From NCBI GenBank assembly GCA_002840435.1, contig PHAT01000001.1, positions 304,300 through 368,299 on the forward strand: a stretch of 64,000 nt of DNA. Direction: 5' to 3'. This document shows positions 1-64,000 of the stretch, piece by piece. The translations under genes were made by a program, and so were the position numbers. This DNA is from Deltaproteobacteria bacterium HGW-Deltaproteobacteria-6 (GTDB lineage: Bacteria; Desulfobacterota; Syntrophia; Syntrophales; Smithellaceae). A model generated the notes under the pieces. The model made no database searches. It saw only the letters and a list, made by a program, of their open reading frames with translations, and was not told the origin of the DNA. The first letter of the stretch is position 1. Each line of letters starts with the position of its first letter.

Positions 1-677
1 TCCAGCAGTTTCATCAGCAGCAGATCGTCGGCCAGAATATCCGGTGTTTGACCCGGCAAACCTACCATGTTTCCCGTTCCTGTTTCAATGCCCAGATGTT
101 TCAGCGAATAAAGGCTTTGCACACGTTTATCCAGGCTGCAACCGGGACGCAGATATTTATATAGTTCCGGCGATGCAGTTTCATGCTTGAGCAGATAACG
201 GTTGGCGCCTGATTGCGCAAAGGCCTGGTAGTCAGCGGCATTTTTTTCGCCGATGGAAAGTGTGATGATGAGTCCTGTTTCGTTTTTGATCCGTTCAACC
301 ATACGGCAGATCCGGTCTGTGGAATAAAAGGAATCTTCGCCGGATTGAAGCACGACCGTGGGAACACGGATTTTGGCGATTTCCCGAGCTGTGGCGAGAA
401 TTTCATCGTCGGTCATCCGGTAACGGCTGAGCCGGTCATTACTTTTGCGCAGTCCGCAGTAAAGGCAGTTGCGCTCACAGATATTGGAAAATTCAATGAT
501 GCCGCGCAGAAAAATTTCATCGCCGACCTCTTTCCTTCTAACGCGATTGGCGGCGGCGAAAAGATCCGGCGAGTAATCGCCGGGCAATTTGAGAAGCGCA
601 AGAATATCATCCCGGGTCAGCGCTGTTCCCGCTTCGGCTTTGCCGAGCAGTCGTTCAATTGGCTTAGATATAGACAT
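1..677 (-). CDS. hydE: [FeFe]-hydrogenase maturase HydE, radical SAM (3' end outside window)
   Basis: HydE is a radical SAM enzyme that works with HydG and HydF to build the diiron subcluster of the [FeFe]-hydrogenase active site in the cytoplasm. The minus-strand frame is open from the edge of the window. It carries the CX3CX2C radical SAM motif (CERNCLYC, C67, C71, C74), followed by a biotin-synthase-like barrel; residues such as GEDSFYSTDRI are typical of HydE. About 225 residues are visible and the C-terminal third is missing because the window ends. ATG 677 is chosen because GAGG lies 12 bases upstream; an in-frame ATG at 689 has GAGG directly adjacent, so the start is uncertain. It overlaps the end of hydG by 14 bases, which suggests translational coupling. 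Confidence 0.9.
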   Translation of the reverse strand, partial: MSISKPIERLLGKAEAGTALTRDDILALLKLPGDYSPDLFAAANRVRRKEVGDEIFLRGIIEFSNICERNCLYCGLRKSNDRLSRYRMTDDEILATAREIAKIRVPTVVLQSGEDSFYSTDRICRMVERIKNETGLIITLSIGEKNAADYQAFAQSGANRYLLKHETASPELYKYLRPGCSLDKRVQSLYSLKHLGIETGTGNMVGLPGQTPDILADDLLLMKLL

Positions 678-2061
678 CTCTTGTTCCATCCTCTATCTGT
701 TGCAGTCGATCGCAAACCATTTTCTTTCTTTTTGTTTTAAAAGTTTCATTCAGCATTTTCTGAATTAATTTTTCTCCGGCTTCGCGAGTTTCCGGAGCGG
801 CGTAATCCAGCAGATACTCCTTAAAACTGAAAAGGGCATTGGACTGGCAGAATTTTTGAATCAACCCCGGTTTGGCCAGATCCATAAAGTCCTTGCCGGT
901 GCGTCCAAGACGGTAGCACGCCGTGCAGAAGCTGGGAATGTGACCGCGTTCAGCGATATCCAGAATGACTTCGTCAAGTGTGCGCGTGTCGCCCAGATTA
1001 AATTGTGCCGCACGGAATGCGTCGCTGGAACCTTCCTGATAGCCACCGGGATTGGTGCGCGATCCGGCGCTGATCTGGGAGATACCGAGGGCAAAGACTT
1101 CAGAGCGCAAGGCGGGTGATTCTCTGGTGGAGAGGATCATTCCTGTGTAGGGAACGGCCATGCGGAGGATTGCAACCAGCTTTTTGAAATCATGATCGTT
1201 GACCGGATGAGGCGGTTTAATGGCCGCAGGAGCGTTAAAAGCCGGTTCCAGCCTGGGAACGGACAGGGTATGAGGCCCTACGCCGCAGTCGTGCTCTAAT
1301 TGCAGAGCATGGAAAAGCATTCCTAAAACTTCAAATTTGTAGTCATAAAGGCCAAACAATGCGCCAAGCCCTACATCGTTAATGCCGCCTTCCTGTGCGC
1401 GATGCATAGCGGTAAGCCGTTTTGCATAATCTTTCTTCGGGCCGGACGGATGCATTGTCTTGTATGTTGCATGATGATATGTCTCCTGAAATAACACGGC
1501 GGTGCCGATGCCCGTCTTCTTCAGCAGCCTGTATTCATCCACTTCCAGCGGTGCAATTTCCACGTTGATCCGTCTGATTTCTCCGTTATTTTCTGTTTTT
1601 ACAGCGTAAGCCGTTTCAATGGCTTCCATGAAATATTCCAGACTGGAGCGGCTGGGATGTTCACCGCAGAGCATCAGCAGGCGCTTGTGGCCTTCGCGTT
1701 CCAGAACCTGCACTTCTTTGGTGATTTGTTCCATTGTCAAAGCAACACGGTTGAGCTCCTTGTTGTCACGCCTGAACCCGCAATAGAGGCAGTTGTTGGC
1801 ACAGAGATTGGCGATATAAAGCGGCGCGAACAACACCAGCCGGTTGCCGTAAATATCCTCTTTGATCTTGTGGGCAGTTTTCAGGATTTGAGCCATCAGG
1901 TCATCATCTTCCGTTTGGAGCAGCACGGCAACATCTTCAGGCGCAAGGCCTTTGAGTTCCAGGGCTTTTGCAATAATATCCCGAACTTTTTCCGGAGGGG
2001 GATTCTTGGATTTTTCGAGCAGGTTTTCAATTTTTGCGTCATCAATAAAATCTTTAATCAT
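664..2061 (-). CDS. hydG: [FeFe]-hydrogenase maturase HydG (tyrosine lyase)
   Basis: HydG cleaves tyrosine to p-cresol and dehydroglycine and supplies the CO and CN ligands of the H-cluster as an iron synthon. At 465 residues it has the family's usual length. The N-terminal radical SAM site is CANNCLYC (C87, C91, C94). The C-terminal auxiliary cluster motif CX2CX22C is present at C379, C382 and C405 (CTACYRLGRTG), which separates HydG from the related ThiH. It sits between the TM1266-type gene and hydE with short or overlapping junctions, so the three are probably one leftward transcript. No defect is visible. Confidence 0.96.
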   Translation of the reverse strand: MIKDFIDDAKIENLLEKSKNPPPEKVRDIIAKALELKGLAPEDVAVLLQTEDDDLMAQILKTAHKIKEDIYGNRLVLFAPLYIANLCANNCLYCGFRRDNKELNRVALTMEQITKEVQVLEREGHKRLLMLCGEHPSRSSLEYFMEAIETAYAVKTENNGEIRRINVEIAPLEVDEYRLLKKTGIGTAVLFQETYHHATYKTMHPSGPKKDYAKRLTAMHRAQEGGINDVGLGALFGLYDYKFEVLGMLFHALQLEHDCGVGPHTLSVPRLEPAFNAPAAIKPPHPVNDHDFKKLVAILRMAVPYTGMILSTRESPALRSEVFALGISQISAGSRTNPGGYQEGSSDAFRAAQFNLGDTRTLDEVILDIAERGHIPSFCTACYRLGRTGKDFMDLAKPGLIQKFCQSNALFSFKEYLLDYAAPETREAGEKLIQKMLNETFKTKRKKMVCDRLQQIEDGTRDVYI

Positions 2062-2072
2062 TTGAATTATCC

Positions 2073-2321
2073 TTATGCTTTGGTCAGGGCCGATTTAACC
2101 TGAACTCCCGCTAATGCTCCGAGTTTGCCGGTCAGAGCGCCGATTTCATCTGTGGAGGCATGAACGATCAATGCAATAATGTTCAAATCCTTAGGTGCAT
2201 GGGGAATGCCCATGCGGCCGATAATCATATCGCCAAATTCACTGAGAATCTTGTTCACATTTTCCGCCTGGCTCTCTCTCTTTGTAATGATAATGGTAAC
2301 AGTTCCAATTCTTTTATCCAT
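2073..2321 (-). CDS. TM1266-type iron-only hydrogenase system regulator
   Basis: A small 82-residue protein of the TM1266 family, an ACT/NikR-like ferredoxin fold that is almost always found with hydE/hydF/hydG. Its exact role is not known; it is named a putative regulator of the iron-only hydrogenase system. Features seen are the N-terminal strand RIGTVTIIITKR, the conserved segment FGDMIIGRMGIPH, and the closing strand with GVQVKSAL. It lies 11 bases upstream of hydG and would be the first gene of the maturation transcript. Upstream are two 80-bp tandem repeats and a terminator-like hairpin that may control it. Confidence 0.88.
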   Translation of the reverse strand: MDKRIGTVTIIITKRESQAENVNKILSEFGDMIIGRMGIPHAPKDLNIIALIVHASTDEIGALTGKLGALAGVQVKSALTKA

Positions 2322-2420
2322 TTTTCTTTCTCCAAGAAAACCTCACTGCACCTCGAAGGATGGAAGCCCTGATGTTACCCGCGTGATCTTTAGGTGGTAG
2401 GTTATGCACAGTGTTGATAC

Positions 2421-2573
2421 AAGGTGCCGCTAATCTCGCTCGCTTCGCTCGGGGATAGTTCGCTCTACAAGTTTCAGCACACTTCGTGTTTCTGATCCGA
2501 AAGGTGTCACTAATCCCGCTCGCTTCGCTTGGGGATAGTTCGCTCTACAAGTTTCAGTGCACTTCGTTTCTGA
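2421..2573. repeat. Two tandem copies of an ~75-bp intergenic repeat (period 80)
   Basis: Unit 1 (2421-2495) and unit 2 (2501-2573) are nearly identical and begin 80 bases apart. Both contain AAGGTG, GCTCGCTTCGCT, GGGGATAGTTCGCTCTACAA and GTTTCAG, and each ends in a short CAC-TTCG-type self-complementary stretch. They differ at about eight positions. The repeat lies in the untranslated region upstream of the TM1266-type gene. No open reading frame runs through it. It looks like a REP/MITE-like element. Confidence 0.8.
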
Positions 2574-2591
2574 AACTTTAGGCTCACTAAA

Positions 2592-2623
2592 AAAGGTTTG
2601 ACCCTTGGAAGAATCAAACCTTT
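2592..2623 (-). terminator. Hairpin with U-run upstream of the TM1266/hydG/hydE transcript (terminator or attenuator)
   Basis: Perfect 10-bp arms AAAGGTTTGA (2592-2601) and TCAAACCTTT (2614-2623) with a 12-base loop. On the minus strand the hairpin is followed by a run of T (six counting the stem), as in a rho-independent terminator. It lies about 270 bases upstream of the TM1266-type gene in the same direction. It could therefore end antisense read-through from hydF or act as an attenuator of the maturation operon. The stem resembles the two hydrogenase terminators at 6373 and 8357. Confidence 0.6.
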
Positions 2624-2854
2624 GATATTAAAGACTTCAGACTTCCCTTAAGATCAGAATTATCCTCTCTCTCAGGCTAATGCTTAACTGGTTGTTACAT
2701 TATCGCCAACCCCCAATGTTTGTCAATATTAATTCCTGGAAATGGGGGGATAATTTCTCTTCCCGGTCAATACCGTGACATCCGGAATTTTCGATACTGA
2801 TCAAATGTGCAATAGAAATATTCTTGAACCTTTATTGTTCTCAATCTTATTGCC

Positions 2855-2883
2855 TTGACATACAAGCCGGCGTTTCCTATACT
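2855..2883 (+). promoter_or_regulatory. Sigma-70 promoter of the PilZ gene
   Basis: TTGACA (2855-2860), a 17-base spacer and TATACT (2878-2883) form an almost ideal housekeeping promoter. A start near 2890 would give a leader of about 50 bases for the PilZ-domain gene. Confidence 0.75.
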
Positions 2884-2938
2884 TTTATCAATAGAGAGTC
2901 CTTTTCAAAAAAAATAATGGCTGATCATGGAGATGTTT

Positions 2939-3229
2939 ATGAACAAGCAAGAGCATGATGATTTTCGCAGAGCGCTCCGGCGTCAGGTCTCAACAAAAGT
3001 GGAGTTTTTTGTTCATGGAGACATTGAGAATGCCAGTGCCGTAGATATTTCGGAAACGGGCATTCAGTTTGTTACGGATGAGCCCGTGAAGGTCCGAATG
3101 AGACTGGAGTTGGATGGCAAGACCAGAGAATTTGTCGCCCGCATGGTCTGGGCCAGGAAAAGCGCGGAAAATGATTCCATGTCCTATGGCCTGGAATTTA
3201 TCCCTGACAATGATCAATGTGTTTTCTAG
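2939..3229 (+). CDS. Single-domain PilZ protein (c-di-GMP binding)
   Basis: A 96-residue protein made almost entirely of a PilZ domain. PilZ domains bind cyclic di-GMP and pass the signal to a partner protein in the cytoplasm. The binding motifs are visible: an arginine cluster FRRALRRQ near the N-terminus and DISETG (D/NxSxxG) about 30 residues later, with the family-typical YGLEFI near the end. ATG 2939 is preferred over ATG 2927 because GGAG (2929-2932) lies six bases upstream of it. The gene stands alone between the two leftward maturation transcripts and has its own strong promoter. The downstream target is not evident. Confidence 0.85.
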   Translation: MNKQEHDDFRRALRRQVSTKVEFFVHGDIENASAVDISETGIQFVTDEPVKVRMRLELDGKTREFVARMVWARKSAENDSMSYGLEFIPDNDQCVF

Positions 3230-3710
3230 GCATGGATTCAGAAGGTGATGTCCTCAAGGAGATGATCTCAGTCTAAGATTTATATAGATCCTGCATGGCG
3301 ATATTTCCCTAAGACAGGTATCAACAGACTTGTTAAAAAAACTGTTGATAAGGTTGTTGATAAACATACTAAACAGCCAAAACAAGCGACTTTATACCGG
3401 ATTGCCCGCTGATTAAGCATTATGGAAATATTCCATTATATCAGTAAACTACATGCTATATCATATGAATACGATGACTTATGCAGAAGCCGATTGAGTT
3501 ATCAACCCGGAGAGAAAAAATCCGGCAGAACATGGCTATGACGGAGATCCTGATACCGCATAAATACTTGTTGAATAAAATCGTGCTAGTGCCGGCCAAC
3601 TGGTCAGAATAAACCTTTCGTTCGGTTTCTTGCATTCTTTGTCCTTATCACTTTCCTACCCCTTTCTTATCGCTATTTTTAAAGAGCAGGTCAATGCATC
3701 AGGTTATAGT
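3230..3710. other. Intergenic stretch, no supportable gene
   Basis: About 480 bases between the convergent PilZ gene and hydF. Short open frames occur, for example 3421-3540, but none has a ribosome binding site or a recognisable product. Four TATCAAC-type motifs are present: 3319-3326, 3343-3351, 3355-3363 and 3499-3507. The middle pair forms a 12-base tandem. No clear terminator hairpin was found. Confidence 0.5.
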
Positions 3711-4958
3711 TTACTTCTCACCTTTTGCCTCATTTTCGAATGCCAGAAGTGCGGAAGGGAAGGGGGCGAGACTGCGCTTGATCACTCCCTGCAGGAAAGA
3801 TATAGCCACGCCATAGTTGGTTACAGGAACACCTGCTTCCTGTGCTTTGCGCAGACGTCCCAGCATTTCGCGGCGATTCATCATACAGGCCCCGCAGTGC
3901 AGAATCAGTTTATACTGCTTTAAATCATCAGGGTAATCCCGTCCCGCCGATGTATCGATCTGCAAATCGACTCCGACGTACTGACGAAGCCAGCGGGGAA
4001 TTTTCACACGGCCGATATCGTCTTCCAGTGCATGATGGGAGCAGGCCTCGGCGATCAGCACCTTGTCGCCCGGCTGCAAGCGGTCAATGGCCGCCGCTCC
4101 CCTTGCCATGACGGCCAAATCAGCCTTTTGGCGCGCAAAAAGAATGGAGAAGGTAGTAACCGGAATCTCCGGCGGAACATCGGCCGTAACTTTCAGAATG
4201 GCCTGAGAATCTGTCACAACAATGGCCGGCGGAATTTTCAGATTAGCCAGTGCTGCGGCCAGTTCTCTTTCTTTGACGACGAGCGTCATGGCGTCATTAT
4301 CCAGCGCATCGCGGATGGTTTGGACCTGGGGGAGAATCAACCGGCCTTTGGGCGCCTGCAAATCAATCGGGACAACCAGTACGGCAAGCCCCCCCGGAGG
4401 CAGCAAATCGCCGATCAGTGAAGAATTACCGGCAAAGTCAGCCGGGGCCAGTTCCAGCAATTGCTGTTTTAAGGTTTCCAGATATTTCTGCCGCATGGTT
4501 TGGTCGTTGCAGGAAACGGTCAGAATCAACGCTTTTGATTGCAGAAATTGCAGATGATCGGGAGAAGGCTTCTGCAAGTCAATTTTGTTGATGACAATTA
4601 ATACCGGTGTTTTGCGTTTCTGTGCTTCAGCCAGAACGGTTTCCTCAAAATCCGTCCAAATATCCGCTTCAGTGACCAGAATGATAACATCGGCACGGTT
4701 GAAGACTTTGGCTGTTTTCTTCAGACGCGCGGAGGAAAGCTCTGAAATATCGTCAAGTCCGGCTGTGTCGACAAAGAGCACAGGCCCGACAGGCAATAGT
4801 TCCATCGCTTTTTCCACCACATCAGTGGTTGTTCCGGCGACAGGCGAGGTGATGGCGATATCCTGGCCCAGCATTAAATTCAGGAGGCTGGACTTGCCGA
4901 CATTGGTCCGTCCCATCAGAGCAATATGCAGCCGGTTTCCTTTCGGTGTGTTATCCAT
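3711..4958 (-). CDS. hydF: [FeFe]-hydrogenase maturation GTPase HydF
   Basis: HydF is the GTPase scaffold on which the diiron subcluster is assembled before transfer to apo-HydA. At 415 residues it is full length. GTPase motifs are GRTNVGKS (16-23), the switch threonines near 43-45, DTAG (64-67) and NKID (124-127). The C-terminal cluster ligands are C306, H308 (CSH) and HCGAC (H354, C355, C358). The ATG overlaps the aspartase stop by one base (TAATG), so translation is coupled to aspA. No terminator was seen after the gene. Confidence 0.96.
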   Translation of the reverse strand: MDNTPKGNRLHIALMGRTNVGKSSLLNLMLGQDIAITSPVAGTTTDVVEKAMELLPVGPVLFVDTAGLDDISELSSARLKKTAKVFNRADVIILVTEADIWTDFEETVLAEAQKRKTPVLIVINKIDLQKPSPDHLQFLQSKALILTVSCNDQTMRQKYLETLKQQLLELAPADFAGNSSLIGDLLPPGGLAVLVVPIDLQAPKGRLILPQVQTIRDALDNDAMTLVVKERELAAALANLKIPPAIVVTDSQAILKVTADVPPEIPVTTFSILFARQKADLAVMARGAAAIDRLQPGDKVLIAEACSHHALEDDIGRVKIPRWLRQYVGVDLQIDTSAGRDYPDDLKQYKLILHCGACMMNRREMLGRLRKAQEAGVPVTNYGVAISFLQGVIKRSLAPFPSALLAFENEAKGEK

Positions 4959-6340
4959 TATTTCTTATCCTTGTAGCCCAGAGCTGTTAATTGGCCGGGA
5001 GAGAATATTTTATCGATCAATTCAAGGCCAAGCTTTTCTTCAAGAAAATTCCGCATGTTCTTTTTGCCTCCCGAAGAAAATTCTGCCATAAGCTGCGTAG
5101 CTTTTTCGTAACCGATCACCGGCAGCAAAGCCGTGATAATCATCGGACTGGCATTGAAATATTCTTCACATTTTTCCCGGTTGGCTTCAATTCCCCGCAC
5201 GTGCAAGGTGAGCAGTCTATTGATGTTAACTAGCAGATCCAATGATTCCAAAAGGGCATGGGCCAACAGGGGCAGAAATTCATTGATTTGCTGAGTGCCA
5301 CGGGCTGCCGTCTCGGTCACAATAGCGTCATTGGCAATAACCTTGATGCCGGTCTGGATGGCCGCTTCCGCCAGAACCGGATTGACTTTGCCGGGCATAA
5401 TGGAAGACCCGGCCTGAAGCTGCGGCAGGCGGATTTCACCTAAAAAATTCATCAGCCTGAGGTCACTGGAGATTTTGATCAGATTGACGGCATGGGCTTT
5501 GAGAATGCCTGCGACTTCGACAAAGGCGTCGGCATTGGCCGTTTCTCCCATGAGGTTTTCTCCGCGGGAGAATCCCATACCCGTCACCTCTCTTAACTTT
5601 TCAATAACCAGAAAAATATATTCACGCGGCGCGGTAAGTCCCGTACCGACGGCCGTGCCGCCCAGGTTGACCACGCGCAGGCGCTCCTCGCACTTGAACG
5701 TCCGCCACCGGTCGCGTCCGATCGCTTCGGCAAACGCGGAAAACTCTGCACCCAGGGTTATGGGAACGGCTTCCTGCAATTCGGTTCGTCCCATTTTAAC
5801 AATGGCCGCGAATTCTTTTTCTTTTTCCTGAAATGCGCCTTGCAGACCGGAAACGGCGTCTGCCAGATCACGGAGCCTGAAGATAACGGCCACCTTGACT
5901 GCTGTGGGGTAGACATCATTGGTGGATTGGTGAAGATTAACGTCTTCAAGGGGATGAATGATTCCGTAATCGCCTTTCTGCCCGTTCATGAGTTCGATGG
6001 CGCGGTTGGCAATGACTTCGTTTACATTCATGTTGGTGGATGTTCCCGCGCCGCCCTGCAGAGCATCTAAAGGAAACTGATCCGCCAGGCTTCCTTCCGA
6101 TATTTCCAGGCAGGCCTTTTGGATCAGCTCGGATTTTTCCGGCGAAAGATGACGCGTTTCGGCATTAGCCAGACAACAGGCCCTTTTGACATGAGCCAGC
6201 GCCCGGATGAGAGATGGGTTTACGCTCCCGCCGCTGATGCGGAAATTTTCAATCGCACGTTGTGTGTGAATTCCCCAGTAAGCATTCTTGGGGACACGGA
6301 GCTTACCTAATAAGTCATTTTCAATTCTTTGGTCAGTCAT
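4958..6340 (-). CDS. aspA: Aspartate ammonia-lyase (aspartase)
   Basis: Converts L-aspartate to fumarate and ammonia in the cytoplasm. The 460-residue protein belongs to the fumarase/aspartase superfamily. The superfamily signature GSSIMPGKVNPV is intact, and NAYWGIHTQRAIENF near the N-terminus fits aspartase better than class II fumarase. Its stop codon overlaps the hydF start, and aspartase beside hydF is a recurring arrangement in anaerobes. Ammonia released here may feed the bridging amine of the H-cluster; that link is inference. The ribosome binding site is weak. Fumarase activity cannot be excluded from sequence alone. Confidence 0.85.
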   Translation of the reverse strand: MTDQRIENDLLGKLRVPKNAYWGIHTQRAIENFRISGGSVNPSLIRALAHVKRACCLANAETRHLSPEKSELIQKACLEISEGSLADQFPLDALQGGAGTSTNMNVNEVIANRAIELMNGQKGDYGIIHPLEDVNLHQSTNDVYPTAVKVAVIFRLRDLADAVSGLQGAFQEKEKEFAAIVKMGRTELQEAVPITLGAEFSAFAEAIGRDRWRTFKCEERLRVVNLGGTAVGTGLTAPREYIFLVIEKLREVTGMGFSRGENLMGETANADAFVEVAGILKAHAVNLIKISSDLRLMNFLGEIRLPQLQAGSSIMPGKVNPVLAEAAIQTGIKVIANDAIVTETAARGTQQINEFLPLLAHALLESLDLLVNINRLLTLHVRGIEANREKCEEYFNASPMIITALLPVIGYEKATQLMAEFSSGGKKNMRNFLEEKLGLELIDKIFSPGQLTALGYKDKK

Positions 6341-6372
6341 GAGTTTACTTTACATTAAATGCATAAACAAAA

Positions 6373-6406
6373 AAAGAGGTTTGTCCTTATTCGGACAAAC
6401 CTCTTT
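6373..6406 (-). terminator. Rho-independent terminator after hydA
   Basis: A perfect 14-bp stem, arms AAAGAGGTTTGTCC (6373-6386) and GGACAAACCTCTTT (6393-6406), with a six-base loop. On the minus strand it is followed directly by a T-run. It ends the hydA transcript before aspA. Almost the same stem recurs at 8357-8396. Confidence 0.85.
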
Positions 6407-6435
6407 ATGTTTTACTTTAACCCGGGAAAAAGGAT

Positions 6436-8196
6436 TTAAGCATCTTTTTTATGAGGCATTTCAGTGCCTCTTTTGGTGTACTTCGTGTGCAGTAACTCAT
6501 GCGACTTATGTCCCAGTGGTTCTTTGAGGAACTTATCATAGAGTTTCTTGACCGACTCGTTTTCATGAGACTGCCGTTTCTTCTGCACGTTTCCGTCATC
6601 TTTATAAAGAGCAGCTGAACGTAAAAGACGAATTTCGTTGTTGGTCGGAATGGGCTCTCCACCGCCTGCAATGCAACCGCCGGGGCAGCACATCACTTCG
6701 ATGAAAGCATAGTTGGCCTTGCCTTCCCGGATACGATCCATCAGATTGCGGGCGTTTCCCAGACCATGCGCAACGGCAATACTGACGTCTCCCAGAGCAC
6801 CGACTTTGACGGTGGCTTCTTTAACGCCTTCGAGACCGCGCACGGGGGTGATATCTAGGCTGGGCAGGTTTTCACCGGTAACGACCGCGTAAACGGTGCG
6901 CAGAGCGGCTTCCATAACACCGCCCGTCGCGCCGAAGATGGTGCCGGCGCCCGTGTATTCGCCCATTGGAGCGTCATAGTCCTCATCCGGAAGATTGACA
7001 AAATCAAGGCCGCCTTCATGAATCATCCGGCCCAATTCTCTGGTTGTGAGAACATAATCTACGTCGCGATAACCACTGCTTGCCATTTCCGGCCGCTGAG
7101 CTTCATATTTTTTGGCAGTGCAGGGCATGATGGAAACAGAAACGATATTCTTCGGGTCGATGCCCGCTGTTTCCGCGTAATAGGTTTTGGCCAGAGCACC
7201 GAACATCTGCTGCGGCGATTTGCATGTGGACAGATGAGGCAACAGATCCGGATAGAAGTGTTCGCAGAACTTGATCCAGCCGGGACTGCAAGAGGTGATC
7301 ATCGGCAGCACACCGCCTTCTTTAACTCTTTTGAGTAATTCGTTGCCTTCTTCGATGATGGTAAGGTCGGCGGTGAAGTTGGTGTCGAAAACTTTATCGA
7401 ATCCCAGGCGGCGCAGAGCGGCAATCATCTTACCGGTGACCAGACTTCCCGGAGGCATGCCGAATTCTTCGCCCAGAGCAGCGCGAATAGCCGGAGCTTC
7501 CTGAACGATGACATGTTTGGTTGGATCCTGCAGGGCTTTCCAGACGGCATCGACGTCGTCTTTTTCATAAAGAGCGCCGACCGGACAGGCCATGATGCAC
7601 TGACCGCAGGCGATACAATTGGATTCGATCAAAGGGAGATCGAAGGCCGGTGTCACGCGGACATCGCTGCCGCGGTGGGCAGGAGTCAAAACGCTGACTG
7701 TTTGAATCTGCTCGCAGACGGTTACACAGCGGTGGCATTCAATACATTTACGGCTGTCTCGGACAATGGAAGGGCTGGACTGGTCGATCATATCTTCTTT
7801 CGGGAATTGCGTGTAATCAAAACGAACTTCTCTGATACCGGTAAACTCAGCCACTTTCTGCAATTCGCAGCTGCCGTTTCTTACGCAGAAGTTGCATTCC
7901 TGCGGATGATTGGCCAAAAGAAGTTCTACAACCATTTTTCTGGCTTTGCGGACTTTTTCCGTGTTGGTATGAATAACCATACCCTCGGACACCGGAAAAA
8001 CACAAGCGGCGATCAGGCTGCGCTGACCTTCCACTTCGGTCATACAGACGCGGCACGCGCCCGGTGTGTGATGAATTTCGGGCCAGGCGCAAAGCGTGGG
8101 GATCTTAATGCCGGCGCTGTGGGCAGCCTCCAGAATGGTTGCTCCCGCAGGAACTTCCACAAGACGATTATCGATAGTCAATTTAACTGTTGACAT
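6436..8196 (-). CDS. hydA: [FeFe]-hydrogenase catalytic subunit, group A, multimeric type
   Basis: Reduces protons or oxidises H2 at the H-cluster, as catalytic subunit of a cytoplasmic HydABC/Hnd-type complex. Domains in order: [2Fe-2S] ferredoxin (C36, C48, C51, C65); NuoG-like His-Cys3 site (H97, C101, C104, C110); two [4Fe-4S] sites (C151-C161 and C194-C204); H-cluster domain with L1 TSCSPGW (C303), L2 MPCTAKK (C359) and L3 EVMCCPGGC (C504, C508); and the C-terminal small-subunit region ending HKSHELLHTKY. L1 has Ser304 where many enzymes have a second Cys. It is preceded by a good ribosome binding site (AAAGGAGGAATG). It is separated from hydB by about 290 bases and has its own promoter and terminator. 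Confidence 0.93.
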   Translation of the reverse strand: MSTVKLTIDNRLVEVPAGATILEAAHSAGIKIPTLCAWPEIHHTPGACRVCMTEVEGQRSLIAACVFPVSEGMVIHTNTEKVRKARKMVVELLLANHPQECNFCVRNGSCELQKVAEFTGIREVRFDYTQFPKEDMIDQSSPSIVRDSRKCIECHRCVTVCEQIQTVSVLTPAHRGSDVRVTPAFDLPLIESNCIACGQCIMACPVGALYEKDDVDAVWKALQDPTKHVIVQEAPAIRAALGEEFGMPPGSLVTGKMIAALRRLGFDKVFDTNFTADLTIIEEGNELLKRVKEGGVLPMITSCSPGWIKFCEHFYPDLLPHLSTCKSPQQMFGALAKTYYAETAGIDPKNIVSVSIMPCTAKKYEAQRPEMASSGYRDVDYVLTTRELGRMIHEGGLDFVNLPDEDYDAPMGEYTGAGTIFGATGGVMEAALRTVYAVVTGENLPSLDITPVRGLEGVKEATVKVGALGDVSIAVAHGLGNARNLMDRIREGKANYAFIEVMCCPGGCIAGGGEPIPTNNEIRLLRSAALYKDDGNVQKKRQSHENESVKKLYDKFLKEPLGHKSHELLHTKYTKRGTEMPHKKDA

Positions 8197-8236
8197 GAAA
8201 CATTCCTCCTTTAAAAAGTATATATGCCATTAAAGA

Positions 8237-8264
8237 CATATATTGATTCATTGATATGAGTCAA
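8237..8264 (-). promoter_or_regulatory. Predicted sigma-70 promoter of hydA with overlapping Fnr/HcpR-like site
   Basis: On the minus strand TTGACT (8259-8264) and TATATG (8237-8242) are 16 bases apart, about 40 bases upstream of the hydA start. The -35 is overlapped by TTGAT-N4-GTCAA (8251-8264), one base away from the palindrome found at hcp. A Crp/Fnr-type protein bound there would be placed to repress. Confidence 0.5.
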
Positions 8265-8356
8265 GAATTGATTTTTTCCCGCTTTCATTTATTTGAAAGG
8301 CAGTAATTATGACAGGTTATACGCTTTGCTTTCAGAGTTGACGTTTTACAAAGCAA

Positions 8357-8396
8357 TAAAGAGGTTTGTCCTTTTTGATAAGGACAAACCTCTTTA
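8357..8396 (-). terminator. Hairpin downstream of hydB
   Basis: A 15-bp stem, arms TAAAGAGGTTTGTCC (8357-8371) and GGACAAACCTCTTTA (8382-8396), with a 10-base loop. The sequence after it on the minus strand is only moderately T-rich. It probably ends the hydC-hydB transcript. It is a near copy of the stem at 6373-6406. Confidence 0.7.
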
Positions 8397-8470
8397 TATT
8401 TAAATCAACCCAAGAAAGAAATTTTAATCATCTTTTTCGCGAGGCATTTTGAGCCTCTTTTTGTGTTTTT
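8397..8470. repeat. Decayed duplicate of the hydA 3' end
   Basis: This stretch aligns with 6407-6480, the last codons of hydA and the bases up to its terminator. Shared blocks include CATCTTTTT, GAGGCATTT and GCCTCTTTT, in the same order and spacing apart from a few one- or two-base gaps. Read on the minus strand it gives a tail ending MPREKDD, close to the hydA end MPHKKDA. Together with the matching hairpins this points to an old duplication. It is not part of an intact gene. Confidence 0.7.
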
Positions 8471-8483
8471 GCACAATCAAAAA

Positions 8484-11400
8484 TTATACAGCCGCATCGC
8501 AACGCAGACAGCGGCATGCTTCCTTCACGGCGTCTTCCCGGCTGAAGCCCAGTTCCACTTCAGCAAAGCTCATCTTGCGGGTGGCATGATGCATTTCGGG
8601 CATCGCCATTTGCGGGGTTTCTACGGATTCTTCATCAATTACCAGCGGCACGATAATTTCTTCCAGCGCCGGTTTTTCGTAAGCCGGTTCATTGTTGGCG
8701 ACACGAATGGCCGCATCGATATCGTCGGCTGCCTGATGGCCTGCGCCGACAGCCGCGATAACGGTGTCAGGGCCCGTTTCCGCATCACCGCCTGCGAAGT
8801 AGCGGGGGTTACTCGTACGGGATTTGTAGCCCTTGCCGACATTGTAACAATCCCACTTGTTGATTTCGACGCCGGTCTTTTTATCGATAAAGCTCATATC
8901 CGGCACCTGGCCGATAGCGGCGACGATGGCATCAACCGCCAGTGTGAATTCGGATCCGGGAACGGCGACGGGTTTCTTCCGGCCGCTTTTATCAAAATCA
9001 CCCAGCGTCATCCGCTGGCAGGTAATGGAGCTGACCTTGCCCTTTTTGCCTTCTATTGTCAGAGGAGCAACCAGGTATTCGATCTTGATGCCTTCTTCTT
9101 CTGCTGCCTTAATTTCTTCTTCCGCCGCCGGCATATCCTGTCTCAAACGCCTATAGAGGATGGTGACGTCGGAGCCAAGACGCAGTGCAACGCGGGCCGC
9201 GTCAATGGCGGAGTTGCCGCCGCCGATCACCGCCACTTTTTTGCCCAGTGTCTTTTCGCCTTTGAGCCACTTGTCTTCGTTGTTGTTGAAGTCGCGCAGG
9301 AATTCAACGCCGCCGAAAACGTTAGCCAACTCTTCTCCTGTTACGCCCATCTTCTGGCTTTTGTGCGCGCCGGTAGCCAGATAGAAGTAATCGAAATCTT
9401 TTTCAATCTGGGCAAAAGAAATGTCGCGGCCAACACGCGTATTAAGACGGATCTCGACGCCCAGAGCCGTGATGTCGTCGATTTCGCCCTGCAAAATGTT
9501 GCGCGGCAGACGGTAGGAGGGAATACCCCAGACGAGCATGCCGCCCGCTTTGTTCAACTCTTCAAAAACGGTCACTTTGTACCCGCGCAAAGCCAGATCA
9601 CGCGCGGCGGTAAGACCGGCGGGACCCGCTCCGATCACAGCGATTTTTTCCTTGCGGGTAACGGGGACTGCTTCTGTTTTGGGACGTGATGCGTTGTCCG
9701 TGATAAAGCGCTTCAGGAACTTAATGGCGAGCGGTTCATCCATATTGCCGCGGCGGCACTTTGATTGACACTTATGATCGCAGACGCGGCCGCAGACGGA
9801 CGGGAAGGGGTTTGTCTGAAGCAGAATTTTGTAGGCGTCTTCAAATCGGCCTTCGCGAATCAGTGCGATATAGGACGGAATATCCATTTCAATCGGACAG
9901 GTGTGCTGGCACGGTGACTTGTACATGGCCGAACAGACGGTCGCGCGGCAGCGATGTTCATAAATATGTTCTTCGTATTCTTTTTTGAAATAACGGATGG
10001 TGCTCAGAACGGGGTTGGGAGCGGTTTGTCCCAGACCGCACAACGCGGCGTTTTTGATGACGCCGGCCATTTCTTCGAGCAGTTCGATGTCGCCTGCTTT
10101 GCCTTTGCCTTTGGTGATGTCGGTTAAAATGTCCAGCATGCGTTTGGTGCCTTCGCGGCAGGGGGTGCATTTGCCGCAGGATTCATCCTGGCAGAAATCC
10201 ATGAAGAACCGGGCCATATCGACGGCGCACTTGTCTTCATTCATGACAATCAATCCGCCGGAACCCATGATGGCTCCCAACTCCGCTACTTTCTCGTAAT
10301 CGACCGAGGCGTTCAGATGCTCAACCGGAATACAACCGCCGGACGGTCCGCCCAATTGCGCTGCCTTGAACTTTTTGCCTTTGGGGATGCCGCCGCCGAT
10401 ATCATAAACGATGGTGCCCAGCTTGGTTCCCATGGGAACTTCTACTAAGCCCACATTGGCCACATCGCCGGTCAGGGCGAAAACTTTTGTTCCCTTGCTT
10501 TTTTCCGTACCGATTGAGGCGTACCATTTGGCGCCGCGCAGCATGATTTGTCCGACATTGGCCAGGGTTTCGACATTATTGAGGATACTGGGTTTCTGCC
10601 ACAATCCGGCCACAGCGGGGAAAGGCGGCCGGGGACGGGGCATGCCGCGTTTACCTTCGATGGAGGTCATGAGCGCCGTTTCTTCACCGCAGACAAACGC
10701 GCCTGCGCCCTGGTAAATCTCCAGATCAAAATCGAAACCGGTTCCTAAAATATCTTTTCCCAGTAAACCGGCTTCTTTGGCCTGGTCAATGGCAATATTT
10801 AAACGATGAATTGCTAACGGGTATTCAGCACGGCAATAGACGTAGCCTGATTTGGCGCCGATCGCTTTAGCCGCGATAACCATGCCTTCCAGAACGGCAT
10901 GCGGATCCGCTTCCAGAACACTGCGGTCCATGAATGCGCCGGGGTCGCCTTCGTCGGCATTGCACAAAACGTATTTGACATCGCCTTTGGACCCGGCTGC
11001 AAACTTCCATTTTAAGCCGGTGGGGAATCCTGCGCCGCCCCGGCCGCGCAAGCCGGAATCCAGCATTTCCTGGACAATTTGCTCCGGCGTCATTTCGGTA
11101 AGCGCCTTAGCCATACCGGCATAACCGTCACGGGCGATATATTCTTCTATTTTTTCGGGATCGATGAGTCCGCGATTTTTCAATACTCTCAATTCCTGAA
11201 GGGAGAAGAAGGGAATATCCTGCATGGTGGGAATGATTTTATCAGTACCCGGTTCCCGGTATAAGAGTCTTTCCAGGGTTCTTCCTTTGATCAGATGTTC
11301 CTCAACCAGTTCGGGAATGTCCGCAGGTTTGAGGTTAACGTATATGACGCCTTCCGGGTAAATCACCATAATAGGACCCAGAGCGCAAAAACCGTTGCAG

Positions 11401-11540
11401 CCTGTTTCCACTACTTTTATTTCTTCTGCCAGCTTTCTTTTGACGAGTTCTTCCAGAAGGGCATTTTTTACGCCTGTACTGCCGGAAGACTGACACCCGG
11501 TGCCCCCGCAAATTAGTAAATGTGAACGGAAAACTTTCAT
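8484..11540 (-). CDS. hydB: Hydrogenase diaphorase subunit HydB/NuoF fused to a GltD-like NAD(P)H:FAD module
   Basis: Probable flavoprotein of the hydrogenase complex, moving electrons between NAD(P)H, ferredoxin and HydA. Of 1018 residues, 1-95 form a thioredoxin-like [2Fe-2S] domain (C11, C16, C48, C52). About 110-520 is NuoF, with GRGGAGFPTGLKW, NADEGDPGAF and the [4Fe-4S] site C455, C458, C461, C501. From 530 to the end is a glutamate-synthase-small-subunit-like module: cysteines from C531, an FAD site GAGPAGLTAA and a second dinucleotide site GGGNSAIDAA. Ordinary HydB ends instead in a two-cluster ferredoxin domain. The added module suggests NADPH use, as in the bifurcating transhydrogenase/Bfu families. 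It lies in line with hndB-like and hydC genes. Confidence 0.9.
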   Translation of the reverse strand: MKVFRSHLLICGGTGCQSSGSTGVKNALLEELVKRKLAEEIKVVETGCNGFCALGPIMVIYPEGVIYVNLKPADIPELVEEHLIKGRTLERLLYREPGTDKIIPTMQDIPFFSLQELRVLKNRGLIDPEKIEEYIARDGYAGMAKALTEMTPEQIVQEMLDSGLRGRGGAGFPTGLKWKFAAGSKGDVKYVLCNADEGDPGAFMDRSVLEADPHAVLEGMVIAAKAIGAKSGYVYCRAEYPLAIHRLNIAIDQAKEAGLLGKDILGTGFDFDLEIYQGAGAFVCGEETALMTSIEGKRGMPRPRPPFPAVAGLWQKPSILNNVETLANVGQIMLRGAKWYASIGTEKSKGTKVFALTGDVANVGLVEVPMGTKLGTIVYDIGGGIPKGKKFKAAQLGGPSGGCIPVEHLNASVDYEKVAELGAIMGSGGLIVMNEDKCAVDMARFFMDFCQDESCGKCTPCREGTKRMLDILTDITKGKGKAGDIELLEEMAGVIKNAALCGLGQTAPNPVLSTIRYFKKEYEEHIYEHRCRATVCSAMYKSPCQHTCPIEMDIPSYIALIREGRFEDAYKILLQTNPFPSVCGRVCDHKCQSKCRRGNMDEPLAIKFLKRFITDNASRPKTEAVPVTRKEKIAVIGAGPAGLTAARDLALRGYKVTVFEELNKAGGMLVWGIPSYRLPRNILQGEIDDITALGVEIRLNTRVGRDISFAQIEKDFDYFYLATGAHKSQKMGVTGEELANVFGGVEFLRDFNNNEDKWLKGEKTLGKKVAVIGGGNSAIDAARVALRLGSDVTILYRRLRQDMPAAEEEIKAAEEEGIKIEYLVAPLTIEGKKGKVSSITCQRMTLGDFDKSGRKKPVAVPGSEFTLAVDAIVAAIGQVPDMSFIDKKTGVEINKWDCYNVGKGYKSRTSNPRYFAGGDAETGPDTVIAAVGAGHQAADDIDAAIRVANNEPAYEKPALEEIIVPLVIDEESVETPQMAMPEMHHATRKMSFAEVELGFSREDAVKEACRCLRCDAAV

Positions 11541-11606
11541 TTATCCAATATCCTCCTTAAGAAATAATCATGCATGAAGATTATACCTGCATGATGGATA
11601 GTAGTC

Positions 11607-11990
11607 TTATTTAATGGTCTCAGAACCTTTTGCGAGAACAAATGGCGTCTGGATCTCTCCCTCTAAAATATGTTTTTTGAAAATCTGCCGCATTTTGTTG
11701 GGATTGACATATTCATATTTGATGGGGGTCTGATCCAAGACTTCGACTGTGACCAGCGGCTCACGGCTGCATAAACCCATACAGCCGGATGTGGTGGCGA
11801 CAACGTCATGCACACCGGCGGCATCCATTTCCGCCATCAGGGTATCCATGACTTCCTTTGCGCCGGAAGCGATACCACATGTTCCCATATGTACAGTGAC
11901 TTTGACGCGCCGGTCTCCATCCCGTAAAGACATTTCCTTGTGCACTTTTTCCTTAATTTTTTTTAAGTCATCGATAGTCAATTTCGCCAT
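11607..11990 (-). CDS. HndB-like thioredoxin-fold [2Fe-2S] protein
   Basis: A 127-residue protein with a helical N-terminus followed by a thioredoxin-like ferredoxin domain. Only three cysteines of the usual cluster pattern are seen: C38 in MGTCGIASGA, and C70 and C74 in SGCMGLC. That pattern is what I remember for HndB of NADP-reducing hydrogenases, where the fourth ligand is also atypical. It lies between hydC and hydB, as hndB does in hnd operons, and is probably an accessory electron carrier of the complex. The function of HndB itself is not firmly established. Confidence 0.8.
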   Translation of the reverse strand: MAKLTIDDLKKIKEKVHKEMSLRDGDRRVKVTVHMGTCGIASGAKEVMDTLMAEMDAAGVHDVVATTSGCMGLCSREPLVTVEVLDQTPIKYEYVNPNKMRQIFKKHILEGEIQTPFVLAKGSETIK

Positions 11991-12020
11991 CGTTATTTCC
12001 TCCGTTTTTTATATTTAGAA

Positions 12021-12515
12021 TTAATTATATTGGCTCAATATTTCTTTAACTTTTCCGGGTTTGACGCGGCCGTGCACCTCGTCATCCACAACGATTACCG
12101 GCCCCAATCCGCAGGCACCCAGACAGCGGACGGATTCCAGAGTGAACATCCGGTCAGCCGTTGTTTCGCCTTCTTTAATGCCGAACTGCTTTTCCAGGGT
12201 TTCCGTGAGCGCTTTGCCGCCGCGTACGTAACAGGCTGTACCCAGGCAAACGCGAACGGTGTGCTTGCCGCGCGGTGTCATGGTGAAGAAGGAATAAAAG
12301 GTGACAACACCATAGACGCGGCTCAAGGGCAGGTTCAAGCCTGCGGCGATTTTTTTTTGTACAGACAATGGCAGATATTCGAGAGCGACCTGTGCTTCCT
12401 CCAGAACAGGGATCAACCCGCCTGCTTTGTTTTTGTGCTTTTCAATGATGCTGCTTAGTTTTTCTACTTGTTCCGGCGTGAATTCTTTCAATAATTCTGT
12501 GTCTTCAGCTTTCAT
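12021..12515 (-). CDS. hydC: Hydrogenase subunit HydC / NuoE-like [2Fe-2S] protein
   Basis: The NuoE-type subunit that partners HydB. The 164-residue form has an N-terminal helical bundle, the VYGVVTFYSFF segment typical of NuoE, and a thioredoxin-like domain with [2Fe-2S] ligands C90, C95, C131 and C135 (CLGTAC and CLGAC). ATG 12515 is chosen because AGGAGG lies six bases upstream; the longer frame adds 22 residues unlike NuoE. It sits 28 bases after the ATPase gene and 30 bases before the HndB-like gene, so signalling and structural genes appear to share one transcript. Confidence 0.92.
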   Translation of the reverse strand: MKAEDTELLKEFTPEQVEKLSSIIEKHKNKAGGLIPVLEEAQVALEYLPLSVQKKIAAGLNLPLSRVYGVVTFYSFFTMTPRGKHTVRVCLGTACYVRGGKALTETLEKQFGIKEGETTADRMFTLESVRCLGACGLGPVIVVDDEVHGRVKPGKVKEILSQYN

Positions 12516-12543
12516 TCCATTCCTCCTCGATCTTTGGGGATCG

Positions 12544-13092
12544 CTATGCTTCGGGCTCAATCTCGCGCAATCCTTCTTCAATAACGTCCCGGATATATTT
12601 TATTACCTCTGGATGGTTTATGGGTACATCCTCGATTTCTTTCCTGATTTCACGGGTGTCCACTTCTAACCGCCGGTCATTATGCCTGTGTTTGTAAAAA
12701 AAATCAACATCAGAATTAGCAACAATTAAAATTATTACGGTGTTGAGAATGTCACCCAGCGGCTGGCGGTCCAAATGATGCAGTCCAAAGGTCGCTTTAA
12801 TTCTTGTTCCTTGATTTTCTTTGGATTCCATATGAAATGCTCCACCCGCCCGATCGGCTGCATCAGCCAGAAGCGGCAGACCCAGACCGACGCGTCGAAC
12901 GGTTTTCGTCGTATAAAACGGATCCAGGACTTTCTTTAAAGCATTTTCATTCATACCGTGACCGTCATCAATAATTTCAATACTGAGCAAGTCTTTTTTT
13001 GAATCCTCATCGATATTAATGCTAATGAGTTTCGCGCCTGCACGAACCGAGTTTTCAGCGATATCCAGAATATGTGCGGCAAGTGAAAGCAT
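12544..13092 (-). CDS. Stand-alone histidine-kinase-type ATPase
   Basis: A 182-residue protein with a GHKL ATPase fold but no sensor, dimerisation or phospho-acceptor domain. N box AENSVRAGA, G1 IDDGHGM, F-type DPFYTTK and G2 VGLGLPLL are visible in the first 80 residues. The last 70 residues are charged and unassigned. Proteins of this kind recur beside multimeric [FeFe]-hydrogenase genes in anaerobes, but their substrate is unknown. By analogy with anti-sigma factor kinases it may phosphorylate a neighbouring DRTGG protein; that is inference. It is two bases from the PHP gene. Confidence 0.75.
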   Translation of the reverse strand: MLSLAAHILDIAENSVRAGAKLISINIDEDSKKDLLSIEIIDDGHGMNENALKKVLDPFYTTKTVRRVGLGLPLLADAADRAGGAFHMESKENQGTRIKATFGLHHLDRQPLGDILNTVIILIVANSDVDFFYKHRHNDRRLEVDTREIRKEIEDVPINHPEVIKYIRDVIEEGLREIEPEA

Positions 13093-13094
13093 GA

Positions 13095-13832
13095 CTACTC
13101 CAGGATTTGACGGCCGTTTTGTTGCTGCAAGGCCATCTTCAATTCAGAAAAAGTTGGTTCTTTCAGAAGAATTTTAGTGGTCGATGTTCCGATATCCTTT
13201 ATAAAATGGGCGTCGGAGGATGTTAAAAACGGATATTGTTTCAAATCGGAATATTGGCTGCGGCCCTGCCGTATTCCGGTCAACTTGGATATTTCCAGCG
13301 CATCAAAATGGCAATGGCCGTCAATAAAGCCCAGTTGGCTCAATACACTGAAGCTTTCCCGATCGATATGCGCGGGGATGGCGAGCCCTCTCAGTTGATG
13401 GATGGTATCGACAACGTCATCAATGGATAAATCCGTTGCGCCGATGAGCAGTTGATTATTTAATCCTTCCACCTCACCCAATTCGTTGACAATGGCCTGA
13501 ACGCCGAAGCGGGTTTCATCATTTTCTCCGGACAGGTGCCGATCAATGATGGTCTGAAGCTTTACCAGATCGGACAGGAACTCAAAGAAAGCCAGCAGGT
13601 GGACTTCTTCACTTGTTGTTATTTCCATGGCCGGGATGACTTGAATATTTTTTCCGGAGGCGGCTGCAATAACGTACGGGACATTTGCGGAAGCGTTATG
13701 ATCGCTGATGGCGATCATATCGAGCTTTTTTTCCAGCGCTTTTTGCACCAGGGCACTTGCGTGCATATCCAGTTCGGCGCAGGGAGACAGGCAGGTGTGA
13801 ATATGAAGATCGCAATTATAAACTTTCAACAT
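13095..13832 (-). CDS. PHP-domain phosphoesterase
   Basis: A 245-residue PHP-superfamily protein, a metal-dependent phosphoesterase acting in the cytoplasm. Metal ligand motifs are DLHIHTCLSPC near residue 8, SDHN, the glutamate in AMEITTSEEVHLLAF, AHIDR and SSDAHFI. The family includes nucleotide 3',5'-bisphosphate and histidinol phosphatases; the substrate here cannot be read from sequence. It lies between two signalling genes in the hydrogenase operon, so a nucleotide-type signal is possible but unproven. Confidence 0.8.
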   Translation of the reverse strand: MLKVYNCDLHIHTCLSPCAELDMHASALVQKALEKKLDMIAISDHNASANVPYVIAAASGKNIQVIPAMEITTSEEVHLLAFFEFLSDLVKLQTIIDRHLSGENDETRFGVQAIVNELGEVEGLNNQLLIGATDLSIDDVVDTIHQLRGLAIPAHIDRESFSVLSQLGFIDGHCHFDALEISKLTGIRQGRSQYSDLKQYPFLTSSDAHFIKDIGTSTTKILLKEPTFSELKMALQQQNGRQILE

Positions 13833-13899
13833 CGGTTTTCACCGCTGGAAACGACAAACATTAAAAGTCGGGTCTGTTCAGGGATGGTATTTACGAGGT

Positions 13900-14241
13900 T
13901 CAGTTTTTTGCCGTCAGCAAATTATAGATCTTGCCCGAGATCTCAAAAGCGGGCAAATCGGACACCATAATCGGAATTTTTTCCGCTTCGGCTTTTTCAA
14001 TGGTTTCCTGAGTCGGCTGACAGGAATTAATCAGGATAATCCCCGCATGTTCTTTGAGACTGGCAACGGCTACAATGTTCTGGTGTACCTGACGGGTGAC
14101 CCAGATATAACCTTCTCTGGAATTGCCCATGACATCGCTCAGAAGGTCTCCCGTGTAACCGCCCGTAACTTCTTTGTCCAGGCAGTCTTTACCGCACTTG
14201 ACCTCCAGCCCCAGCGCTTGAACAATTTTTTCAATTTTCAT
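13900..14241 (-). CDS. DRTGG-domain protein
   Basis: A 113-residue protein made of one DRTGG domain, a fold often linked to CBS domains and phosphotransacetylase and thought to bind a ligand or act as a signalling partner. Segments seen are VTGGYTGDLLSDVMGN, the strand GIILINS and KIPIMVSD. It is similar in plan to the DRTGG protein at 14686-15060 but not a recent copy. Placed between the two ATPase genes, it may be their regulated partner. No catalytic residues are recognisable. Confidence 0.7.
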   Translation of the reverse strand: MKIEKIVQALGLEVKCGKDCLDKEVTGGYTGDLLSDVMGNSREGYIWVTRQVHQNIVAVASLKEHAGIILINSCQPTQETIEKAEAEKIPIMVSDLPAFEISGKIYNLLTAKN

Positions 14242-14261
14242 AATAGAATCCTTTATAAAAA

Positions 14262-14732
14262 TTATGGCGTTTTAATCATCATCCTCAGATGAGTGCCTTT
14301 GCCGACTTCCGATGTGATATGAAAAACATCGGAATAATTTTTAATATTGCAAAGGCCCATGCCGGCGCCGAATCCCATTTCCCGAATTCTCTGATCGGCG
14401 GTGGAATATCCCTCCTGCATGGCCAGATCAATGTTGGGAATGCCCTGGCCTTCGTCAATCACCTCGATGCGCACCACGCCGGGATCAACAGTCAGGGTTA
14501 CGACGGCTTTTTTGGCGTAAGACACCACATTGATTTCCGCCTCGTAAGAGACGATGGCGGCTTTTCGGACGATATCGCCGGGAATACCTAATTTTTTCAG
14601 AATGGATTTGATGTTGGTTGATACAATACCGGCGGAATTGAAGTTGCCACCTTCAATATTAAAATTGCCCGAATACAGGTTTTGATTAGTTTCGCCCACT
14701 GGTATTTTCAACTTTTGGCAGGCAACCGACAA
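14262..14732 (-). CDS. RsbW-like anti-sigma-factor-type ATPase
   Basis: A 156-residue GHKL ATPase of the RsbW/SpoIIAB type. Visible motifs are SYEAEINVVSYA (N box), VIDEGQGI (G1) and MGFGAGMGLCNIKNYSD (G2). The initiator appears to be TTG 14732, inside the end of the upstream DRTGG gene (47-base overlap), with AAGGG three bases before it. No sigma factor or STAS-domain antagonist is encoded nearby, so its partners are unknown. The SpoIIE-type phosphatase at 16129-17304 is a candidate opposing enzyme. Confidence 0.75.
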   Translation of the reverse strand: MSVACQKLKIPVGETNQNLYSGNFNIEGGNFNSAGIVSTNIKSILKKLGIPGDIVRKAAIVSYEAEINVVSYAKKAVVTLTVDPGVVRIEVIDEGQGIPNIDLAMQEGYSTADQRIREMGFGAGMGLCNIKNYSDVFHITSEVGKGTHLRMMIKTP

Positions 14733-15060
14733 TACCCTTCATATAGAGGCGGCCCGCCGTTTCAAATAGAATGTATTTCGTGGTCAGGATGGGAATTTTC
14801 AGTTCTCTGGCTAATGCAATCGTTTCAGATGAAGGTTTTTTGCCACGTACCAGTATAATTGCGGCAATATCCAGTACATTGGCGGTTCTGATGACCTGTG
14901 TGTTTGTTAATCCGGTAAGCAAAAGGCTACCGGCTTTGGCGAAAGCCAGCACATCACTCATCAAGTCAGCCCCGAAAGCCGTTTTGACTTCAAGGTCTAG
15001 AATATCGTCACCCACAATGACTTCCGCATCCAGGATATCTTTTACTTCACGCAGTTTCAA
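14686..15060 (-). CDS. DRTGG-domain protein, first gene of the hydrogenase operon
   Basis: A 124-residue DRTGG-domain protein. Segments typical of the fold are AFGADLMSDVLAFA, the strand AAIILVRG and KIPILTTKYILFE. It heads the leftward series DRTGG, ATPase, DRTGG, PHP, ATPase, hydC, hndB-like, hydB. Its end overlaps the ATPase gene by 47 bases, which implies translational coupling. It probably has a sensory or switching role in hydrogenase regulation, inferred from context only. Confidence 0.7.
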   Translation of the reverse strand: MKLREVKDILDAEVIVGDDILDLEVKTAFGADLMSDVLAFAKAGSLLLTGLTNTQVIRTANVLDIAAIILVRGKKPSSETIALARELKIPILTTKYILFETAGRLYMKGIVGCLPKVENTSGRN

Positions 15061-15146
15061 AGCCTACTCCTCATTACTAAGCAAAGTGTTTGTACCCATT
15101 TGGGAAAACTTAATTTGCTGTTAATAGCTTACTGAATTATGACCCT

Positions 15147-15175
15147 ACCTATCATGGCCGATGATTTGATGTCAA
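15147..15175 (-). promoter_or_regulatory. Possible sigma-70 promoter of the DRTGG-hydB operon
   Basis: On the minus strand TTGACA (15170-15175) is followed after 17 bases by ATAGGT (15147-15152). The -35 is ideal but the -10 is poor. It lies about 85 bases upstream of the first gene. Confidence 0.35.
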
Positions 15176-15494
15176 CAAGATAGTTTTGAACCTTATGATT
15201 AGTTTTACGAGTTGTATTTTACAATTTTTGCAGGCAGTTAAAATCCCTTTCTTGCAAGGACGGCCTGTGGTTTCCAATATCGCATACGGCGCGGTTGGAC
15301 GGAGAATTTCATGTGCTTTCTCTGAGGATTGTTTCTGAAGGATGTTATCCGATAACTTTGGTCATATCCGGTAGATGACGCTGTTAATGATCTGTTGCAA
15401 ACAAGATAAAATCGTTTCTGTCTTTTTATTTGTTATGGAAAGTGATATTCATTTCAGCACCTTTATATTTACGCTGAAAGGAGGCCATGATTAT

Positions 15495-16010
15495 TTGCAC
15501 GGTTTGAAACTCAGAGAAACCAACATTATTGAAATACTTAAAGAGAGCCTGAATAAATTATCTCATTCCGACCACGTTACGGTTGAGATGAAATCTTCCC
15601 TTAATGATGAAAGGGTGTGGATCGACCATGAACAAATGGTTACCGTTTTCTTTGATCTGTCTCGAAACGCTGTTGAAGCCATGCCGGATGGAGGTTCGTT
15701 AACGATCACGGTTGAGGGAGATGAGAAGCAGGTGGCCATTGCGATAACCGATGAGGGAATGGGTATCGCCGAAGAAAACATACCGCTCCTTTTTACGCCT
15801 TTTTTTACCACGAAACCGGTTGGCGACGGGACCGGCCTGGGTCTACCGCAGGCTTATGCGTCCGTCAAAGCTCATCGCGGAGACATGCATATCGAATCCA
15901 ACGCTGATCCGAAGAAAGGCCCTACCGGGACTACCATTCGCATCACGTTGCCCCGGCGGCAGATTTTGCAGGACAAAACGGCCAGGATGATCGTGCATGA
16001 AGAGGATTAG
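15495..16010 (+). CDS. Truncated sensor histidine kinase, ATPase domain only
   Basis: Encodes the catalytic (HATPase_c) half of a two-component kinase without a sensor, HAMP or phospho-acceptor histidine domain. N box DLSRNAVEAMPDGG, G1 ITDEGMGI, F LLFTPFFTTK and G2 GTGLGL are all intact. The start is uncertain. AAAGGAGG at 15477-15484 suits TTG 15495; an ATG two bases after that site is out of frame and stops after six codons. ATG 15435 in frame lacks a ribosome binding site. It may be a remnant of a longer kinase or a deliberate stand-alone ATPase like those across the operon. No response regulator is nearby. Confidence 0.6.
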   Translation: MHGLKLRETNIIEILKESLNKLSHSDHVTVEMKSSLNDERVWIDHEQMVTVFFDLSRNAVEAMPDGGSLTITVEGDEKQVAIAITDEGMGIAEENIPLLFTPFFTTKPVGDGTGLGLPQAYASVKAHRGDMHIESNADPKKGPTGTTIRITLPRRQILQDKTARMIVHEED

Positions 16011-16074
16011 GAATTTAGACTGAAAACTGAAGGTTAAGATGCGCGGCGCGAATCGGGCCGATATCCAAAAATAG

Positions 16075-16112
16075 AAAAGGCCGAAGGCCCGCAAAATTGA
16101 CCTTCAGCCTTT
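16075..16112. terminator. Bidirectional hairpin between convergent genes
   Basis: Arms AAAAGGCCGAAGG (16075-16087) and CCTTCAGCCTTT (16101-16112) pair with one mismatch around a 13-base loop. It lies between the kinase fragment and the PP2C gene, whose ends face each other. Confidence 0.55.
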
Positions 16113-16128
16113 AACCTTAGGCCTTTGT

Positions 16129-17304
16129 TCATACTCTTTCCACCGTGATAATTTTATTCCGGGCATTGAGATCGGCAACCAATTCCCGAATATAGACCAT
16201 TCTCATCGGTTCACCACGGATCAGATCGGCAACCTGGTTGGGATTGATGGCCGTTCCCACAATCAGATGAATATCATCAGCCGCCAGAAAATAGCGGGCC
16301 AGACGCGTCGCGGCGTCGTTGTCTTTGGGCAGATCATGAATTGTCTTAGCGCTCCGCATAATTTCGAGCGCCTGGCCGATGGTTAATATGCCTTCCGTTA
16401 CCAGATTAACGCCTTTGAGCGTGGCGGTGGGCGGCGAGCCTTTTTTCTTCGGTTCTTCACCGGTGCGCTTCCAGGGTGGAATCCACTCCACATCCAGTTT
16501 CTCGTTAAGAACGCGTGCCGCCATCTGGGCCGTGCTGCCGCCGCAGATTATTTTATCTCCCGAAGCGGCCATCAGACGGGAAACTGCAAATTCGTCCATG
16601 TCTTTGTTGGTGGGTGGTCCGGTCAGCACGCAAACGGAAACAGCAGGACGCACTTTCATGCTGATAACGGTGGCATCGTCGCCCGGTTTGTCGCTGTATA
16701 GCTTCATACAGGTTTTAGACATCGCCTCGGTCAGTTTCACGGTATCCACGCCGGTCTGCACGAAACGCTGTACGGCGGTGGCTACGTTTTTCCATCCCCA
16801 GCCCATGCGGTAGATGCCGCCCAGGCCCGCGTGCGTGTAACCGTCGCTGATTAAAACCATATAGTCGTTGTCCAGCAGTTCGAAATGCGCTTCTTTGATG
16901 ATTCTGTCCTTGACCTGACGTTCTTTGACCGGAATATCGAAGATGGCGTTATTGCGAATGAGAATCAACGGCGGGGAATCAAACAGGACGAGATGGGCGT
17001 CACGTCCATGATACACTATCAAAACGGCGAAAGTGGCGTAAGCCAGTTTACGGACGGAGCATTCGGGGAGCGTTTCGGCCAGTGTCTGCATGACATCATC
17101 AACGGTTCCGTCCGCTTCAAACATTCGTGCGGCGATTTCGGCGGTGAGCGACGACAGGATGCTGGCTTTGACACCGCTGCCCAGGCCATCAGATAAAACG
17201 GCCACAAAAGAATCGGCTCTGGTGCGGATCATAACCGAGTCGCCGCATAATTCCTCGTCGGCTTTATTCAGGCTGACCCAGTTGCATTCAACAAGTTGTC
17301 TCAC
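16129..17304 (-). CDS. SpoIIE/PP2C-family serine phosphatase of the HydS operon
   Basis: A 391-residue protein. Residues 1-215 form a PP2C-type (SpoIIE) phosphatase with metal-binding motifs SDGLGSG near residue 40, VLISDGYTHAG and DDATVISM. The remaining 170 residues are unassigned. The gene starts with GTG overlapping the HydS stop (GTGA), so the two are made together. Sensory group C [FeFe] proteins are known to occur with such phosphatases. A likely job is dephosphorylating a serine or threonine on a regulator in response to the HydS signal; the target is unknown. Confidence 0.82.
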   Translation of the reverse strand: MRQLVECNWVSLNKADEELCGDSVMIRTRADSFVAVLSDGLGSGVKASILSSLTAEIAARMFEADGTVDDVMQTLAETLPECSVRKLAYATFAVLIVYHGRDAHLVLFDSPPLILIRNNAIFDIPVKERQVKDRIIKEAHFELLDNDYMVLISDGYTHAGLGGIYRMGWGWKNVATAVQRFVQTGVDTVKLTEAMSKTCMKLYSDKPGDDATVISMKVRPAVSVCVLTGPPTNKDMDEFAVSRLMAASGDKIICGGSTAQMAARVLNEKLDVEWIPPWKRTGEEPKKKGSPPTATLKGVNLVTEGILTIGQALEIMRSAKTIHDLPKDNDAATRLARYFLAADDIHLIVGTAINPNQVADLIRGEPMRMVYIRELVADLNARNKIITVERV

Positions 17305-19019
17305 TTCGATTCTTCCTCTTCCAGGATTTTTGCCAGATGCGTGACAATCATTTTACTCTCCGCCGTGGTTTCTCCTAAAAGATGGGCAATCTCGTGGGCC
17401 ACCCGCATTTGTTTCTGGACGACTTGGCGGGTTTGTTCCAGCGTTTGCGCGCGGAGTTCGTGAAATTTATGTTTTTCCGTTTCATGTTCGGTAATGTCGC
17501 GCATGATGGCAACGAGCAGGGATTGTCCTTCCACCCTTACAATGTTTTGTTCCGCCACAATGCGGTCATTGAGGCGCCGGATTCTTGCAATGACGGGCTT
17601 TCCCGTGTCACGTACGGAGACAAAGTCGTCATAAAGCGGGATCAGACGTGAAATGTGCTTTCCTTTGACGTCCGTAAGCAAACAGCCGAAGAGGTTTTCG
17701 GCCGATGGAGACATGTCCTGAATGCCGAGATGATTATCGAGGATGATAATGGAATTCGGAGATGCGTCCATGACGACCTGGCGCAGAGATTCGGAACGGC
17801 TGCGCATGTAGGGAATACACATGGTGACTTCCGCCATTCCGCGCAATGTGGCAATGGCTTTTTCGCGGCAGCTCCCATAGCCGCAGGCACCGCAGTTGAG
17901 CTCGTCGTCCGGCGTGTATTTGTTGACGCGTCTCAGCACGGTTCTGATCTCTTCTTCACTGAATTCCGGAACAGGTTCTTTCCGGTCCATGTAAGCGCGG
18001 AACAGATCCGGCCAGCTTTCGCGGGCAATCATGGCATAGGCCGGGCGGTGGCGATGGTATTCAATAATCTTCTGGCGAGCCGCGTAGATGCCGCCATCCA
18101 GATCGGCCATGGCCGGGCCGTTAATGCAGCCGCCGGTGCACGCCATCAATTCCACGAGGGAGGCGTTTAACTGACCGGCGCGGATGTCGCCCAGAATATT
18201 CCGGCAGGTTTCCAGACCACTGGCGACCACCAGCGAATTATTCAGCATATCCGTACTTAGTTTTGCCGTTCCGACCAGACCCCCTTCTATGGGAAAAAGC
18301 CGCGCGTCAACCGGGGTTGAGGGTTTAAGACTGCTTGCGGCTTTGTCAAAAACGATTCCTGTTTCTTTGAACCAGTTGGCAAGACCGCGAAAGGTGATGG
18401 CCACCGAAACCGCTCCCGCTTCAGATGCATCGAGGATTTCCATCTTTTTGGCAATGCATGGACCAATAAAGACGATATAGGCGTCCGGTCCGTATTTTTG
18501 GACAAGCAGACGGCCGTGCGCGATCATCGGCGAGACGATGGGCGCCAGATGAGGAATCAGATCAGGATAATACTTTTCGATTAAATTGACGACAACCGGG
18601 CAGGCGGAGGCAATTACCGGCCATCGATCCGGCATCTGTTCCACGTAGTCGCGGTGGGCCAAGCCGACGATTTCAGCCCCGACGGCGGTTTCTTCGGCTG
18701 CGTAAAACCCCAGTTGCTTGAGTGCCGCTTCCATTTCTGAAAAATGATGGAACCCGAAATAGGCGGGGGCGGAGGGTGCAACCGAGGCGATGACTTTCCG
18801 TCCGTTCCGGAGTGCATGTCTCACATCGGGGGCGGCGCTATGAACATCTTTTGCTTTTTGCGGGCAGGTGCGAATGCAGGTTCCGCAAAGAATACAAAGT
18901 TCGGGCATCACCTGGGCCTGTCCATCGTGAACGCGAATGGCTTTGACATCGCAATGGCGCACGCAACGGTAACAATCACGGCAGCGGGCGGCGTTGGTTA
19001 TGATGACGGGTTCATTCAT
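17301..19019 (-). CDS. hydS: Sensory [FeFe]-hydrogenase-like protein with PAS domain (group C, HydS type)
   Basis: A putative H2 or redox sensor. Of 572 residues, two [4Fe-4S] sites come first (C13, C16, C19, C23; C42, C45, C48, C52). The H-cluster domain follows with L1 ASACP (C140), L2 GPCIAKK (C188) and L3 ELMACTGGC (C294, C298). All four H-cluster ligands are kept, but the proton-shuttle cysteine is Ala139, as reported for Thermotoga HydS. Next come an Fe-S domain (NCGACGYGSC near 365), a PAS domain (about 400-510) and a C-terminal helix. It has no kinase or cyclase output domain of its own. It is translationally coupled to a PP2C phosphatase, probably its output. Confidence 0.88.
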   Translation of the reverse strand: MNEPVIITNAARCRDCYRCVRHCDVKAIRVHDGQAQVMPELCILCGTCIRTCPQKAKDVHSAAPDVRHALRNGRKVIASVAPSAPAYFGFHHFSEMEAALKQLGFYAAEETAVGAEIVGLAHRDYVEQMPDRWPVIASACPVVVNLIEKYYPDLIPHLAPIVSPMIAHGRLLVQKYGPDAYIVFIGPCIAKKMEILDASEAGAVSVAITFRGLANWFKETGIVFDKAASSLKPSTPVDARLFPIEGGLVGTAKLSTDMLNNSLVVASGLETCRNILGDIRAGQLNASLVELMACTGGCINGPAMADLDGGIYAARQKIIEYHRHRPAYAMIARESWPDLFRAYMDRKEPVPEFSEEEIRTVLRRVNKYTPDDELNCGACGYGSCREKAIATLRGMAEVTMCIPYMRSRSESLRQVVMDASPNSIIILDNHLGIQDMSPSAENLFGCLLTDVKGKHISRLIPLYDDFVSVRDTGKPVIARIRRLNDRIVAEQNIVRVEGQSLLVAIMRDITEHETEKHKFHELRAQTLEQTRQVVQKQMRVAHEIAHLLGETTAESKMIVTHLAKILEEEESK

Positions 19020-19060
19020 AATGTTTCTTCTTTCTTCCGGTTAACGGGAAAAAAAGGGTG

Positions 19061-19336
19061 TCACACAGGTTTTTTTGGCAACAGGGTGCTTTTAACATAC
19101 CCCATGATCTCTTTATAAAAAAAATCCTCGGCCTGCTGAGGGCGGATGCCGCTGAATTCGCGTTCGCCCACCCGCACGGAAACACCCTTGGAGCAGGCAT
19201 CCATGCAGAAAGCGCCGACGATATCGACCAGCCCTTCCAGCTTTTCTTTTTCAATCAAGCGAAACAATTCCGAGGCCAGTTCGTCGGAGCCTCGCAAGCT
19301 GCATGAACTGCCGACACAAATGGTTATCAAAAGCAT
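19061..19336 (-). CDS. Small thioredoxin-like [2Fe-2S] protein
   Basis: A 91-residue protein equal to the C-terminal half of NuoE/HydC. Cluster ligands are C7 and C12 (CVGSSC) and C44 and C48 (CMDAC). It starts one base after the stop of the 1144-residue hydrogenase, so it is probably its electron-transfer partner or a link from that enzyme to HydS, the next gene. The helical NuoE N-terminus is absent. No other NuoE or NuoF gene is in this operon. Confidence 0.8.
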   Translation of the reverse strand: MLLITICVGSSCSLRGSDELASELFRLIEKEKLEGLVDIVGAFCMDACSKGVSVRVGEREFSGIRPQQAEDFFYKEIMGYVKSTLLPKKPV

Positions 19337-19337
19337 T

Positions 19338-22300
19338 TTATTTACCCGCTTCTTCCGTATGGATCATCGGTATCAGATGGGCATCGATAAAAGCGGAGGC
19401 CTGATCCAGATTATCCACGGATATGATTTTGTTACCGATTGCCACATTGGGTCCGCCTTCGCATTGTCCCGTGCAGAAACGCGCCTTAACGCGGAAACGC
19501 TCCGCCAGTCCGCGCTTTCTTAATTCGGCGGCCAGTCCTTCCAGCAGCCTCCAGGAGCCTTTGATGTAACAGTTGGTCCCGATGCAGACGCCGACATCCA
19601 CCACAGGTCCGGATGCCACTTCTTCTTCCTTGATATCCTGCACGCGCATGGAGCGGCGCTTGTAAGTGGTGTGCAAAGCGTGGTGCGACGTTTCGCTGTC
19701 CGGCTGTCCCAGCCAGTTCGTGTAAATATCCTGAACGGAGGGATTATCCTGGCTGGTGCGAATGGGCGCTTCCTGATCCAGGCGATACAGGACGTCGAGG
19801 CGATGCTCCGCATCGCTTTTCAAAAGCGGCGCCGGATTACCGGAGCCGTTGATGCAGCCGCCGGGGCAGGCCATAATTTCAATCAAATCATACGGGGCGT
19901 CGCCGGCCCTCATCCGGTCGATCAAGGCCTGAGCGTTTTGCAGGCCGCTGACCACTGCCAGCCTCACTTTAGAGTCGCCCAGGGTAATGGTTGTTTCTTT
20001 GACGCCCTGGAGCCCGCGGACACCTTCATAGTTAAAGCTGTCCATGCGTTTGCCCATGACGCGCTCCGCGGCCAGACGAAGCGCTGCTTCGGCCACGCCG
20101 CCGCTGGCGCCGAAAATAATCCCCGCGCCGGATACTTTTCCGAAGAAAGCATCCACCGGCACTGGCGTAATTATACGCGGATCGATATTTTTCTCCCCCA
20201 GCATGGTCATCACATCCCAGGTTGTGAGAACTTTATCTACATCCTGGATGTGATCGGTTTTGAATTCGGGGCGCATGGATTCATATTTTTTGGCGTTGCA
20301 AGGCATGATGGAAACAAAGTAAAGCAGTTCCGGCCGGACCTTGAGTTGTTTGGCGAAATATTGCTTCATCACCGCGCCGAACATCTGTTGCGGCGATTTG
20401 CAGGAGGACAGATGCGGTAAAATATCCGGCGCCATTTTTTCGCAGTAATTAACCCAGGCCGGACAGCAGGAGGTAATTTGCGGCAGAACGCCGCCTTCGG
20501 CCAGACGGGATAGAAATTCCGTGCCTTCTTCCATGATGGTCAGATCGGCCGCCCAACAGGTGTCAAAGACAAAATTGAAGCCCAGCTGTTTCAAACAGGC
20601 GCTCAAGACCGGCATGACGTCGGCGCCCGCGATACCGTATTTTTCGCCGAAAGCGGCGCGGACGGCCGGGGCAATTTGAGCAACGACGGTGAAGTCCGGA
20701 TTTTTCAACGCCCGGTAAACGTCGGGTAATGCCGGTTTCAGGGTCAATGCTCCGGTGGGGCAGACCATGGCGCAGTGGCCGCATGCTACGCAGACGGTCA
20801 TATCCAGCGGCCGATGGTCGTTGGGGCCGATCGTTAAAATATCGTTGGTTTCATAAAAGCTCAGCGCGGAAACGCCTTCCATTTCCCGGCAGACTTTCAG
20901 GCACAGACCGCACAAAATACACTTGCCTGCATCCCGCGTGATAATGGGATGGTTTTCATCAACAGGCAGTGGGGTAGCCGGTTGCGTCGGATCGTATTCG
21001 ACGCCATAGTCGCTGGCGTAGTTGCGAAGCTGGCAGTCATAGCGTTCCGTGCAGCCGCAGGCGATACAGCGGGAGGCTTCCGCCATGACAGTTTCCTGAT
21101 CCCATGTCGTGGATGATTCTTCAAAATTTGTTTTTCTGATTTGCGGTTCCAGCACCGGTACTTCCAGACGGTGGGCCGGTTTGATATCCTTGAATGTATC
21201 CGGCGGCAAATCCTTCCATTTGCCTTTGGTGCACGTATAGGGATCATCCTTGACGGTGACGGATCCCGCACAGATGTATTCATCGATGGCTGCGGCGGCA
21301 CGTTTGCCCGCGCCGATGGCGGCAATCGCAATGTCCGGGCCGGTGACACAGTCGCCGCCGGAGAAAACCCAGGGCAGGGCCGTCTGCATGGTTTGCGGAT
21401 TTACCAAAACGTTGCCCCATTTATCAATTAATGTTTTGTCGCCGATACAGATGCCGTCAACCGCCTGACCGATGGCGGAAATAATCGTCGTTGCCGTGAG
21501 CGTGAATTCCGAACCTTCCTGCGGGACGGGCCGCCGCCTGCCGCTTTTGTCCGGCTCTCCCAACGTCATTCTCACGCAGGTCATTTGCAGGGTGTCGCCC
21601 GCTGCTGAAATGGAAACCGGTGCGGTGAGAAACTGTATGTTGACGCCTTCTTCAATGGCTTCTTCAATTTCAATATCCTGGGCGGGCATTTCCTGGCGGG
21701 GGCGGCGATAAGCGACAATTACTTCTTTGACGCCCAGTCGCACGGCGCTGCGCGCCGCGTCCATGGCCGTGTTGCCACCGCCGATGACAATGACACGATA
21801 GCCAAGCTCCGGTTTTTCACCTCTAGCCAGTTTGGCGAGAAAATCGAGTCCGGACATGACGCCCTGTGCATCCTCGCCTTTCGCGCCCATAGCGGTTGCT
21901 TTTTGCGCGCCCAGCCCTAAGAAGACGGCTTCAAAGCCGTCCCGTTTGAGCGATTCCAGCGTAAAATCGCGGCCCAGTTTTTTATTATAAAAGATGCTGA
22001 CGCCCAGATCGAGGATGCCTTGAATTTCCGCATCCAGGTCCTTTTCAGGCAGGCGGTAGTAAGGAATTCCCCAGCGCAGCATGCCTCCTGCCGCTTCCTG
22101 CATTTCAAAAATGGTAACCGAATGACCCAATCTTCGCAAAAACCAGGCGGCGGAAAGTCCTGCCGGTCCTGCCCCGATAATGGCGATCTTGTGTCCTGTG
22201 TCCGGTAGGCAGAGGGGCTTGTAGGGCTCCAACTGGAAGGTGTCCCAGTCGGCGACATAGCGCTTGATGCCGTTGATGTTGACTGCGCCGTCCAGAGCGT

Positions 22301-22772
22301 TGCGCCGGCAATCCGCTTCACAGGGGTGAGGGCAGACACGGCCGCAAACGGCGGGCAGGGGATTACTTTCTTTGATGACGGCGAGCGCTTCGAGAAAATT
22401 ACCGCAGTTGACATGGTAAATATACTTCTGAATATCGATATGCGCCGGACAGCGTGAAACGCAGGGCGCGACGCAGTCACCGTAATGGTGGCGCAACAAA
22501 GCCTGGAGGTAAATACGGCGATAGCTTTGAAGGGCTTCGGACTGAGTGCGGATTACCATACCGTCGAAAACAGGTGTAGACGTGGCGGAAACAAATCTGG
22601 TTTTGACGCCGTCATTAATTTCCACAAATGCGGCTTCAACATTACTCGGGGGAGTGACGCGCGGATCATATCCCAGAGAGGGGATGTCTATCCCATATGA
22701 GCGGGCCACATCTATAATGGTCAAACCAGTGACTGTCGTGCAGTCTTTTCCATCAATATTTACTGTAATCAT
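19338..22772 (-). CDS. [FeFe]-hydrogenase with inserted GltD-like module and cysteine-free ferredoxin domain
   Basis: A cytoplasmic hydrogenase of 1144 residues that likely exchanges electrons with NAD(P)H directly. Residues 1-78 are a NuoG/HydA-type ferredoxin domain in which the four cluster positions are G34, V45, A48 and T64, so no [2Fe-2S] cluster can form. About 100-570 is a GltD-like module (C100, C104, C108, then FAD site GAGPAGLSAA and GGGNTAMDAA). Two [4Fe-4S] sites follow (CILCGLCLKVC, CVACGHCAMVC). The H domain has L1 TSCCPAW (C769, C770), L2 C825 and L3 C969 and C973. A thioredoxin-like [2Fe-2S] domain closes it (C1063, C1068, C1100, C1104). First gene of the HydS operon, with its own strong promoter. 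Confidence 0.88.
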   Translation of the reverse strand: MITVNIDGKDCTTVTGLTIIDVARSYGIDIPSLGYDPRVTPPSNVEAAFVEINDGVKTRFVSATSTPVFDGMVIRTQSEALQSYRRIYLQALLRHHYGDCVAPCVSRCPAHIDIQKYIYHVNCGNFLEALAVIKESNPLPAVCGRVCPHPCEADCRRNALDGAVNINGIKRYVADWDTFQLEPYKPLCLPDTGHKIAIIGAGPAGLSAAWFLRRLGHSVTIFEMQEAAGGMLRWGIPYYRLPEKDLDAEIQGILDLGVSIFYNKKLGRDFTLESLKRDGFEAVFLGLGAQKATAMGAKGEDAQGVMSGLDFLAKLARGEKPELGYRVIVIGGGNTAMDAARSAVRLGVKEVIVAYRRPRQEMPAQDIEIEEAIEEGVNIQFLTAPVSISAAGDTLQMTCVRMTLGEPDKSGRRRPVPQEGSEFTLTATTIISAIGQAVDGICIGDKTLIDKWGNVLVNPQTMQTALPWVFSGGDCVTGPDIAIAAIGAGKRAAAAIDEYICAGSVTVKDDPYTCTKGKWKDLPPDTFKDIKPAHRLEVPVLEPQIRKTNFEESSTTWDQETVMAEASRCIACGCTERYDCQLRNYASDYGVEYDPTQPATPLPVDENHPIITRDAGKCILCGLCLKVCREMEGVSALSFYETNDILTIGPNDHRPLDMTVCVACGHCAMVCPTGALTLKPALPDVYRALKNPDFTVVAQIAPAVRAAFGEKYGIAGADVMPVLSACLKQLGFNFVFDTCWAADLTIMEEGTEFLSRLAEGGVLPQITSCCPAWVNYCEKMAPDILPHLSSCKSPQQMFGAVMKQYFAKQLKVRPELLYFVSIMPCNAKKYESMRPEFKTDHIQDVDKVLTTWDVMTMLGEKNIDPRIITPVPVDAFFGKVSGAGIIFGASGGVAEAALRLAAERVMGKRMDSFNYEGVRGLQGVKETTITLGDSKVRLAVVSGLQNAQALIDRMRAGDAPYDLIEIMACPGGCINGSGNPAPLLKSDAEHRLDVLYRLDQEAPIRTSQDNPSVQDIYTNWLGQPDSETSHHALHTTYKRRSMRVQDIKEEEVASGPVVDVGVCIGTNCYIKGSWRLLEGLAAELRKRGLAERFRVKARFCTGQCEGGPNVAIGNKIISVDNLDQASAFIDAHLIPMIHTEEAGK

Positions 22773-22916
22773 AAAATGCGTCCTTCCTCGCTATATTGTT
22801 ATATCCGAATTATTATCGGATTTAGTCACCTGAATATTATTCAAAATAAACATCCTGAGGCACCGTAAGTCATTGATTAGAAATTCCTATTTTTATGACC
22901 GTCAGTACTGTGAATC

Positions 22917-22945
22917 AGTATAGGGAAAGGTTGATCGCATGTCAA
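22917..22945 (-). promoter_or_regulatory. Sigma-70 promoter of the HydS operon
   Basis: On the minus strand TTGACA (22940-22945), a 17-base spacer and TATACT (22917-22922) form a near-consensus promoter. The leader to the first ATG is about 135 bases. It contains a small inverted repeat, ATCCGA (22803-22808) with TCGGAT (22816-22821), that could be an operator or a hairpin. Confidence 0.75.
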
Positions 22946-23033
22946 TACAATTTATTGGAAGATTATATCGTCGGCAAAAATTTTAACGCGGGTGAGCGAT
23001 GAGAAGTTATCATCGGCGGGGCAAAAAGGACAT

Positions 23034-23080
23034 CGTGAAAAATGCTATGAAAAAAACCGTGAAAAATGTTATGAAAAACC
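23034..23080. repeat. 24-bp imperfect tandem duplication
   Basis: Two copies of CGTGAAAAATG-Y-TATGAAAAA, 23034-23057 and 23058-23080. They lie in the region between the divergent HydS operon and cheW. An open frame crossing it (22992-23216) has no ribosome binding site and is not called. No other feature is seen in 22946-23240. Confidence 0.6.
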
Positions 23081-23240
23081 CGGCCGTATCATGATCAATA
23101 AACAAATTGCGGCGAATAGCAACAATCTTATAATTAAAGCCTCAAGTATATTGAAAATAAGCCGATGCGGTAAGTTGAAATACGGAAATGCATCATTAAA
23201 GGAAATCATTTTTTAAGTTGTTAAAATTTGAGGTATTCCC

Positions 23241-23747
23241 ATGAAGACAGCAGACTTAAAAGACAACACTATCAACACAAGAGAAGGCAAATACTTAACT
23301 TTTACTTTGGCCGACGAAGAATACGGCATAGGTATTCTAAAAGTTAAGGAAATCATAGGTGTGATTACCATTACCGGAATTCCGCAGACACCGCCGCATG
23401 TCAAGGGGGTGATCAATCTGCGTGGCAAGATCATTCCCGTCATTGATCTGCGGCTGAAATTTGGTCTGCCGGCTATGGAATACACCGAACGAACTTGTAT
23501 TATTGTCATAGAGATATCTAAAGATGATACTCACATTCTGATTGGTATTCTTGTGGATTCCGTTTCGGAGGTCATAAACATTAAAGGCGCGGATATCGAA
23601 GATACGCCTAATTTCGGAAGCAATTTAAATACGGATTATATCCTGGGAATGGCAAAATCCATTGGAAAAATTAAAATTCTGCTGGATATTGACCGGGTCA
23701 TGAATGCGGATGATGTGGCGATACTGGAGAAAACAACCACTATATAA
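23241..23747 (+). CDS. cheW: CheW-family chemotaxis coupling protein
   Basis: CheW links methyl-accepting proteins to the kinase CheA at the inner membrane. The 168-residue protein shows the family's core: KYLTFTLADEEYGIGILKVKEI, followed by PPHVKGVINLRGKIIPVIDLR and LVDSVSEVINI. GAGG precedes the ATG by seven bases. The next gene is a methyl-accepting protein 41 bases downstream, so the two form a small operon. No cheA, cheY, cheB or cheR is in the window, so the pair must work with a kinase encoded elsewhere or in a non-motility role. Confidence 0.93.
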   Translation: MKTADLKDNTINTREGKYLTFTLADEEYGIGILKVKEIIGVITITGIPQTPPHVKGVINLRGKIIPVIDLRLKFGLPAMEYTERTCIIVIEISKDDTHILIGILVDSVSEVINIKGADIEDTPNFGSNLNTDYILGMAKSIGKIKILLDIDRVMNADDVAILEKTTTI

Positions 23748-23788
23748 ACAGGAAGACATACCCATATTAAAAGGTGAGGAGCTAAATT

Positions 23789-25012
23789 ATGTCACAAATG
23801 AAATTGAGAATGAGAGTGATCAGCATATTCGCAATCATAGCCGTTATTATGGCTTTGATCGGAGTCATGGTTATTTATCAGCTTTATAACATTGATAGTT
23901 CCAACATAGAGGGCGTAAATGCCAGTATGCGGATAACTGGCATATTTACGGTAATTGGCGTTATCGTGACGATTATTCTCGGGTTGTATGTAAGCCGGAA
24001 AGTAACCGGAGCTCTGGAAAAAGGTGTTAAAGGATTATCAGAAGTGATCAGCAAGGTTTCTTCCGGGTCTGTGCAGGTGTTTTCCTCCGCCCAGCAACTG
24101 GCTGACGGGGCGAGTTCTCAGGCTTCATCACTCGAACAAACGTCTTCCTCACTGGAAGAATTATCGTCCATGACGAAACAGAATGCGGATAATGCTTCCC
24201 AGGCCAGAGCCATGATGCAGGAAGCCGGTCACATTGTTGAAAAAGTTAACCGGCACATGGATGATATGGCCAAAGCTATTGCCGAAATAACCAAATCGTC
24301 GGAAGAAACGGGAAAGATCATCAAGACGATCGATGAGATTGCTTTCCAGACCAATCTATTGGCCTTGAATGCGGCGGTGGAAGCGGCGCGCGCCGGTGAA
24401 GCCGGAGCGGGTTTTGCCGTTGTCGCGGATGAAGTGCGCAATCTGGCGATGCGCTCAGCCGAGGCGGCAAAAAACACCAGCGAACTTATCGAAAACACGA
24501 TGAAAGCCGTTAAGAACGGGAATGAATTAACCAGTTCCACACAGGAAGCTTTCAAAGACAACATGGCGTCTTCCACAAAAATCAGCCAACTGGTTGATGA
24601 AATCGCCACAGCTTCCCAGGAGCAGGCGCATGGCATTGCCCAGATCAACCGCGCCGTGGCTGAAATGGATAAGATTGTTCAACAGGCGGCCTATAATGCT
24701 GAAGCTTCAGCAACGGCGGCGGAAACAATGAATACCGAAGTTAATCATCTGGAAAGGCGGATGGAGGATTTAGCGGGTATGGTTGGCGCTGAAATTAACA
24801 TCAGCAAAACAAAAATATCTCATATCGAAAAGCATGCCGCTCCGGCCGGAAAGGCCTCGGGCAAGATGACGGTTAAACCGGCTGCTGGACACAAAATGCT
24901 TGCCGCACCTCCTGTTCACAAAATGAAGAAGGGCGCTGCGCCGGCGAAGCAGGCATCGGTAAGACCGGAACAAGTCATTCCTTTCGACAAAGACGACTTC
25001 AAGGATTTTTAG
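23789..25012 (+). CDS. Methyl-accepting chemotaxis protein without periplasmic sensor domain
   Basis: A 407-residue inner-membrane receptor. Two transmembrane helices (about 11-31 and 50-68) are joined by only about 20 residues, so there is no periplasmic ligand domain. The cytoplasmic part is a long coiled coil with the conserved hairpin tip [20 protein letters not shown] and [10 protein letters not shown]. The tail is rich in K, A and P and ends KDDFKDF, not a CheR-tethering pentapeptide. Any stimulus must be sensed in the membrane or the cytoplasm. It is paired with CheW. Confidence 0.92.
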
Positions 25013-25037
25013 ACCGGCACAATTTTCAAATGTATAG

Positions 25038-25072
25038 CCGGCAGAGGGTATCTAAACTCTGCCGGTTTTTTT
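25038..25072. terminator. Rho-independent terminator after the MCP gene
   Basis: Perfect 9-bp arms CCGGCAGAG (25038-25046) and CTCTGCCGG (25057-25065) around a 10-base loop, followed by seven T. It also overlaps the end of the convergent Nudix gene and may serve both directions. Confidence 0.88.
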
Positions 25073-26066
25073 ATTTTTCATAGCCCCGTGTAATATAAAA
25101 AATGGCCAGGTCGAAAAAGATCGTCATGCGCCTTTGCAGTTCAAACGTCATGTAAAGATCGAGGTTTTTCTGAAGAGTGCCCTGAGACAGAGCGACATCC
25201 CAGATATGTTTACGGATCAAACTCAATGCGCTCAATACGCCGCTGATTTTCGCCCCCGCTTTATTTCTCTCCGAACCCAGTTTGGTATAGAAAATTTTGA
25301 TGCGTTCGATATCATACGCATGACCCAGCCAGAGAGTGATTTGTGAGATAATTCTGTCACAGATGTTGTAAAGTGTGCGGGTTTCCGTATGGCGATATTC
25401 GGCGGTGGAAGGATTGGCCGTCATGTCTGCTATCCATTGCTCGATCATTTTCTCCTTATTCTTCGAAATATCGTTGATCAGACGCCGCGTCAACGCATTA
25501 GCGCCTTTGCGTTTTGTGGTCATTGCATCATCGGGATGCGAAATGGAATCCAGGATGGCCCAATAGTCTTTCTTGCTTTTGATATAAGCCGAAAGGGCGC
25601 GATTATTGGGACGAAAAGCAAGCGGCGGAATTTCATCAATCGGACAGAAACGCGCCTGGGCGCTGTCATCGCCTGCACGGACCCTTCCGCCGGTTTTTTC
25701 CGCAACAAAAGTCAGAAAGAGCAGATCGCCGTAAAAACGGCTTTTATAGGAGTCAACATCCAGCAGACGGGTGATTTTTCCTTTGATGCCCGTCTCTTCA
25801 TGGAGTTCGCGCAAAGCCGCATCCTGGATGCTTTCTCCCGCTTCCGCGAAACCGGTCGGGAGGCACCAGAGGCCTTTATGAGGCGCCCGGTCGCGTTTGA
25901 CCAGAAGAATCTGCCGGTCCTCATCCACGATGGTGGAAACCACCGGCAACGGATTGTCGTAGAAAAAACTGTGGCAGTGCGAACAGCAGTCTCTCAGAAC
26001 ATGATCTTCCTTTTTTCGGGTGATTTGCCCGCCGCAATAGAGGCAGAACCGGCGCTGCTTTTTCAT
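25071..26066 (-). CDS. Nudix hydrolase with zinc ribbon and RsbRD-like C-terminal domain
   Basis: A 331-residue protein in three parts. An N-terminal zinc ribbon has CLYC and CSHC. A Nudix hydrolase domain follows with the box GFAEAGESIQDAALRELHEE, which cleaves nucleoside diphosphates linked to another group. The last 160 residues are helical and resemble the RsbRD N-terminal sensor domain (LGSERNKAGAKISGVLSAL). ATG 26066 is chosen because AAGGA lies six bases upstream and it gives an ATGA overlap with the methyltransferase stop. The first two parts are typical of NADH pyrophosphatase-like enzymes; the helical tail is not. The substrate is unknown. Confidence 0.8.
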   Translation of the reverse strand: MKKQRRFCLYCGGQITRKKEDHVLRDCCSHCHSFFYDNPLPVVSTIVDEDRQILLVKRDRAPHKGLWCLPTGFAEAGESIQDAALRELHEETGIKGKITRLLDVDSYKSRFYGDLLFLTFVAEKTGGRVRAGDDSAQARFCPIDEIPPLAFRPNNRALSAYIKSKKDYWAILDSISHPDDAMTTKRKGANALTRRLINDISKNKEKMIEQWIADMTANPSTAEYRHTETRTLYNICDRIISQITLWLGHAYDIERIKIFYTKLGSERNKAGAKISGVLSALSLIRKHIWDVALSQGTLQKNLDLYMTFELQRRMTIFFDLAIFYITRGYEK

Positions 26067-26923
26067 GGGTTTTCCTTTGAAAACTGAGGTTGTGAACAAA
26101 TAAAAATGGCGTCGTCTTTGCACATGGTGATGACTTTACTTACGGCGCCGATGTCCTGCAGCTTGTGTAAAAGTTTATGAATGATATTCTTTTTACTGGC
26201 CACCGTACCGATCAGAAAAAACGGGCTTTTAAACTGATAATAATCAATAAAGAAATAGATGTCCCACGGCTGGAAAATAAGAGAATTTTTAAAATCCAGT
26301 TTCCGGATCTGACTAAAAAATGGATGCAGCAGTGCTTTGCCGTTTTCGGCTGAAAATTGCCGGATGATAGTCTCAATCGGCAGGAGTTGCTTGTTCACGA
26401 GCAGTTGATGTTCTTTTAGGGTATTTCTGGTGATGTGAATCAGTTCCTGCATGTTGCATTCATCGTGTGTAATGGTGATGAAAGTTCCGTCTTTTTTCAG
26501 AACACGGGATATTTCCGGTATCATCTCGACAAAGAAATACAAGGCAAAGCTGCAAATAATCAGATCGAATGAAGCGGGCGGGCATTTCTTGATCGCCTGG
26601 ACGCCTGTTGATGAAAATGTCCCGGAGTAGCCGGCACGCTTGCAGGCTTCAAGGAAAAAAGGTTCGTATTCGGCAATGATATCCATCCCGGTGATGGTCG
26701 CCTCCCGGTGCAGTCGTCCTTTTAGCGCTTCCGTAAATGCTCCGAAGGCGCAGCCCAGTTCCAGAACATTGCGGCAGGAGGAAAGGTCAACCTGGTTCAG
26801 GGCCGTGAGACGAATATCCTCTTTGTTGGATGAGAATTGGCGAATCAGCGTTTCAATATGCTGATGTTTTTGCACATTGCGGAAAACCTGACGGATCTTT
26901 TTCTTATCCAGAAAATCTGCCAT
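26063..26923 (-). CDS. Class I SAM-dependent methyltransferase
   Basis: A 286-residue protein with a Rossmann-type methyltransferase core. The SAM-binding motif I is VLELGCAFGAF near residue 54, followed by the acidic loop at MDIIAEYEP, and ASFDLIICSFALYF as motif IV. The first 45 and last 90 residues are unassigned. Its substrate cannot be told from sequence. It overlaps the Nudix gene by four bases (ATGA), so the two are translated together, and it lies downstream of the HcpR-like regulator in the same direction. Confidence 0.8.
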   Translation of the reverse strand: MADFLDKKKIRQVFRNVQKHQHIETLIRQFSSNKEDIRLTALNQVDLSSCRNVLELGCAFGAFTEALKGRLHREATITGMDIIAEYEPFFLEACKRAGYSGTFSSTGVQAIKKCPPASFDLIICSFALYFFVEMIPEISRVLKKDGTFITITHDECNMQELIHITRNTLKEHQLLVNKQLLPIETIIRQFSAENGKALLHPFFSQIRKLDFKNSLIFQPWDIYFFIDYYQFKSPFFLIGTVASKKNIIHKLLHKLQDIGAVSKVITMCKDDAIFICSQPQFSKENP

Positions 26924-26995
26924 GTTTTTTTCCTCAACTTGCTGACAAGATGTTTCAGTTCATGTTTCGGCCCTTTTTCCGGGCCAAGGGGGGCC

Positions 26996-27682
26996 TCAAG
27001 CCAATCTTCTGACGCCTTCCGCCAGTTCAATGAGCCCTTTTTGATCCAGAATGCAAATCGTGCGCGTATCCGCTTTAATCAACTTCTCATCCGTCATACG
27101 CTTCAGGATGCGGGAAAGTGTTTCGGGGATGGTGCCCAGCAATCCGGCCATTTGATTCTTGGAGATGTCCAACTTGACGGTGGTGGAATCGTCGTTATGT
27201 TCATGAAGGTAGAGCAGATAGGCAGCCAGTCTTCCCGGAACTTCTTTGAGAGATAAATTTTCGACCAGCATCGTAAGCTTGCGCAGGCGCTGGGATAGAA
27301 GCGCCAGCATGGAAAGTGCAAGAGAAGGTTGCAGGCTGATCAGTTCCAAAAACTTCTGTCTCGGAAAGAACAGGACAATGGTTTCGGCAAGCGCCTGGGC
27401 GGAAGCCGGATAATGTTGCCCGGCAAAGACAGCCGCTTCCGCGAATGGTTCGGGCGCCTCCAGAATATGAAAAATTTGTTCTTTGCCGTCAGGCGAAAGT
27501 TTGAAAACTTTTACTTTACCGGAAAGGATAATATAAAAGCCGATGCCCTCGTCGCCTTCCGCAAAAAAGTTTTGCCCTCGTGAATAATATTTTCGCACGG
27601 CGATGGCCCCCAGTGCGGTGCATTGTTTTGGTGACAGGCCTTCAAACAGCGGAATGCCGGCGATAATCGATGTAATGTCCAT
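26996..27682 (-). CDS. hcpR: Crp/Fnr-family regulator, HcpR-like
   Basis: A 228-residue transcription factor with an N-terminal cyclic-nucleotide-binding-type domain (ideas such as EGDEGIGFYIILSGKVKVF), a dimerisation helix and a C-terminal winged helix with NQMAGLLGTIPETLSRILKRM. The N-terminus lacks the cysteines of an Fnr [4Fe-4S] cluster, so it is not a classical Fnr. It is divergent from hcp, and the shared intergenic region has a perfect TTGAC-N4-GTCAA palindrome. That matches HcpR, the nitrosative-stress regulator of hcp in Desulfovibrio and relatives. Probably also autoregulated. Confidence 0.8.
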   Translation of the reverse strand: MDITSIIAGIPLFEGLSPKQCTALGAIAVRKYYSRGQNFFAEGDEGIGFYIILSGKVKVFKLSPDGKEQIFHILEAPEPFAEAAVFAGQHYPASAQALAETIVLFFPRQKFLELISLQPSLALSMLALLSQRLRKLTMLVENLSLKEVPGRLAAYLLYLHEHNDDSTTVKLDISKNQMAGLLGTIPETLSRILKRMTDEKLIKADTRTICILDQKGLIELAEGVRRLA

Positions 27683-27718
27683 AGATATTTTTCCTTCAAT
27701 GAAAAAATATCACTGATG

Positions 27719-27761
27719 CTTGACTTAAGTCAAGGTGCAACTGCCGATCTTTGATTATATT
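27719..27761 (+). promoter_or_regulatory. HcpR/Fnr-type operator and hcp promoter
   Basis: CTTGACTTAAGTCAAG (27719-27734) is a perfect 16-bp palindrome centred at 27726.5. A -10 hexamer TATATT lies at 27756-27761. Transcription starting at 27768 would put the palindrome at -41.5, the class II position for Crp/Fnr activators. It is also 37-52 bases upstream of the divergent regulator gene. Confidence 0.8.
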
Positions 27762-27811
27762 GCCATCAAAATGAAGCTACAAAAAAATTGAAAATAATAA
27801 GGAGACAGTCA

Positions 27812-29455
27812 ATGGAAAATTTAGCGATGTTTTGTTACCAGTGCGAGCAGACGGCAAAGGGCGAAGGATGCGTGAAGGGTGGTGTTTGCGGCAAGGACGC
27901 GGAGGTTGCCGCGCTTCAGGATATTCTGGTCTATGCGCTTCAGGGTTTGTCCATCGCGGCGGTGGATGCCCGCAAAGCGGGAATCAATGATCCGGATGTC
28001 AATGTCTTCACAGCCAAAGCGCTTTTTTCAACCCTGACCAATGTGGATTTTGACCCCGCGCGTTTTGTTACGTTGATCGGCAAATGCGCCGGGCTGCGCG
28101 ACAACCTTATAATAAAAGCTAAAAAGGCCGGGGCGACTATCGATGAAAAGACCACCGCGGTAACCTTCCAACCCCAATCCACAGTTGCCGGGCTTATTGC
28201 CAAGGCCCCCACAGCGTCGCTTAAAGCGGATGCCTTGGAAAACAAAGATATTCAATCACTCAAGCACATTTTATTGTTTGGCATCAAGGGAGTAGCGGCC
28301 TATGCCGATCATGCGCAGATTCTGGGGCAGGAAGATGAAAAGATTTATGCTTTTATTCAGGAAGCGCTCGCGGCCATCGCCCGGGAGAACCTGGATTTAA
28401 ACGGCTGGGTCGGCCTGGTCCTCAAATGCGGTGAAATCAATCTGCGCACCATGGAACTGCTCGACGCGGGCAATACCGGAGCCTTTGGTCATCCCGTTCC
28501 CACGTCCGTGCCACTTGGCGCTAAAAAAGGCAAGGCTATTCTGATTTCCGGCCACGATTTGAAAGATTTATCCGAACTGCTGAAGCAAACCGCCGGCAAA
28601 GGGATCAATATTTATACGCATGGCGAAATGCTGCCGGCGCACGGTTATCCGGAGCTGAAGAAGTATCCCCACTTCTACGGTCATTACGGAACAGCCTGGC
28701 AGAATCAGGCGAAAGAGTTTGCCGAATTTCCCGGCGCCATTCTGATGACCACCAATTGTATTCAGAGACCACGCGATGCTTATAAAGACAATCTTTTCAC
28801 CTGCGGTCTGGTCGGATGGCCCGGCGTTGCCCATATTGCTGACAGAAACTTCGAACCGGTTATCAAAAAAGCGCTCGAACTGCCGGGCTTTGCGGCAGAT
28901 CAGGAAGGTAAGTCAGTCATGGTGGGTTTTGCCCGCAATGCCGTTCTGGGTGTGGCCGATAAAGTCATTGAGGCGGTCAAAGGCAAGGCTATCCGCCACT
29001 TCTTTCTGGTCGCCGGATGCGATGGTGCCAAACCCGGTAGAAATTACTATACGGAGTTTGTTGAAAAAGCGCCTAAAGACACAGTGGTCATGACACTGGC
29101 TTGCGGTAAGTTCCGTTTCTTTGATCAGGAGCTGGGCGATATCGGTGGCATCCCGCGTCTGCTGGACGTCGGACAATGCAACGACGCGTATTCGGCCATT
29201 CAAATTGCCGTGGCGTTATCCAAGGCATTTAATTGCGGCGTCAATGATCTTCCATTGTCCATGATTCTGTCCTGGTATGAGCAAAAAGCGGTAGCTATTC
29301 TGCTGACACTCTTGTATCTCGGTATCAAGGACATTCGCCTGGGACCGTCTTTGCCGGCTTTCATTACGCCTAACGTGTTAAATGTGCTGGTGGAGAATTT
29401 CGCAATCAAACCGATCACCACGCCGGACGAGGATTTGAAAACAATATTAGGTTAA
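27812..29455 (+). CDS. hcp: Hybrid cluster protein (hydroxylamine/NO reductase type)
   Basis: Hcp protects anaerobes from nitric oxide and related species; it was first described as a hydroxylamine reductase. The 547-residue protein has the N-terminal [4Fe-4S] motif CX2CX8CX5C (C8, C11, C20, C26) and a long C-terminal part carrying the hybrid cluster ligands, with VAGCDGAKPGRNYYTEF and CGVNDLPLSMILSWYEQKA. ATG 27812 follows AGGAG by eight bases. No hcr reductase gene is adjacent. It is predicted to be activated by the divergent HcpR-like protein. Confidence 0.95.
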   Translation: MENLAMFCYQCEQTAKGEGCVKGGVCGKDAEVAALQDILVYALQGLSIAAVDARKAGINDPDVNVFTAKALFSTLTNVDFDPARFVTLIGKCAGLRDNLIIKAKKAGATIDEKTTAVTFQPQSTVAGLIAKAPTASLKADALENKDIQSLKHILLFGIKGVAAYADHAQILGQEDEKIYAFIQEALAAIARENLDLNGWVGLVLKCGEINLRTMELLDAGNTGAFGHPVPTSVPLGAKKGKAILISGHDLKDLSELLKQTAGKGINIYTHGEMLPAHGYPELKKYPHFYGHYGTAWQNQAKEFAEFPGAILMTTNCIQRPRDAYKDNLFTCGLVGWPGVAHIADRNFEPVIKKALELPGFAADQEGKSVMVGFARNAVLGVADKVIEAVKGKAIRHFFLVAGCDGAKPGRNYYTEFVEKAPKDTVVMTLACGKFRFFDQELGDIGGIPRLLDVGQCNDAYSAIQIAVALSKAFNCGVNDLPLSMILSWYEQKAVAILLTLLYLGIKDIRLGPSLPAFITPNVLNVLVENFAIKPITTPDEDLKTILG

Positions 29456-29934
29456 AAATTACGGCTGTCATAACCTTTCAGGTCACCCGTTCCGGGCAAG
29501 CGAAGCGCGACACGGAATCCAGTAATTGTGTGCGAAAGTATGATTTCAAAAACAGGCTGCTCACGAAAAGCGTGAGCAGCCTGTTTGCATCTAAGGGTTT
29601 CCGTCAGTAAACTTCGTCATGCCTGCTCATCAATACCGATGTTGCTCTTCAGTATCTAAGCGTCTCGTCAGACAGCTCAACCGCCACCTGGACGCGGTGT
29701 CGGGCAAGTTCTAAGATAGGGAGGGTCACCTTCGAGCATTCCACTCACCGATGGAATCGCCTGGACAAACCTTGGAAACGGAACGAGAATCACCGGAGGG
29801 CGGCAGCTTGCCGGTCTTATTCTTCCGAAACACGAAAACCACTTTATTTATGCGCATTGAACAAATTAGCTGACATTCATAATTATTATATTTTCTTGCA
29901 GTGGAATTTTCCGCATGCCCTATTTCAATAGGCT
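29456..29934. other. Intergenic stretch with decayed or unassigned sequence
   Basis: About 480 bases without a supportable gene. A strong hairpin lies at 29550-29586. The bases around 29485-29523 (CCGTTCCGGGC and CACGGAATCC) look like an intergenic palindromic repeat. An open frame from about 29606 to 29930 has no start codon with a ribosome binding site and no recognisable product. Confidence 0.5.
29550..29586. terminator. Perfect 16-bp hairpin after hcp
   Basis: Arms AAACAGGCTGCTCACG (29550-29565) and CGTGAGCAGCCTGTTT (29571-29586) pair perfectly around AAAAG. There is no T-run beyond the closing TTT, so it may be a weak terminator or an RNA-stabilising stem. It lies 95 bases after the hcp stop. 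Confidence 0.6.
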
Positions 29935-30606
29935 CTATTTTAGCACGATGGCATCGGTGAGCAGTTTTTCCGCAATGGTTAAGGTATTTTTCAGATATTT
30001 ATTAGGCAGCGTCTGTTTCATGGCTTTCATATCCATCACTTGAGTGATGCCAAGAAACATCGCCCATATAATGTCCGACAATGCGTAACCATTGATCTTT
30101 TTAAACAGACCCTGTGCTATCGCTTCGTCAATGATTCGTCGGCCAATTTCAAAATCGTATTTGCCTCTATTGCTTAAGATCGAACGCGACTCCGGATTAA
30201 GTTGGTCGATCAAATCCCGGTGCTGGAAAAAGGTATTTGCCACCCGGAGGGAGTCTGGTGCTTTTTCATAACTGCGTACAAATATTTTAAAGAGGTTTTT
30301 CACCAGATCTCTTCCGGTTAGATATTTTCTATTGGACAGCTTATGCTCGATAGTTTCAAACTGTCTGCCGAATTCTTCCAAAAACGGCAGCATCAGATGA
30401 GAGTACAGCTCATCTTTTGTAGCAAAGTGTTGATATACAGTTGGTTTGCTGATCTGCGCTTCAAGCGCAATGTCATCCATGGTTGTTTTTTGATATCCTT
30501 TGGAGAAAAAAAGTTTTTTTGCTGCTTCTAAAATAGTTTGAATCCGCTGGTCCTTTTCCCGATTTTTCCTCTCCAAGATTGCCTGCTTATGTTTGTGTTT
30601 GTTCAT
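29935..30606 (-). CDS. TetR-family repressor of the acyl-CoA operon
   Basis: A 223-residue TetR-type regulator. The N-terminal helix-turn-helix is TTMDDIALEAQISKPTVYQHFATKDEL; the rest is the helical ligand and dimer domain. ATG 30606 is chosen because GAGG lies six bases upstream; the longer frame adds 33 unlikely residues. It is divergent from the ten-gene acyl-CoA operon, the same layout as atuR with the Pseudomonas atu genes. Three related inverted repeats overlap the operon promoter. The ligand is probably an acyl-CoA made by the pathway. Confidence 0.85.
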   Translation of the reverse strand: MNKHKHKQAILERKNREKDQRIQTILEAAKKLFFSKGYQKTTMDDIALEAQISKPTVYQHFATKDELYSHLMLPFLEEFGRQFETIEHKLSNRKYLTGRDLVKNLFKIFVRSYEKAPDSLRVANTFFQHRDLIDQLNPESRSILSNRGKYDFEIGRRIIDEAIAQGLFKKINGYALSDIIWAMFLGITQVMDMKAMKQTLPNKYLKNTLTIAEKLLTDAIVLK

Positions 30607-30677
30607 CGATTGCCTCAAAATATATGAAATTTGGGTACCCTGTGTGAGCTCGTGGTTGATACTGATTATGAGAATAT

Positions 30678-30705
30678 AATATATATCAACAGTAAATATT
30701 GTCAA
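30678..30705 (-). promoter_or_regulatory. Promoter of the tetR-type gene
   Basis: On the minus strand TTGACA (30700-30705) and TATATT (30678-30683) are 16 bases apart, about 70 bases upstream of the start codon. Confidence 0.6.
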
Positions 30706-30766
30706 GCCTAAATCCCGCTTTGCGCTTGGTTTTCACCGTGCACGTTAGAATTTTCAAAAATAATTG

Positions 30767-30829
30767 TTGACTAAAAGTTAACTTACGGTTAAATATCTAC
30801 TCACAGTATAAATATTAACTGCAAGTTAA
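30767..30829 (+). promoter_or_regulatory. Acyl-CoA operon promoter with three TetR-type operators
   Basis: Promoter: TTGACT (30767-30772), a 17-base spacer, TAAATA (30790-30795). Three 6-3-6 inverted repeats share the form TTRACT-N3-RGTTAA: 30767-30781, 30778-30792 (overlapping the first) and 30815-30829. The last extends to perfect 10-bp arms, AATATTAACT and AGTTAATATT. The first two cover the -35 and -10, so binding would block transcription. Confidence 0.75.
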
Positions 30830-30856
30830 TATTAAAAATATAATGCGAAAGGTGAA

Positions 30857-32479
30857 ATGGCTATGGATATCATAGAAACAAGAATCGATAAGAATTCCGA
30901 TGAATTCAAAAAGAATTACGAAGCCATGGCCTCTCTCGTGGTGGATCTCAAAGCAGAATTAAAAAAGGCGCGGGAGGATAGGTCGCAGAAAGTGATTGAT
31001 CGTTTAGCAAGCCAGGGCAAGATGCCTGTACGTAAAAAGTTGGATCTGCTTCTCGATAAAAATACCCCGTTTATTGAGATTGCGCCTCTGGCCGCAAGGG
31101 GCATGTATGACGGAAAAGTCCACTCTGCCGGGCTTGTGACTGGTATTGGCGTTATAGAAGGCCACGAAGTTCTTGTCGTAGCCAGCGACGCTACCATCAA
31201 GGGCGGATCGGTTTTTCCTATGGGCGTTAAAAAAAACCTGCGCTGTCAAACCATCTGCATGGAAAACCATTTGCCTATGGTTAACCTCCTCGATTCTGCC
31301 GGTGCTTATCTGCCCCTGCAATCAGAAATTTTCCCCGATATCGATGACGGTGGAAGGATTTTCTATAATCAAGCGGTTATTTCCAAAAAGGGCATCCCGC
31401 AAATTACGGCAGTTATGGGCCTGTGTACAGCCGGTGGGGCTTATGTTCCGGCCATGTCAGACGAAGTCATTCACGTCAAAGGAGAAGGCGCTATTTTCCT
31501 GGGGGGTCCGCCACTCGTTTTAGCGGCAACGGGCGAAGAAGTGACAGCCGATCAGCTTGGTGGAGCAGAAGTTCACTGCATCGAGTCGGGTGTATCTGAT
31601 TACTTTGCCGAAGATGACACTCATGCCATTATGATTGTCCGAAAAATTGTCAAGGCCCTTCCTGGAAACGAGAAAGCCCGGTTGACAATGCGTGAACCCA
31701 AACCACCTATCTATGATTCACGGGAACTTTACGGGGTGGTAAGCCGGGATTTGAAGGTTCCCTATGACTGCCGGGAAGTCATCGCGCGCATCGTGGATGG
31801 AAGCGAGTTTCTGGAATTCAAAGAACTCTATGGGCCGACTCTGGTGTGCGGATTCGCCTATGTCCATGGCTACCCTGTGGGTATTCTGGGAAACAACGGC
31901 ATTCTTTTCTCGAACAGCGCCCTCAAGGCAACCCAATTTATACAGTTGTGCGACCGGAGAAGGATTCCTCTTGTCTTCCTGCAGAACATCAATGGTTATA
32001 TCATCGGCAAAGAGTATGAACGCCTCGGGATTACCAAAGATGGACAGAAGATGGTTAATGCCGTCTCCACCTGCACTGTCCCCAAGTTCACCGTTATTGT
32101 AGGTGCCTCTTTCGGTGCAGGTAACTATGGTATGTGCGGTCGGGCGTATTCGCCACGGTTCCTCTGGATGTGGCCTAATGCCCAGATCGGCGTCATGGGC
32201 GGCGAACAGGCGGCGGGAGTCCTGATTACTCTGAAGAATGACCAGAACACGAAGGCCGGCTTTCCGCCTTTGACGAAAGCAGAAGAAGACCTCATCCGGG
32301 GGCCGATCGTGGAAGCTGCCAGAAAAGAGGGTGATGCCTACTATAGCACTGCAAATTTATGGGATGACGGTATCCTTGATCCGGCGGATACGCGCAATGT
32401 TTTAGGATTGGCGATTTCTGCTTCGCTTAACGCGCCTATTAAAGATGATGTACAAGGATACGGAATTTTCAGGATGTGA
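30857..32479 (+). CDS. Acyl-CoA carboxylase, carboxyltransferase subunit (MCC/geranyl-CoA type)
   Basis: The biotin-dependent carboxyltransferase that moves CO2 from biotin to an enoyl-CoA. The 540-residue protein is of the methylcrotonyl-CoA/geranyl-CoA carboxylase beta type. Segments include GLVTGIGVIEGHEVLVVASDA, CTAGGAYVPAMSDE, and SFGAGNYGMCGRAYSPRFLW followed by NAQIGVMGGEQAAGVL, which is characteristic of LiuB/AtuC. It works with the next two genes. ATG 30857 has an AGG five bases upstream. The exact substrate (3-methylcrotonyl-, geranyl- or another beta-methyl enoyl-CoA) cannot be decided. Confidence 0.88.
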   Translation: MAMDIIETRIDKNSDEFKKNYEAMASLVVDLKAELKKAREDRSQKVIDRLASQGKMPVRKKLDLLLDKNTPFIEIAPLAARGMYDGKVHSAGLVTGIGVIEGHEVLVVASDATIKGGSVFPMGVKKNLRCQTICMENHLPMVNLLDSAGAYLPLQSEIFPDIDDGGRIFYNQAVISKKGIPQITAVMGLCTAGGAYVPAMSDEVIHVKGEGAIFLGGPPLVLAATGEEVTADQLGGAEVHCIESGVSDYFAEDDTHAIMIVRKIVKALPGNEKARLTMREPKPPIYDSRELYGVVSRDLKVPYDCREVIARIVDGSEFLEFKELYGPTLVCGFAYVHGYPVGILGNNGILFSNSALKATQFIQLCDRRRIPLVFLQNINGYIIGKEYERLGITKDGQKMVNAVSTCTVPKFTVIVGASFGAGNYGMCGRAYSPRFLWMWPNAQIGVMGGEQAAGVLITLKNDQNTKAGFPPLTKAEEDLIRGPIVEAARKEGDAYYSTANLWDDGILDPADTRNVLGLAISASLNAPIKDDVQGYGIFRM

Positions 32480-32557
32480 CTATTAAAAACAGGCCAATAG
32501 ATTAAAGGCTGAAATATGTGACATTCTTCAGCCGATATTTCTGAAAGGAAAGCTAAG

Positions 32558-34045
32558 ATGTTTGAAAAAATACTGATTGCTAATCGGGGAGAAATTTCCG
32601 TTCGCATCATGTCCACATGCCGGGAAATGGGCATTAAAACCGTTGCCGTCCATTCTGAAGCTGATAAAGAGGCCCTCCATGTGTTGGAGGCGAACCAAAC
32701 TGTTTGTTTAGGTCCGGCAGAACCATCCGAAAGCTATTTACAAATGGACCGAATCATCTCCGCTGCCAAACAAACGGGGGCGCAGGCCATCCATCCCGGT
32801 TATGGATTCCTCTCAGAGAATCCCGTCTTTGCACAACGATGCGCACAAGAAGGAATAATCTTTATCGGTCCACCCGCCGGAGTTATCCGGAATCTTGGAA
32901 ATAAAACTGTGGCACGGCAAATCATGATTAAAAGTGATGTCCCAGTTATTCCCGGCATGATGGCCGCGGAACAGAATCATGATATTCTCATAAAGGAAGC
33001 TGATCGGATCGGCTATCCGGTTATCATCAAGGCGGCAGCTGGCGGAGGCGGCAAAGGGATGCGAATCGTTTGGTCTCCGGAAGATTTCCGGGAGGCTGCC
33101 GTCTCTGCAGCAAGCGAAGCAAGAAGTGCCTTTGGTAATGGTGACATCTACCTGGAAAAGTATTTTGAAAAGTCCCGACACGTTGAATTCCAGATTCTCG
33201 CTGACACCCACGGGAATATAATTCACCTGCTGGAACGCGAATGCTCCATTCAACGGCGGCATCAGAAAATCATTGAAGAAACGCCATCGCCCGCACTGAC
33301 ACCGACACTTCGTGAGGCCATGGGCAAATCCGCTGTGGCTGCTGCCAAGGCTGCAGGATACATAAACGCTGGTACGGTGGAATTTTTGCTTGATGAGACA
33401 GGAAAATTCTATTTTCTAGAGGTGAACACCCGTCTCCAGGTGGAACACCCCATCACGGAAATGATCACGGGTATCGATCTGGTGCGGCAGCAGATTGAAA
33501 TCGCCGCCGGTTCTCCTTTGACGCTCTCCCAGGGAGATATCGTCGGCCGCGGCCATGCCATCGAGTGCCGTATCTATGCTGAGGATCCTTTGAATTCTTT
33601 TATGCCTTCGCCGGGCAAAATTCACTTTGTCAAGGAACCCCGCGGGGGCGGCATCCGGAACGACTGCGGCATCTATTCGGGTTACACGGTTCCGATGGAA
33701 TATGATCCCATCCTCTCGAAATTGATTACCCATGCAGAAAAACGTGATGATTGTATCGAGCGCATGATCAAAGCCCTTAAGAGCTACATCATTTTGGGTG
33801 TTCTGACCCCCATTCCTTTACTGGTCGATATTCTTTCTTCGGAGTCCTTCCGCCGCGGAGAAACCTTCACTGATTTTATGGCTGTTCATTTTAACGGCTG
33901 GAAACCTGCCCCCGGAAACATCGGCCTTGCCGGTCTCGCCTATATGGCTGATCAGATCTCAAAACATAGCATCAAGAAAAGTCTTATTCCCGCGGAAGGT
34001 CTATCGCCTTCACCGTGGTTGACATTGGCGAATTTCCGGCCCTGA
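32558..34045 (+). CDS. Biotin carboxylase subunit of acyl-CoA carboxylase
   Basis: ATP-dependent carboxylation of biotin. At 495 residues it holds only the biotin carboxylase part: N-terminal FEKILIANRGEISVRI, ATP-grasp glycine loop AAAGGGGKGMRI, and the signature YFLEVNTRLQVEHPITEMI. The biotin carrier and linker domains that follow in one-chain MCC alpha subunits are on the next gene, 35 bases downstream. The remaining C-terminal 45 residues past the carboxylase core are unassigned. Confidence 0.92.
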   Translation: MFEKILIANRGEISVRIMSTCREMGIKTVAVHSEADKEALHVLEANQTVCLGPAEPSESYLQMDRIISAAKQTGAQAIHPGYGFLSENPVFAQRCAQEGIIFIGPPAGVIRNLGNKTVARQIMIKSDVPVIPGMMAAEQNHDILIKEADRIGYPVIIKAAAGGGGKGMRIVWSPEDFREAAVSAASEARSAFGNGDIYLEKYFEKSRHVEFQILADTHGNIIHLLERECSIQRRHQKIIEETPSPALTPTLREAMGKSAVAAAKAAGYINAGTVEFLLDETGKFYFLEVNTRLQVEHPITEMITGIDLVRQQIEIAAGSPLTLSQGDIVGRGHAIECRIYAEDPLNSFMPSPGKIHFVKEPRGGGIRNDCGIYSGYTVPMEYDPILSKLITHAEKRDDCIERMIKALKSYIILGVLTPIPLLVDILSSESFRRGETFTDFMAVHFNGWKPAPGNIGLAGLAYMADQISKHSIKKSLIPAEGLSPSPWLTLANFRP

Positions 34046-34080
34046 CGAGCAGCTGAATACTACATATTAAGGAGGCAGCC

Positions 34081-34623
34081 ATGGATTACAATCTGAAAAT
34101 CGGGGAGATTCATCTTCCCGTTACCGCCGATCTCCGGGACGACGGTATTTTGTCGGCATCCATAGGCAACGAAACCTATTTAGCCCGCTGTCAAAGAATA
34201 TCGGATAACCAGATACACCTGCAACTCGGTAGCGGGAGCCTGAATGTCTATGTGGCCGATATGACGGATGGCAAACTTATCAATATCGAAGGGATGTCTT
34301 ATCTGGTCCAGGACGCCGATACGCTTGCCCAAAACTATACCCGGAAGCGGGGGAACAAAGAAGGTCCCTTGGTCGTTACTCCACCCATGCCTTCGGTAGT
34401 TGTCCGTATTCTGGTCACTGCCGGCGATCAAGTTGAAAAAGGTCAGGGTGTCATGATTGTTACGGCGATGAAGATGGAGGCCACGCTCTGTGCGCCCTAT
34501 AAAGGAACCGTGCTCAAGATTAACGTCTCAGAAGGGAATAAAGTCATGCCCGGTCAGATTCTCATCGATATTGAAAAGGAAGAAACGGATACCCCCACGG
34601 ATGGAGACCGTGCGCTCGCTTGA
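34081..34623 (+). CDS. Biotin carrier subunit of acyl-CoA carboxylase
   Basis: A 180-residue protein. The last 75 residues are a biotinyl domain with the modified lysine in TAMKMEA and the flanking APYKGTVLKINVSEG. The first 100 residues probably match the BT linker domain that holds the carrier to the carboxyltransferase in MCC and PCC alpha chains. So an alpha subunit has here been split into two genes. It lies directly between the biotin carboxylase and enoyl-CoA hydratase genes, 19 bases before the latter. Confidence 0.88.
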   Translation: MDYNLKIGEIHLPVTADLRDDGILSASIGNETYLARCQRISDNQIHLQLGSGSLNVYVADMTDGKLINIEGMSYLVQDADTLAQNYTRKRGNKEGPLVVTPPMPSVVVRILVTAGDQVEKGQGVMIVTAMKMEATLCAPYKGTVLKINVSEGNKVMPGQILIDIEKEETDTPTDGDRALA

Positions 34624-34642
34624 AGAAAGGAGAGAGAAGCAA

Positions 34643-35413
34643 ATGACGGAAGATCATGTGCTTTATCATCTGGAAAACCATGTGGCCCGTATCACGATCA
34701 ACCGCGAAAGCCAAAGAAATGCAATCACCATGGAAGCCATTGCCCTTTTCCTTACCTATCTTGACCAGGCCGAGGCCGATGAATCCGTGCGGGCCATATT
34801 GATTACCGGTGCGGGGGAAAAGGCTTTTTGTACTGGCGCCCAATTAGGGGACGGCCTGTCGGCTGAAGGCCAAAAGGCATTCTGGGACTATGCCCGATTG
34901 CTCAAGCGCATTGCTGCGTTTCCCAAACCAACCGTTGCCCGGGTGAAGGGTTTCTGTTTAGCCGGCGGTATGGGTTTTATGCTGGCATGCGACATTGTTG
35001 TGGCCAGTGAGAATTCCCGATTCGGCACCCCGGAGGTTAATGTAGGTCTTTGGCCCATGATGATCGGAGCTCTGATCTTCCGTAATGTCGCCCGGAAAAA
35101 GGCGATGGAAATGATTCTGCTGGGTGAACGTCTCAGTGCCAGAGAAGCACTTGAAATGGGCTTGGTCACTCGAATAGCCCCCGACGACCGGTTGGAAGAG
35201 ACGGTTGGAAATATTCTGAAAAATCTGGCTGCCAAAAGTCCCATCGGTATCAGAATCGGTAAAGAGGCCTTTTATGAAGCCTCTTCCATGCCTTTTGAGG
35301 CAGCCCTGGATTTCCTTTCACAGAAACTTCCGGCGGTTGCCTCAACGGAAGACGCACGGGAAGGAATCATGGCCTTTATTGAAAAACGTCCCCCAACGTT
35401 TACGGGGAAATAG
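34643..35413 (+). CDS. Enoyl-CoA hydratase/isomerase family protein (LiuC/AtuE-like)
   Basis: A 256-residue crotonase-fold enzyme expected to hydrate the enoyl-CoA produced by the carboxylase. Oxyanion-hole segments are GEKAFCTGAQLGDG and KGFCLAGGMGFMLACD, and the active-site loop is FGTPEVNVGLWPMM. ATG 34643 follows AAAGGAG by ten bases; a longer frame starting at 34490 overlaps the biotin carrier gene and is rejected. Next to a carboxylase and an AtuA protein, a methylglutaconyl- or isohexenylglutaconyl-CoA hydratase role is likely. Confidence 0.88.
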   Translation: MTEDHVLYHLENHVARITINRESQRNAITMEAIALFLTYLDQAEADESVRAILITGAGEKAFCTGAQLGDGLSAEGQKAFWDYARLLKRIAAFPKPTVARVKGFCLAGGMGFMLACDIVVASENSRFGTPEVNVGLWPMMIGALIFRNVARKKAMEMILLGERLSAREALEMGLVTRIAPDDRLEETVGNILKNLAAKSPIGIRIGKEAFYEASSMPFEAALDFLSQKLPAVASTEDAREGIMAFIEKRPPTFTGK

Positions 35414-35425
35414 AGGAGAAGACGC

Positions 35426-37207
35426 ATGAGAGAAAGAAATAAAAAAAATATGGAACCAGTTATTATCGCAAATTGCAGTGGTTTTTTCGGAGATCGTTTC
35501 AGTGCAGCTAAAGAAATGATTCAAGGCGGGCCTATTGATTTCCTGACGGGTGATTATCTTGCGGAGTTGACCATGGCGATCCTTTTCCGGGCGAAAAGCA
35601 AGGACCCGAATGGCGGATACGTATCGACCTTTCTCAAACAGATGGAACAGATCATGGGAGAGTGCCTTGACCGGAAGATACGCGTGGTTTCCAACGCCGG
35701 CGGCTTGAATCCCAAAGGCCTGGCCGCCGAACTCGCGCGTATCGCCGGCGCGCTGGGTATCCACCCCCGGATTGCCTATATCGAGGGGGACGACCTCATG
35801 CCCCGTTTGAGTGATCTGCAAACAAAAGGAGAAGCTTTCCTGCATCTGGACAAGGGAATCGCCCTGAAGGATTCCTCTGCCATAACCATTTCCGCGAATG
35901 CCTACCTGGGATGCCAGGGCATTGTGAAGGCTCTTGATGAAGGAGCCGACATCGTCATCGGTGGCCGCATCGCTGACGCGTCCCTTGTCGTTGGTCCTGC
36001 GTCCTGGTGGTTTGGCTGGTCGTGCCATGACTGGGACAGACTGGCGGGGGCCACGACGGCGGGGCATATTATCGAATGCGGCGCTCAGGCCACGGGCGGC
36101 AATTACTCCTTTATTGATGAGGTTTCCAGTTTCAAAAATGTCGGCTTTCCCATTGCGGAGATCTCTGCGGATGGCTCCTTTGTCATTACCAAGCACCCGA
36201 ATACAGGTGGGCTTGTCTCAGTGGATACGGTGAAGGCGCAATTGCTTTATGAAATTAATTCCCCCCGCTATTTAACGCCGGACGTTGTCGCACGGTTTGA
36301 TACGATCCGGATAGCGCCTGACGGGCTCAACCGGGTGCGAGTGGACAATGTCCGGGGGGAACCGCCAACGGATACCGCCAAGGTTTGCATCAACACCCTG
36401 GGTGGATTTCGCAACGCCATGACCATTATCCTCACCGGGCTGGATATCGAGAAAAAAGCTCGCATTCTGGAAGATAGTCTGTTCGATGCCCTGGGGGGTA
36501 AGGATCAGTTTCAGCAGTCGTCTGTTCAGCTTATCCGGTCGGATAAGGAAGATCCCGCCTCAAACGAAGAGGCCTTTGCTTATCTGCGTATCACCGTGAT
36601 CGATCCCGATGCCAAGAAGGTGGCGCGTGTTTCATCCACGATTGTAGAACTGGCCCTTGCCAATATTCCCGGCTTTGCCGGAACGGCGCCGCCGTCCAAA
36701 GGATCTCCGGCGATCATGTACTGGCCGGCCCTTGTATCGGATAGATACATTCAACAAAAAGTGATCATTGGTGAAAGAGAATTCACTCTGCCTGCCCATC
36801 CGCCTGTGCAGGAATTTATCGCACCGGAACCTCTGCCTGCTGTTGTGCCTCGCGTTCCTGACGGTAAAACCGTCCGGTTGCCTCTGGGCCGGCTTTTTGC
36901 CGCGCGTTCCGGTGACAAGGGGGGAAATGCCAATCTGGGAGTTTGGGCGAAAACGCCCGAAGCTTTTGCATTCCTCAGGACGTATTTAACGACAGAACGG
37001 TTGCAGGATCTCCTCAAAGAAACTCAAAATTATAAAATCGAGCGTTATGAACTGCCGAATCTTCTGGCTGTGAATTTTTATATCCGGGGAATCCTGGGCG
37101 ATGGCGTTGCCTCATCCCTTAGACTGGATGGGCAGGCCAAGACCCTGGGTGAATATCTGCGGGCAAAAATCGTGGACATACCGGAAGCGATCATACAGGG
37201 GAAATAG
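35426..37207 (+). CDS. AtuA/DUF1446-family protein
   Basis: A 593-residue homologue of AtuA, a protein of unknown reaction needed with the carboxylase for acyclic terpene use in Pseudomonas. The DUF1446 core covers about 10-460, with NCSGFFGDR, NAGGLNPKG, YIEGDDL and GADIVIGGRIADASL. A C-terminal AtuA-like ferredoxin-fold domain (about 480-590) contains ARSGDKGGNANLGVWA. The start at 35426 has AGAGGAG eight bases upstream. Its position right after the hydratase repeats the atu gene order. Confidence 0.88.
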   Translation: MRERNKKNMEPVIIANCSGFFGDRFSAAKEMIQGGPIDFLTGDYLAELTMAILFRAKSKDPNGGYVSTFLKQMEQIMGECLDRKIRVVSNAGGLNPKGLAAELARIAGALGIHPRIAYIEGDDLMPRLSDLQTKGEAFLHLDKGIALKDSSAITISANAYLGCQGIVKALDEGADIVIGGRIADASLVVGPASWWFGWSCHDWDRLAGATTAGHIIECGAQATGGNYSFIDEVSSFKNVGFPIAEISADGSFVITKHPNTGGLVSVDTVKAQLLYEINSPRYLTPDVVARFDTIRIAPDGLNRVRVDNVRGEPPTDTAKVCINTLGGFRNAMTIILTGLDIEKKARILEDSLFDALGGKDQFQQSSVQLIRSDKEDPASNEEAFAYLRITVIDPDAKKVARVSSTIVELALANIPGFAGTAPPSKGSPAIMYWPALVSDRYIQQKVIIGEREFTLPAHPPVQEFIAPEPLPAVVPRVPDGKTVRLPLGRLFAARSGDKGGNANLGVWAKTPEAFAFLRTYLTTERLQDLLKETQNYKIERYELPNLLAVNFYIRGILGDGVASSLRLDGQAKTLGEYLRAKIVDIPEAIIQGK

Positions 37208-37282
37208 ACGAAATTATTTTTTAAGTCGTCTATCTTCCTGAATCTTCCGAACGACAACCGAACAACACAAAAGAGGAATGCT

Positions 37283-38953
37283 ATGGAAAAAAGAATTTGG
37301 CATCAAGCTTATGTTAAAGGTGTACCCTCGGCGATTCAATTTGAAAAAGAAACCTTATATTCGGCCCTGCAGAGATCGGCTGCGCGCAAGCCGGACCATA
37401 CGGCTTTAATCCTCATGGGCAGAGAAGTTTCGTACGGCGAACTTCTGGAAACGGTTGATCGTTTCGCCTCTGCCTTGAGCGGTCTGGGGGTTAAGAAAGG
37501 CGACAAGGTCGGCTTGATTCTGCCGAACATTCCCCAAATGGTGATTGCCACCTATGCCCTTTTCCGCCTGGGGGCCGTGGCGGTGATGAACAACCCGCTC
37601 TATACGGCAAGTGAAATGGAACATAACCTTAAAGACTCCGATGTCCGCACGGCCATTTGTCTGGATATTTTTGTGCCCGGAATCTTGTCCCTACGCGGAA
37701 AAACGGCCATCGAAAAAGTGATCGTCTGCCATGTTCGAGACTACCTGCCGGCTTCCGACGGTGATGCATTTGTTCAGGAGCTGTCCGCATTGCACGTCGA
37801 TATCGAACCTCAGACCGGCGTTTATGAATTCAGGGCACTCCTTTCCGGCTGCCCTGCACCGTCATCTTTACCGACCGTAACCTTCGATGATCCGGCGGCT
37901 TTCATTTATACGGGCGGCACGACGGGCGTTTCCAAGGCCGTTGTGATCAGCCACGGCAATTCCAGTGCGGCCGTCCAGCAATTCAAAGCCTGGTTATTCG
38001 ATACCAAAGACGGCGAAGAAAGGCTTTTAGCCGTTCTTCCTTTTTTTCACGTGGCCGGCTACACCGACATCATGAATAACGGCATCTACCGGGGATGGAC
38101 GATTATTCTGGTTCCGCGTCCGACGCCGGATATCATTATTGAGCTGACGGAAAGATACCGGCCGACGCTGTTCGGCGGCGTGCCGACCATGTATATCGGT
38201 CTTCTCAATCACCCGAAATTTTCCTCGACCAAGTGGAATTTCATCAAGGGGTGCCTGTCCGGCGCCGCGCCGCTGGCCCTGGAAACCATTACGGCCTGGG
38301 AGAAATCAACGAGAGCGACCATTGTTGAATTGTACGGGCTTTCGGAAACCACGGCCCTGGCGACGTTCAATCCCTGGCGGGGAAAGACGAAGATAGGCAG
38401 CGTTGGTGTGCCGATACCGGAGACGGACTGCCGCATTGTCGATGTTGAATCAGGAACCAAAGATCTGCCACAGGGCCAGGCGGGTGAAATCCTGATCAAG
38501 GGTCCCCAGGTCACCCGGGCCTATTATAAAAATCCCGAGGCAACAGCGGAGACAATCAGGGACGGATGGCTCTATACCGGAGACATCGGATATCTCGACG
38601 AAGAAGGTTATCTCTTTATCGTGGACCGGAAAAAAGACGTCATCATTGCCGCCGGATATAATATTTATCCCCGCGAAGTGGAAGAAGTCCTCTATCAGCA
38701 TCCTGCGGTACAACTGGCCTGCGTGATCGGCATTCCGGACTCCTACCGCGGCGAGACTGTGAAAGCCTTCGTCGTCTTGAAAGAAGGAGAACCCGCGACG
38801 GAAAAAGAGATCATCGATTTCTGCAAGAAAAAGCTCGCTGTTTACAAGGTGCCCAAGATGGTGGAATTTCGTTCCAGTCTGCCCCAGTCGAATGTCGGCA
38901 AGGTGCTGCGCCGGGTTCTCAAGGAAGAAGAACAGGCCAAGCTGAAAAAGTAA
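37283..38953 (+). CDS. Acyl-CoA synthetase (AMP-binding), first copy
   Basis: Activates a carboxylic acid to its CoA thioester through an acyl-adenylate. The 556-residue protein has the AMP-binding loop YTGGTTGVSKAVV, the motif ELYGLSETTA, the hinge YTGDIGYLDEEGYLFIVDRKKD, and the catalytic lysine in SNVGKVLRRVL near the end. The loop reads VSK where PKG is usual. GAGG lies upstream of ATG 37283. Substrate unknown; 556 residues fits the medium/long-chain FadD type. Confidence 0.9.
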   Translation: MEKRIWHQAYVKGVPSAIQFEKETLYSALQRSAARKPDHTALILMGREVSYGELLETVDRFASALSGLGVKKGDKVGLILPNIPQMVIATYALFRLGAVAVMNNPLYTASEMEHNLKDSDVRTAICLDIFVPGILSLRGKTAIEKVIVCHVRDYLPASDGDAFVQELSALHVDIEPQTGVYEFRALLSGCPAPSSLPTVTFDDPAAFIYTGGTTGVSKAVVISHGNSSAAVQQFKAWLFDTKDGEERLLAVLPFFHVAGYTDIMNNGIYRGWTIILVPRPTPDIIIELTERYRPTLFGGVPTMYIGLLNHPKFSSTKWNFIKGCLSGAAPLALETITAWEKSTRATIVELYGLSETTALATFNPWRGKTKIGSVGVPIPETDCRIVDVESGTKDLPQGQAGEILIKGPQVTRAYYKNPEATAETIRDGWLYTGDIGYLDEEGYLFIVDRKKDVIIAAGYNIYPREVEEVLYQHPAVQLACVIGIPDSYRGETVKAFVVLKEGEPATEKEIIDFCKKKLAVYKVPKMVEFRSSLPQSNVGKVLRRVLKEEEQAKLKK

Positions 38954-38993
38954 GAAAGACCAACTTTAATATTGTTTATGAGGAGGCCCTCCG

Positions 38994-40691
38994 ATGAACA
39001 AAGAAAAATTTTGGCGTCGTTCTTATGACGAAAATATGGAAGACATTGATTCCCAACTGTTTGAAACCTCTTACACCCGGGTGATCCGGCCCACGTTTAA
39101 GAATTATCCTGACACGACGGCCTTTGCCTATATGGGTCGCCATATAAGCTATGCCGAACTGGACAGGGAGAGCAACCGCTTTGCCCGGATGCTCCTGTCG
39201 CACGGGTTTAAAAAGGGAGACGTGGTCGGCATCAATCTCCCCAATATGCCCGAGTACATTTTCGCCTGGCTGGGCACCCTGAAAGCGGGATGCACCGTAT
39301 CAGGCGTTTCAATGCTCTTGTCGACCGAACAGCTTTTCCAGCAATTGACCGATTCCAGAGCCCGGGCCCTTGTGACGCTGGATATTTCCTTTGCGGACAA
39401 GATCCCGGAAATCGTACCCCGGCTGCCCGATTTGCAGGTGATTGCTGCCGCCAGGGCGGCGAGTTTTTTCCCCGGTTTGACAGCTGATGTAAGGCCGCAG
39501 GCGGGGAAGACGGTTTATACATTTGAAGAGATCCTGGAGCCAGGTAAATTTTCCGATGATCTGCCCACCGTGGAAAACACTCCCGATGACATCGCTTACC
39601 TGCAATACACGGGCGGCACGACCGGCATCCCCAAAGGGGCGATGCTCAGCCACCGGAACTCCGTTGCGGATATGATGATCTACCGCAAATGGCTGGGTTG
39701 GCGGGATGGAGAAGTGACGGCCGTTTCGGGATTTCCGTTTTTCCATATCGCCGGGCTGTTCGTCAATATCTGCGCCGTGTACATGGCGGGAACGCAGGTT
39801 CTCGTTCCCAACCCCCGCGACACGGACCATATCTGCCGTGAAATTGAGCGCTACAAGCCGTCCCTTCTGGTAAGCGTTCCCGCTCTGTATCAGATGCTGA
39901 TGGCGAATCCCCGCTTCCGCCAGTTGGACCATTCCCGTGTCCAGACCTGCATTTCTTCTGCCTCGCCGTTTCCTGAAGAGGCCCAGAAGGATTTTGAGAA
40001 AATTGTCGGCAAGGGGAAACTCCTGGAGAATCTCGGCATGACGGAAGCATCGCCGCTGATTGCCTGTAATCCCGTCCAGAAAAAAAAGAAGCTGGGGACG
40101 GTAGGACTGCCGCTGATCAACACGGACATTCGTCTCATTGATCCGCTGACCGGCAAGGAGGTCCCCATCGGCGAACCCGGGGAAATCTGCGTCAAAGGTC
40201 CGCAGGTCATGGTCGGATATTACGGGCGGCCGGAAGAGACGAAAAAGGTGATCGACGCAGACGGGTACCTCCATGGCGGCGATGTGGCGGTCCAGGATGA
40301 AGAAGGTTATCTGCGCATCGTCGATCGGACAAAAGACATGATCATCGTCGGCGGGTACAAGGTTTTTTCCGTGAAGGTGGAAGCCATCCTTGTCGAGCAT
40401 CCCGCCGTGGCCAGCGCGGCACTGGTCGGCGTTCCCAATCCCGACCGGCCGGGATCGGAACTGGTGGCGGCATTCGTTCAGCCTGATCCGGGTTATGCGG
40501 ATGCCGGCAATGAGCCGGCGCTGAAAGAAGAAATTATTGCTTTCCTGAAGAACAGGCTGGCGCCTTATGAAATGCCCAAATGGATCATGTTCATGAAAGA
40601 ACTGCCTCTTACGCCGGTGGGAAAGCTTGATAAGAAGCTCCTGCGGAAAAACGCCCCCCATCTGCTTGCCGATTCTGCGGGGCGTGACTGA
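38994..40691 (+). CDS. Acyl-CoA synthetase (AMP-binding), second copy
   Basis: A 565-residue acyl-CoA synthetase, similar in plan but clearly different in sequence from the preceding one. AMP-binding loop YTGGTTGIPKGAML, motif NLGMTEASP, hinge GGDVAVQDEEGYLRIVDRTKD and catalytic lysine in TPVGKLDKKLL are all present. GAGGAGG lies nine bases before the ATG. Two tandem synthetases suggest two acids or chain lengths feed the same pathway, or that one of the two works in reverse to make ATP, as in syntrophs. Confidence 0.9.
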   Translation: MNKEKFWRRSYDENMEDIDSQLFETSYTRVIRPTFKNYPDTTAFAYMGRHISYAELDRESNRFARMLLSHGFKKGDVVGINLPNMPEYIFAWLGTLKAGCTVSGVSMLLSTEQLFQQLTDSRARALVTLDISFADKIPEIVPRLPDLQVIAAARAASFFPGLTADVRPQAGKTVYTFEEILEPGKFSDDLPTVENTPDDIAYLQYTGGTTGIPKGAMLSHRNSVADMMIYRKWLGWRDGEVTAVSGFPFFHIAGLFVNICAVYMAGTQVLVPNPRDTDHICREIERYKPSLLVSVPALYQMLMANPRFRQLDHSRVQTCISSASPFPEEAQKDFEKIVGKGKLLENLGMTEASPLIACNPVQKKKKLGTVGLPLINTDIRLIDPLTGKEVPIGEPGEICVKGPQVMVGYYGRPEETKKVIDADGYLHGGDVAVQDEEGYLRIVDRTKDMIIVGGYKVFSVKVEAILVEHPAVASAALVGVPNPDRPGSELVAAFVQPDPGYADAGNEPALKEEIIAFLKNRLAPYEMPKWIMFMKELPLTPVGKLDKKLLRKNAPHLLADSAGRD

Positions 40692-40761
40692 CCATCCGGC
40701 AAAGCCTGATGGGCTTCGAAACGGATAATCATATGAAAGGTAATGAAGACAAGGAGGAACT

Positions 40762-42564
40762 ATGGGTTTGAATTTTTACAAGCGGGATGACCGGGACGTG
40801 CATTTCGTCCTGAAAGAACAGCTGAACGTGGAGCGTCTCCTCCAGTTCGATGTATACAGTGCGTTTTCCATGGAAGACTTCGATATGATCCTGAACCAGG
40901 CTCAGAAGATTGCCATGAACGACCTTGCGCCGGCTTTCCAGGACGGCGACCGGGAAGGATGCCGTTTTGATGCCGGAACCGTTCGCGTGCCCGCGTCGTT
41001 TCATCGTCTATGGGACGTTTTCCGGGAAGGCGGCTGGTTTGCACTGGCGAATTCGCCGGCATACGGCGGCCAGGGGCTGCCGCTGATTATTGCGGAAACC
41101 GCGGCGGAATTCTTTATCAGCGCCAATTTCGGATTCTGCACCTTCTCCGGCATGGGAGCCGGAAACGGTTCCATGATTGAGAATTTCGGTTCGCAAAAGC
41201 TGAAGGATCTGTTCTGCCACAAAATGTACGACGGGACCTGGGGAGGAGCGATGTGCCTGACCGAGCCCAGTGTGGGTTCCGACGCTCATTTGGTGACGAC
41301 CCGGGCGATCCCCGACGGAGAGTTCTACCTGATCCAGGGCACAAAAATATTCATCACGTCGGGCGAACACGACATGGCTGAAAACATTATTCACCTGGTT
41401 ATCGCCCGGATCGAGGGCGCCCCCGCCGGAGCGAAAGGGGTTTCTCTTTTCGCCGTTCCGAAGATCTGGGTGAATGAAGACGGGTCCCTGGGGGAACGAA
41501 ATGACATGGCCTGCATCGGGATTGAACACAAAATGGGTCTGAACGCCTCGGCCACCTGCGTCCTGAATTTCGGGGAGAACGGCCGCTGCCGCGGGCACTT
41601 GATCGGCGAGCCGGGCATGGGACTGGCTTATATGTTCCAGATGGTCAACACCGCACGGATGGCCGTGGGCCTCGAATCCGTGGCTTTCGGAGCCAATATC
41701 TATGCCAACGTCCTAGCCTACGCCAAAGAGCGGGTTCAGGGAACACCTTTCGGCCGCAGCGGCGATAGAGTCCGCATCGTCGAACATGCCGACATTCGCC
41801 GCATGCTCATGAATATCAAATCGCTCACGGAAGGCATGCGGGCCCTGGTGTACAAGGCCTATATGGAAGAGGATCTTTCCCATAACCATCCCGATGAAGG
41901 GGAGCGCAAAAAAGCCAGGCGGAGGATGGAACTCCTGACGCCGCTCGTGAAAGCGTACTGTTCGGATCGGATCTTTGAAATGGGACGCGACGCCATCCAG
42001 ATTCTCGGCGGTTACGGTTTCACCAAGGAATACCCTGTCGAGCAATACACCAGGGATTGCAAGATTCTCTCCATCTGGGACGGAACCAATTATATCCAAT
42101 CCGCCGATCTGGTGGGCCGCAAGCTGAACATGTCGGGCGGCAAGGTCTTTGTCGAATGGGTTGAGGAGGTTACGGCTTTTATCCGGGACCACCGCGAGGA
42201 CAAGACCTTCGCACAGGAAATCGCCTTCCTCGACGAGGCCCTCCAGACCATCATCGGCCTGGCCACGGACTACGGCCGCTTTTTTGCGGAAGGCAAAATC
42301 GATCTCATCCCCTCCACATCGACAAGGTTCCTCGATTCCATGTCAGAGACGGTCATCGGGCACTTGTTCCTGGAACAGGGATTCATTGCTCAAAAAAAAA
42401 TCGCGGCGGGAAGCCTTACGGAAGCGGACCGGATTTTCTACGAAGGCAAAATGGAAACGGTGCGTTTCTACTGTCGGAACTTTCTCCCCCAGGTCTTCGG
42501 CCGGGCGCGGATCATCCGGGTGGAAGATATGACGGCCGTCAAGATTCCCGAAGAACAGTTGTAA
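40762..42564 (+). CDS. Acyl-CoA dehydrogenase, ~600-residue type, with Asp in the catalytic-base position
   Basis: A flavoprotein that oxidises an acyl-CoA to the 2-enoyl-CoA. The 600-residue protein belongs to the long acyl-CoA dehydrogenases with an extra C-terminal helical domain. Conserved parts are AMCLTEPSVGSDA (flavin loop) and QILGGYGFTKEYPVEQYTRD. The segment that usually reads YEGT, which holds the catalytic glutamate, is WDGT here with Asp440. A ribosome binding site (AAGGAGG) precedes ATG 40762. The electron acceptor is not in the window, since no etfAB is present. Confidence 0.9.
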   Translation: MGLNFYKRDDRDVHFVLKEQLNVERLLQFDVYSAFSMEDFDMILNQAQKIAMNDLAPAFQDGDREGCRFDAGTVRVPASFHRLWDVFREGGWFALANSPAYGGQGLPLIIAETAAEFFISANFGFCTFSGMGAGNGSMIENFGSQKLKDLFCHKMYDGTWGGAMCLTEPSVGSDAHLVTTRAIPDGEFYLIQGTKIFITSGEHDMAENIIHLVIARIEGAPAGAKGVSLFAVPKIWVNEDGSLGERNDMACIGIEHKMGLNASATCVLNFGENGRCRGHLIGEPGMGLAYMFQMVNTARMAVGLESVAFGANIYANVLAYAKERVQGTPFGRSGDRVRIVEHADIRRMLMNIKSLTEGMRALVYKAYMEEDLSHNHPDEGERKKARRRMELLTPLVKAYCSDRIFEMGRDAIQILGGYGFTKEYPVEQYTRDCKILSIWDGTNYIQSADLVGRKLNMSGGKVFVEWVEEVTAFIRDHREDKTFAQEIAFLDEALQTIIGLATDYGRFFAEGKIDLIPSTSTRFLDSMSETVIGHLFLEQGFIAQKKIAAGSLTEADRIFYEGKMETVRFYCRNFLPQVFGRARIIRVEDMTAVKIPEEQL

Positions 42565-42679
42565 CGGTTCTGCCCGGGCGGCATCAAAACCGAATTCCCG
42601 AAATGTCGCGGCAGACAGCAGAATCATTTTTTCTGCGCAAGCATTGTAAGCAAAACACCCAGTAAAGGAGGTTTTAAGC

Positions 42680-44680
42680 ATGACCGAAAAAATTTTCAGT
42701 TTGAAAAGAGAAAAGGGCAATATCGGCGTCGTCACTTTCAACGTTTTCGATGAAGCCATGAACACGTGGACCCAGGCAGCCATCACCAGCTTCGGTGAAA
42801 TGGTTGCCGAGTTGGAAAAGGCAAAGGATCTTGCCGGGATTATCATCATATCCGGTAAACCGACCAATTTTTGCGCCGGCGCCAACCTGAAAATGGTGGA
42901 GGAACTGAAGGACCCCGCTGAAGGCATGGCTCTCATCCGGGCTTCTCACGACGGATTCAACCGCCTGGCCGCTCTGCCTTACCCTGTCGTGGCGGCGATC
43001 AACGGCGTCTGCGCCGGCGGTGGTCTTGAGCTGGCTCTGGTCTGTACCGGACGGATTGCGACCGACGCCAAGGCAAGTGTTATCGGCCTTCCCGAGTGCA
43101 ACGTGGGCCTTTTCCCCGGCGGCGGCGGAACGCAGCGCCTGCCCCGTCTCATCGGCTATGAAGCGATTGAACTCATTCTGAAAGGGAAGCTCCTGCCCGC
43201 AACGAAAGCCCTGGAAAAGGGAATCATTGACCGCGTCATTCCGGCCGATGCCGATCTGCTGGGCGAGGCTCGAACTTTTCTTCAGGAAATTCTTGCCGGC
43301 AAAGCTAATCTGAAACGCCCCGTTCAGGATCTCAGCCAGATCGAAGCGATCGCCGCTATGGCCCGGGAAGGCGTCCTGAAAATGACCAAGGGCCGGTGGA
43401 TTCCCGGTCCGCTGCTGGCGATTAAGGCGATGGAAGAAGGACTCCAGCGGCCGCTGGAAGAGGGTCTGGAGATTGAAATCAAGTATTTCATGGAGACTGC
43501 GATCTCCAACCAGGCCAAGGGGAGCATCAACACGTTCTTTATCAAGACGCTCACGGACAAACCACAGGGGATGATGACCAGGGGATTTACCCCGAAACCC
43601 ATCCGGAAAGTAGCCGTGCTCGGCTTCGGCACCATGGGACGCGGCATCATCATCGAAGTCCTGCGCAACATGAAGGTTCCCGTCATCGTCAAGGATTTCC
43701 CGGAGACCTTTGAGGCGGGCAAGGCTTTCGTTAGAAAGATTCTGGAAGGCATGGCCCAGAAGAAACGTCTGAAAACGCCGGTGGATGAACTGATGGCGCT
43801 GCTCACGACGACCGCAAGTTACGGACCGGAATTTAAGGACGCGGATCTGGTTGTCGAAGCCGTTTTTGAAGACATCAAAGTGAAGGAGCAAACCTACAAG
43901 GAGCTGTGTGCCGTTATCCGCGAAGACTGCGTCATCGCCAGCAACACATCCTCCATCATGATCTCGCTGATGTCCGGCTTTGTGAAGAATCCAGAACGCT
44001 TCGGCGGCGCCCATTTCTTCTCTCCCGTCTGGATGATGCAGCTGGTGGAAATTATTCAGGGCGAAAATACGAGCCGCGAGACCGTGGACAACCTGCTTTC
44101 CTTTGCCGCCGCCATCCGCAAGCGTCCCATTGTCTGCCGCGACAATCCGGGATTCGTCGTCAATGCTCTTCTTGTTCCCTATTACCTGGGAACCCTCGGA
44201 TACGTGGAATCCGGCAACAGCATTGAAAAGGTGGACGGCGCTATGGTGGCCTTTGGCATGCCCCTGGGTTCCATCCGTCTTCTCGACGAAGTGGGAATTG
44301 ATGTTCCTTACAAAGCCTTCAAGGGAGCGGGAATCGTCCAAGAAACTCTTAAGAATGTCGTGGAGGCGGGCCGTCTCGGTCTTAAAAAGTCCGGTAAGGG
44401 CTTCTTCCTCGCCGACGGCACGGTCGATCCCGAGGTTCTTCCTCTCATCGCGCGCCGGCCGGTCAAGGAAGCCACGAGTGAGGAGATCCAGATGGGCTGT
44501 CTCACGAATATGGTCCAGGTCGGCAAAGACCTTCTGGATCGAAAGATTGTTGAGGATCCCCGCATGATCGATGTGGGCATGATCTGGGGAACGGGTTTCC
44601 CTCCTGACAAAGGCGGTCCTATGAAATGGGCTGATCTTATTGGCCTCAGCGAAAAGCTTTATGGGAAAACATTTTATTAG
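42680..44680 (+). CDS. Bifunctional enoyl-CoA hydratase / 3-hydroxyacyl-CoA dehydrogenase (FadJ-like)
   Basis: A 666-residue fusion. Residues 1-290 are a crotonase domain with NFCAGANLKMV, GVCAGGGLELAL and LPECNVGLFPGGGGTQRLPR. Residues 310-660 are an NAD-dependent 3-hydroxyacyl-CoA dehydrogenase with the NAD site VLGFGTMGRGI, the catalytic histidine in GAHFFSP, and RDNPGFVVNALL. It is the fatty-acid oxidation alpha subunit type, with the thiolase gene 73 bases downstream as its usual partner. A strong ribosome binding site (AAAGGAGG) precedes the start. Confidence 0.93.
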   Translation: MTEKIFSLKREKGNIGVVTFNVFDEAMNTWTQAAITSFGEMVAELEKAKDLAGIIIISGKPTNFCAGANLKMVEELKDPAEGMALIRASHDGFNRLAALPYPVVAAINGVCAGGGLELALVCTGRIATDAKASVIGLPECNVGLFPGGGGTQRLPRLIGYEAIELILKGKLLPATKALEKGIIDRVIPADADLLGEARTFLQEILAGKANLKRPVQDLSQIEAIAAMAREGVLKMTKGRWIPGPLLAIKAMEEGLQRPLEEGLEIEIKYFMETAISNQAKGSINTFFIKTLTDKPQGMMTRGFTPKPIRKVAVLGFGTMGRGIIIEVLRNMKVPVIVKDFPETFEAGKAFVRKILEGMAQKKRLKTPVDELMALLTTTASYGPEFKDADLVVEAVFEDIKVKEQTYKELCAVIREDCVIASNTSSIMISLMSGFVKNPERFGGAHFFSPVWMMQLVEIIQGENTSRETVDNLLSFAAAIRKRPIVCRDNPGFVVNALLVPYYLGTLGYVESGNSIEKVDGAMVAFGMPLGSIRLLDEVGIDVPYKAFKGAGIVQETLKNVVEAGRLGLKKSGKGFFLADGTVDPEVLPLIARRPVKEATSEEIQMGCLTNMVQVGKDLLDRKIVEDPRMIDVGMIWGTGFPPDKGGPMKWADLIGLSEKLYGKTFY

Positions 44681-44753
44681 TTTGAAAAAAATGAACAGCG
44701 CAGAAGAAATGAAATGAAACAGTAAACTTCGATAATTCGGATAAGGAGTCATT

Positions 44754-45965
44754 ATGAATGAAAGAGAAGTAGTATTCGTAGATGGGGCGCGGACGGCCTT
44801 TGGAACCCTCGGGCGCACGCTGAAGAACTTTACGATGGAACAGCTGGGTGGTTTGGCTTTGAAAGGTCTGGTGCAGAAAACCAAAATACTGGAAAAAGGA
44901 GGTGTGGTGGATGCCGTTTATGCCGGTTCCGCCATCGGCGGGACCTCCGCGATAAACCCTGCCCGGTGGGTTACCCTGGCCGGGGGGCTTCCTGCAAGCA
45001 CCTCCGCCTCTTACGTTGAGATGCAGTGTGGCTCGGCCATCGATTCGATCAACCATGCCGCCTACCGGATCCTTGCCGGTCATGCGGAGATCATGATTGC
45101 AGGCGGCATGGAATCTTACAGTCAGGCAACATGCAAGTTTTCCCTGGCTACGGAACCCTTCAAAATGATCCCTCCCATGCCGATCATGCCTTCTCTTGAG
45201 CCTACTTTTGATCAGGCATCCTGGAATATGGGATTGACGGCGGAGGCTCTGCAGCAACAGTATAATATCTCTCGGGAAGCTCAAGACGAGTTCGGGCTAC
45301 GGAGTCAGCTCCTGGCCAAGAAGGCAATTGATGCCGGTTACTTTGTGGATGAAATTATTCCCGTCATAGTTCCGCAGGGAAAGAAAAATCCGCCGCTGGA
45401 GTTTAAACTCGATGAACATCCCCGCATGACTTCTATGGAAGCCCTTTCGGGCCTGCGACCGGCATTTACCAAAGACGGAACGGTCACGGCAGGGAATTCC
45501 TCCGGCCGAAATGATGGGGCAGCCTTTGTCCTGATGATGACACGGGCAAAGGCAAAGGAACTGGGTTATCAGCCCATGGCAAAATGGCTCGCCGGCGGTG
45601 ATTTTGGCGTTGATCCGAAAATCATGGGAATCGGTCCGGCATACGCCGTGCCTCTGTCTCTGAAAAGGGCGAATCTCAAACTGTCCGACATGGATGTTTT
45701 TGAATGCAACGAAGCCTTTGCGGTTCAGAACCTGGCCGTGATCAAGGAGCTGGAGAATCAGACGGGCGAAAAGGTTGATATGAACAAATGGAATCCCAAC
45801 GGTGGCGCCATTGCATTCGGCCATCCCAACGGCGCCTCGGGCGCCCGCATTTGTCTGTTCACGATGAAAGAGCTGATCCGCAGGGGCGGCAAATACGGCT
45901 CCTTTAGTTCCTGTTGTGGCGGGGGCTTAGGCGTGGCGACGGTTATCGAAAATATACAACTCTAA
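44754..45965 (+). CDS. Acetyl-CoA acyltransferase (thiolase)
   Basis: Cleaves a 3-ketoacyl-CoA with CoA. The 403-residue protein has the nucleophile C92 in MQCGSAIDS, NEAFAVQN, the histidine loop GGAIAFGHPNGASGARI and the closing motif CCGGGLG with the second cysteine. All catalytic residues are present. It is the last intact gene of the acyl-CoA operon and is followed by a strong hairpin. Confidence 0.95.
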   Translation: MNEREVVFVDGARTAFGTLGRTLKNFTMEQLGGLALKGLVQKTKILEKGGVVDAVYAGSAIGGTSAINPARWVTLAGGLPASTSASYVEMQCGSAIDSINHAAYRILAGHAEIMIAGGMESYSQATCKFSLATEPFKMIPPMPIMPSLEPTFDQASWNMGLTAEALQQQYNISREAQDEFGLRSQLLAKKAIDAGYFVDEIIPVIVPQGKKNPPLEFKLDEHPRMTSMEALSGLRPAFTKDGTVTAGNSSGRNDGAAFVLMMTRAKAKELGYQPMAKWLAGGDFGVDPKIMGIGPAYAVPLSLKRANLKLSDMDVFECNEAFAVQNLAVIKELENQTGEKVDMNKWNPNGGAIAFGHPNGASGARICLFTMKELIRRGGKYGSFSSCCGGGLGVATVIENIQL

Positions 45966-45982
45966 TTCTCTTCTAAAGGGAT

Positions 45983-46022
45983 AGATCCGGCTCTTTTCCC
46001 GAATCGGCAAAGAGCCGGATCT
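45983..46022 (+). terminator. Hairpin ending the acyl-CoA operon
   Basis: Perfect 14-bp arms AGATCCGGCTCTTT (45983-45996) and AAAGAGCCGGATCT (46009-46022) with a 12-base loop. No T-run follows. Its right arm overlaps the left arm of a second hairpin, GGATCTCAAAG (46017-46027) with CTTTGAGATCC (46038-46048), so only one of the two can form. Confidence 0.7.
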
Positions 46023-46050
46023 CAAAGGAGAGTTCAACTTTGAGATCCGG

Positions 46051-46420
46051 CGAAAACTTGCCTCATTCGGGATACTGGGTTTGCCATTTTCCGAGGAATT
46101 TGGAGGATCGGCTACCAACATCCTCACTTGTTTGTTTGGCCGGAGAGGCCCTGGGGCATGCAGGTGTAGACGGCGGCAGCTTGCTTGCCTGGGGTGCCTT
46201 ACCTGTGTGTCCATAACCTCTATGCTTTCCCAATGCTCCGGTAGCCGATATCTTGGTCGTGCTTGCCAACGTCAACAGGACCAAAAACATGAAGGGATTA
46301 CCGCTTTCATTATCGAAAAAGGCACCCCCGGGTTCACATACCGGCAACCCTTTCCATAAGGTGGGGCGCAAGTGCTCATCCACATAGGAGGTCTTTCTCG
46401 AAGACTGTGATATCCCAGAC
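46051..46420 (+). pseudogene. Acyl-CoA dehydrogenase remnant, frameshifted and internally deleted
   Basis: Fragments of an acyl-CoA dehydrogenase occur in order but in different frames. First LASFGILGLPFSEEFGG (from 46058), then EALGHAGVDGGSLLAWGALP, then ADILVVLANVN, then KHEGITAFIIEKGTPGF, and last NPFHKVGRKCSST, a stop codon and EVFLEDC. The stretch normally between the second and third blocks, which holds the flavin-binding TEP-GSD loop, is missing. There is no start and no C-terminal half. It lies right after the operon's hairpins, as if the operon once had another dehydrogenase. Confidence 0.85.
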
Positions 46421-46540
46421 TTTTGGTATTGATGTAATCATCAACAAGATCAATGCAGTAATCTATTCCTTTTTCACATTTTTCGCCGGGCAGGCCGGAA
46501 TATTATCTTGATAAAGTGACGCAGTCTTTCAAATTCAAGT

Positions 46541-46987
46541 TCAGCACTGATCTTCGATGGCCATCATCTTGGCAATTCGCCGTTCATGGCGGTCGCCGGC
46601 AAAGGTGGTGTTCATGAATTTATCGATCATATCTATTACCGGAACGCTGTATTTGATCCTGCCGCCGAAGGCGATGAAGTTGGCGTTGTTGTGGGCCTTA
46701 GCCATTTCGGCACTGCAGAGGTCGGAAATGAGCGCGCAGCGGATGCCCTTGACTTTATTGGCGGCAATCGAAATGCCGATGCCTGTGCCGCAAAGCAGGA
46801 TGCCGAAATCATAACCGCCTTTTTTAAATTCATTGCAGGCGGCAAGCGCCATATCCGGGTAATCGACCGCGGCATCGTCCTGGGTTCCCATGTCTATGAC
46901 CTCAGCATTATTCTTTTTTAAGAAAGCAACGATCTCGTTTTTAAGATCCACTGCCCCATGATCAGAGGCTATCAAGATTTTTTTCAT
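46541..46987 (-). CDS. rpiB: Ribose-5-phosphate isomerase B
   Basis: Interconverts ribose 5-phosphate and ribulose 5-phosphate in the pentose phosphate pathway. The 148-residue protein is full length for the RpiB/LacAB family. Motifs are IASDHGAVDLK at the N-terminus, DYPDMA, and the active-site cysteine in LLCGTGIGISIAANK. It stands alone in the leftward direction between the acyl-CoA dehydrogenase remnant and the recombinase gene. No unusual feature. Confidence 0.94.
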   Translation of the reverse strand: MKKILIASDHGAVDLKNEIVAFLKKNNAEVIDMGTQDDAAVDYPDMALAACNEFKKGGYDFGILLCGTGIGISIAANKVKGIRCALISDLCSAEMAKAHNNANFIAFGGRIKYSVPVIDMIDKFMNTTFAGDRHERRIAKMMAIEDQC

Positions 46988-47090
46988 TTTTATTCTCCAT
47001 CGGACAATGATTTTATTTCTTTCTACAAGATTATCGATTATGTCAACAAAAATACTTTACTTAAACGGCAGATTTTCGTAAAAAACCATC

Positions 47091-47978
47091 ATGCGGGACT
47101 TATTAAATCGCTATTATAATCATCTCCTGATCGAAAAAGGAGCGGCAGACAATACGCTGGAAGCCTATGGACGCGACCTGAACCGTTATGTTTCCTTTCT
47201 GGAGCAGAAGGGGTTAACGGACGTCCGGTCCGTCATCCCGGAAACCGTGGTAGAATTTCTTGTGCATGTAAAGAATGAAGGGTTGTCGGCCAATTCGATG
47301 AACCGGTCACTTGCGGCCATGAGGGGTTTTTATAAATATTTATTGCAGGAAAAAGTTCTGGATGAGTCGCCGCTGACCCATATTGAACTGGCCAAAGTCT
47401 GGATGCGTCTGCCGGATACGGTGAGTAAAGAAGAGATGATTTCAATTCTCCGGCAGCCGGGAGATCAGACGCCATCCGCGCTGCGCGACAGTGCGATGCT
47501 GGAGCTGCTCTATGCGACCGGCCTGCGCGTTTCAGAGTTAATCGGTCTGACGATGAACAGTATCAACTGGCAGGTCGGCTTCCTGGTAGCCATGGGGAAG
47601 GGAAGCAAAGAACGGGTTGTCCCCATCGGTAAGACAGCCTATGACATTGTGAGGCGCTATGTGGACGAAGCCAGACCCAAACTGATCAAATCCAAAACGA
47701 CGGATTGCTTGTTCCTGAATCGTTTCGGCGGACCATTTTCCCGCCAGGGACTCTGGAAGATCATTGTCGGTTATGCGCAAAAAGCGGGCCTGCATAAGAA
47801 AGTTCATCCGCATACCTTCCGTCATTCCTTCGCGTCTCACTTGCTTGCGGGAGGAGCGGATTTGCGTGCCGTGCAGGTGATGCTGGGGCATTCCGATATT
47901 TCGACAACGCAGATTTATACCCATGTCACAAAAGACAGATTGAAAGAGATCCATAAAAAATATCATCCGAGAGGCTGA
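47091..47978 (+). CDS. xerD: Tyrosine recombinase XerC/XerD
   Basis: Site-specific recombinase that resolves chromosome dimers at dif. The 295-residue protein has the N-terminal SAM-like core-binding domain and the catalytic residues of the family: arginine in ATGLRVSELIGL, HPHTFRHSFASHLL (HxxR), the histidine in LGHSDIS, and the nucleophile tyrosine in STTQIYTHV. Length and sequence fit XerC/D of chromosomes better than an integrative-element integrase, and no other mobile-element genes are close. Whether it is XerC or XerD is not certain. Confidence 0.88.
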   Translation: MRDLLNRYYNHLLIEKGAADNTLEAYGRDLNRYVSFLEQKGLTDVRSVIPETVVEFLVHVKNEGLSANSMNRSLAAMRGFYKYLLQEKVLDESPLTHIELAKVWMRLPDTVSKEEMISILRQPGDQTPSALRDSAMLELLYATGLRVSELIGLTMNSINWQVGFLVAMGKGSKERVVPIGKTAYDIVRRYVDEARPKLIKSKTTDCLFLNRFGGPFSRQGLWKIIVGYAQKAGLHKKVHPHTFRHSFASHLLAGGADLRAVQVMLGHSDISTTQIYTHVTKDRLKEIHKKYHPRG

Positions 47979-47982
47979 GCGC

Positions 47983-49962
47983 ATGCACAATGACGCCGGA
48001 AATAAAATAGAATTAAACAAAAAAATCATTGCGGGAGTGATCATCGCCTTAGTTGTAATTATTCTTCTGACATCGTTAATTTATTTTCGTTCAGAGGTCT
48101 CAGGGACCGGTATGCTTTACGGCCGGAGAGCCGTCAATACTTTTTCCCATTATATATTGAAAAATAAACCGCATTTTTATTATCTGGAAATCGAAAAAAA
48201 CGGCAAAAATCTGCGTGTGGATGCCGGTGACACACTGGAGATTAATTATCGTGATGAATTTGTCATTAAATCCGTGGCCAGTGATGATTTGAGCGGAAAT
48301 TTCATATCGGCAACGATTGACGGGACAGGCCGGGAGGGAAATCATATCGGCGTCTTGTTCCGGGGCATTGAATTTGTCAACCGTATCATGCAAAGCGACG
48401 CGCTGGCCAAGGATGCCCAGGCGGTCAGCATCTATAAAATCACGATTGCTTATCAAAAAGAAAAAATAGACGCGGTGCCGATTCGTGTGAAGATCCTTCC
48501 TCAGGACTGGTTGCGGGTTGCGAAAGAGTCCCGTGATGCCGGCGTGCAGGTTGAGTACTTGAAGAAGGCCGTTGCACAAAACAGCGAAGATATCGGCGTA
48601 AGAAAACTTCTGGCGGGCATCTATCTGCGGCAAAACCGGACGGAGGAGGCGGCATCGCTTTATGCAGATATTTTGCGCATTAAGCCCGATGATGCGGCGG
48701 CGGCAAAAGAACTGGCACGCTGTCATCTGAAAGGCAACAGGGCCGATCAGGCCATTAAAGTTTTATCAAACCTTGTCAGTCAGCAAACACAGGATGCTGA
48801 AGCCCATGCCATCCTTGGTCTGGCCTATAGTAATAAGAAATTATGGAGTCAGGCGGTCGAATCATATCTCCGGTCCCTTAAGCTTGACCCGGAGAATCAT
48901 CCGGTAAGATTGATGCTGGCGGAAGCTTATGAGAAAGTGGATAAACCCGGCGCGGCCATGGAGCAATATCAATATATTACAAAGCATTCCCGGGATGCCG
49001 CCCCCGCCTGGCGCGCCATGGGAGACAGCTATCTCAGAAAAAAGAATTACGACCGGGCGATTGAGAGCTATACCCAGGTCATTAAAAGCAACCCGAAAGA
49101 TGCTGCGGCATATGCCAACCTGGCTACGGCATATGCGGGGCAGGGGAATTTAAAAGAAGAAATGACCCATTTGCAAAAGGCCGTGGCGCTGATGCCTGAC
49201 GACCCCGTTATCCACTTTAATCTGGCCGCGGCCTTCGAAAGAAGAAAAAAGACGGATGAGGCTCTTAAGGAATACTTATATGTTTTGAAAAAGAATCCTG
49301 ACGATGCCGATGCGCTGGAACGCCTGGCCGACCTGACTTTCAAAAACAAAAAATATGATCAGGCCGCAAAATATTACGAAAAACTGGTCCGGAAAAATCC
49401 GCGCAAAGCGGGCGGGTTTATCAGGCTGGGATTTGCCTACGGCGAGCTGAAGGAATATGCCCTATCGGCTGAAAATTATGAAAAAGCGATCAAGCTGGGG
49501 GAGAAGGATAAGAACTTGTATTATAATCTGGCTTATACGTATACGAAACTGGGCAGGGAAAAAGAGGCCGTAAACTATTATGGGAAAATACCGCCTACCC
49601 GGCAAACACTGGGAATGATGGGCAACTATTATATCAAGGAAAAGAAATATGCACAGGCCGTTAAATATTATCAGAAAATCGTGAAGCTGGAACCGAAAAA
49701 AGCTTCTTCTTATGCCGGTTTGGGCTACGCATATCTGGCGGGCGGCAGCCTGGATAAGGCAATCGAAAATTATTTAAAAGCCTTGAAATATGACCGTGAG
49801 GATGATGAAATATATGCCGGTCTGGGTGACGCCTATGAAAAGAAAGGGCTTTACTCTGAAGCGCTGAAGGCATACAAAAGCGCGTATGAAATTAATCCGG
49901 AGACAAGAGTGGGCGGTAAAATTCCGCGGCTGCGCATTCAACTGATGGAGAAAAAAAATTAA
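47983..49962 (+). CDS. Membrane-anchored TPR-repeat protein
   Basis: A 659-residue protein with one N-terminal transmembrane helix (about 15-35) and a mostly extracytoplasmic body. Residues 40-160 form an unassigned domain. From about 180 to the end there are some twelve tetratricopeptide repeats, for example AIESYTQVIKSNPKDAAAYA and AIENYLKALKYD. TPR arrays bind other proteins, so this is likely a scaffold at the cell envelope. It starts four bases after xerD and 15 bases before kdsA, so it belongs to that operon. The partner is unknown. Confidence 0.85.
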   Translation: MHNDAGNKIELNKKIIAGVIIALVVIILLTSLIYFRSEVSGTGMLYGRRAVNTFSHYILKNKPHFYYLEIEKNGKNLRVDAGDTLEINYRDEFVIKSVASDDLSGNFISATIDGTGREGNHIGVLFRGIEFVNRIMQSDALAKDAQAVSIYKITIAYQKEKIDAVPIRVKILPQDWLRVAKESRDAGVQVEYLKKAVAQNSEDIGVRKLLAGIYLRQNRTEEAASLYADILRIKPDDAAAAKELARCHLKGNRADQAIKVLSNLVSQQTQDAEAHAILGLAYSNKKLWSQAVESYLRSLKLDPENHPVRLMLAEAYEKVDKPGAAMEQYQYITKHSRDAAPAWRAMGDSYLRKKNYDRAIESYTQVIKSNPKDAAAYANLATAYAGQGNLKEEMTHLQKAVALMPDDPVIHFNLAAAFERRKKTDEALKEYLYVLKKNPDDADALERLADLTFKNKKYDQAAKYYEKLVRKNPRKAGGFIRLGFAYGELKEYALSAENYEKAIKLGEKDKNLYYNLAYTYTKLGREKEAVNYYGKIPPTRQTLGMMGNYYIKEKKYAQAVKYYQKIVKLEPKKASSYAGLGYAYLAGGSLDKAIENYLKALKYDREDDEIYAGLGDAYEKKGLYSEALKAYKSAYEINPETRVGGKIPRLRIQLMEKKN

Positions 49963-49977
49963 GGACGGGAGCAAAGC

Positions 49978-50802
49978 ATGCAACAGGTGAAGCTTAATAA
50001 TTTTACAATTGGAGATCGGGGTGGTTTCACATTGATTGCCGGTCCCTGCGTTATAGAAAATGAAGCGGCGACGATGGCGATTGCTTCCCGTTTAAAACAG
50101 CTGACATCAAAATTACAGATTCCTTTCATCTTTAAAGCCTCATACGATAAAGCCAACCGGACATCAATCAATTCCTATCGGGGGCCGGGGCTTCAGGAGG
50201 GTCTGGGCATCCTGAAGCGTATTAAAGAAAAAATCGGTGTGCCGGTGCTTTCCGATGTGCACCGCTTTGAAGAAATTGATGCGGCGGCCGGCGTGCTGGA
50301 TATTATGCAGGTGCCTGCTTTTCTGTGCCGTCAGACGGACTTTGTTGTGGAGGTCGCGAAGAAAGCGAAGATTGTCAATGTTAAAAAGGGACAGTTCCTG
50401 GCTCCCTGGGATGTTGCCAATATTATCGAAAAGATCAAAACCGCCGGGAATGAGAATATTTTAGTCACCGAACGCGGGGCGTCTTTCGGCTATAATAACC
50501 TCGTTTTTGATGTGCGCGCCCTGCCGATTATGCGGGCGATGGGGTATCCGGTGATTTTTGATGCAACGCACTCGGTGCAGCTGCCGGGCGGCGCGGGGAC
50601 TGCCTCCGGCGGTCAGCGCGAGATGGTGCCCTATCTGGCGCGGGCGGCGGTGGCGGCAGGTGTGGACGGTGTTTTTATGGAAGTTCATCCTGATCCCGAA
50701 AAAGCACTCTGCGACGGGGCAAATTCCCTTTATCTGAATTCACTCGAAGCGTTGCTGACGACCTTAAAGAAGATTGATGAAATCGTGAAACGTGAAGCGT
50801 GA
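49978..50802 (+). CDS. kdsA: 3-deoxy-8-phosphooctulonate synthase
   Basis: Condenses phosphoenolpyruvate and arabinose 5-phosphate to Kdo 8-phosphate for lipopolysaccharide. The 274-residue protein has the family's usual length with IAGPCVIENE, FKASYDKANRTS, VPVLSDVHR, RQTDFVVEVAKK and FDATHSVQLPGG. Its gene is followed by kdsC and the lpt genes, so the block covers Kdo synthesis and LPS export. A Gram-negative envelope is implied. No defect is visible. Confidence 0.96.
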   Translation: MQQVKLNNFTIGDRGGFTLIAGPCVIENEAATMAIASRLKQLTSKLQIPFIFKASYDKANRTSINSYRGPGLQEGLGILKRIKEKIGVPVLSDVHRFEEIDAAAGVLDIMQVPAFLCRQTDFVVEVAKKAKIVNVKKGQFLAPWDVANIIEKIKTAGNENILVTERGASFGYNNLVFDVRALPIMRAMGYPVIFDATHSVQLPGGAGTASGGQREMVPYLARAAVAAGVDGVFMEVHPDPEKALCDGANSLYLNSLEALLTTLKKIDEIVKREA

Positions 50803-50828
50803 AAAGTGAAACCGGAGAGGATGAATGC

Positions 50829-51371
50829 ATGTTGAAAAAAAATATTCAGGAAAAATTGAAAAAAATAAAAATGCTGGTTCTGGATGTGGACGGGGTGATG
50901 ACCGACGGCAGAATCATCATGGACAGCGATGGACGGGAGATGAAAAATTTTAACGTCCGCGACGGTCACGGCCTGGTCATGATTCAACGCCATGGAATTC
51001 AGGTTGCCATTCTCACCGGGCGAACATCGACCGTTGTTGAACACCGGGCCCGTGATTTAAAGATTACAGAGGTGTATCAGGGAGCGCTGAACAAGAAGGA
51101 AGTATTCGATCGGATTCTTCAAAAAAACAACCTGACTGCGGAAGCCATAGCCTATATGGGTGATGATATTGTGGACATCCCCGTATTGAAAATGGTTGGG
51201 TTTTCCGTCGCAGTGGCGGATGCGGTGGATCTGGTGAAAAAAACGGTTGATTATATAACAGTCAACAGCGGCGGGCAGGGCGCGGTCAGAGAAATATGCG
51301 AGATGCTGCTCATGTCCCAGGGTTATTGGAATGAAGTCGCGGCACGATATGATTTTACCGATTTGATGTAA
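50829..51371 (+). CDS. kdsC: Kdo 8-phosphate phosphatase
   Basis: Removes phosphate from Kdo 8-phosphate. A 180-residue HAD-superfamily protein without a cap domain. Motif I is VLDVDGVMTDG, motif II LTGRTS, and motif III with the lysine and DD is in GDDIVDIPVL. ATG 50829 has GAGAGG about eight bases upstream; a GTG at 50799 would overlap kdsA and adds ten unlike residues. Directly follows kdsA. Confidence 0.93.
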   Translation: MLKKNIQEKLKKIKMLVLDVDGVMTDGRIIMDSDGREMKNFNVRDGHGLVMIQRHGIQVAILTGRTSTVVEHRARDLKITEVYQGALNKKEVFDRILQKNNLTAEAIAYMGDDIVDIPVLKMVGFSVAVADAVDLVKKTVDYITVNSGGQGAVREICEMLLMSQGYWNEVAARYDFTDLM

Positions 51372-51412
51372 TCGGCAAGGGGAAACACGGACTATTCATC
51401 GTGGAAATGAAA

Positions 51413-51736
51413 ATGACGCTTGCATGGAGTTATCTGTTAATCGCCGGATTGCTGGAAATCGGCTGGCCTCTCGGTTTTAAATTATCTCAAACCACGTCTT
51501 ATAGGGTGCCCTTTATTTTGATGGCGGTAGTCTGCATGGCATTGAGTGGACTCTTTTTGTGGCTGGCGCAACGGGAAATTCCCATTGGCACGGCTTACGC
51601 GGTTTGGACGGGAATTGGCGCGGCGGGCACTTTTCTCATCGGCTTGATTGCCTTTCATGATCCCGCATCCATGATGCGGATCTTATCGTTTTTTCTTATT
51701 GTTGCGGGTGTTATCGGCTTAAGAATTTCCGCTTGA
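51413..51736 (+). CDS. SMR-family exporter, Gdx/SugE subtype
   Basis: A 107-residue small multidrug resistance transporter with four membrane helices. The conserved membrane glutamate is in AGLLEIGWPLGFK, and GTAYAVWTGIGAAGT is the family's third-helix motif. The sequence around the glutamate fits the Gdx (SugE, guanidinium exporter) subtype better than EmrE. Start codons at 51401 (GTG), 51407 and 51413 are all possible. It sits between kdsC and lptC with no functional link to either. No room exists upstream for a guanidine riboswitch. Confidence 0.85.
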   Translation: MTLAWSYLLIAGLLEIGWPLGFKLSQTTSYRVPFILMAVVCMALSGLFLWLAQREIPIGTAYAVWTGIGAAGTFLIGLIAFHDPASMMRILSFFLIVAGVIGLRISA

Positions 51737-51836
51737 TCACAGTCGGCAGGTGTCCTTACTATTGATCCGGTCAATCTGAAGAGTATGATGTCTCCGAATA
51801 GCTTTACACGGACGAAGGCGAATGATATAAAGAACC

Positions 51837-52391
51837 ATGAGAGTCAATAAAAAAGTAAAAATTATAGCGGCAGCATTGATCATCATGGTGCTTGCCGCCC
51901 TGGTCATTTTTGCAGTTGTGCGGGGAACCGGCGAAAAAAAGACCAATGTTATAAAAATATTACCTGATCAGGCGGATGTCAGTATCCAGGATTTTGTTTA
52001 CACGGAAGTCGGCAAGAATAATATCCAGTGGGAAGTGAAAGCAAAAACCGCTCAATATAAAAAAAAGCAGAAGCTCGCCTTATTTGATCAAGTCCAGATA
52101 AAACTTACCACGCAGAAAGGTAAAGTCTATATCATGACGGGTGATAAGGGCGAAATGTTGACGGATAAAAAGGATGTTGAAATAAAAGGCCATGTTGTGA
52201 TCACATCCGATACCGGGGAAAAAGTTCTGACGGATTATCTTCATTACGGCGATGTCCAGAAAATAATCCATACGGACGCCCCCGTTGTCATGGAAAGCAA
52301 GCGGATGAAAATACAGGGGGTTGGCATGTCCATTTTCATCAATAAAGGCCATCTGACGCTTTTGTCGAGAGTCAGAGCCGAAATCAGATAA
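51837..52391 (+). CDS. lptC: LPS export protein LptC
   Basis: LptC is the inner-membrane bitopic component that takes LPS from LptB2FG and passes it to LptA. The 184-residue protein has one N-terminal transmembrane helix (about 8-27) and a beta-jellyroll periplasmic domain. Sequence conservation is low in this family, and the call rests on size, topology, strand-rich repeats such as GDKGEMLTDKKDVEIKGHV and its place before lptA and lptB. Confidence 0.85.
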   Translation: MRVNKKVKIIAAALIIMVLAALVIFAVVRGTGEKKTNVIKILPDQADVSIQDFVYTEVGKNNIQWEVKAKTAQYKKKQKLALFDQVQIKLTTQKGKVYIMTGDKGEMLTDKKDVEIKGHVVITSDTGEKVLTDYLHYGDVQKIIHTDAPVVMESKRMKIQGVGMSIFINKGHLTLLSRVRAEIR

Positions 52392-52403
52392 TAAGGACAG
52401 TTG

Positions 52404-52964
52404 ATGAACATGAAAAAAATATATTTTATTGTATTCTTTATTATATTAACAATAAGTACAGGTGCGTGGGCACAGGTCGGCTTGAATCAGAAAAACAAGT
52501 TGAGTAAAAATGAGCCGATTGAACTGGTTGCCGATAAAATGGAAGCTTTTCAGGAAAGCAAGATGGTTGTTTTCTCCGGGAATGCCGTGGCCACGCAAGG
52601 CGATATTAAAATGAAATCGGATCGCCTGTCTATCTTCTATAAAAAGTCCCGTGATAAAAAGGAAAAAATCGGGCAGCAGGAGGTTGAAGGGACGGGAGAT
52701 CTTGATAGAATTGAGGCAACAGGGCATGTTACAATCACGCAAAAAGATATGATGGCGACTGGGAAAAATGCTGTTTATTATCATGATAACGGGCAATTTG
52801 TTCTGTCGGGGAATCCCGTATTGCAACAGGGCAATAATGTCATAAAAGGATGCAAAGTTATTTTTTACAGTAATGAAGAGCGGGGTAGAGTTGAACCCTG
52901 TGCTCAGGAAAATTCAGGAAGAGTTACCGCGACCATTCATACGCAGAAGAAAAAATTAAAATAA
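52404..52964 (+). CDS. lptA: LPS transport periplasmic protein LptA
   Basis: LptA bridges the periplasm and carries LPS to the outer membrane. The 186-residue protein has a signal peptide (about 1-23, cleaved after AWA) and an OstA-type domain: IELVADKMEAFQESKMVVFSG, then KMKSDRLSIFY and EATGHVTITQKD. Start ATG 52404 has AGGA six bases upstream; ATG 52410 is also possible. It is 12 bases after lptC and 34 bases before lptB. Confidence 0.92.
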   Translation: MNMKKIYFIVFFIILTISTGAWAQVGLNQKNKLSKNEPIELVADKMEAFQESKMVVFSGNAVATQGDIKMKSDRLSIFYKKSRDKKEKIGQQEVEGTGDLDRIEATGHVTITQKDMMATGKNAVYYHDNGQFVLSGNPVLQQGNNVIKGCKVIFYSNEERGRVEPCAQENSGRVTATIHTQKKKLK

Positions 52965-52998
52965 GCAGGGCGGGCGAAAGCCTTCGGACGGATGTAAA

Positions 52999-53721
52999 AT
53001 GAGTCATTTATCGGCAAAAGGACTGATTAAAATTTATAATAAAAGAAAAGTGGTCAATCAGATTGATCTGGAAATAACGCCCGGCGAAGTGGTCGGCTTA
53101 TTGGGACCGAACGGCGCCGGAAAAACAACGACTTTTTATATGATTGTCGGCCTGGTTAAACCGGACGGAGGAGAAATATTTCTGGACGGCGAGGATATCA
53201 GCAGATATCCAATGTATAAACGGGCGCGAAAAGGTTTGAATTATCTGCCTCAGGAGCCGTCCATATTCCGCAAACTGACCGTGGAAGAAAATATATTGGC
53301 TATTCTGGAAACACTTGATATAAACGAAGAGGAGAGACGGGAAAGGCTGAAAGAACTTCTGGGTGAACTGGACCTCACTGCTCTGGCAAAAAACCACGCT
53401 TACTCTCTGTCCGGCGGCGAAAGAAGGAGAGTGGAAATAACAAGGGCTCTGGTCACGTCTCCGAAATATATCCTGCTGGATGAACCTTTTGCGGGCATTG
53501 ACCCGCTGGCGGTGGCCGATATCCAGAAGATTATAGAAAAATTGAAAAATAAGGGGATCGGAATTATTATTTCCGATCACAATGTCCGGGAAACACTTTG
53601 CTGTTGTGACCGGGCTTATATTGTCAATGAGGGAGCGATTCTTGTTCATGGAGAACCGGAAATCATCGCGCAGAGTGAACTGGCCAAAAAGATTTATTTT
53701 GGCGAAGATTTCTGTTTATAG
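52999..53721 (+). CDS. lptB: LPS export ABC transporter ATPase LptB
   Basis: Cytoplasmic ATPase that powers LPS extraction from the inner membrane. The 240-residue protein has Walker A GPNGAGKTT, Q-loop YLPQEPSIF, signature LSGGERRRVEI, Walker B ILLDEPFAGIDP and the switch histidine in ISDHNVRET. LptB is very well conserved and the match is unmistakable. It is followed 27 bases later by rpoN, the common order in proteobacteria. Confidence 0.97.
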   Translation: MSHLSAKGLIKIYNKRKVVNQIDLEITPGEVVGLLGPNGAGKTTTFYMIVGLVKPDGGEIFLDGEDISRYPMYKRARKGLNYLPQEPSIFRKLTVEENILAILETLDINEEERRERLKELLGELDLTALAKNHAYSLSGGERRRVEITRALVTSPKYILLDEPFAGIDPLAVADIQKIIEKLKNKGIGIIISDHNVRETLCCCDRAYIVNEGAILVHGEPEIIAQSELAKKIYFGEDFCL

Positions 53722-53748
53722 AACCGTACGGATATGTGACAGTCAATT

Positions 53749-55221
53749 ATGGCTTTTGAATTAAAACAGAACTTGAAATTGTCCCAGCAGCTGATCATGA
53801 CGCCGCAATTACAGCAGGCGATTAAGCTTCTGATATTGTCCCGTCAGGAACTTGTGGACACGATCAACCAGGAAATCGAAGAAAATCCCCTCTTGGAAGA
53901 AGTAACGCCGGACGATGCCAGCGCCGAGGAAGTGCGGGCTGACGTCGAAGACGATGTTCAGTCGATAGAGAAGGAAGAAAGTAAAGCTCCGGATCATACC
54001 GCGGAACTGACCGGCGAAGGCGACGGCCGTGAAGAATTTGACTGGAATAATTATCTGGAGGATTACGGCCCCGTCGGTGTTTCTTATGACAGGGCGGACG
54101 GAGATGCGCCGACGCTGGATAACGTTGTAACGGAAAGTCCGTCGCTCGTGGAGCACCTGATGTGGCAGATGAAACTGTCGCCTTTTACCGGGGACGAAGT
54201 GCGAGTCGGTTCTCAAATTGTCGGCAACCTCGATCCCAACGGTTACCTGTGCGCGACGCTTACAGAGATTGCCCAGCTGGAAAACGTGAGTGAAGATCAG
54301 GTTGAGACTATCTTAAAAAAAGTGCAGGAATTTGATCCCCCCGGTGTGGCTGCCCGTAATCTTCAGGAATGCCTGCTCATTCAGGCCCGAATGTTAACCA
54401 AAGAAAATCCTCTTCTGGAAATCATCATCAGAGATCACCTGAAGGATCTGGAACTGAAGAATTATGTGCATATTGCCCGAAAATTAAAGGTTCCCCTTCG
54501 GGAGGTGGAAATCGCCGTTCTGCTGATCAGTAAAATGGATCCCCGGCCGGGCGCCATGTATTCGGAAGAAAAAGTTCAATCCATTATTCCCGATGTTTAT
54601 GTTGTGAAATCGGGAGATGACTATAAAATTATCCTCAACGATGATGGTTTGCCGCGTCTGCGGATCAGCAATTTCTATCGTGAAATCATGGCCGGTGTCG
54701 GCGGAAGGGATCATGCGGAAGAAGAAAACGGCAAGAAATATATCCGTGATAAGGTTCAGTCGGCAACCTGGCTCATTAAAAGCATTCAGCAGCGGCAGAA
54801 GACCATTTATAAAGTTGCCGAAAGCATTGTCAAGCATCAGCGGGAATTCTTTGACTACGGTATCGATCATCTCAAACCCCTGGTATTGAGAAATATTGCC
54901 GATGACGTGGAAATGCATGAATCAACGATCAGTCGTGTTGTGACCAATAAATACATGCATTCTCACCGCGGCATCTTTGAAATGAAATATTTCTTCGGCA
55001 GTTCCATTCAGAGGACGTCCGGTGAAAATATCGCCTCGAAAAGCGTCAAAGAGGAAATCAAACATCTTATCGCGAAGGAAAACCCTAAGAAGCCGTACAG
55101 CGATTGTGAAATCGTTGATCTGCTGAAGGCCAAGGGCATCGATATTGCCAGGCGGACAGTTGCCAAGTATCGGGAAATGATCGGGATATTGCCGTCATCC
55201 AAGAGGAAAAAATATTTTTAA
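53749..55221 (+). CDS. rpoN: RNA polymerase sigma-54 factor
   Basis: The alternative sigma factor for -24/-12 promoters that need an enhancer-binding ATPase. The 490-residue protein has the glutamine-rich region I (LKLSQQLIMTPQLQQAIKLL), an acidic region II, the core-binding domain, a helix-turn-helix and the RpoN box ARRTVAKYR near the C-terminus. Full length, with no visible defect. Its neighbours lptB, hpf and ptsN are the usual ones. Confidence 0.97.
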   Translation: MAFELKQNLKLSQQLIMTPQLQQAIKLLILSRQELVDTINQEIEENPLLEEVTPDDASAEEVRADVEDDVQSIEKEESKAPDHTAELTGEGDGREEFDWNNYLEDYGPVGVSYDRADGDAPTLDNVVTESPSLVEHLMWQMKLSPFTGDEVRVGSQIVGNLDPNGYLCATLTEIAQLENVSEDQVETILKKVQEFDPPGVAARNLQECLLIQARMLTKENPLLEIIIRDHLKDLELKNYVHIARKLKVPLREVEIAVLLISKMDPRPGAMYSEEKVQSIIPDVYVVKSGDDYKIILNDDGLPRLRISNFYREIMAGVGGRDHAEEENGKKYIRDKVQSATWLIKSIQQRQKTIYKVAESIVKHQREFFDYGIDHLKPLVLRNIADDVEMHESTISRVVTNKYMHSHRGIFEMKYFFGSSIQRTSGENIASKSVKEEIKHLIAKENPKKPYSDCEIVDLLKAKGIDIARRTVAKYREMIGILPSSKRKKYF

Positions 55222-55272
55222 AGTCAATGCCTTAAAATGGCGATTTAAATAATAAAGAGGATAAAATTCCGG

Positions 55273-55301
55273 TTGACTTTTGGTCTGGTCGCCACTATAG
55301 G
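55273..55301 (+). promoter_or_regulatory. Sigma-70 promoter upstream of hpf
   Basis: TTGACT (55273-55278), a 17-base spacer and TATAGG (55296-55301) lie about 75 bases before hpf. The leader can form a small hairpin around GATGCC-TTTC-GGGCAT (55329-55345). It would allow hpf, ptsN, hprK and rapZ to be transcribed apart from rpoN. Confidence 0.6.
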
Positions 55302-55376
55302 ACTGACCTTTGTTGCCGGTAGTAGGGATGCCTTTCGGGGCATTGGGCGACCTAATTTCATCATGGAGGAAAAATC

Positions 55377-55907
55377 ATGAACATTTCGGTAACTTTCAGG
55401 AACAGTGAAGGCGAAAACTGGCAGAAAACGTATGTGGAAGAAAGAATCGAAAAGCTGAAAAAATATCTTGATGTGCCCGCCGAAGCCCACGTTATCATTT
55501 CAACCGAAAAATTTCGTAACGTTGTCGAAATAAATTTAAGCGCCAATGGCTGGAATGTAAATGCCAAAGAAGAAGACAAGGATATTCATCTGGCCGTAGA
55601 CAGCTGTATTGACAAAATTGAAAAACAACTCAAAAAGCAGAAGGAAAAAGTCAGAGAACACAAGGCCAAAAGCATCCGTCACGCGGACAGGAAAACAGCG
55701 GAAGAACAGGAAGAAGACGATTATACGGCAAAAGTGGTCGAGACCCGCAAGGTCGTCTTGAAGTTCATGTCGCTCGAAGAAGCGATCCTGGAGCTGGAAG
55801 GCAACAAAGCCCATTTTTTAATTTATCGTGATTCGACCTCTGAAAAAGTCAGTCTGGTCCATCGCCTTGACGACGGTAGCTTTGCTCATATTGAAACGAA
55901 CAGCTAA
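55377..55907 (+). CDS. hpf: Ribosome hibernation promoting factor, long form
   Basis: Binds ribosomes in the resting state and promotes dimerisation. The 176-residue protein has the N-terminal HPF/YfiA domain (1-100) with KLKKYLDVPAEAHVIIS, a charged linker and a C-terminal domain (about 120-176) with LKFMSLEEAILELEG and VHRLDDGSFAHIE, so it is the long form that makes 100S dimers alone. A GGAGGA lies upstream. It follows rpoN, as in many proteobacteria. Confidence 0.93.
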   Translation: MNISVTFRNSEGENWQKTYVEERIEKLKKYLDVPAEAHVIISTEKFRNVVEINLSANGWNVNAKEEDKDIHLAVDSCIDKIEKQLKKQKEKVREHKAKSIRHADRKTAEEQEEDDYTAKVVETRKVVLKFMSLEEAILELEGNKAHFLIYRDSTSEKVSLVHRLDDGSFAHIETNS

Positions 55908-55944
55908 CCGTGTAACCCATTTATATCAAAACCATGGTGTTAAA

Positions 55945-55977
55945 ACCCCATTCCCCGGAACCATCGGGGAATGGGGT
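55945..55977 (+). terminator. Strong hairpin between hpf and ptsN
   Basis: A 13-bp stem, arms ACCCCATTCCCCG (55945-55957) and CGGGGAATGGGGT (55965-55977), with a seven-base loop. No T-run follows, so it may attenuate or protect the RNA end more than stop transcription. It would hide the region just before ATG 55983. Confidence 0.65.
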
Positions 55978-56018
55978 AAGTAATGGTATTTCAGATTTCA
56001 AGGTCAGGTGTATGCTGC

Positions 56019-56486
56019 ATGCGACTGGATCAAATGTTCAAAATTGAGTATCTCAACGATCATCTCTTATCCCATACCAAAACAGATGTAATGACGGAAT
56101 TGATTAATGTTCTGATTAAGAGCGGTCTCCCGATTGACGGAAGCAAAGCAATCGATGTACTGCAGCAGAGGGAAAGACTGGGGTCAACAGGAATCGGGGA
56201 CGGCGTTGCCATTCCTCACGCCAAAGTTCCGGATCTTCAGGAGCTTGTTGTTGCTTTCGGACGCAGTCGAGAGGGAATTGCCTTTGATGCGATTGACGGG
56301 AAACCGGTTCAGCTGTTTTTTATGCTGCTGGCTCCGGAGAATTCGACCGGTCAGCATTTAAAAGCCCTGGCCAGGATTTCCAAAATGCTGAAAACACCTA
56401 AATTCCGTAAAAAACTTATCGATGCGAAAACAAAAAACGATTTATTCAAGGTGATCGTTGAGCAAGATGAGCCCCGTCCTTCATAA
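56019..56486 (+). CDS. ptsN: PTS IIA-type nitrogen regulatory protein PtsN
   Basis: EIIA(Ntr) is phosphorylated on a histidine and regulates metabolism in proteobacteria. The 155-residue form has the phosphorylation site in GDGVAIPHAKVPDL (H67) and the usual length. ATG 56019 is chosen over 55983, which falls directly behind a stable hairpin; CAGGTG lies ten bases before 56019. It follows hpf and overlaps the HprK-like gene by 20 bases. Genes for its phosphate donors EI and NPr/HPr are not in the window. Confidence 0.9.
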   Translation: MRLDQMFKIEYLNDHLLSHTKTDVMTELINVLIKSGLPIDGSKAIDVLQQRERLGSTGIGDGVAIPHAKVPDLQELVVAFGRSREGIAFDAIDGKPVQLFFMLLAPENSTGQHLKALARISKMLKTPKFRKKLIDAKTKNDLFKVIVEQDEPRPS

Positions 56487-57351
56487 GAAAAGTTTGTCTC
56501 ATAAGACGGCTACTCTGGAAAATATTTTTCAGGATCGTCTGCCCTTATTGGGAATCCGGGAGATATTTGCAGCGCAAAACTGGAAGAAGAGTTCTGCCAG
56601 GCCGCATATCAGGCTCTGCCGGAGCATAGGGAAGGCCCGTTACCGTGAAAATGAAATTATTATTCTGACGCCCGGAGCGCTGGAAAAGCTTATAGCGCTT
56701 GCCGATCCGTTGCGTGAGGAATATTTTGCCGGTCTTGCCTTCTGTAAGGCGGCTTTGCTGATTTTTTCCCAATGCATGATCTTGCCGGTTCACCTGAAAA
56801 AAAGACTTAAACGTCATCGTCTGCCGGCAGCGGCTTCCGCATTGCATGAATGTCTTCTGGAAAGCCGGATCAAGGCGATCCTTCAGGAAAAAATCAACAA
56901 ATGTGTTGCTGTGCATGGCATTGCTCTGGAGATTCAGGGCAGGGGGATTCTGATCACCGGGCAAAGCGGAATCGGCAAGACAACCACCGCTATCCGGGCC
57001 GCGCAGGAAGGTTGTGTCTGGATTGCCGATGATATCGCGGTCATTAAAAAACAAAATGATAAACTATTGATTTCCGGTCACCGGAAAATCAAAGATTATT
57101 TATATACCGGACAGACCGGAATAGTGCCAGTGGATGAAATATTGAGACCGTCAGACATTAAATCCAAAGCAGTGCTGACTGCAATAATCGATGTGATCAG
57201 AACGGATACTGATGATGCGTGTTTTGAGCTTGTCGACAAGGATGTTCTGAAAACCAGATTGCCGTGCCTGCGAATAGAGATTCCCCGCACTGGATATTTA
57301 AACAAAAATCTGTTAAAAAAAGCGGCACGGAAATTAAGAGGAGTTGCTTAA
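56467..57351 (+). CDS. HPr kinase/phosphorylase-like protein, divergent
   Basis: A 294-residue protein placed where hprK lies in related genomes. It has an HprK-like P-loop, GQSGIGKTT (165-173; canonical GDSGIGKSE), the preceding VHGIALEIQGRGILITG and the acidic IADDIAVI (usually VADDAVEI). The family signature RGxGIINV is not recognisable, and the N-terminal domain is poorly conserved. It may phosphorylate something other than HPr Ser46, or be a decaying copy. ATG 56467 and TTG 56458 are both possible starts; both overlap ptsN. It abuts rapZ. Confidence 0.75.
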   Translation: MSPVLHKKSLSHKTATLENIFQDRLPLLGIREIFAAQNWKKSSARPHIRLCRSIGKARYRENEIIILTPGALEKLIALADPLREEYFAGLAFCKAALLIFSQCMILPVHLKKRLKRHRLPAAASALHECLLESRIKAILQEKINKCVAVHGIALEIQGRGILITGQSGIGKTTTAIRAAQEGCVWIADDIAVIKKQNDKLLISGHRKIKDYLYTGQTGIVPVDEILRPSDIKSKAVLTAIIDVIRTDTDDACFELVDKDVLKTRLPCLRIEIPRTGYLNKNLLKKAARKLRGVA

Positions 57352-58221
57352 TTGAAAAATCTCCATGTTGTCATTATCACAGGATTATCCGGTTCCGGTA
57401 AGAGCACCGCGCTTCGGGCGCTGGAAGACATCGGTTTTTTTTGCGTGGACAATCTCCCCGTTGTTTTATTGCCGAAGTTTCTTTCGATTACCCTCCAGTC
57501 TTCGCCGGACATCAAACAGGTGGCGATGGTCATGGATTTACGGGAAAGAAGTTTTGTCGAAAAATACCAGCGTATTTTTGAACGCCTGAAGGAAAAAGGA
57601 TATAAAATTGAAATCCTTTTTCTGGAAGCCAGTGAAGACTCGCTGCTGCGTAGATTCAGTGAAACAAGGCGCAATCATCCTTTATCCGCAAAGGGTTCCA
57701 CGATTATGGAAGGAATCCGGCTGGAAGTGGAAAAGCTTTCGCCGCTGAGGCAGTTGGCCGACAAAATCATTGATACGACGACATCCAATGTGCATCAGCT
57801 CAAAGATATCGTTCAGAGGCAATTTCTTCCGTCTTCCCGGCAGAAAAAAATGATCGTCAATGTGATGTCATTTGGTTACCGTTACGGGTTGCCGGCGGAC
57901 GCGGATCTGGTCATTGATGTGAGATTTCTGCCCAATCCCTATTATGTCGAAGACCTGAAGAATTTTGACGGTCATCATCGGGATGTGGAAAAGTACGTCT
58001 TAAACAACAAGGAAAGCAAAGATTTTTTAAAGAAAACAATCGATCTGATGAATTTTCTTATTCCTCTTTATGAAAAAGAAGGAAAAGCACGCCTCAACAT
58101 TGCTCTTGGATGCACAGGCGGCAAGCATCGGTCCGTCGTGATGACCAATCAGTTCAGCTCCCATTTCCAGAAAATGAAACACATGGTTCACACGTCTCAC
58201 CGGGATATTAACAAAAGCTGA
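57352..58221 (+). CDS. rapZ: RNase adapter protein RapZ
   Basis: A nucleotide-binding protein that in E. coli guides RNase E to the GlmZ small RNA; in other bacteria it may have other targets. The 289-residue protein has Walker [10 protein letters not shown], a Walker B-like [17 protein letters not shown], and the C-terminal [10 protein letters not shown]. Translation starts with TTG immediately after the hprK-like stop, with GAGGAG eight bases upstream. It is the last gene of the rpoN-hpf-ptsN block. Confidence 0.93.
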
Positions 58222-58265
58222 GGTTTAGAGAATAGTAAATTTTGACTGGAGGATAGCGGATGGTC

Positions 58266-58295
58266 ACCCCTGCAGGGCATGTGACCCGCAGGGGT
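58266..58295. terminator. Hairpin between convergent rapZ and M23 peptidase genes
   Basis: Arms ACCCCTGC (58266-58273) and GCAGGGGT (58288-58295), extended inside by GGG with CCC across a one-base bulge. No T-run follows on either strand. Its place between convergent genes suggests a bidirectional terminator. Confidence 0.5.
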
Positions 58296-58316
58296 TGAAC
58301 CGTGAACCTCGAACCT

Positions 58317-59645
58317 TTAGATCGCCATCTTTTTCATCACGTTGTCTTCAATCCAGTGCGAATCCCACCATTCCTGGGGATTGACAAACTGTCCTCCAAC
58401 CACAATGCTGAAATGCAAATGGTCGCCGCCGGCCAGACCGGTTAATCCGGAAATGCCGATTCTTTCCTGTTTTTTAACATTTTTCCCGACGGTGACTTCG
58501 ATAGACGAAAGATGTCCGTACAGACTGAACAATCCCAGACCGTGGTCGATGATAACGGTATTGCCGTAAATGCCCAGCGGACCGGCAAAGACGACGATTC
58601 CATGATTGGCGGCTTCAATAGACGCATGTGCGGTCGAGGCTAAATCAACGCCGAGATGCACCGCGTTGCCGTAAGATGTGCCGTTAATCAAATAGGTTCT
58701 CTGATCTCCAAACATTGCCGTGGGTTTGGCGTTGCTCATCCGGAGAAATGCACCTTCCCATAATTTCTTGTTGATGGATTTGTTGCAGATGTTTTGAATA
58801 GTTTTTGTATTTTCATCGCGCAGAGTTGTATTCACATAAGCAAATACTTCAGCGTTCGTTTTCCCCTGTAGCAGGGAAGTCAATGCCTGAAATTCAGGCA
58901 TTTTCTGCTGGAGAAAGGAATCTCCCAGATTGACTTTATCGGAGCGGAATTTCTTCGGTTTGATATTGTAAGGCATCGAAATCCTGTTTTCATTGCCTGC
59001 TTCATCGCGGGCGAAGATGAAAATTTTTGTTTTGGCATTGGATGCATCCATAGGAAGAGCAAAGTAAGCAACCGATGTCGGTTTGTTGTTAATCAAAATG
59101 GTGTGCCCCGGGGAAAATCGGTTATCCACGAAGACGCCTGTCAATACGGTTGGTTTGGACGCGCGATAGGTAATAAAACCGGTGCCGCCCTGGTTGATGT
59201 AATTGATCGGATTGAGCACGGCAATTTGCGGGGGTACCGTATCGATCTTGATTTGTGCCGCCAGGATGGCTTCATTTTTAAACAGAGAACAGTCTATAGC
59301 GGTTATACTGATAACCGCTGGGCCGTTTTTGAGTTTGAGATCATCGGTATTAATGATGAGTTGAACGGATTTCTGTTTGTGTGTTCTGGACGGGAACGTT
59401 TCCTGAAACAGAATATGCGATTTATTATCCTGGATAATTTCCACTTTCAGGCTGGCGAGGCCGCTTGCCGCATCCGTAAGAGTCATCCCGATTTCTTTTT
59501 GCCGGCCGATGGCGATGATATCCTGATTCAATTTAATAACCGGTTTTCCCCGATCAAGATAATCGGCAAAATAAAGCCAGCCTGCCGCACCGGCCAGTAA
59601 AATAATTATGGCAAACGTTACATAAACGCCTATCCTTTTCATCAT
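58317..59645 (-). CDS. M23-family metallopeptidase, membrane anchored
   Basis: A zinc endopeptidase likely acting on peptidoglycan cross-links in the periplasm. The 442-residue protein has an N-terminal transmembrane anchor (about 6-27), an Ig-like and unassigned middle part, and a C-terminal M23 (LytM) domain with zinc ligands HLGVD and HLHF and the catalytic histidine in YGHLS. All ligands are present, so it should be an active enzyme and not a degenerate NlpD-type activator. AAGGAG precedes the start. Confidence 0.92.
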   Translation of the reverse strand: MMKRIGVYVTFAIIILLAGAAGWLYFADYLDRGKPVIKLNQDIIAIGRQKEIGMTLTDAASGLASLKVEIIQDNKSHILFQETFPSRTHKQKSVQLIINTDDLKLKNGPAVISITAIDCSLFKNEAILAAQIKIDTVPPQIAVLNPINYINQGGTGFITYRASKPTVLTGVFVDNRFSPGHTILINNKPTSVAYFALPMDASNAKTKIFIFARDEAGNENRISMPYNIKPKKFRSDKVNLGDSFLQQKMPEFQALTSLLQGKTNAEVFAYVNTTLRDENTKTIQNICNKSINKKLWEGAFLRMSNAKPTAMFGDQRTYLINGTSYGNAVHLGVDLASTAHASIEAANHGIVVFAGPLGIYGNTVIIDHGLGLFSLYGHLSSIEVTVGKNVKKQERIGISGLTGLAGGDHLHFSIVVGGQFVNPQEWWDSHWIEDNVMKKMAI

Positions 59646-59756
59646 ACAGCTCCTTGATTTATGATATGAATGAACACGCGGCTGTCATAATGACTTTTAA
59701 AGATGTTTGCAAGAAAAATATCCTTTTGCCGGCGTGGCGCTGAAAGACTTTATGCC

Positions 59757-59785
59757 TTGATCTTGCCGATAAACGCTGTTATATT
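59757..59785 (+). promoter_or_regulatory. Possible promoter of coaBC
   Basis: TTGATC (59757-59762), a 17-base spacer and TATATT (59780-59785), about 30 bases upstream of the coaBC start. Confidence 0.45.
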
Positions 59786-59816
59786 CTCAAAAAAAACAAT
59801 AAAGTGATAAAAACCC

Positions 59817-61031
59817 ATGCTGAAAAATAAAAAAATTGTGTTGGGAATTACCGGCGGTATAGCCGCCTATAAAGCAGCGGAGTTGACCCGGGCTCTGATC
59901 AAAGCCTATGCAGAGGTCCGGGTGATCATGACCAGGAGCGCAGCCGAGTTTATTACGCCGCTAACCCTGCAAACCCTTTCACAGGGACAGGTTTATACGG
60001 ATATGTTCACGCCCGCGGATCAATACGACATGGCGCATATCGCGCTGGCTGACTGGGCCGATGCCTTTCTGATTGCGCCGGCCACGGGAAACATCATCGG
60101 AAAAATTGCATCCGGCATCGCCGATGATCTCCTCTCCACGACCATTATGGCGCAAAACAAACCAACTTTAATTTGTCCCGCCATGAACGATAAGATGCTG
60201 GCCAATCCCGTTGTGCAGGACAACATACGGAAGCTCCGGCAATTCGGCTATGCCGTAATGGAAAGCGGTGTGGGCGAGCTGGCCTGTAAAACATCGGGAT
60301 CGGGGCGGCTGCCGGAGATTGCGAAAATATTGGACGCCGTTGAATCCCTGCTGACCCCCAAGGATTTTACAGGTGAACGGCTGCTCATCACGGCCGGTCC
60401 CACGGAGGAACCGCTTGATCCGGTGCGTTATATCACCAATCTTTCATCGGGGAAAATGGGCTATGCGCTGGCAACGGCCGCACATCATCGCGGAGCAGAA
60501 GTAACGCTGATTTCCGGACCGACAAAATTGGCGGCGCCGCCGGTCGAAAGAATCATATATGTGCGCACCGCCCTGGAAATGCACCAGGCCGTGATGAATC
60601 ATTATTCAAAAGCGACAGTGATTATCAAAGCGGCGGCGGTGGCCGATTACCGGCCAAAATCCATGGCCTCGGAAAAAATAAAAAAGGATAAGGGGCTGCT
60701 CTGCGTTGAACTGACGCGTAATCCGGACATTATCGCTGAAATCGGCGCAAAAAAGAAAAAAGGCGTTCTGGTGGGTTTTGCCATGGAGACACAGGATCTG
60801 CTGGCCAATGCCCGGCAAAAACTGCTCAAAAAAAATATGGACATGATTGTGGCCAACAGCCTGCGGGAAGAGGGCGCCGGTTTTCAGACAGACACGAATA
60901 TCATTACGATCATCGATAAAAACGGGAAAACGGTTAAACTTGACAAAATGACCAAAAAAGACGCCGCTCACCGGATTCTTGACCATGTTAAGACATTTTG
61001 TAAAAAGAAAGGCCCTCGCGAAAAACAATGA
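59817..61031 (+). CDS. coaBC: Phosphopantothenoylcysteine synthetase/decarboxylase
   Basis: Two consecutive steps of coenzyme A synthesis. The 404-residue protein has the N-terminal flavin-dependent decarboxylase (1-190) with GITGGIAAYKAAEL, the substrate-binding PAMNDKM and the active-site cysteine region around GELACKTSGSGR, and the C-terminal CTP-dependent synthetase with ITAGPTEEPLDPVRYITN and KIKKDKG. It overlaps the next gene by four bases (ATGA). Confidence 0.96.
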   Translation: MLKNKKIVLGITGGIAAYKAAELTRALIKAYAEVRVIMTRSAAEFITPLTLQTLSQGQVYTDMFTPADQYDMAHIALADWADAFLIAPATGNIIGKIASGIADDLLSTTIMAQNKPTLICPAMNDKMLANPVVQDNIRKLRQFGYAVMESGVGELACKTSGSGRLPEIAKILDAVESLLTPKDFTGERLLITAGPTEEPLDPVRYITNLSSGKMGYALATAAHHRGAEVTLISGPTKLAAPPVERIIYVRTALEMHQAVMNHYSKATVIIKAAAVADYRPKSMASEKIKKDKGLLCVELTRNPDIIAEIGAKKKKGVLVGFAMETQDLLANARQKLLKKNMDMIVANSLREEGAGFQTDTNIITIIDKNGKTVKLDKMTKKDAAHRILDHVKTFCKKKGPREKQ

Positions 61032-61759
61032 CGGAAACCTTATCGCTATCATCATCTGATCAGATACAAAAAGAATTGTTGTCTTTAGTGAAGACCGTCA
61101 AAGGACAGGTCCTGAATGCTGAAAATTTGTATGTGGAAGTGGATTGGAAAAAGCCTATGCCGGTGCAGAAGAAGAATAAGACGGTAACAAGAAATCATGA
61201 AGAGCAATTAAACAGTCTTGGAAAGAATGTTGCCGGATGTACGCGATGTTCACTGGCCGGGACGAGAAAAAACATTGTTTTCGGCGACGGCAACGCAGAA
61301 GCTAAAATTGTCTTTGTAGGAGAGGCGCCGGGTGCGGATGAAGATGAGCAGGGCCTGCCCTTTGTGGGTCGCGCAGGGCAGCTTCTGACCAACATTATCA
61401 AAGCGATGGGACTCGAGCGAAAAGACGTTTATATCTGCAATATCCTCAAATGCCGGCCGCCCGGAAACCGCAACCCCCTGCCCGATGAAATCAGGTTATG
61501 TGAGCCTTTTTTGAAGCAGCAATTGCAGCTGATATCCCCGCAGATTATCTGCGCGCTGGGGTCCTTCGCCGCGAAAACCCTCTTAAAAACCGAAACGCCG
61601 ATTACCGCATTGCGCGGGCGTTTTCACACCTATGACGGGATCAAGTTAATGCCAACATACCATCCGGCTTATCTTTTACGGAATCCGTCAGCCAAAAAGC
61701 AGGTCTGGGAAGATGTCCAGTTGATCATGAAAGAAATTGAACAAGCTGATCGATCATAA
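61028..61759 (+). CDS. Uracil-DNA glycosylase, type 4 (Fe-S)
   Basis: Removes uracil from DNA. The 243-residue protein has a 65-residue lysine-rich N-terminal extension, then the family's Fe-S ligands CTRC and CNILKCRPPGNR, motif GEAPGADEDEQGLPFVG and the C-terminal YHPAYLLRN. The extension is common in bacterial family 4 enzymes. Coupled to coaBC by ATGA. No defect visible. Confidence 0.93.
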   Translation: MTETLSLSSSDQIQKELLSLVKTVKGQVLNAENLYVEVDWKKPMPVQKKNKTVTRNHEEQLNSLGKNVAGCTRCSLAGTRKNIVFGDGNAEAKIVFVGEAPGADEDEQGLPFVGRAGQLLTNIIKAMGLERKDVYICNILKCRPPGNRNPLPDEIRLCEPFLKQQLQLISPQIICALGSFAAKTLLKTETPITALRGRFHTYDGIKLMPTYHPAYLLRNPSAKKQVWEDVQLIMKEIEQADRS

Positions 61760-61779
61760 AGTCAGGAAGAGGTGACGTC

Positions 61780-63087
61780 ATGTTCAAAAGAATATGCTTC
61801 GTATTACTGCTGATCATCATTGCAACAGCCGGCATGCTCCATGCGCAGGACAAGAAACCTCTTTTTCATGTGATCAACCTGGAAGGCATCATTACCGATC
61901 CACAGGCGAAATATGTCGCAGAAAGTCTGGAGGAAGCGCAAAAAGCCGGTGCAACCGGCATGATTATTTTACTGGACACACCGGGCGGTCTGGACACAGC
62001 CATGCGGGATGTTGCCAAAAGCATTCTCAATGCGCCGATGCCGGTCATTGTTTATGTCTATCCGTCAGGCGCACGGGCCGCTTCCGCCGGCGTAATTATC
62101 GCGCAGGCCGCTCATATCGCCGCTATGGCGCCCGGCACCAACATCGGCGCCGCCCATCCGGTGGCCATCGGCATCGGGGGCCCTGCTGAGATGGACAAAA
62201 CCATGTCCAGAAAAGTGGAGAATGACGCGGCGGCCTACGCCCGCAGCATTGCCAAAACCCGCGGTCGCAGCGAAGAATGGGTGGAGAAAGCGGTGCGCAA
62301 GAGCGAATCGATCACGGCGGATGAGGCTCTGAAATTGAAAGTCATCGATGTTGTGGCTCCTGATATTCAAACCCTTTTAACGGCGATTGATAACAAAGAG
62401 GTTACGGTCGCAGGACAAAAAAAGAAGCTGTCCACCGCCAATGCCGTTCTGGACACAAAAAAGATCGGCACACGGCAGGGAATTCTTTCGGCGATATCCA
62501 ATCCCAACATTGCTTACCTGCTTTTATTGATCGGTCTGGCCGGTCTGTATTTCGAATTTTCCACGCCCGGCGCGATTTTGCCCGGTGTAATCGGCGGGAT
62601 ATCTCTGCTGCTGGCTTTTGTCGGCATATCCGCGCTTCCGGTGAGCTATACAGGCGTATTGCTGATCCTGTTCAGCATTATTTTATTTATTGCGGAGATC
62701 AAGATTATGAGCCATGGTATGTTGGCCGTCGGCGGCGTGATATCCCTGGCGCTGGGGTCATTTCTCCTTTTTGACACGCCGGAACCGGCGCTGAGAATCT
62801 CTTTGCAGGTTTTGGTTCCGGCTGTACTGGTTGCTTCCGCATTTTTTATCGTCGTCATCTGGCTGGCTGTTAAAGCGCAACTGAGGAAACATTATTCGGG
62901 AAAAGAGTCGATGATCGAAGGACAGGGTGAAGCCCAAACGGCCATCGACGGCGAAGGGAAGGTGTTTTACCAGGGAGAATACTGGACGGCCGGGAGTGAT
63001 CAGTTTATCCCTCAGGGAGCAAAAGTCAGGATTAAAGAGGTTGACGGCCTGAAACTGATTGTTGAAGAAATTAAAGAAAGAAAATAA
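61780..63087 (+). CDS. NfeD-family membrane serine protease
   Basis: A 435-residue membrane protein. It has a signal peptide (about 1-22), a ClpP-type serine protease domain (30-220) with the nucleophile serine in ARAASAGV and MAPGTNIGAAHP, four or five membrane helices (about 245-365), and a C-terminal OB-fold NfeD domain. NfeD long forms pair with a slipin or stomatin, and the next gene is exactly that, 29 bases downstream. Its targets in bacteria are poorly known; membrane quality control is likely. Confidence 0.93.
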   Translation: MFKRICFVLLLIIIATAGMLHAQDKKPLFHVINLEGIITDPQAKYVAESLEEAQKAGATGMIILLDTPGGLDTAMRDVAKSILNAPMPVIVYVYPSGARAASAGVIIAQAAHIAAMAPGTNIGAAHPVAIGIGGPAEMDKTMSRKVENDAAAYARSIAKTRGRSEEWVEKAVRKSESITADEALKLKVIDVVAPDIQTLLTAIDNKEVTVAGQKKKLSTANAVLDTKKIGTRQGILSAISNPNIAYLLLLIGLAGLYFEFSTPGAILPGVIGGISLLLAFVGISALPVSYTGVLLILFSIILFIAEIKIMSHGMLAVGGVISLALGSFLLFDTPEPALRISLQVLVPAVLVASAFFIVVIWLAVKAQLRKHYSGKESMIEGQGEAQTAIDGEGKVFYQGEYWTAGSDQFIPQGAKVRIKEVDGLKLIVEEIKERK

Positions 63088-63116
63088 AATAAATTAATAT
63101 ATAAGGAGGACGCATT

Positions 63117-63881
63117 ATGGTGGGAGCTTTACCTTTACCCCTGCTGGTTGTTGTTGTATTGGTCGTTATGTTTCTGGCTTCGGCGATTAAGGTGCTCAAT
63201 GAATATGAACGGGCGGTTCTGTTTCGGCTGGGCAGAATTCGTGACATCAAAGGGCCCGGCTTAATCATTATCATTCCCGGTATTGATAAAATTGTCCGGA
63301 TCGACATGCGGACGATTACCATGGATGTACCCCCTCAGGATGTTATTACCAAAGACAACGTATCGATTAAAGTCAATGCGGTCGTTTATTTCAGAGTTGT
63401 GGATGCGAATGCCGCTGTTGTCAATGTCGAGAATTTCCTTTTTGCCACCTCGCAGCTTTCTCAGACAACGCTCCGGAGTGTCTGCGGCCAGATGGAATTG
63501 GACGAAATTCTGTCCGAGCGCGAGAAAATCAATCTGCGGCTCCAGGAGATCCTGGATCGCAGCACGGAACCCTGGGGGATCAAAGTATCTCATGTAGAAG
63601 TCAAACAAATTGACCTTCCGGAGGAAATGAAACGGGCTATTGCCAAGCAGGCGGAAGCGGAAAGAGAAAGACGGGCGAAGGTCATCAATGCGGAAGGCGA
63701 ATTTCAGGCCGCCCAGAAGCTGATTGATGCCGCCGCCGTGATGGAAACGCAACCGATGTCGCTGCAATTACGTTATCTGCAGACGTTAAACCAGATCGCC
63801 GCGGAAAATAATTCAACAGTCGTATTTCCCATACCCATTGATTTGTTTAAGCCGTTTTTGAAAATGGCGGATAAAGCATAA
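63117..63881 (+). CDS. Slipin (stomatin/prohibitin-family protein)
   Basis: A 254-residue SPFH-domain protein anchored by an N-terminal membrane helix (about 5-25). Typical segments are [40 protein letters not shown], and a C-terminal coiled coil with [22 protein letters not shown]. Slipins form ring assemblies at the membrane and are substrates or partners of NfeD proteases. Directly downstream of nfeD in the same operon. Confidence 0.95.
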
Positions 63882-63895
63882 ATCGTTATTCGGTA

Positions 63896-63913
63896 AGGGG
63901 ACGAAGGTCCCCT
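63896..63913 (+). terminator. Hairpin after the slipin gene
   Basis: AGGGGAC and GTCCCCT pair around GAAG, extended by CGG and CCG on the outside. No T-run follows, so read-through into the next gene is possible. Confidence 0.5.
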
Positions 63914-63948
63914 GCCGTCAAAATAAATTTATTTTCAAGGAGAGACTT

Positions 63949-64000
63949 ATGCCAAATGAAAAGAAAAACATTCTTACCGGCGGACTTATTTTAATTACTC
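63949..64000 (+). CDS. Start of an unidentified gene (cut by window end)
   Basis: An ATG at 63949 with AAGGAG eight bases upstream opens a frame to the end of the window. The 17 visible residues begin MPNEKKN and turn hydrophobic (ILTGGLILIT), which suggests an N-terminal membrane helix. Too little is present to name it. Confidence 0.6.
   Translation, partial: MPNEKKNILTGGLILIT

Follow-up and report, generated by a model that had tools for sequence, protein, structure and literature searches.

Domain organization and genomic context of the fusion hydrogenase

The window, a stretch of 64,000 nucleotides on contig PHAT01000001.1 of Deltaproteobacteria bacterium HGW-Deltaproteobacteria-6, contains a gene for a GltD-[FeFe] hydrogenase fusion of 1144 amino acids (19338..22772), delimited by its open reading frame, profile matches and alignment; like all features described below, it lies on the minus strand. 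From the N- to the C-terminus, the protein comprises a Fer2 domain, a GltD module, a four-cysteine (Cys4) cluster site, two [4Fe-4S] clusters, an H-cluster domain, a small-subunit region and a thioredoxin-like [2Fe-2S] domain. The beta-grasp Fer2 domain (residues 1-95; 22488..22772), which is devoid of cluster cysteines, was assigned by its fold, its conservation and a Pfam Fer2_4 match on residues 1-78 (38.7 bits, cut-off 22.8). It is followed by Fer4_20 and a GltD-type FAD/NAD(P)H module with two predicted [4Fe-4S] clusters and conserved residues K170 and R240 (residues 97-505; 21258..22484). The Cys4 site (C569, C572, C574, C580; 20973..21092) is placed after GltD and corresponds to the His-Cys cluster in HydA, while Pfam and cysteine conservation indicate two further [4Fe-4S] clusters between C618 and C671 (20733..20951). 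The H-cluster domain (19845..20690) matches Fe_hyd_lg_C with 294.9 bits and contains the motifs TSCCPAW, MPCNAKKYE and MACPGGCINGSG. It precedes a small-subunit-like tail (Fe_hyd_SSU; 19653..19808) and the thioredoxin-like [2Fe-2S] domain with C1063, C1068, C1100 and C1104 (19383..19610), which does close the protein as originally predicted, with a score just below the Pfam cut-off (23.7 versus 24.8 bits).

By profile, the fusion is an [FeFe] hydrogenase of group A (TIGR02512, 456.7 bits, cut-off 405.95). With 605 bits it stays below the cut-off of 765 for NADH-dependent group A6 (NF040763), which the HydA of the window passes with 909.7 bits, and with 679.3 bits below the cut-off of 916 for the GltD-like cassette protein PRK12814 (NF009454).

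One base past the fusion stop begins the gene of a 91-aa thioredoxin-like [2Fe-2S] protein (19061..19336; 19.5 bits, below the Pfam cut-off of 24.8), followed by an [FeFe] hydrogenase-PAS protein of the HsfB type, a probable sensor identified by profiles (17301..19019), and a SpoIIE-type phosphatase identified by Pfam (16129..17304). Matches to the 91-aa and the HsfB-type proteins were each found downstream in 18 of 26 homologous loci. The window also encodes the H-cluster maturation GTPase HydF (3711..4958) and a separate HydABC operon, from which HydA with four intact Fer2 cysteines (6436..8196) and HydB, composed of NuoF and a C-terminal GltD (8484..11540), both assigned by profiles, served as comparison proteins.

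No NuoF-type gene of the HydB, BfuB or StnB kind, and hence no StnB-type partner as in StnAB, was found within 2 kb of the fusion gene at the 26 loci, the flanks being short in several. The only other NuoF of the source genome lies on a different contig next to another gene. Considered as an A subunit of a HydABC or Bfu complex, the fusion has neither a NuoF-type HydB/BfuB nor a HydC gene adjacent to it, and retains none of the four Fer2 cysteines in 27/27 sequences.

Absence of the Fer2 cluster cysteines throughout the clade

Alignment with the HydA of the window and with solved StnC-type proteins identifies G34 (22671..22673), V45 (22638..22640), A48 (22629..22631) and T64 (22581..22583) as the sites of the four [2Fe-2S] ligands. 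The replacement of all four cysteines, as originally predicted from this one sequence, holds for the entire clade of 27 members (the window and 26 homologous loci; 66-94% identity), where no cysteine occurs at any of these sites. Site 34 is glycine in all 27 sequences, site 45 is V (10), F (8), I (6), L, T or A (one each), site 48 is A (19) or S (8), and site 64 is T (25), I or L (one each), while cysteine is found at all four sites in 28/28 other proteins with the same cassette. The 26 homologues were found with near-exact peptide patterns, so the sample leans to close relatives, and two of them (L011 and L014) come from the same assembly.

A shift of the cysteines to nearby positions was ruled out, since C11 in the second predicted strand, present in 22/27 sequences, is the only cysteine that recurs (in at least three sequences) elsewhere in residues 1-99. 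Degeneration of the window copy alone, or an assembly error, is likewise ruled out by the 27 concordant sequences together with dN/dS values well below 1. The rest of the protein retains its predicted ligands, as had been proposed: C100, C104, C108, C143, C147, C151 and C155, the Cys4 site, C618, C621, C624 and C628, and C661, C664, C667 and C671 are present in 27/27 sequences, as are C769, C770, C825, C969 and C973 of the H domain and its L1 motif TSCCPAW. The four C-terminal cysteines are found in 26/27, the sequence of L036 ending before them.

Fold and selection of the Fer2 domain

An AF2 model of the Fer2 domain (pLDDT 82.3) superimposes on StnC, CpI and NuoG with VIA Z scores of 10-11 across about 90 residues. 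The model thus matches the CpI structure and, together with the Pfam score, bears out the claim of a retained ferredoxin signature: the modeled domain is of the hydrogenase/NuoG beta-grasp fold. The whole-protein model, with a pLDDT of 57.6, is too poor for cluster distances.

Median dN/dS in the fusion clade was 0.152 for Fer2 and 0.074 for the H domain, based on non-independent pairs with 0.1<dS<1.5 (79 of 351 for Fer2 and 124 for the H domain). The corresponding medians were 0.099 and 0.038 for 23 HydA orthologues that have cluster cysteines (the window and L091-L112, taken from 26 matches with omission of the partial L113 and two without a locus). Judged from these coding sequences, the Cys-free domain is under purifying selection. 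Relaxed decay is unsupported, as Fer2, when set against the H domain, shows no greater relaxation than its cluster-bearing counterpart in HydA.

Cysteine-bearing relatives and origin of the loss

The 28 other cassette proteins comprise 26 further proteins and a sister hydrogenase-GltD fusion represented by two copies. Pfam analysis of 24 of the 26 (all but L063 and L077) gave no Fe_hyd_lg_C match at E<=1e-8, and 23 of these 24 carry a molybdopterin-oxidoreductase-type domain, L076 having neither. In the cassette tree, from which L038, L039 and L040 were omitted because they duplicate L018, L034 and L035 (equal identities), the fusion clade forms one side of a 100/100 branch, in line with a Cys-free state that is conserved among homologues.

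The two copies of the stand-alone sister fusion, L041 and L042 (G297 and G255), belong to one genus in the same phylum as the window. L041 is a hydrogenase by Fe_hyd_lg_C (275.6 bits) and demonstrates the same architecture through the H domain, whereas L042 ends at a contig edge; both are sister to the fusion clade in the cassette tree. They are 45% identical to the fusion and differ from it in their intact Fer2 cysteines and a diverged C-terminal domain. Both halves of L041 group with the fusion clade (94/94 in the cassette tree, 100/99 in the H-domain tree), and among the HydA groups the thioredoxin-tailed one lies closest in the H-domain tree (96/87). This tree was built with 13 of the 27 fusion sequences, four of which were dropped, and without hydrogenases more than 60% identical to the query.

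Tree and alignment indicate that the fusion combines a Fer2-GltD-Fer4 cassette of the StnC type with the H domain from a HydA of the thioredoxin-tailed kind. The GltD-like module does follow Fer2 as predicted, but its insertion into a ready-made HydA finds no support. Since all 28 other cassette proteins keep the four cysteines, and since the sister fusion L041 retains them as well, the loss was probably a single event within this sample that took place after the hydrogenase-GltD fusion. The window copy is accordingly not alone in its degenerate state, which is shared by the whole clade, while remoter homologues including the sister fusion are intact. Further Cys-free lineages could have escaped the wider cassette search, in which two candidates per genome were scored at E<=1e-140 and the locus of the best was taken.

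A census of 34 hydrogenases outside the clade, with cysteines called by regular expressions (the second covering longer-loop forms, 24 sequences) and by eye, gave 29 with four Fer2 cysteines and three without a Fer2 domain; of the remaining two, L132 is cut by an upstream stop and L041 by its locus, the complete copy having four cysteines. A Collinsella plasmid match was rejected as a fusion, consisting of a GltD-type protein and a HydA encoded by two adjoining genes with intact Fer2 cysteines.

The idea that the cysteines were lost simply because NuoF is missing is weakened by 13 of the 26 other cassette proteins, which have no adjacent NuoF gene (six covered over wider flanks and seven over about 1.5 kb) and all four cysteines, and by L041, which keeps the four cysteines with no NuoF gene in 4 kb upstream and about 8.7 kb downstream.

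Comparison with known systems

Residues 2-679 of the fusion align end to end with StnC-type proteins, namely Nfn-ABC of Caldicellulosiruptor saccharolyticus (9bov, E 5.3e-187) and StnC of the NADPH transhydrogenase StnABC of Sporomusa ovata (8oh5, E 1.2e-162). They have in common Fer2, a two-cluster GltD with FAD/NADPH, the Cys4 cluster and two [4Fe-4S] clusters, and the fusion keeps K170, a lysine that unusually serves as ligand to the cluster beside the FAD in StnC, as well as the counterpart of R239. In contrast to StnC, the four Fer2 cysteines are gone, the H-cluster domain takes the place of the FdhF-like C-terminal domain, and nearby partner genes of the StnAB type are missing. The GltD block is thus common to the StnC-like proteins examined and not peculiar to the fusion hydrogenase.

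Thioredoxin-tailed HydA proteins (7p5h of T. maritima; HydA of 670-677 aa in the phylum) share the two [4Fe-4S] clusters, the H-cluster, the small-subunit tail and the C-terminal thioredoxin [2Fe-2S] domain. The fusion differs from them by the added GltD block, a Cys4 instead of a His-Cys site, the lost FS2 ligands and the lack of adjacent HydBC genes. CpI and CaHydA1 (M3-type) have the same Fer2 and H-domain folds, but CpI-type enzymes retain FS2 and lack a flavin module. A GltD-type (DPD_II + FAD) module is also described for the sub-type I BfuABC hydrogenase complex of Hydrogenedentota (PMC11406978), where it lies C-terminally in HydB, an arrangement shared with the HydB of the window, and not within the hydrogenase subunit as in the fusion. 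No published description of the fusion, or of a Cys-free Fer2 domain in a hydrogenase, was found in the openly licensed literature, for some queries among the top-ranked matches.

Proposed function

The absence of the four cluster cysteines in every close relative examined suggests that one of the three electrical connections of this hydrogenase was severed in the course of evolution. On balance, we favor the explanation that the fusion is a one-chain, non-bifurcating, ferredoxin-independent NADPH:H+ (H2) oxidoreductase of syntrophs, in which the [2Fe-2S] arm towards NuoF/ferredoxin is disconnected. NADPH would reduce the FAD in the StnC-like GltD module by hydride transfer. From there, electrons would move singly, first over the pair of [4Fe-4S] clusters at the front of GltD, then over the Cys4 cluster (569-580) and both ferredoxin-type [4Fe-4S] clusters, and reach the H-cluster, which would form H2, or the reverse. 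Loss of the four ligands would cut the Fer2 arm and commit the protein to the route from GltD to the H-cluster, with Fer2 remaining as a structural cap.

Within this explanation we infer the donor, the electron order, the lack of bifurcation and the direction. The preference for NADPH over NADH comes from sequence similarity, and a role of GltD as electron port is suggested by the StnC structure and the invariant cluster ligands; the StnC-type FAD is presented in the Stn structure paper as a non-bifurcating NADPH site (PMC10482914). According to the HydABC paper, a Y-junction has the H-cluster on one branch, the FMN side on another and a separate His-ligated arm as the third; we deduce that its FMN branch corresponds to the [2Fe-2S] cluster A3. 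The Fer2 [2Fe-2S] cluster of HydABC and StnABC would lie on the way to the NuoF-type FMN subunit. In PMC12645427, the FS2 domain is the likely ferredoxin dock of CaHydA1, but for CpI the FS4C domain rather than FS2 is proposed as the ferredoxin contact, so FS2 cannot be taken as the port in all cases. The energetics fit the proposed reaction, with potentials of about -370 mV for NADPH and -340 mV for H2 at 250 Pa (PMC6288185).

Further points weigh against this explanation, besides the FS4C contact proposed for CpI and the cassette proteins that keep their cysteines with no NuoF gene beside them. The Stn text numbers the [2Fe-2S] cluster C4 within a chain C7-C6-C5-C4-C3 (PMC10482914); taken literally, electron flow from GltD might be impaired as well once this cluster is gone. 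Moreover, in methanogenic reactors, most syntrophic fatty-acid-degrading Desulfobacterota species, including Smithellaceae, expressed genes for formate and not H2 formation (PMC7382037), an argument against H2 being produced at a high rate in vivo.

More tentatively, and with somewhat more doubt than belief, the clade can be viewed as a natural knock-out in which one arm of the Y-junction was amputated and its scaffold kept, the [2Fe-2S] arm being merely a NuoF/ferredoxin port that became dispensable once GltD was plugged into the third arm of a one-polypeptide NADPH:H2 oxidoreductase. Because an entire clade is missing one arm and its sister, which has the cysteines, can be compared with it, the role of each arm becomes testable, and if the proposed reaction is true, syntrophs would gain a simple, ferredoxin-free route for NADPH electrons to H2.

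Alternative explanations

A self-contained bifurcation, in which the GltD flavin sends one electron stream to the H-cluster and another to a second acceptor, by way of either the C-terminal thioredoxin-like [2Fe-2S] domain or the 91-aa [2Fe-2S] protein encoded next to the fusion, appears unlikely. The C-terminal ligands are conserved wherever the sequence extends that far (26/27), the small gene is tightly linked in 18/26 loci, and NfnB-type GltD flavins do bifurcate (PMC10482914), but the cassette resembles StnC down to K170, and for the flavin of StnC the same paper reports no bifurcation. Furthermore, in T. maritima HydA cluster A5 at the C-terminus is reported to be isolated at >30 Å from the others, and the small gene was not found downstream in the seven-member Syntrophorhabdus-like subclade, where 1.5 to 8 kb were covered.

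The same subclade bears on a mainly sensory, non-catabolic role within an HsfB/SpoIIE operon, for it has no such neighbors downstream. The 91-aa and HsfB-type proteins come next in 18/26 loci, with the SpoIIE phosphatase following in the window; however, the proton-relay cysteine of TSCCPAW is kept in 27/27 sequences, and sensory hydrogenases are described as being without it, so we regard this role as quite unlikely.

Continued docking of the fusion on HydBC as an unwired alternative HydA, in the role of decoy or regulator, would fit the retained Fer2 fold and the NuoF/HydB gene found 5.2-8.3 kb away in 10/26 loci and, on the opposite strand, 2.3 kb away in L036. We consider it very unlikely: this HydB is accompanied by a separate HydA in the window and in six of the 11 loci (L021, L023, L025, L034, L035, L036), the other five ending earlier, and NuoF was not found in the DNA covered at 15/26 loci, including four Syntrophorhabdus-like ones covered for 4.9-8 kb upstream and 8 kb downstream.

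Finally, a metal center bound by Fer2 through non-Cys ligands or across a dimer is highly improbable despite the invariant D36, R38, E46 and E51 and the highly conserved loop GYDPRV(S/T)PP, given that neither Cys nor His occurs at or beside the four sites in 27/27 sequences and that YDP(R/K) is also present in several Cys-bearing relatives.

Architecture of the fusion protein

The gene at 19338-22772 (reverse strand) encodes a GltD-[FeFe] hydrogenase fusion of 1144 amino acids, and the nearest named relatives of the source genome at this gene are Smithellaceae/Syntrophaceae MAGs. Pfam domains along the fusion are Fer2_4 (residues 1-78), Fer4_20 (100-177), Pyr_redox_2 (195-489), 4Fe-4S domains (about 610-677), Fe_hyd_lg_C (695-976), Fe_hyd_SSU (989-1040) and a borderline thioredoxin-like [2Fe-2S] domain (1059-1126). 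No Pfam match was obtained to PF10588, the NuoG-type His-Cys domain present in HydA of the separate HydABC operon of the window (6436-8196, reverse strand); in its place, C569-xx-C572-x-C574-x5-C580 follows the GltD part.

The Fer2 domain lacks its cluster cysteines throughout a clade

Aligned with this HydA and with solved relatives, the fusion has G34, V45, A48 and T64 at [2Fe-2S] ligand positions 1 to 4. Matches at E ≤ 1e-140 were found in 55 of 395 genomes of the phylum, and the full-length fusion in 18 of 155 genomes of the order and 13 of 51 of the family, one of which (G050) carries two Cys-free copies (L011, L014). The clade analyzed comprised 27 rows, namely the window copy and 26 homologous loci (66-94% identity, 25 assemblies, L011 and L014 sharing one). 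All four positions are Cys-free in every row, and conservation of the remaining predicted cluster ligands is maintained, confirming both the predicted absence of the four Fer2 cysteines and the retention of ligands elsewhere. A nearby shift of the cysteines is not apparent, C11 (22/27) being the only one to recur within residues 1-99. Nor is the window copy alone degenerate among intact homologues: all 27 rows are Cys-free, whereas all four cysteines are present in 28/28 proteins outside the clade that share its cassette, the Fer2-GltD-Fer4 block of StnC from the Sporomusa ovata StnABC transhydrogenase (41-46% identity to the fusion where given; L076 and L077 added from a separate search). Because an entire clade is uniformly Cys-free and its outgroups bear the cysteines, the observation is stronger than first stated.

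A model of residues 1-100 based on the 27-row alignment (pLDDT 82.3) matches StnC, HydA1 of T. kivui, CpI and NuoG-type subunits of complex I, with Foldseek E-values down to 2.3e-6 and, for the 50 matches listed, VIA Z-scores of 10.1-11.3 over 88-95 residues at 3.6-4.9 Å rmsd, in line with the expected retention of the ferredoxin fold. The former cluster loop lies in the least confident part of the model (blocks 31-50, pLDDT 65-69, and 91-100). Within the clade, Fer2 had a median dN/dS of 0.152 and the H domain one of 0.074, compared with 0.099 and 0.038 in 23 HydA orthologues that keep the Fer2 cysteines; the Cys-free Fer2 is thus no more relaxed relative to its own H domain than a cluster-bearing one. 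Model and substitution rates indicate that it is still a folded, selected domain.

Origin of the fusion

Two of the 28 outside proteins, L041 and L042, whose genomes belong to a single genus, represent a second GltD-hydrogenase fusion. L041 is full length (Fe_hyd_lg_C, 275.6 bits), while L042 is cut at a contig end, the remainder of its H domain probably being on another contig. No hydrogenase H domain was detected at E ≤ 1e-8 in the 24 proteins scanned among the other 26, and 23 of these 24 contain a molybdopterin-oxidoreductase-type domain. In the cassette tree, the clade forms one side of a 100/100 branch and L041/L042 adjoin it at 94/94, on long branches that call for caution. L041, again long-branched, also joins the clade in the H-domain tree (100/99), followed by thioredoxin-tailed HydA proteins (96/87). 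The economical reading of these sequence trees is that a StnC-like cassette and a thioredoxin-tailed HydA fused once and that the four cysteines were then lost in one daughter line, instead of GltD having been inserted into HydA as originally proposed.

At L041/L078 (genome G297), the GltD-hydrogenase fusion is stand-alone, has four Fer2 cysteines and a diverged C-terminal domain, and no NuoF-type gene was found in the stretch covered. Seven cassette proteins of 824-828 aa (L044, L045, L048, L049, L056, L057, L065) all stop at one point of the molybdopterin profile, position 81 out of 353. They may be formate dehydrogenases that carry this NADPH cassette and decode a UGA as selenocysteine at that point. 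On a Collinsella aerofaciens plasmid (L089), a GltD-type protein and a group A HydA are encoded by two adjoining genes and may represent the same concept split over two subunits.

NuoF genes and cysteine loss

At the 26 loci, the flanks covered contain no NuoF-type gene closer than 2 kb to the fusion; several of these loci extend less than 2 kb on one side. At 11 of the 26, NuoF lies 2.3 to 8.3 kb away; it is in an operon with its own HydA in the window and at six of these 11, the remaining five ending earlier. The only second NuoF of the source genome is on another contig and adjoins a different Fer2 protein. Among 26 StnC-like rows, NuoF directly adjoins 13, all with four cysteines. The other 13, with no adjacent NuoF in the flanks covered (wider for six, one of which has a NuoF-like fragment about 6.5 kb away; about 1.5 kb only for seven), keep all four as well. 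The explanation that cysteine loss simply follows NuoF absence is thereby weakened, since a NuoF-less neighbourhood is not enough to predict it.

Proposed electron route

As described for StnC, the FAD of the GltD part of the same cassette accepts electrons from NADPH without bifurcating, and electrons run through C7, C6, C5, C4 and C3 to StnB, the [2Fe-2S] cluster being labelled C4, mid-chain (PMC10482914). The lysine ligand adjacent to FAD, K170, occurs in every row of the clade (27/27) and in the cassette proteins outside it (28/28); a plain GltD-like protein of the source genome has Glu at the counterpart, as read by eye. The mid-chain label of C4 does not readily fit the cluster order of complex I.

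The Y-junction of HydABC is reported to link the FMN side, the H-cluster and, via a His-ligated cluster, the neighbouring protomer (PMC9499530). In the fusion, GltD would adjoin the Cys4 cluster, as counterpart of the His-ligated arm, and the H-cluster arm would be intact. The arm lost would be the FMN/ferredoxin arm; in HydA the FMN arm can be deduced to run through the [2Fe-2S] cluster, judging by the known cluster complement of this protein. The [2Fe-2S] domain of CaHydA1 is described as the likely ferredoxin dock, the FS4C domain being proposed for CpI instead (PMC12645427). With its arms so arranged, the fusion would form an NADPH-to-H2 chain without external port. The original prediction of flavin entry and a purely structural Fer2 is partly supported, by the fixed Cys-free state, the retained fold and purifying selection. 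We infer the substrate, direction and lack of bifurcation, and likewise the electron order, the whole-protein model (pLDDT 57.6) being too poor for cluster distances.

There is precedent for the loss of a cluster among such proteins: Thermococcus sibiricus Nfn-Bfu lacks the cysteines for A4 and presumably relies on a different arm (PMC9304861). With NADPH at about -370 mV and H2 at -340 mV at 250 Pa (PMC6288185), NADPH can energetically drive H2 formation at low H2. Reactor data, in which most syntrophic fatty-acid-degrading Desulfobacterota species including Smithellaceae express formate- and not H2-forming genes (PMC7382037), speak against a large in vivo role.

Other hydrogenase and neighbouring genes of the window

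HydB (8484-11540, reverse strand) consists of NuoF with a C-terminal GltD (DPD_II + FAD) module, like sub-type I BfuB reported in Hydrogenedentota, so that GltD occurs in two different hydrogenase subunits within the window. HydA has TSCSPGW; because 23/23 family orthologues (window and L091-L112) carry Ser in place of the proton-relay Cys of TSCCP, the canonical HydA may be slower than the fusion. The window also encodes HydF and a radical-SAM/BATS protein, in keeping with an active H-cluster.

One base past the fusion stop, a 91-aa thioredoxin-like [2Fe-2S] protein begins (19061-19336, reverse strand). Its match lies 5 to 94 bases downstream of the fusion at 18/26 loci, followed by an HsfB-type protein; neither was found downstream at the seven Syntrophorhabdus-like loci (1.5-8 kb covered), although at L035 an HsfB-like gene is located upstream. 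L036 ends inside the fusion. Genes for CheW and a methyl-accepting chemotaxis protein (23241-25012, forward strand) stand divergently beside the fusion, and a CheW match also lies near it at L029.
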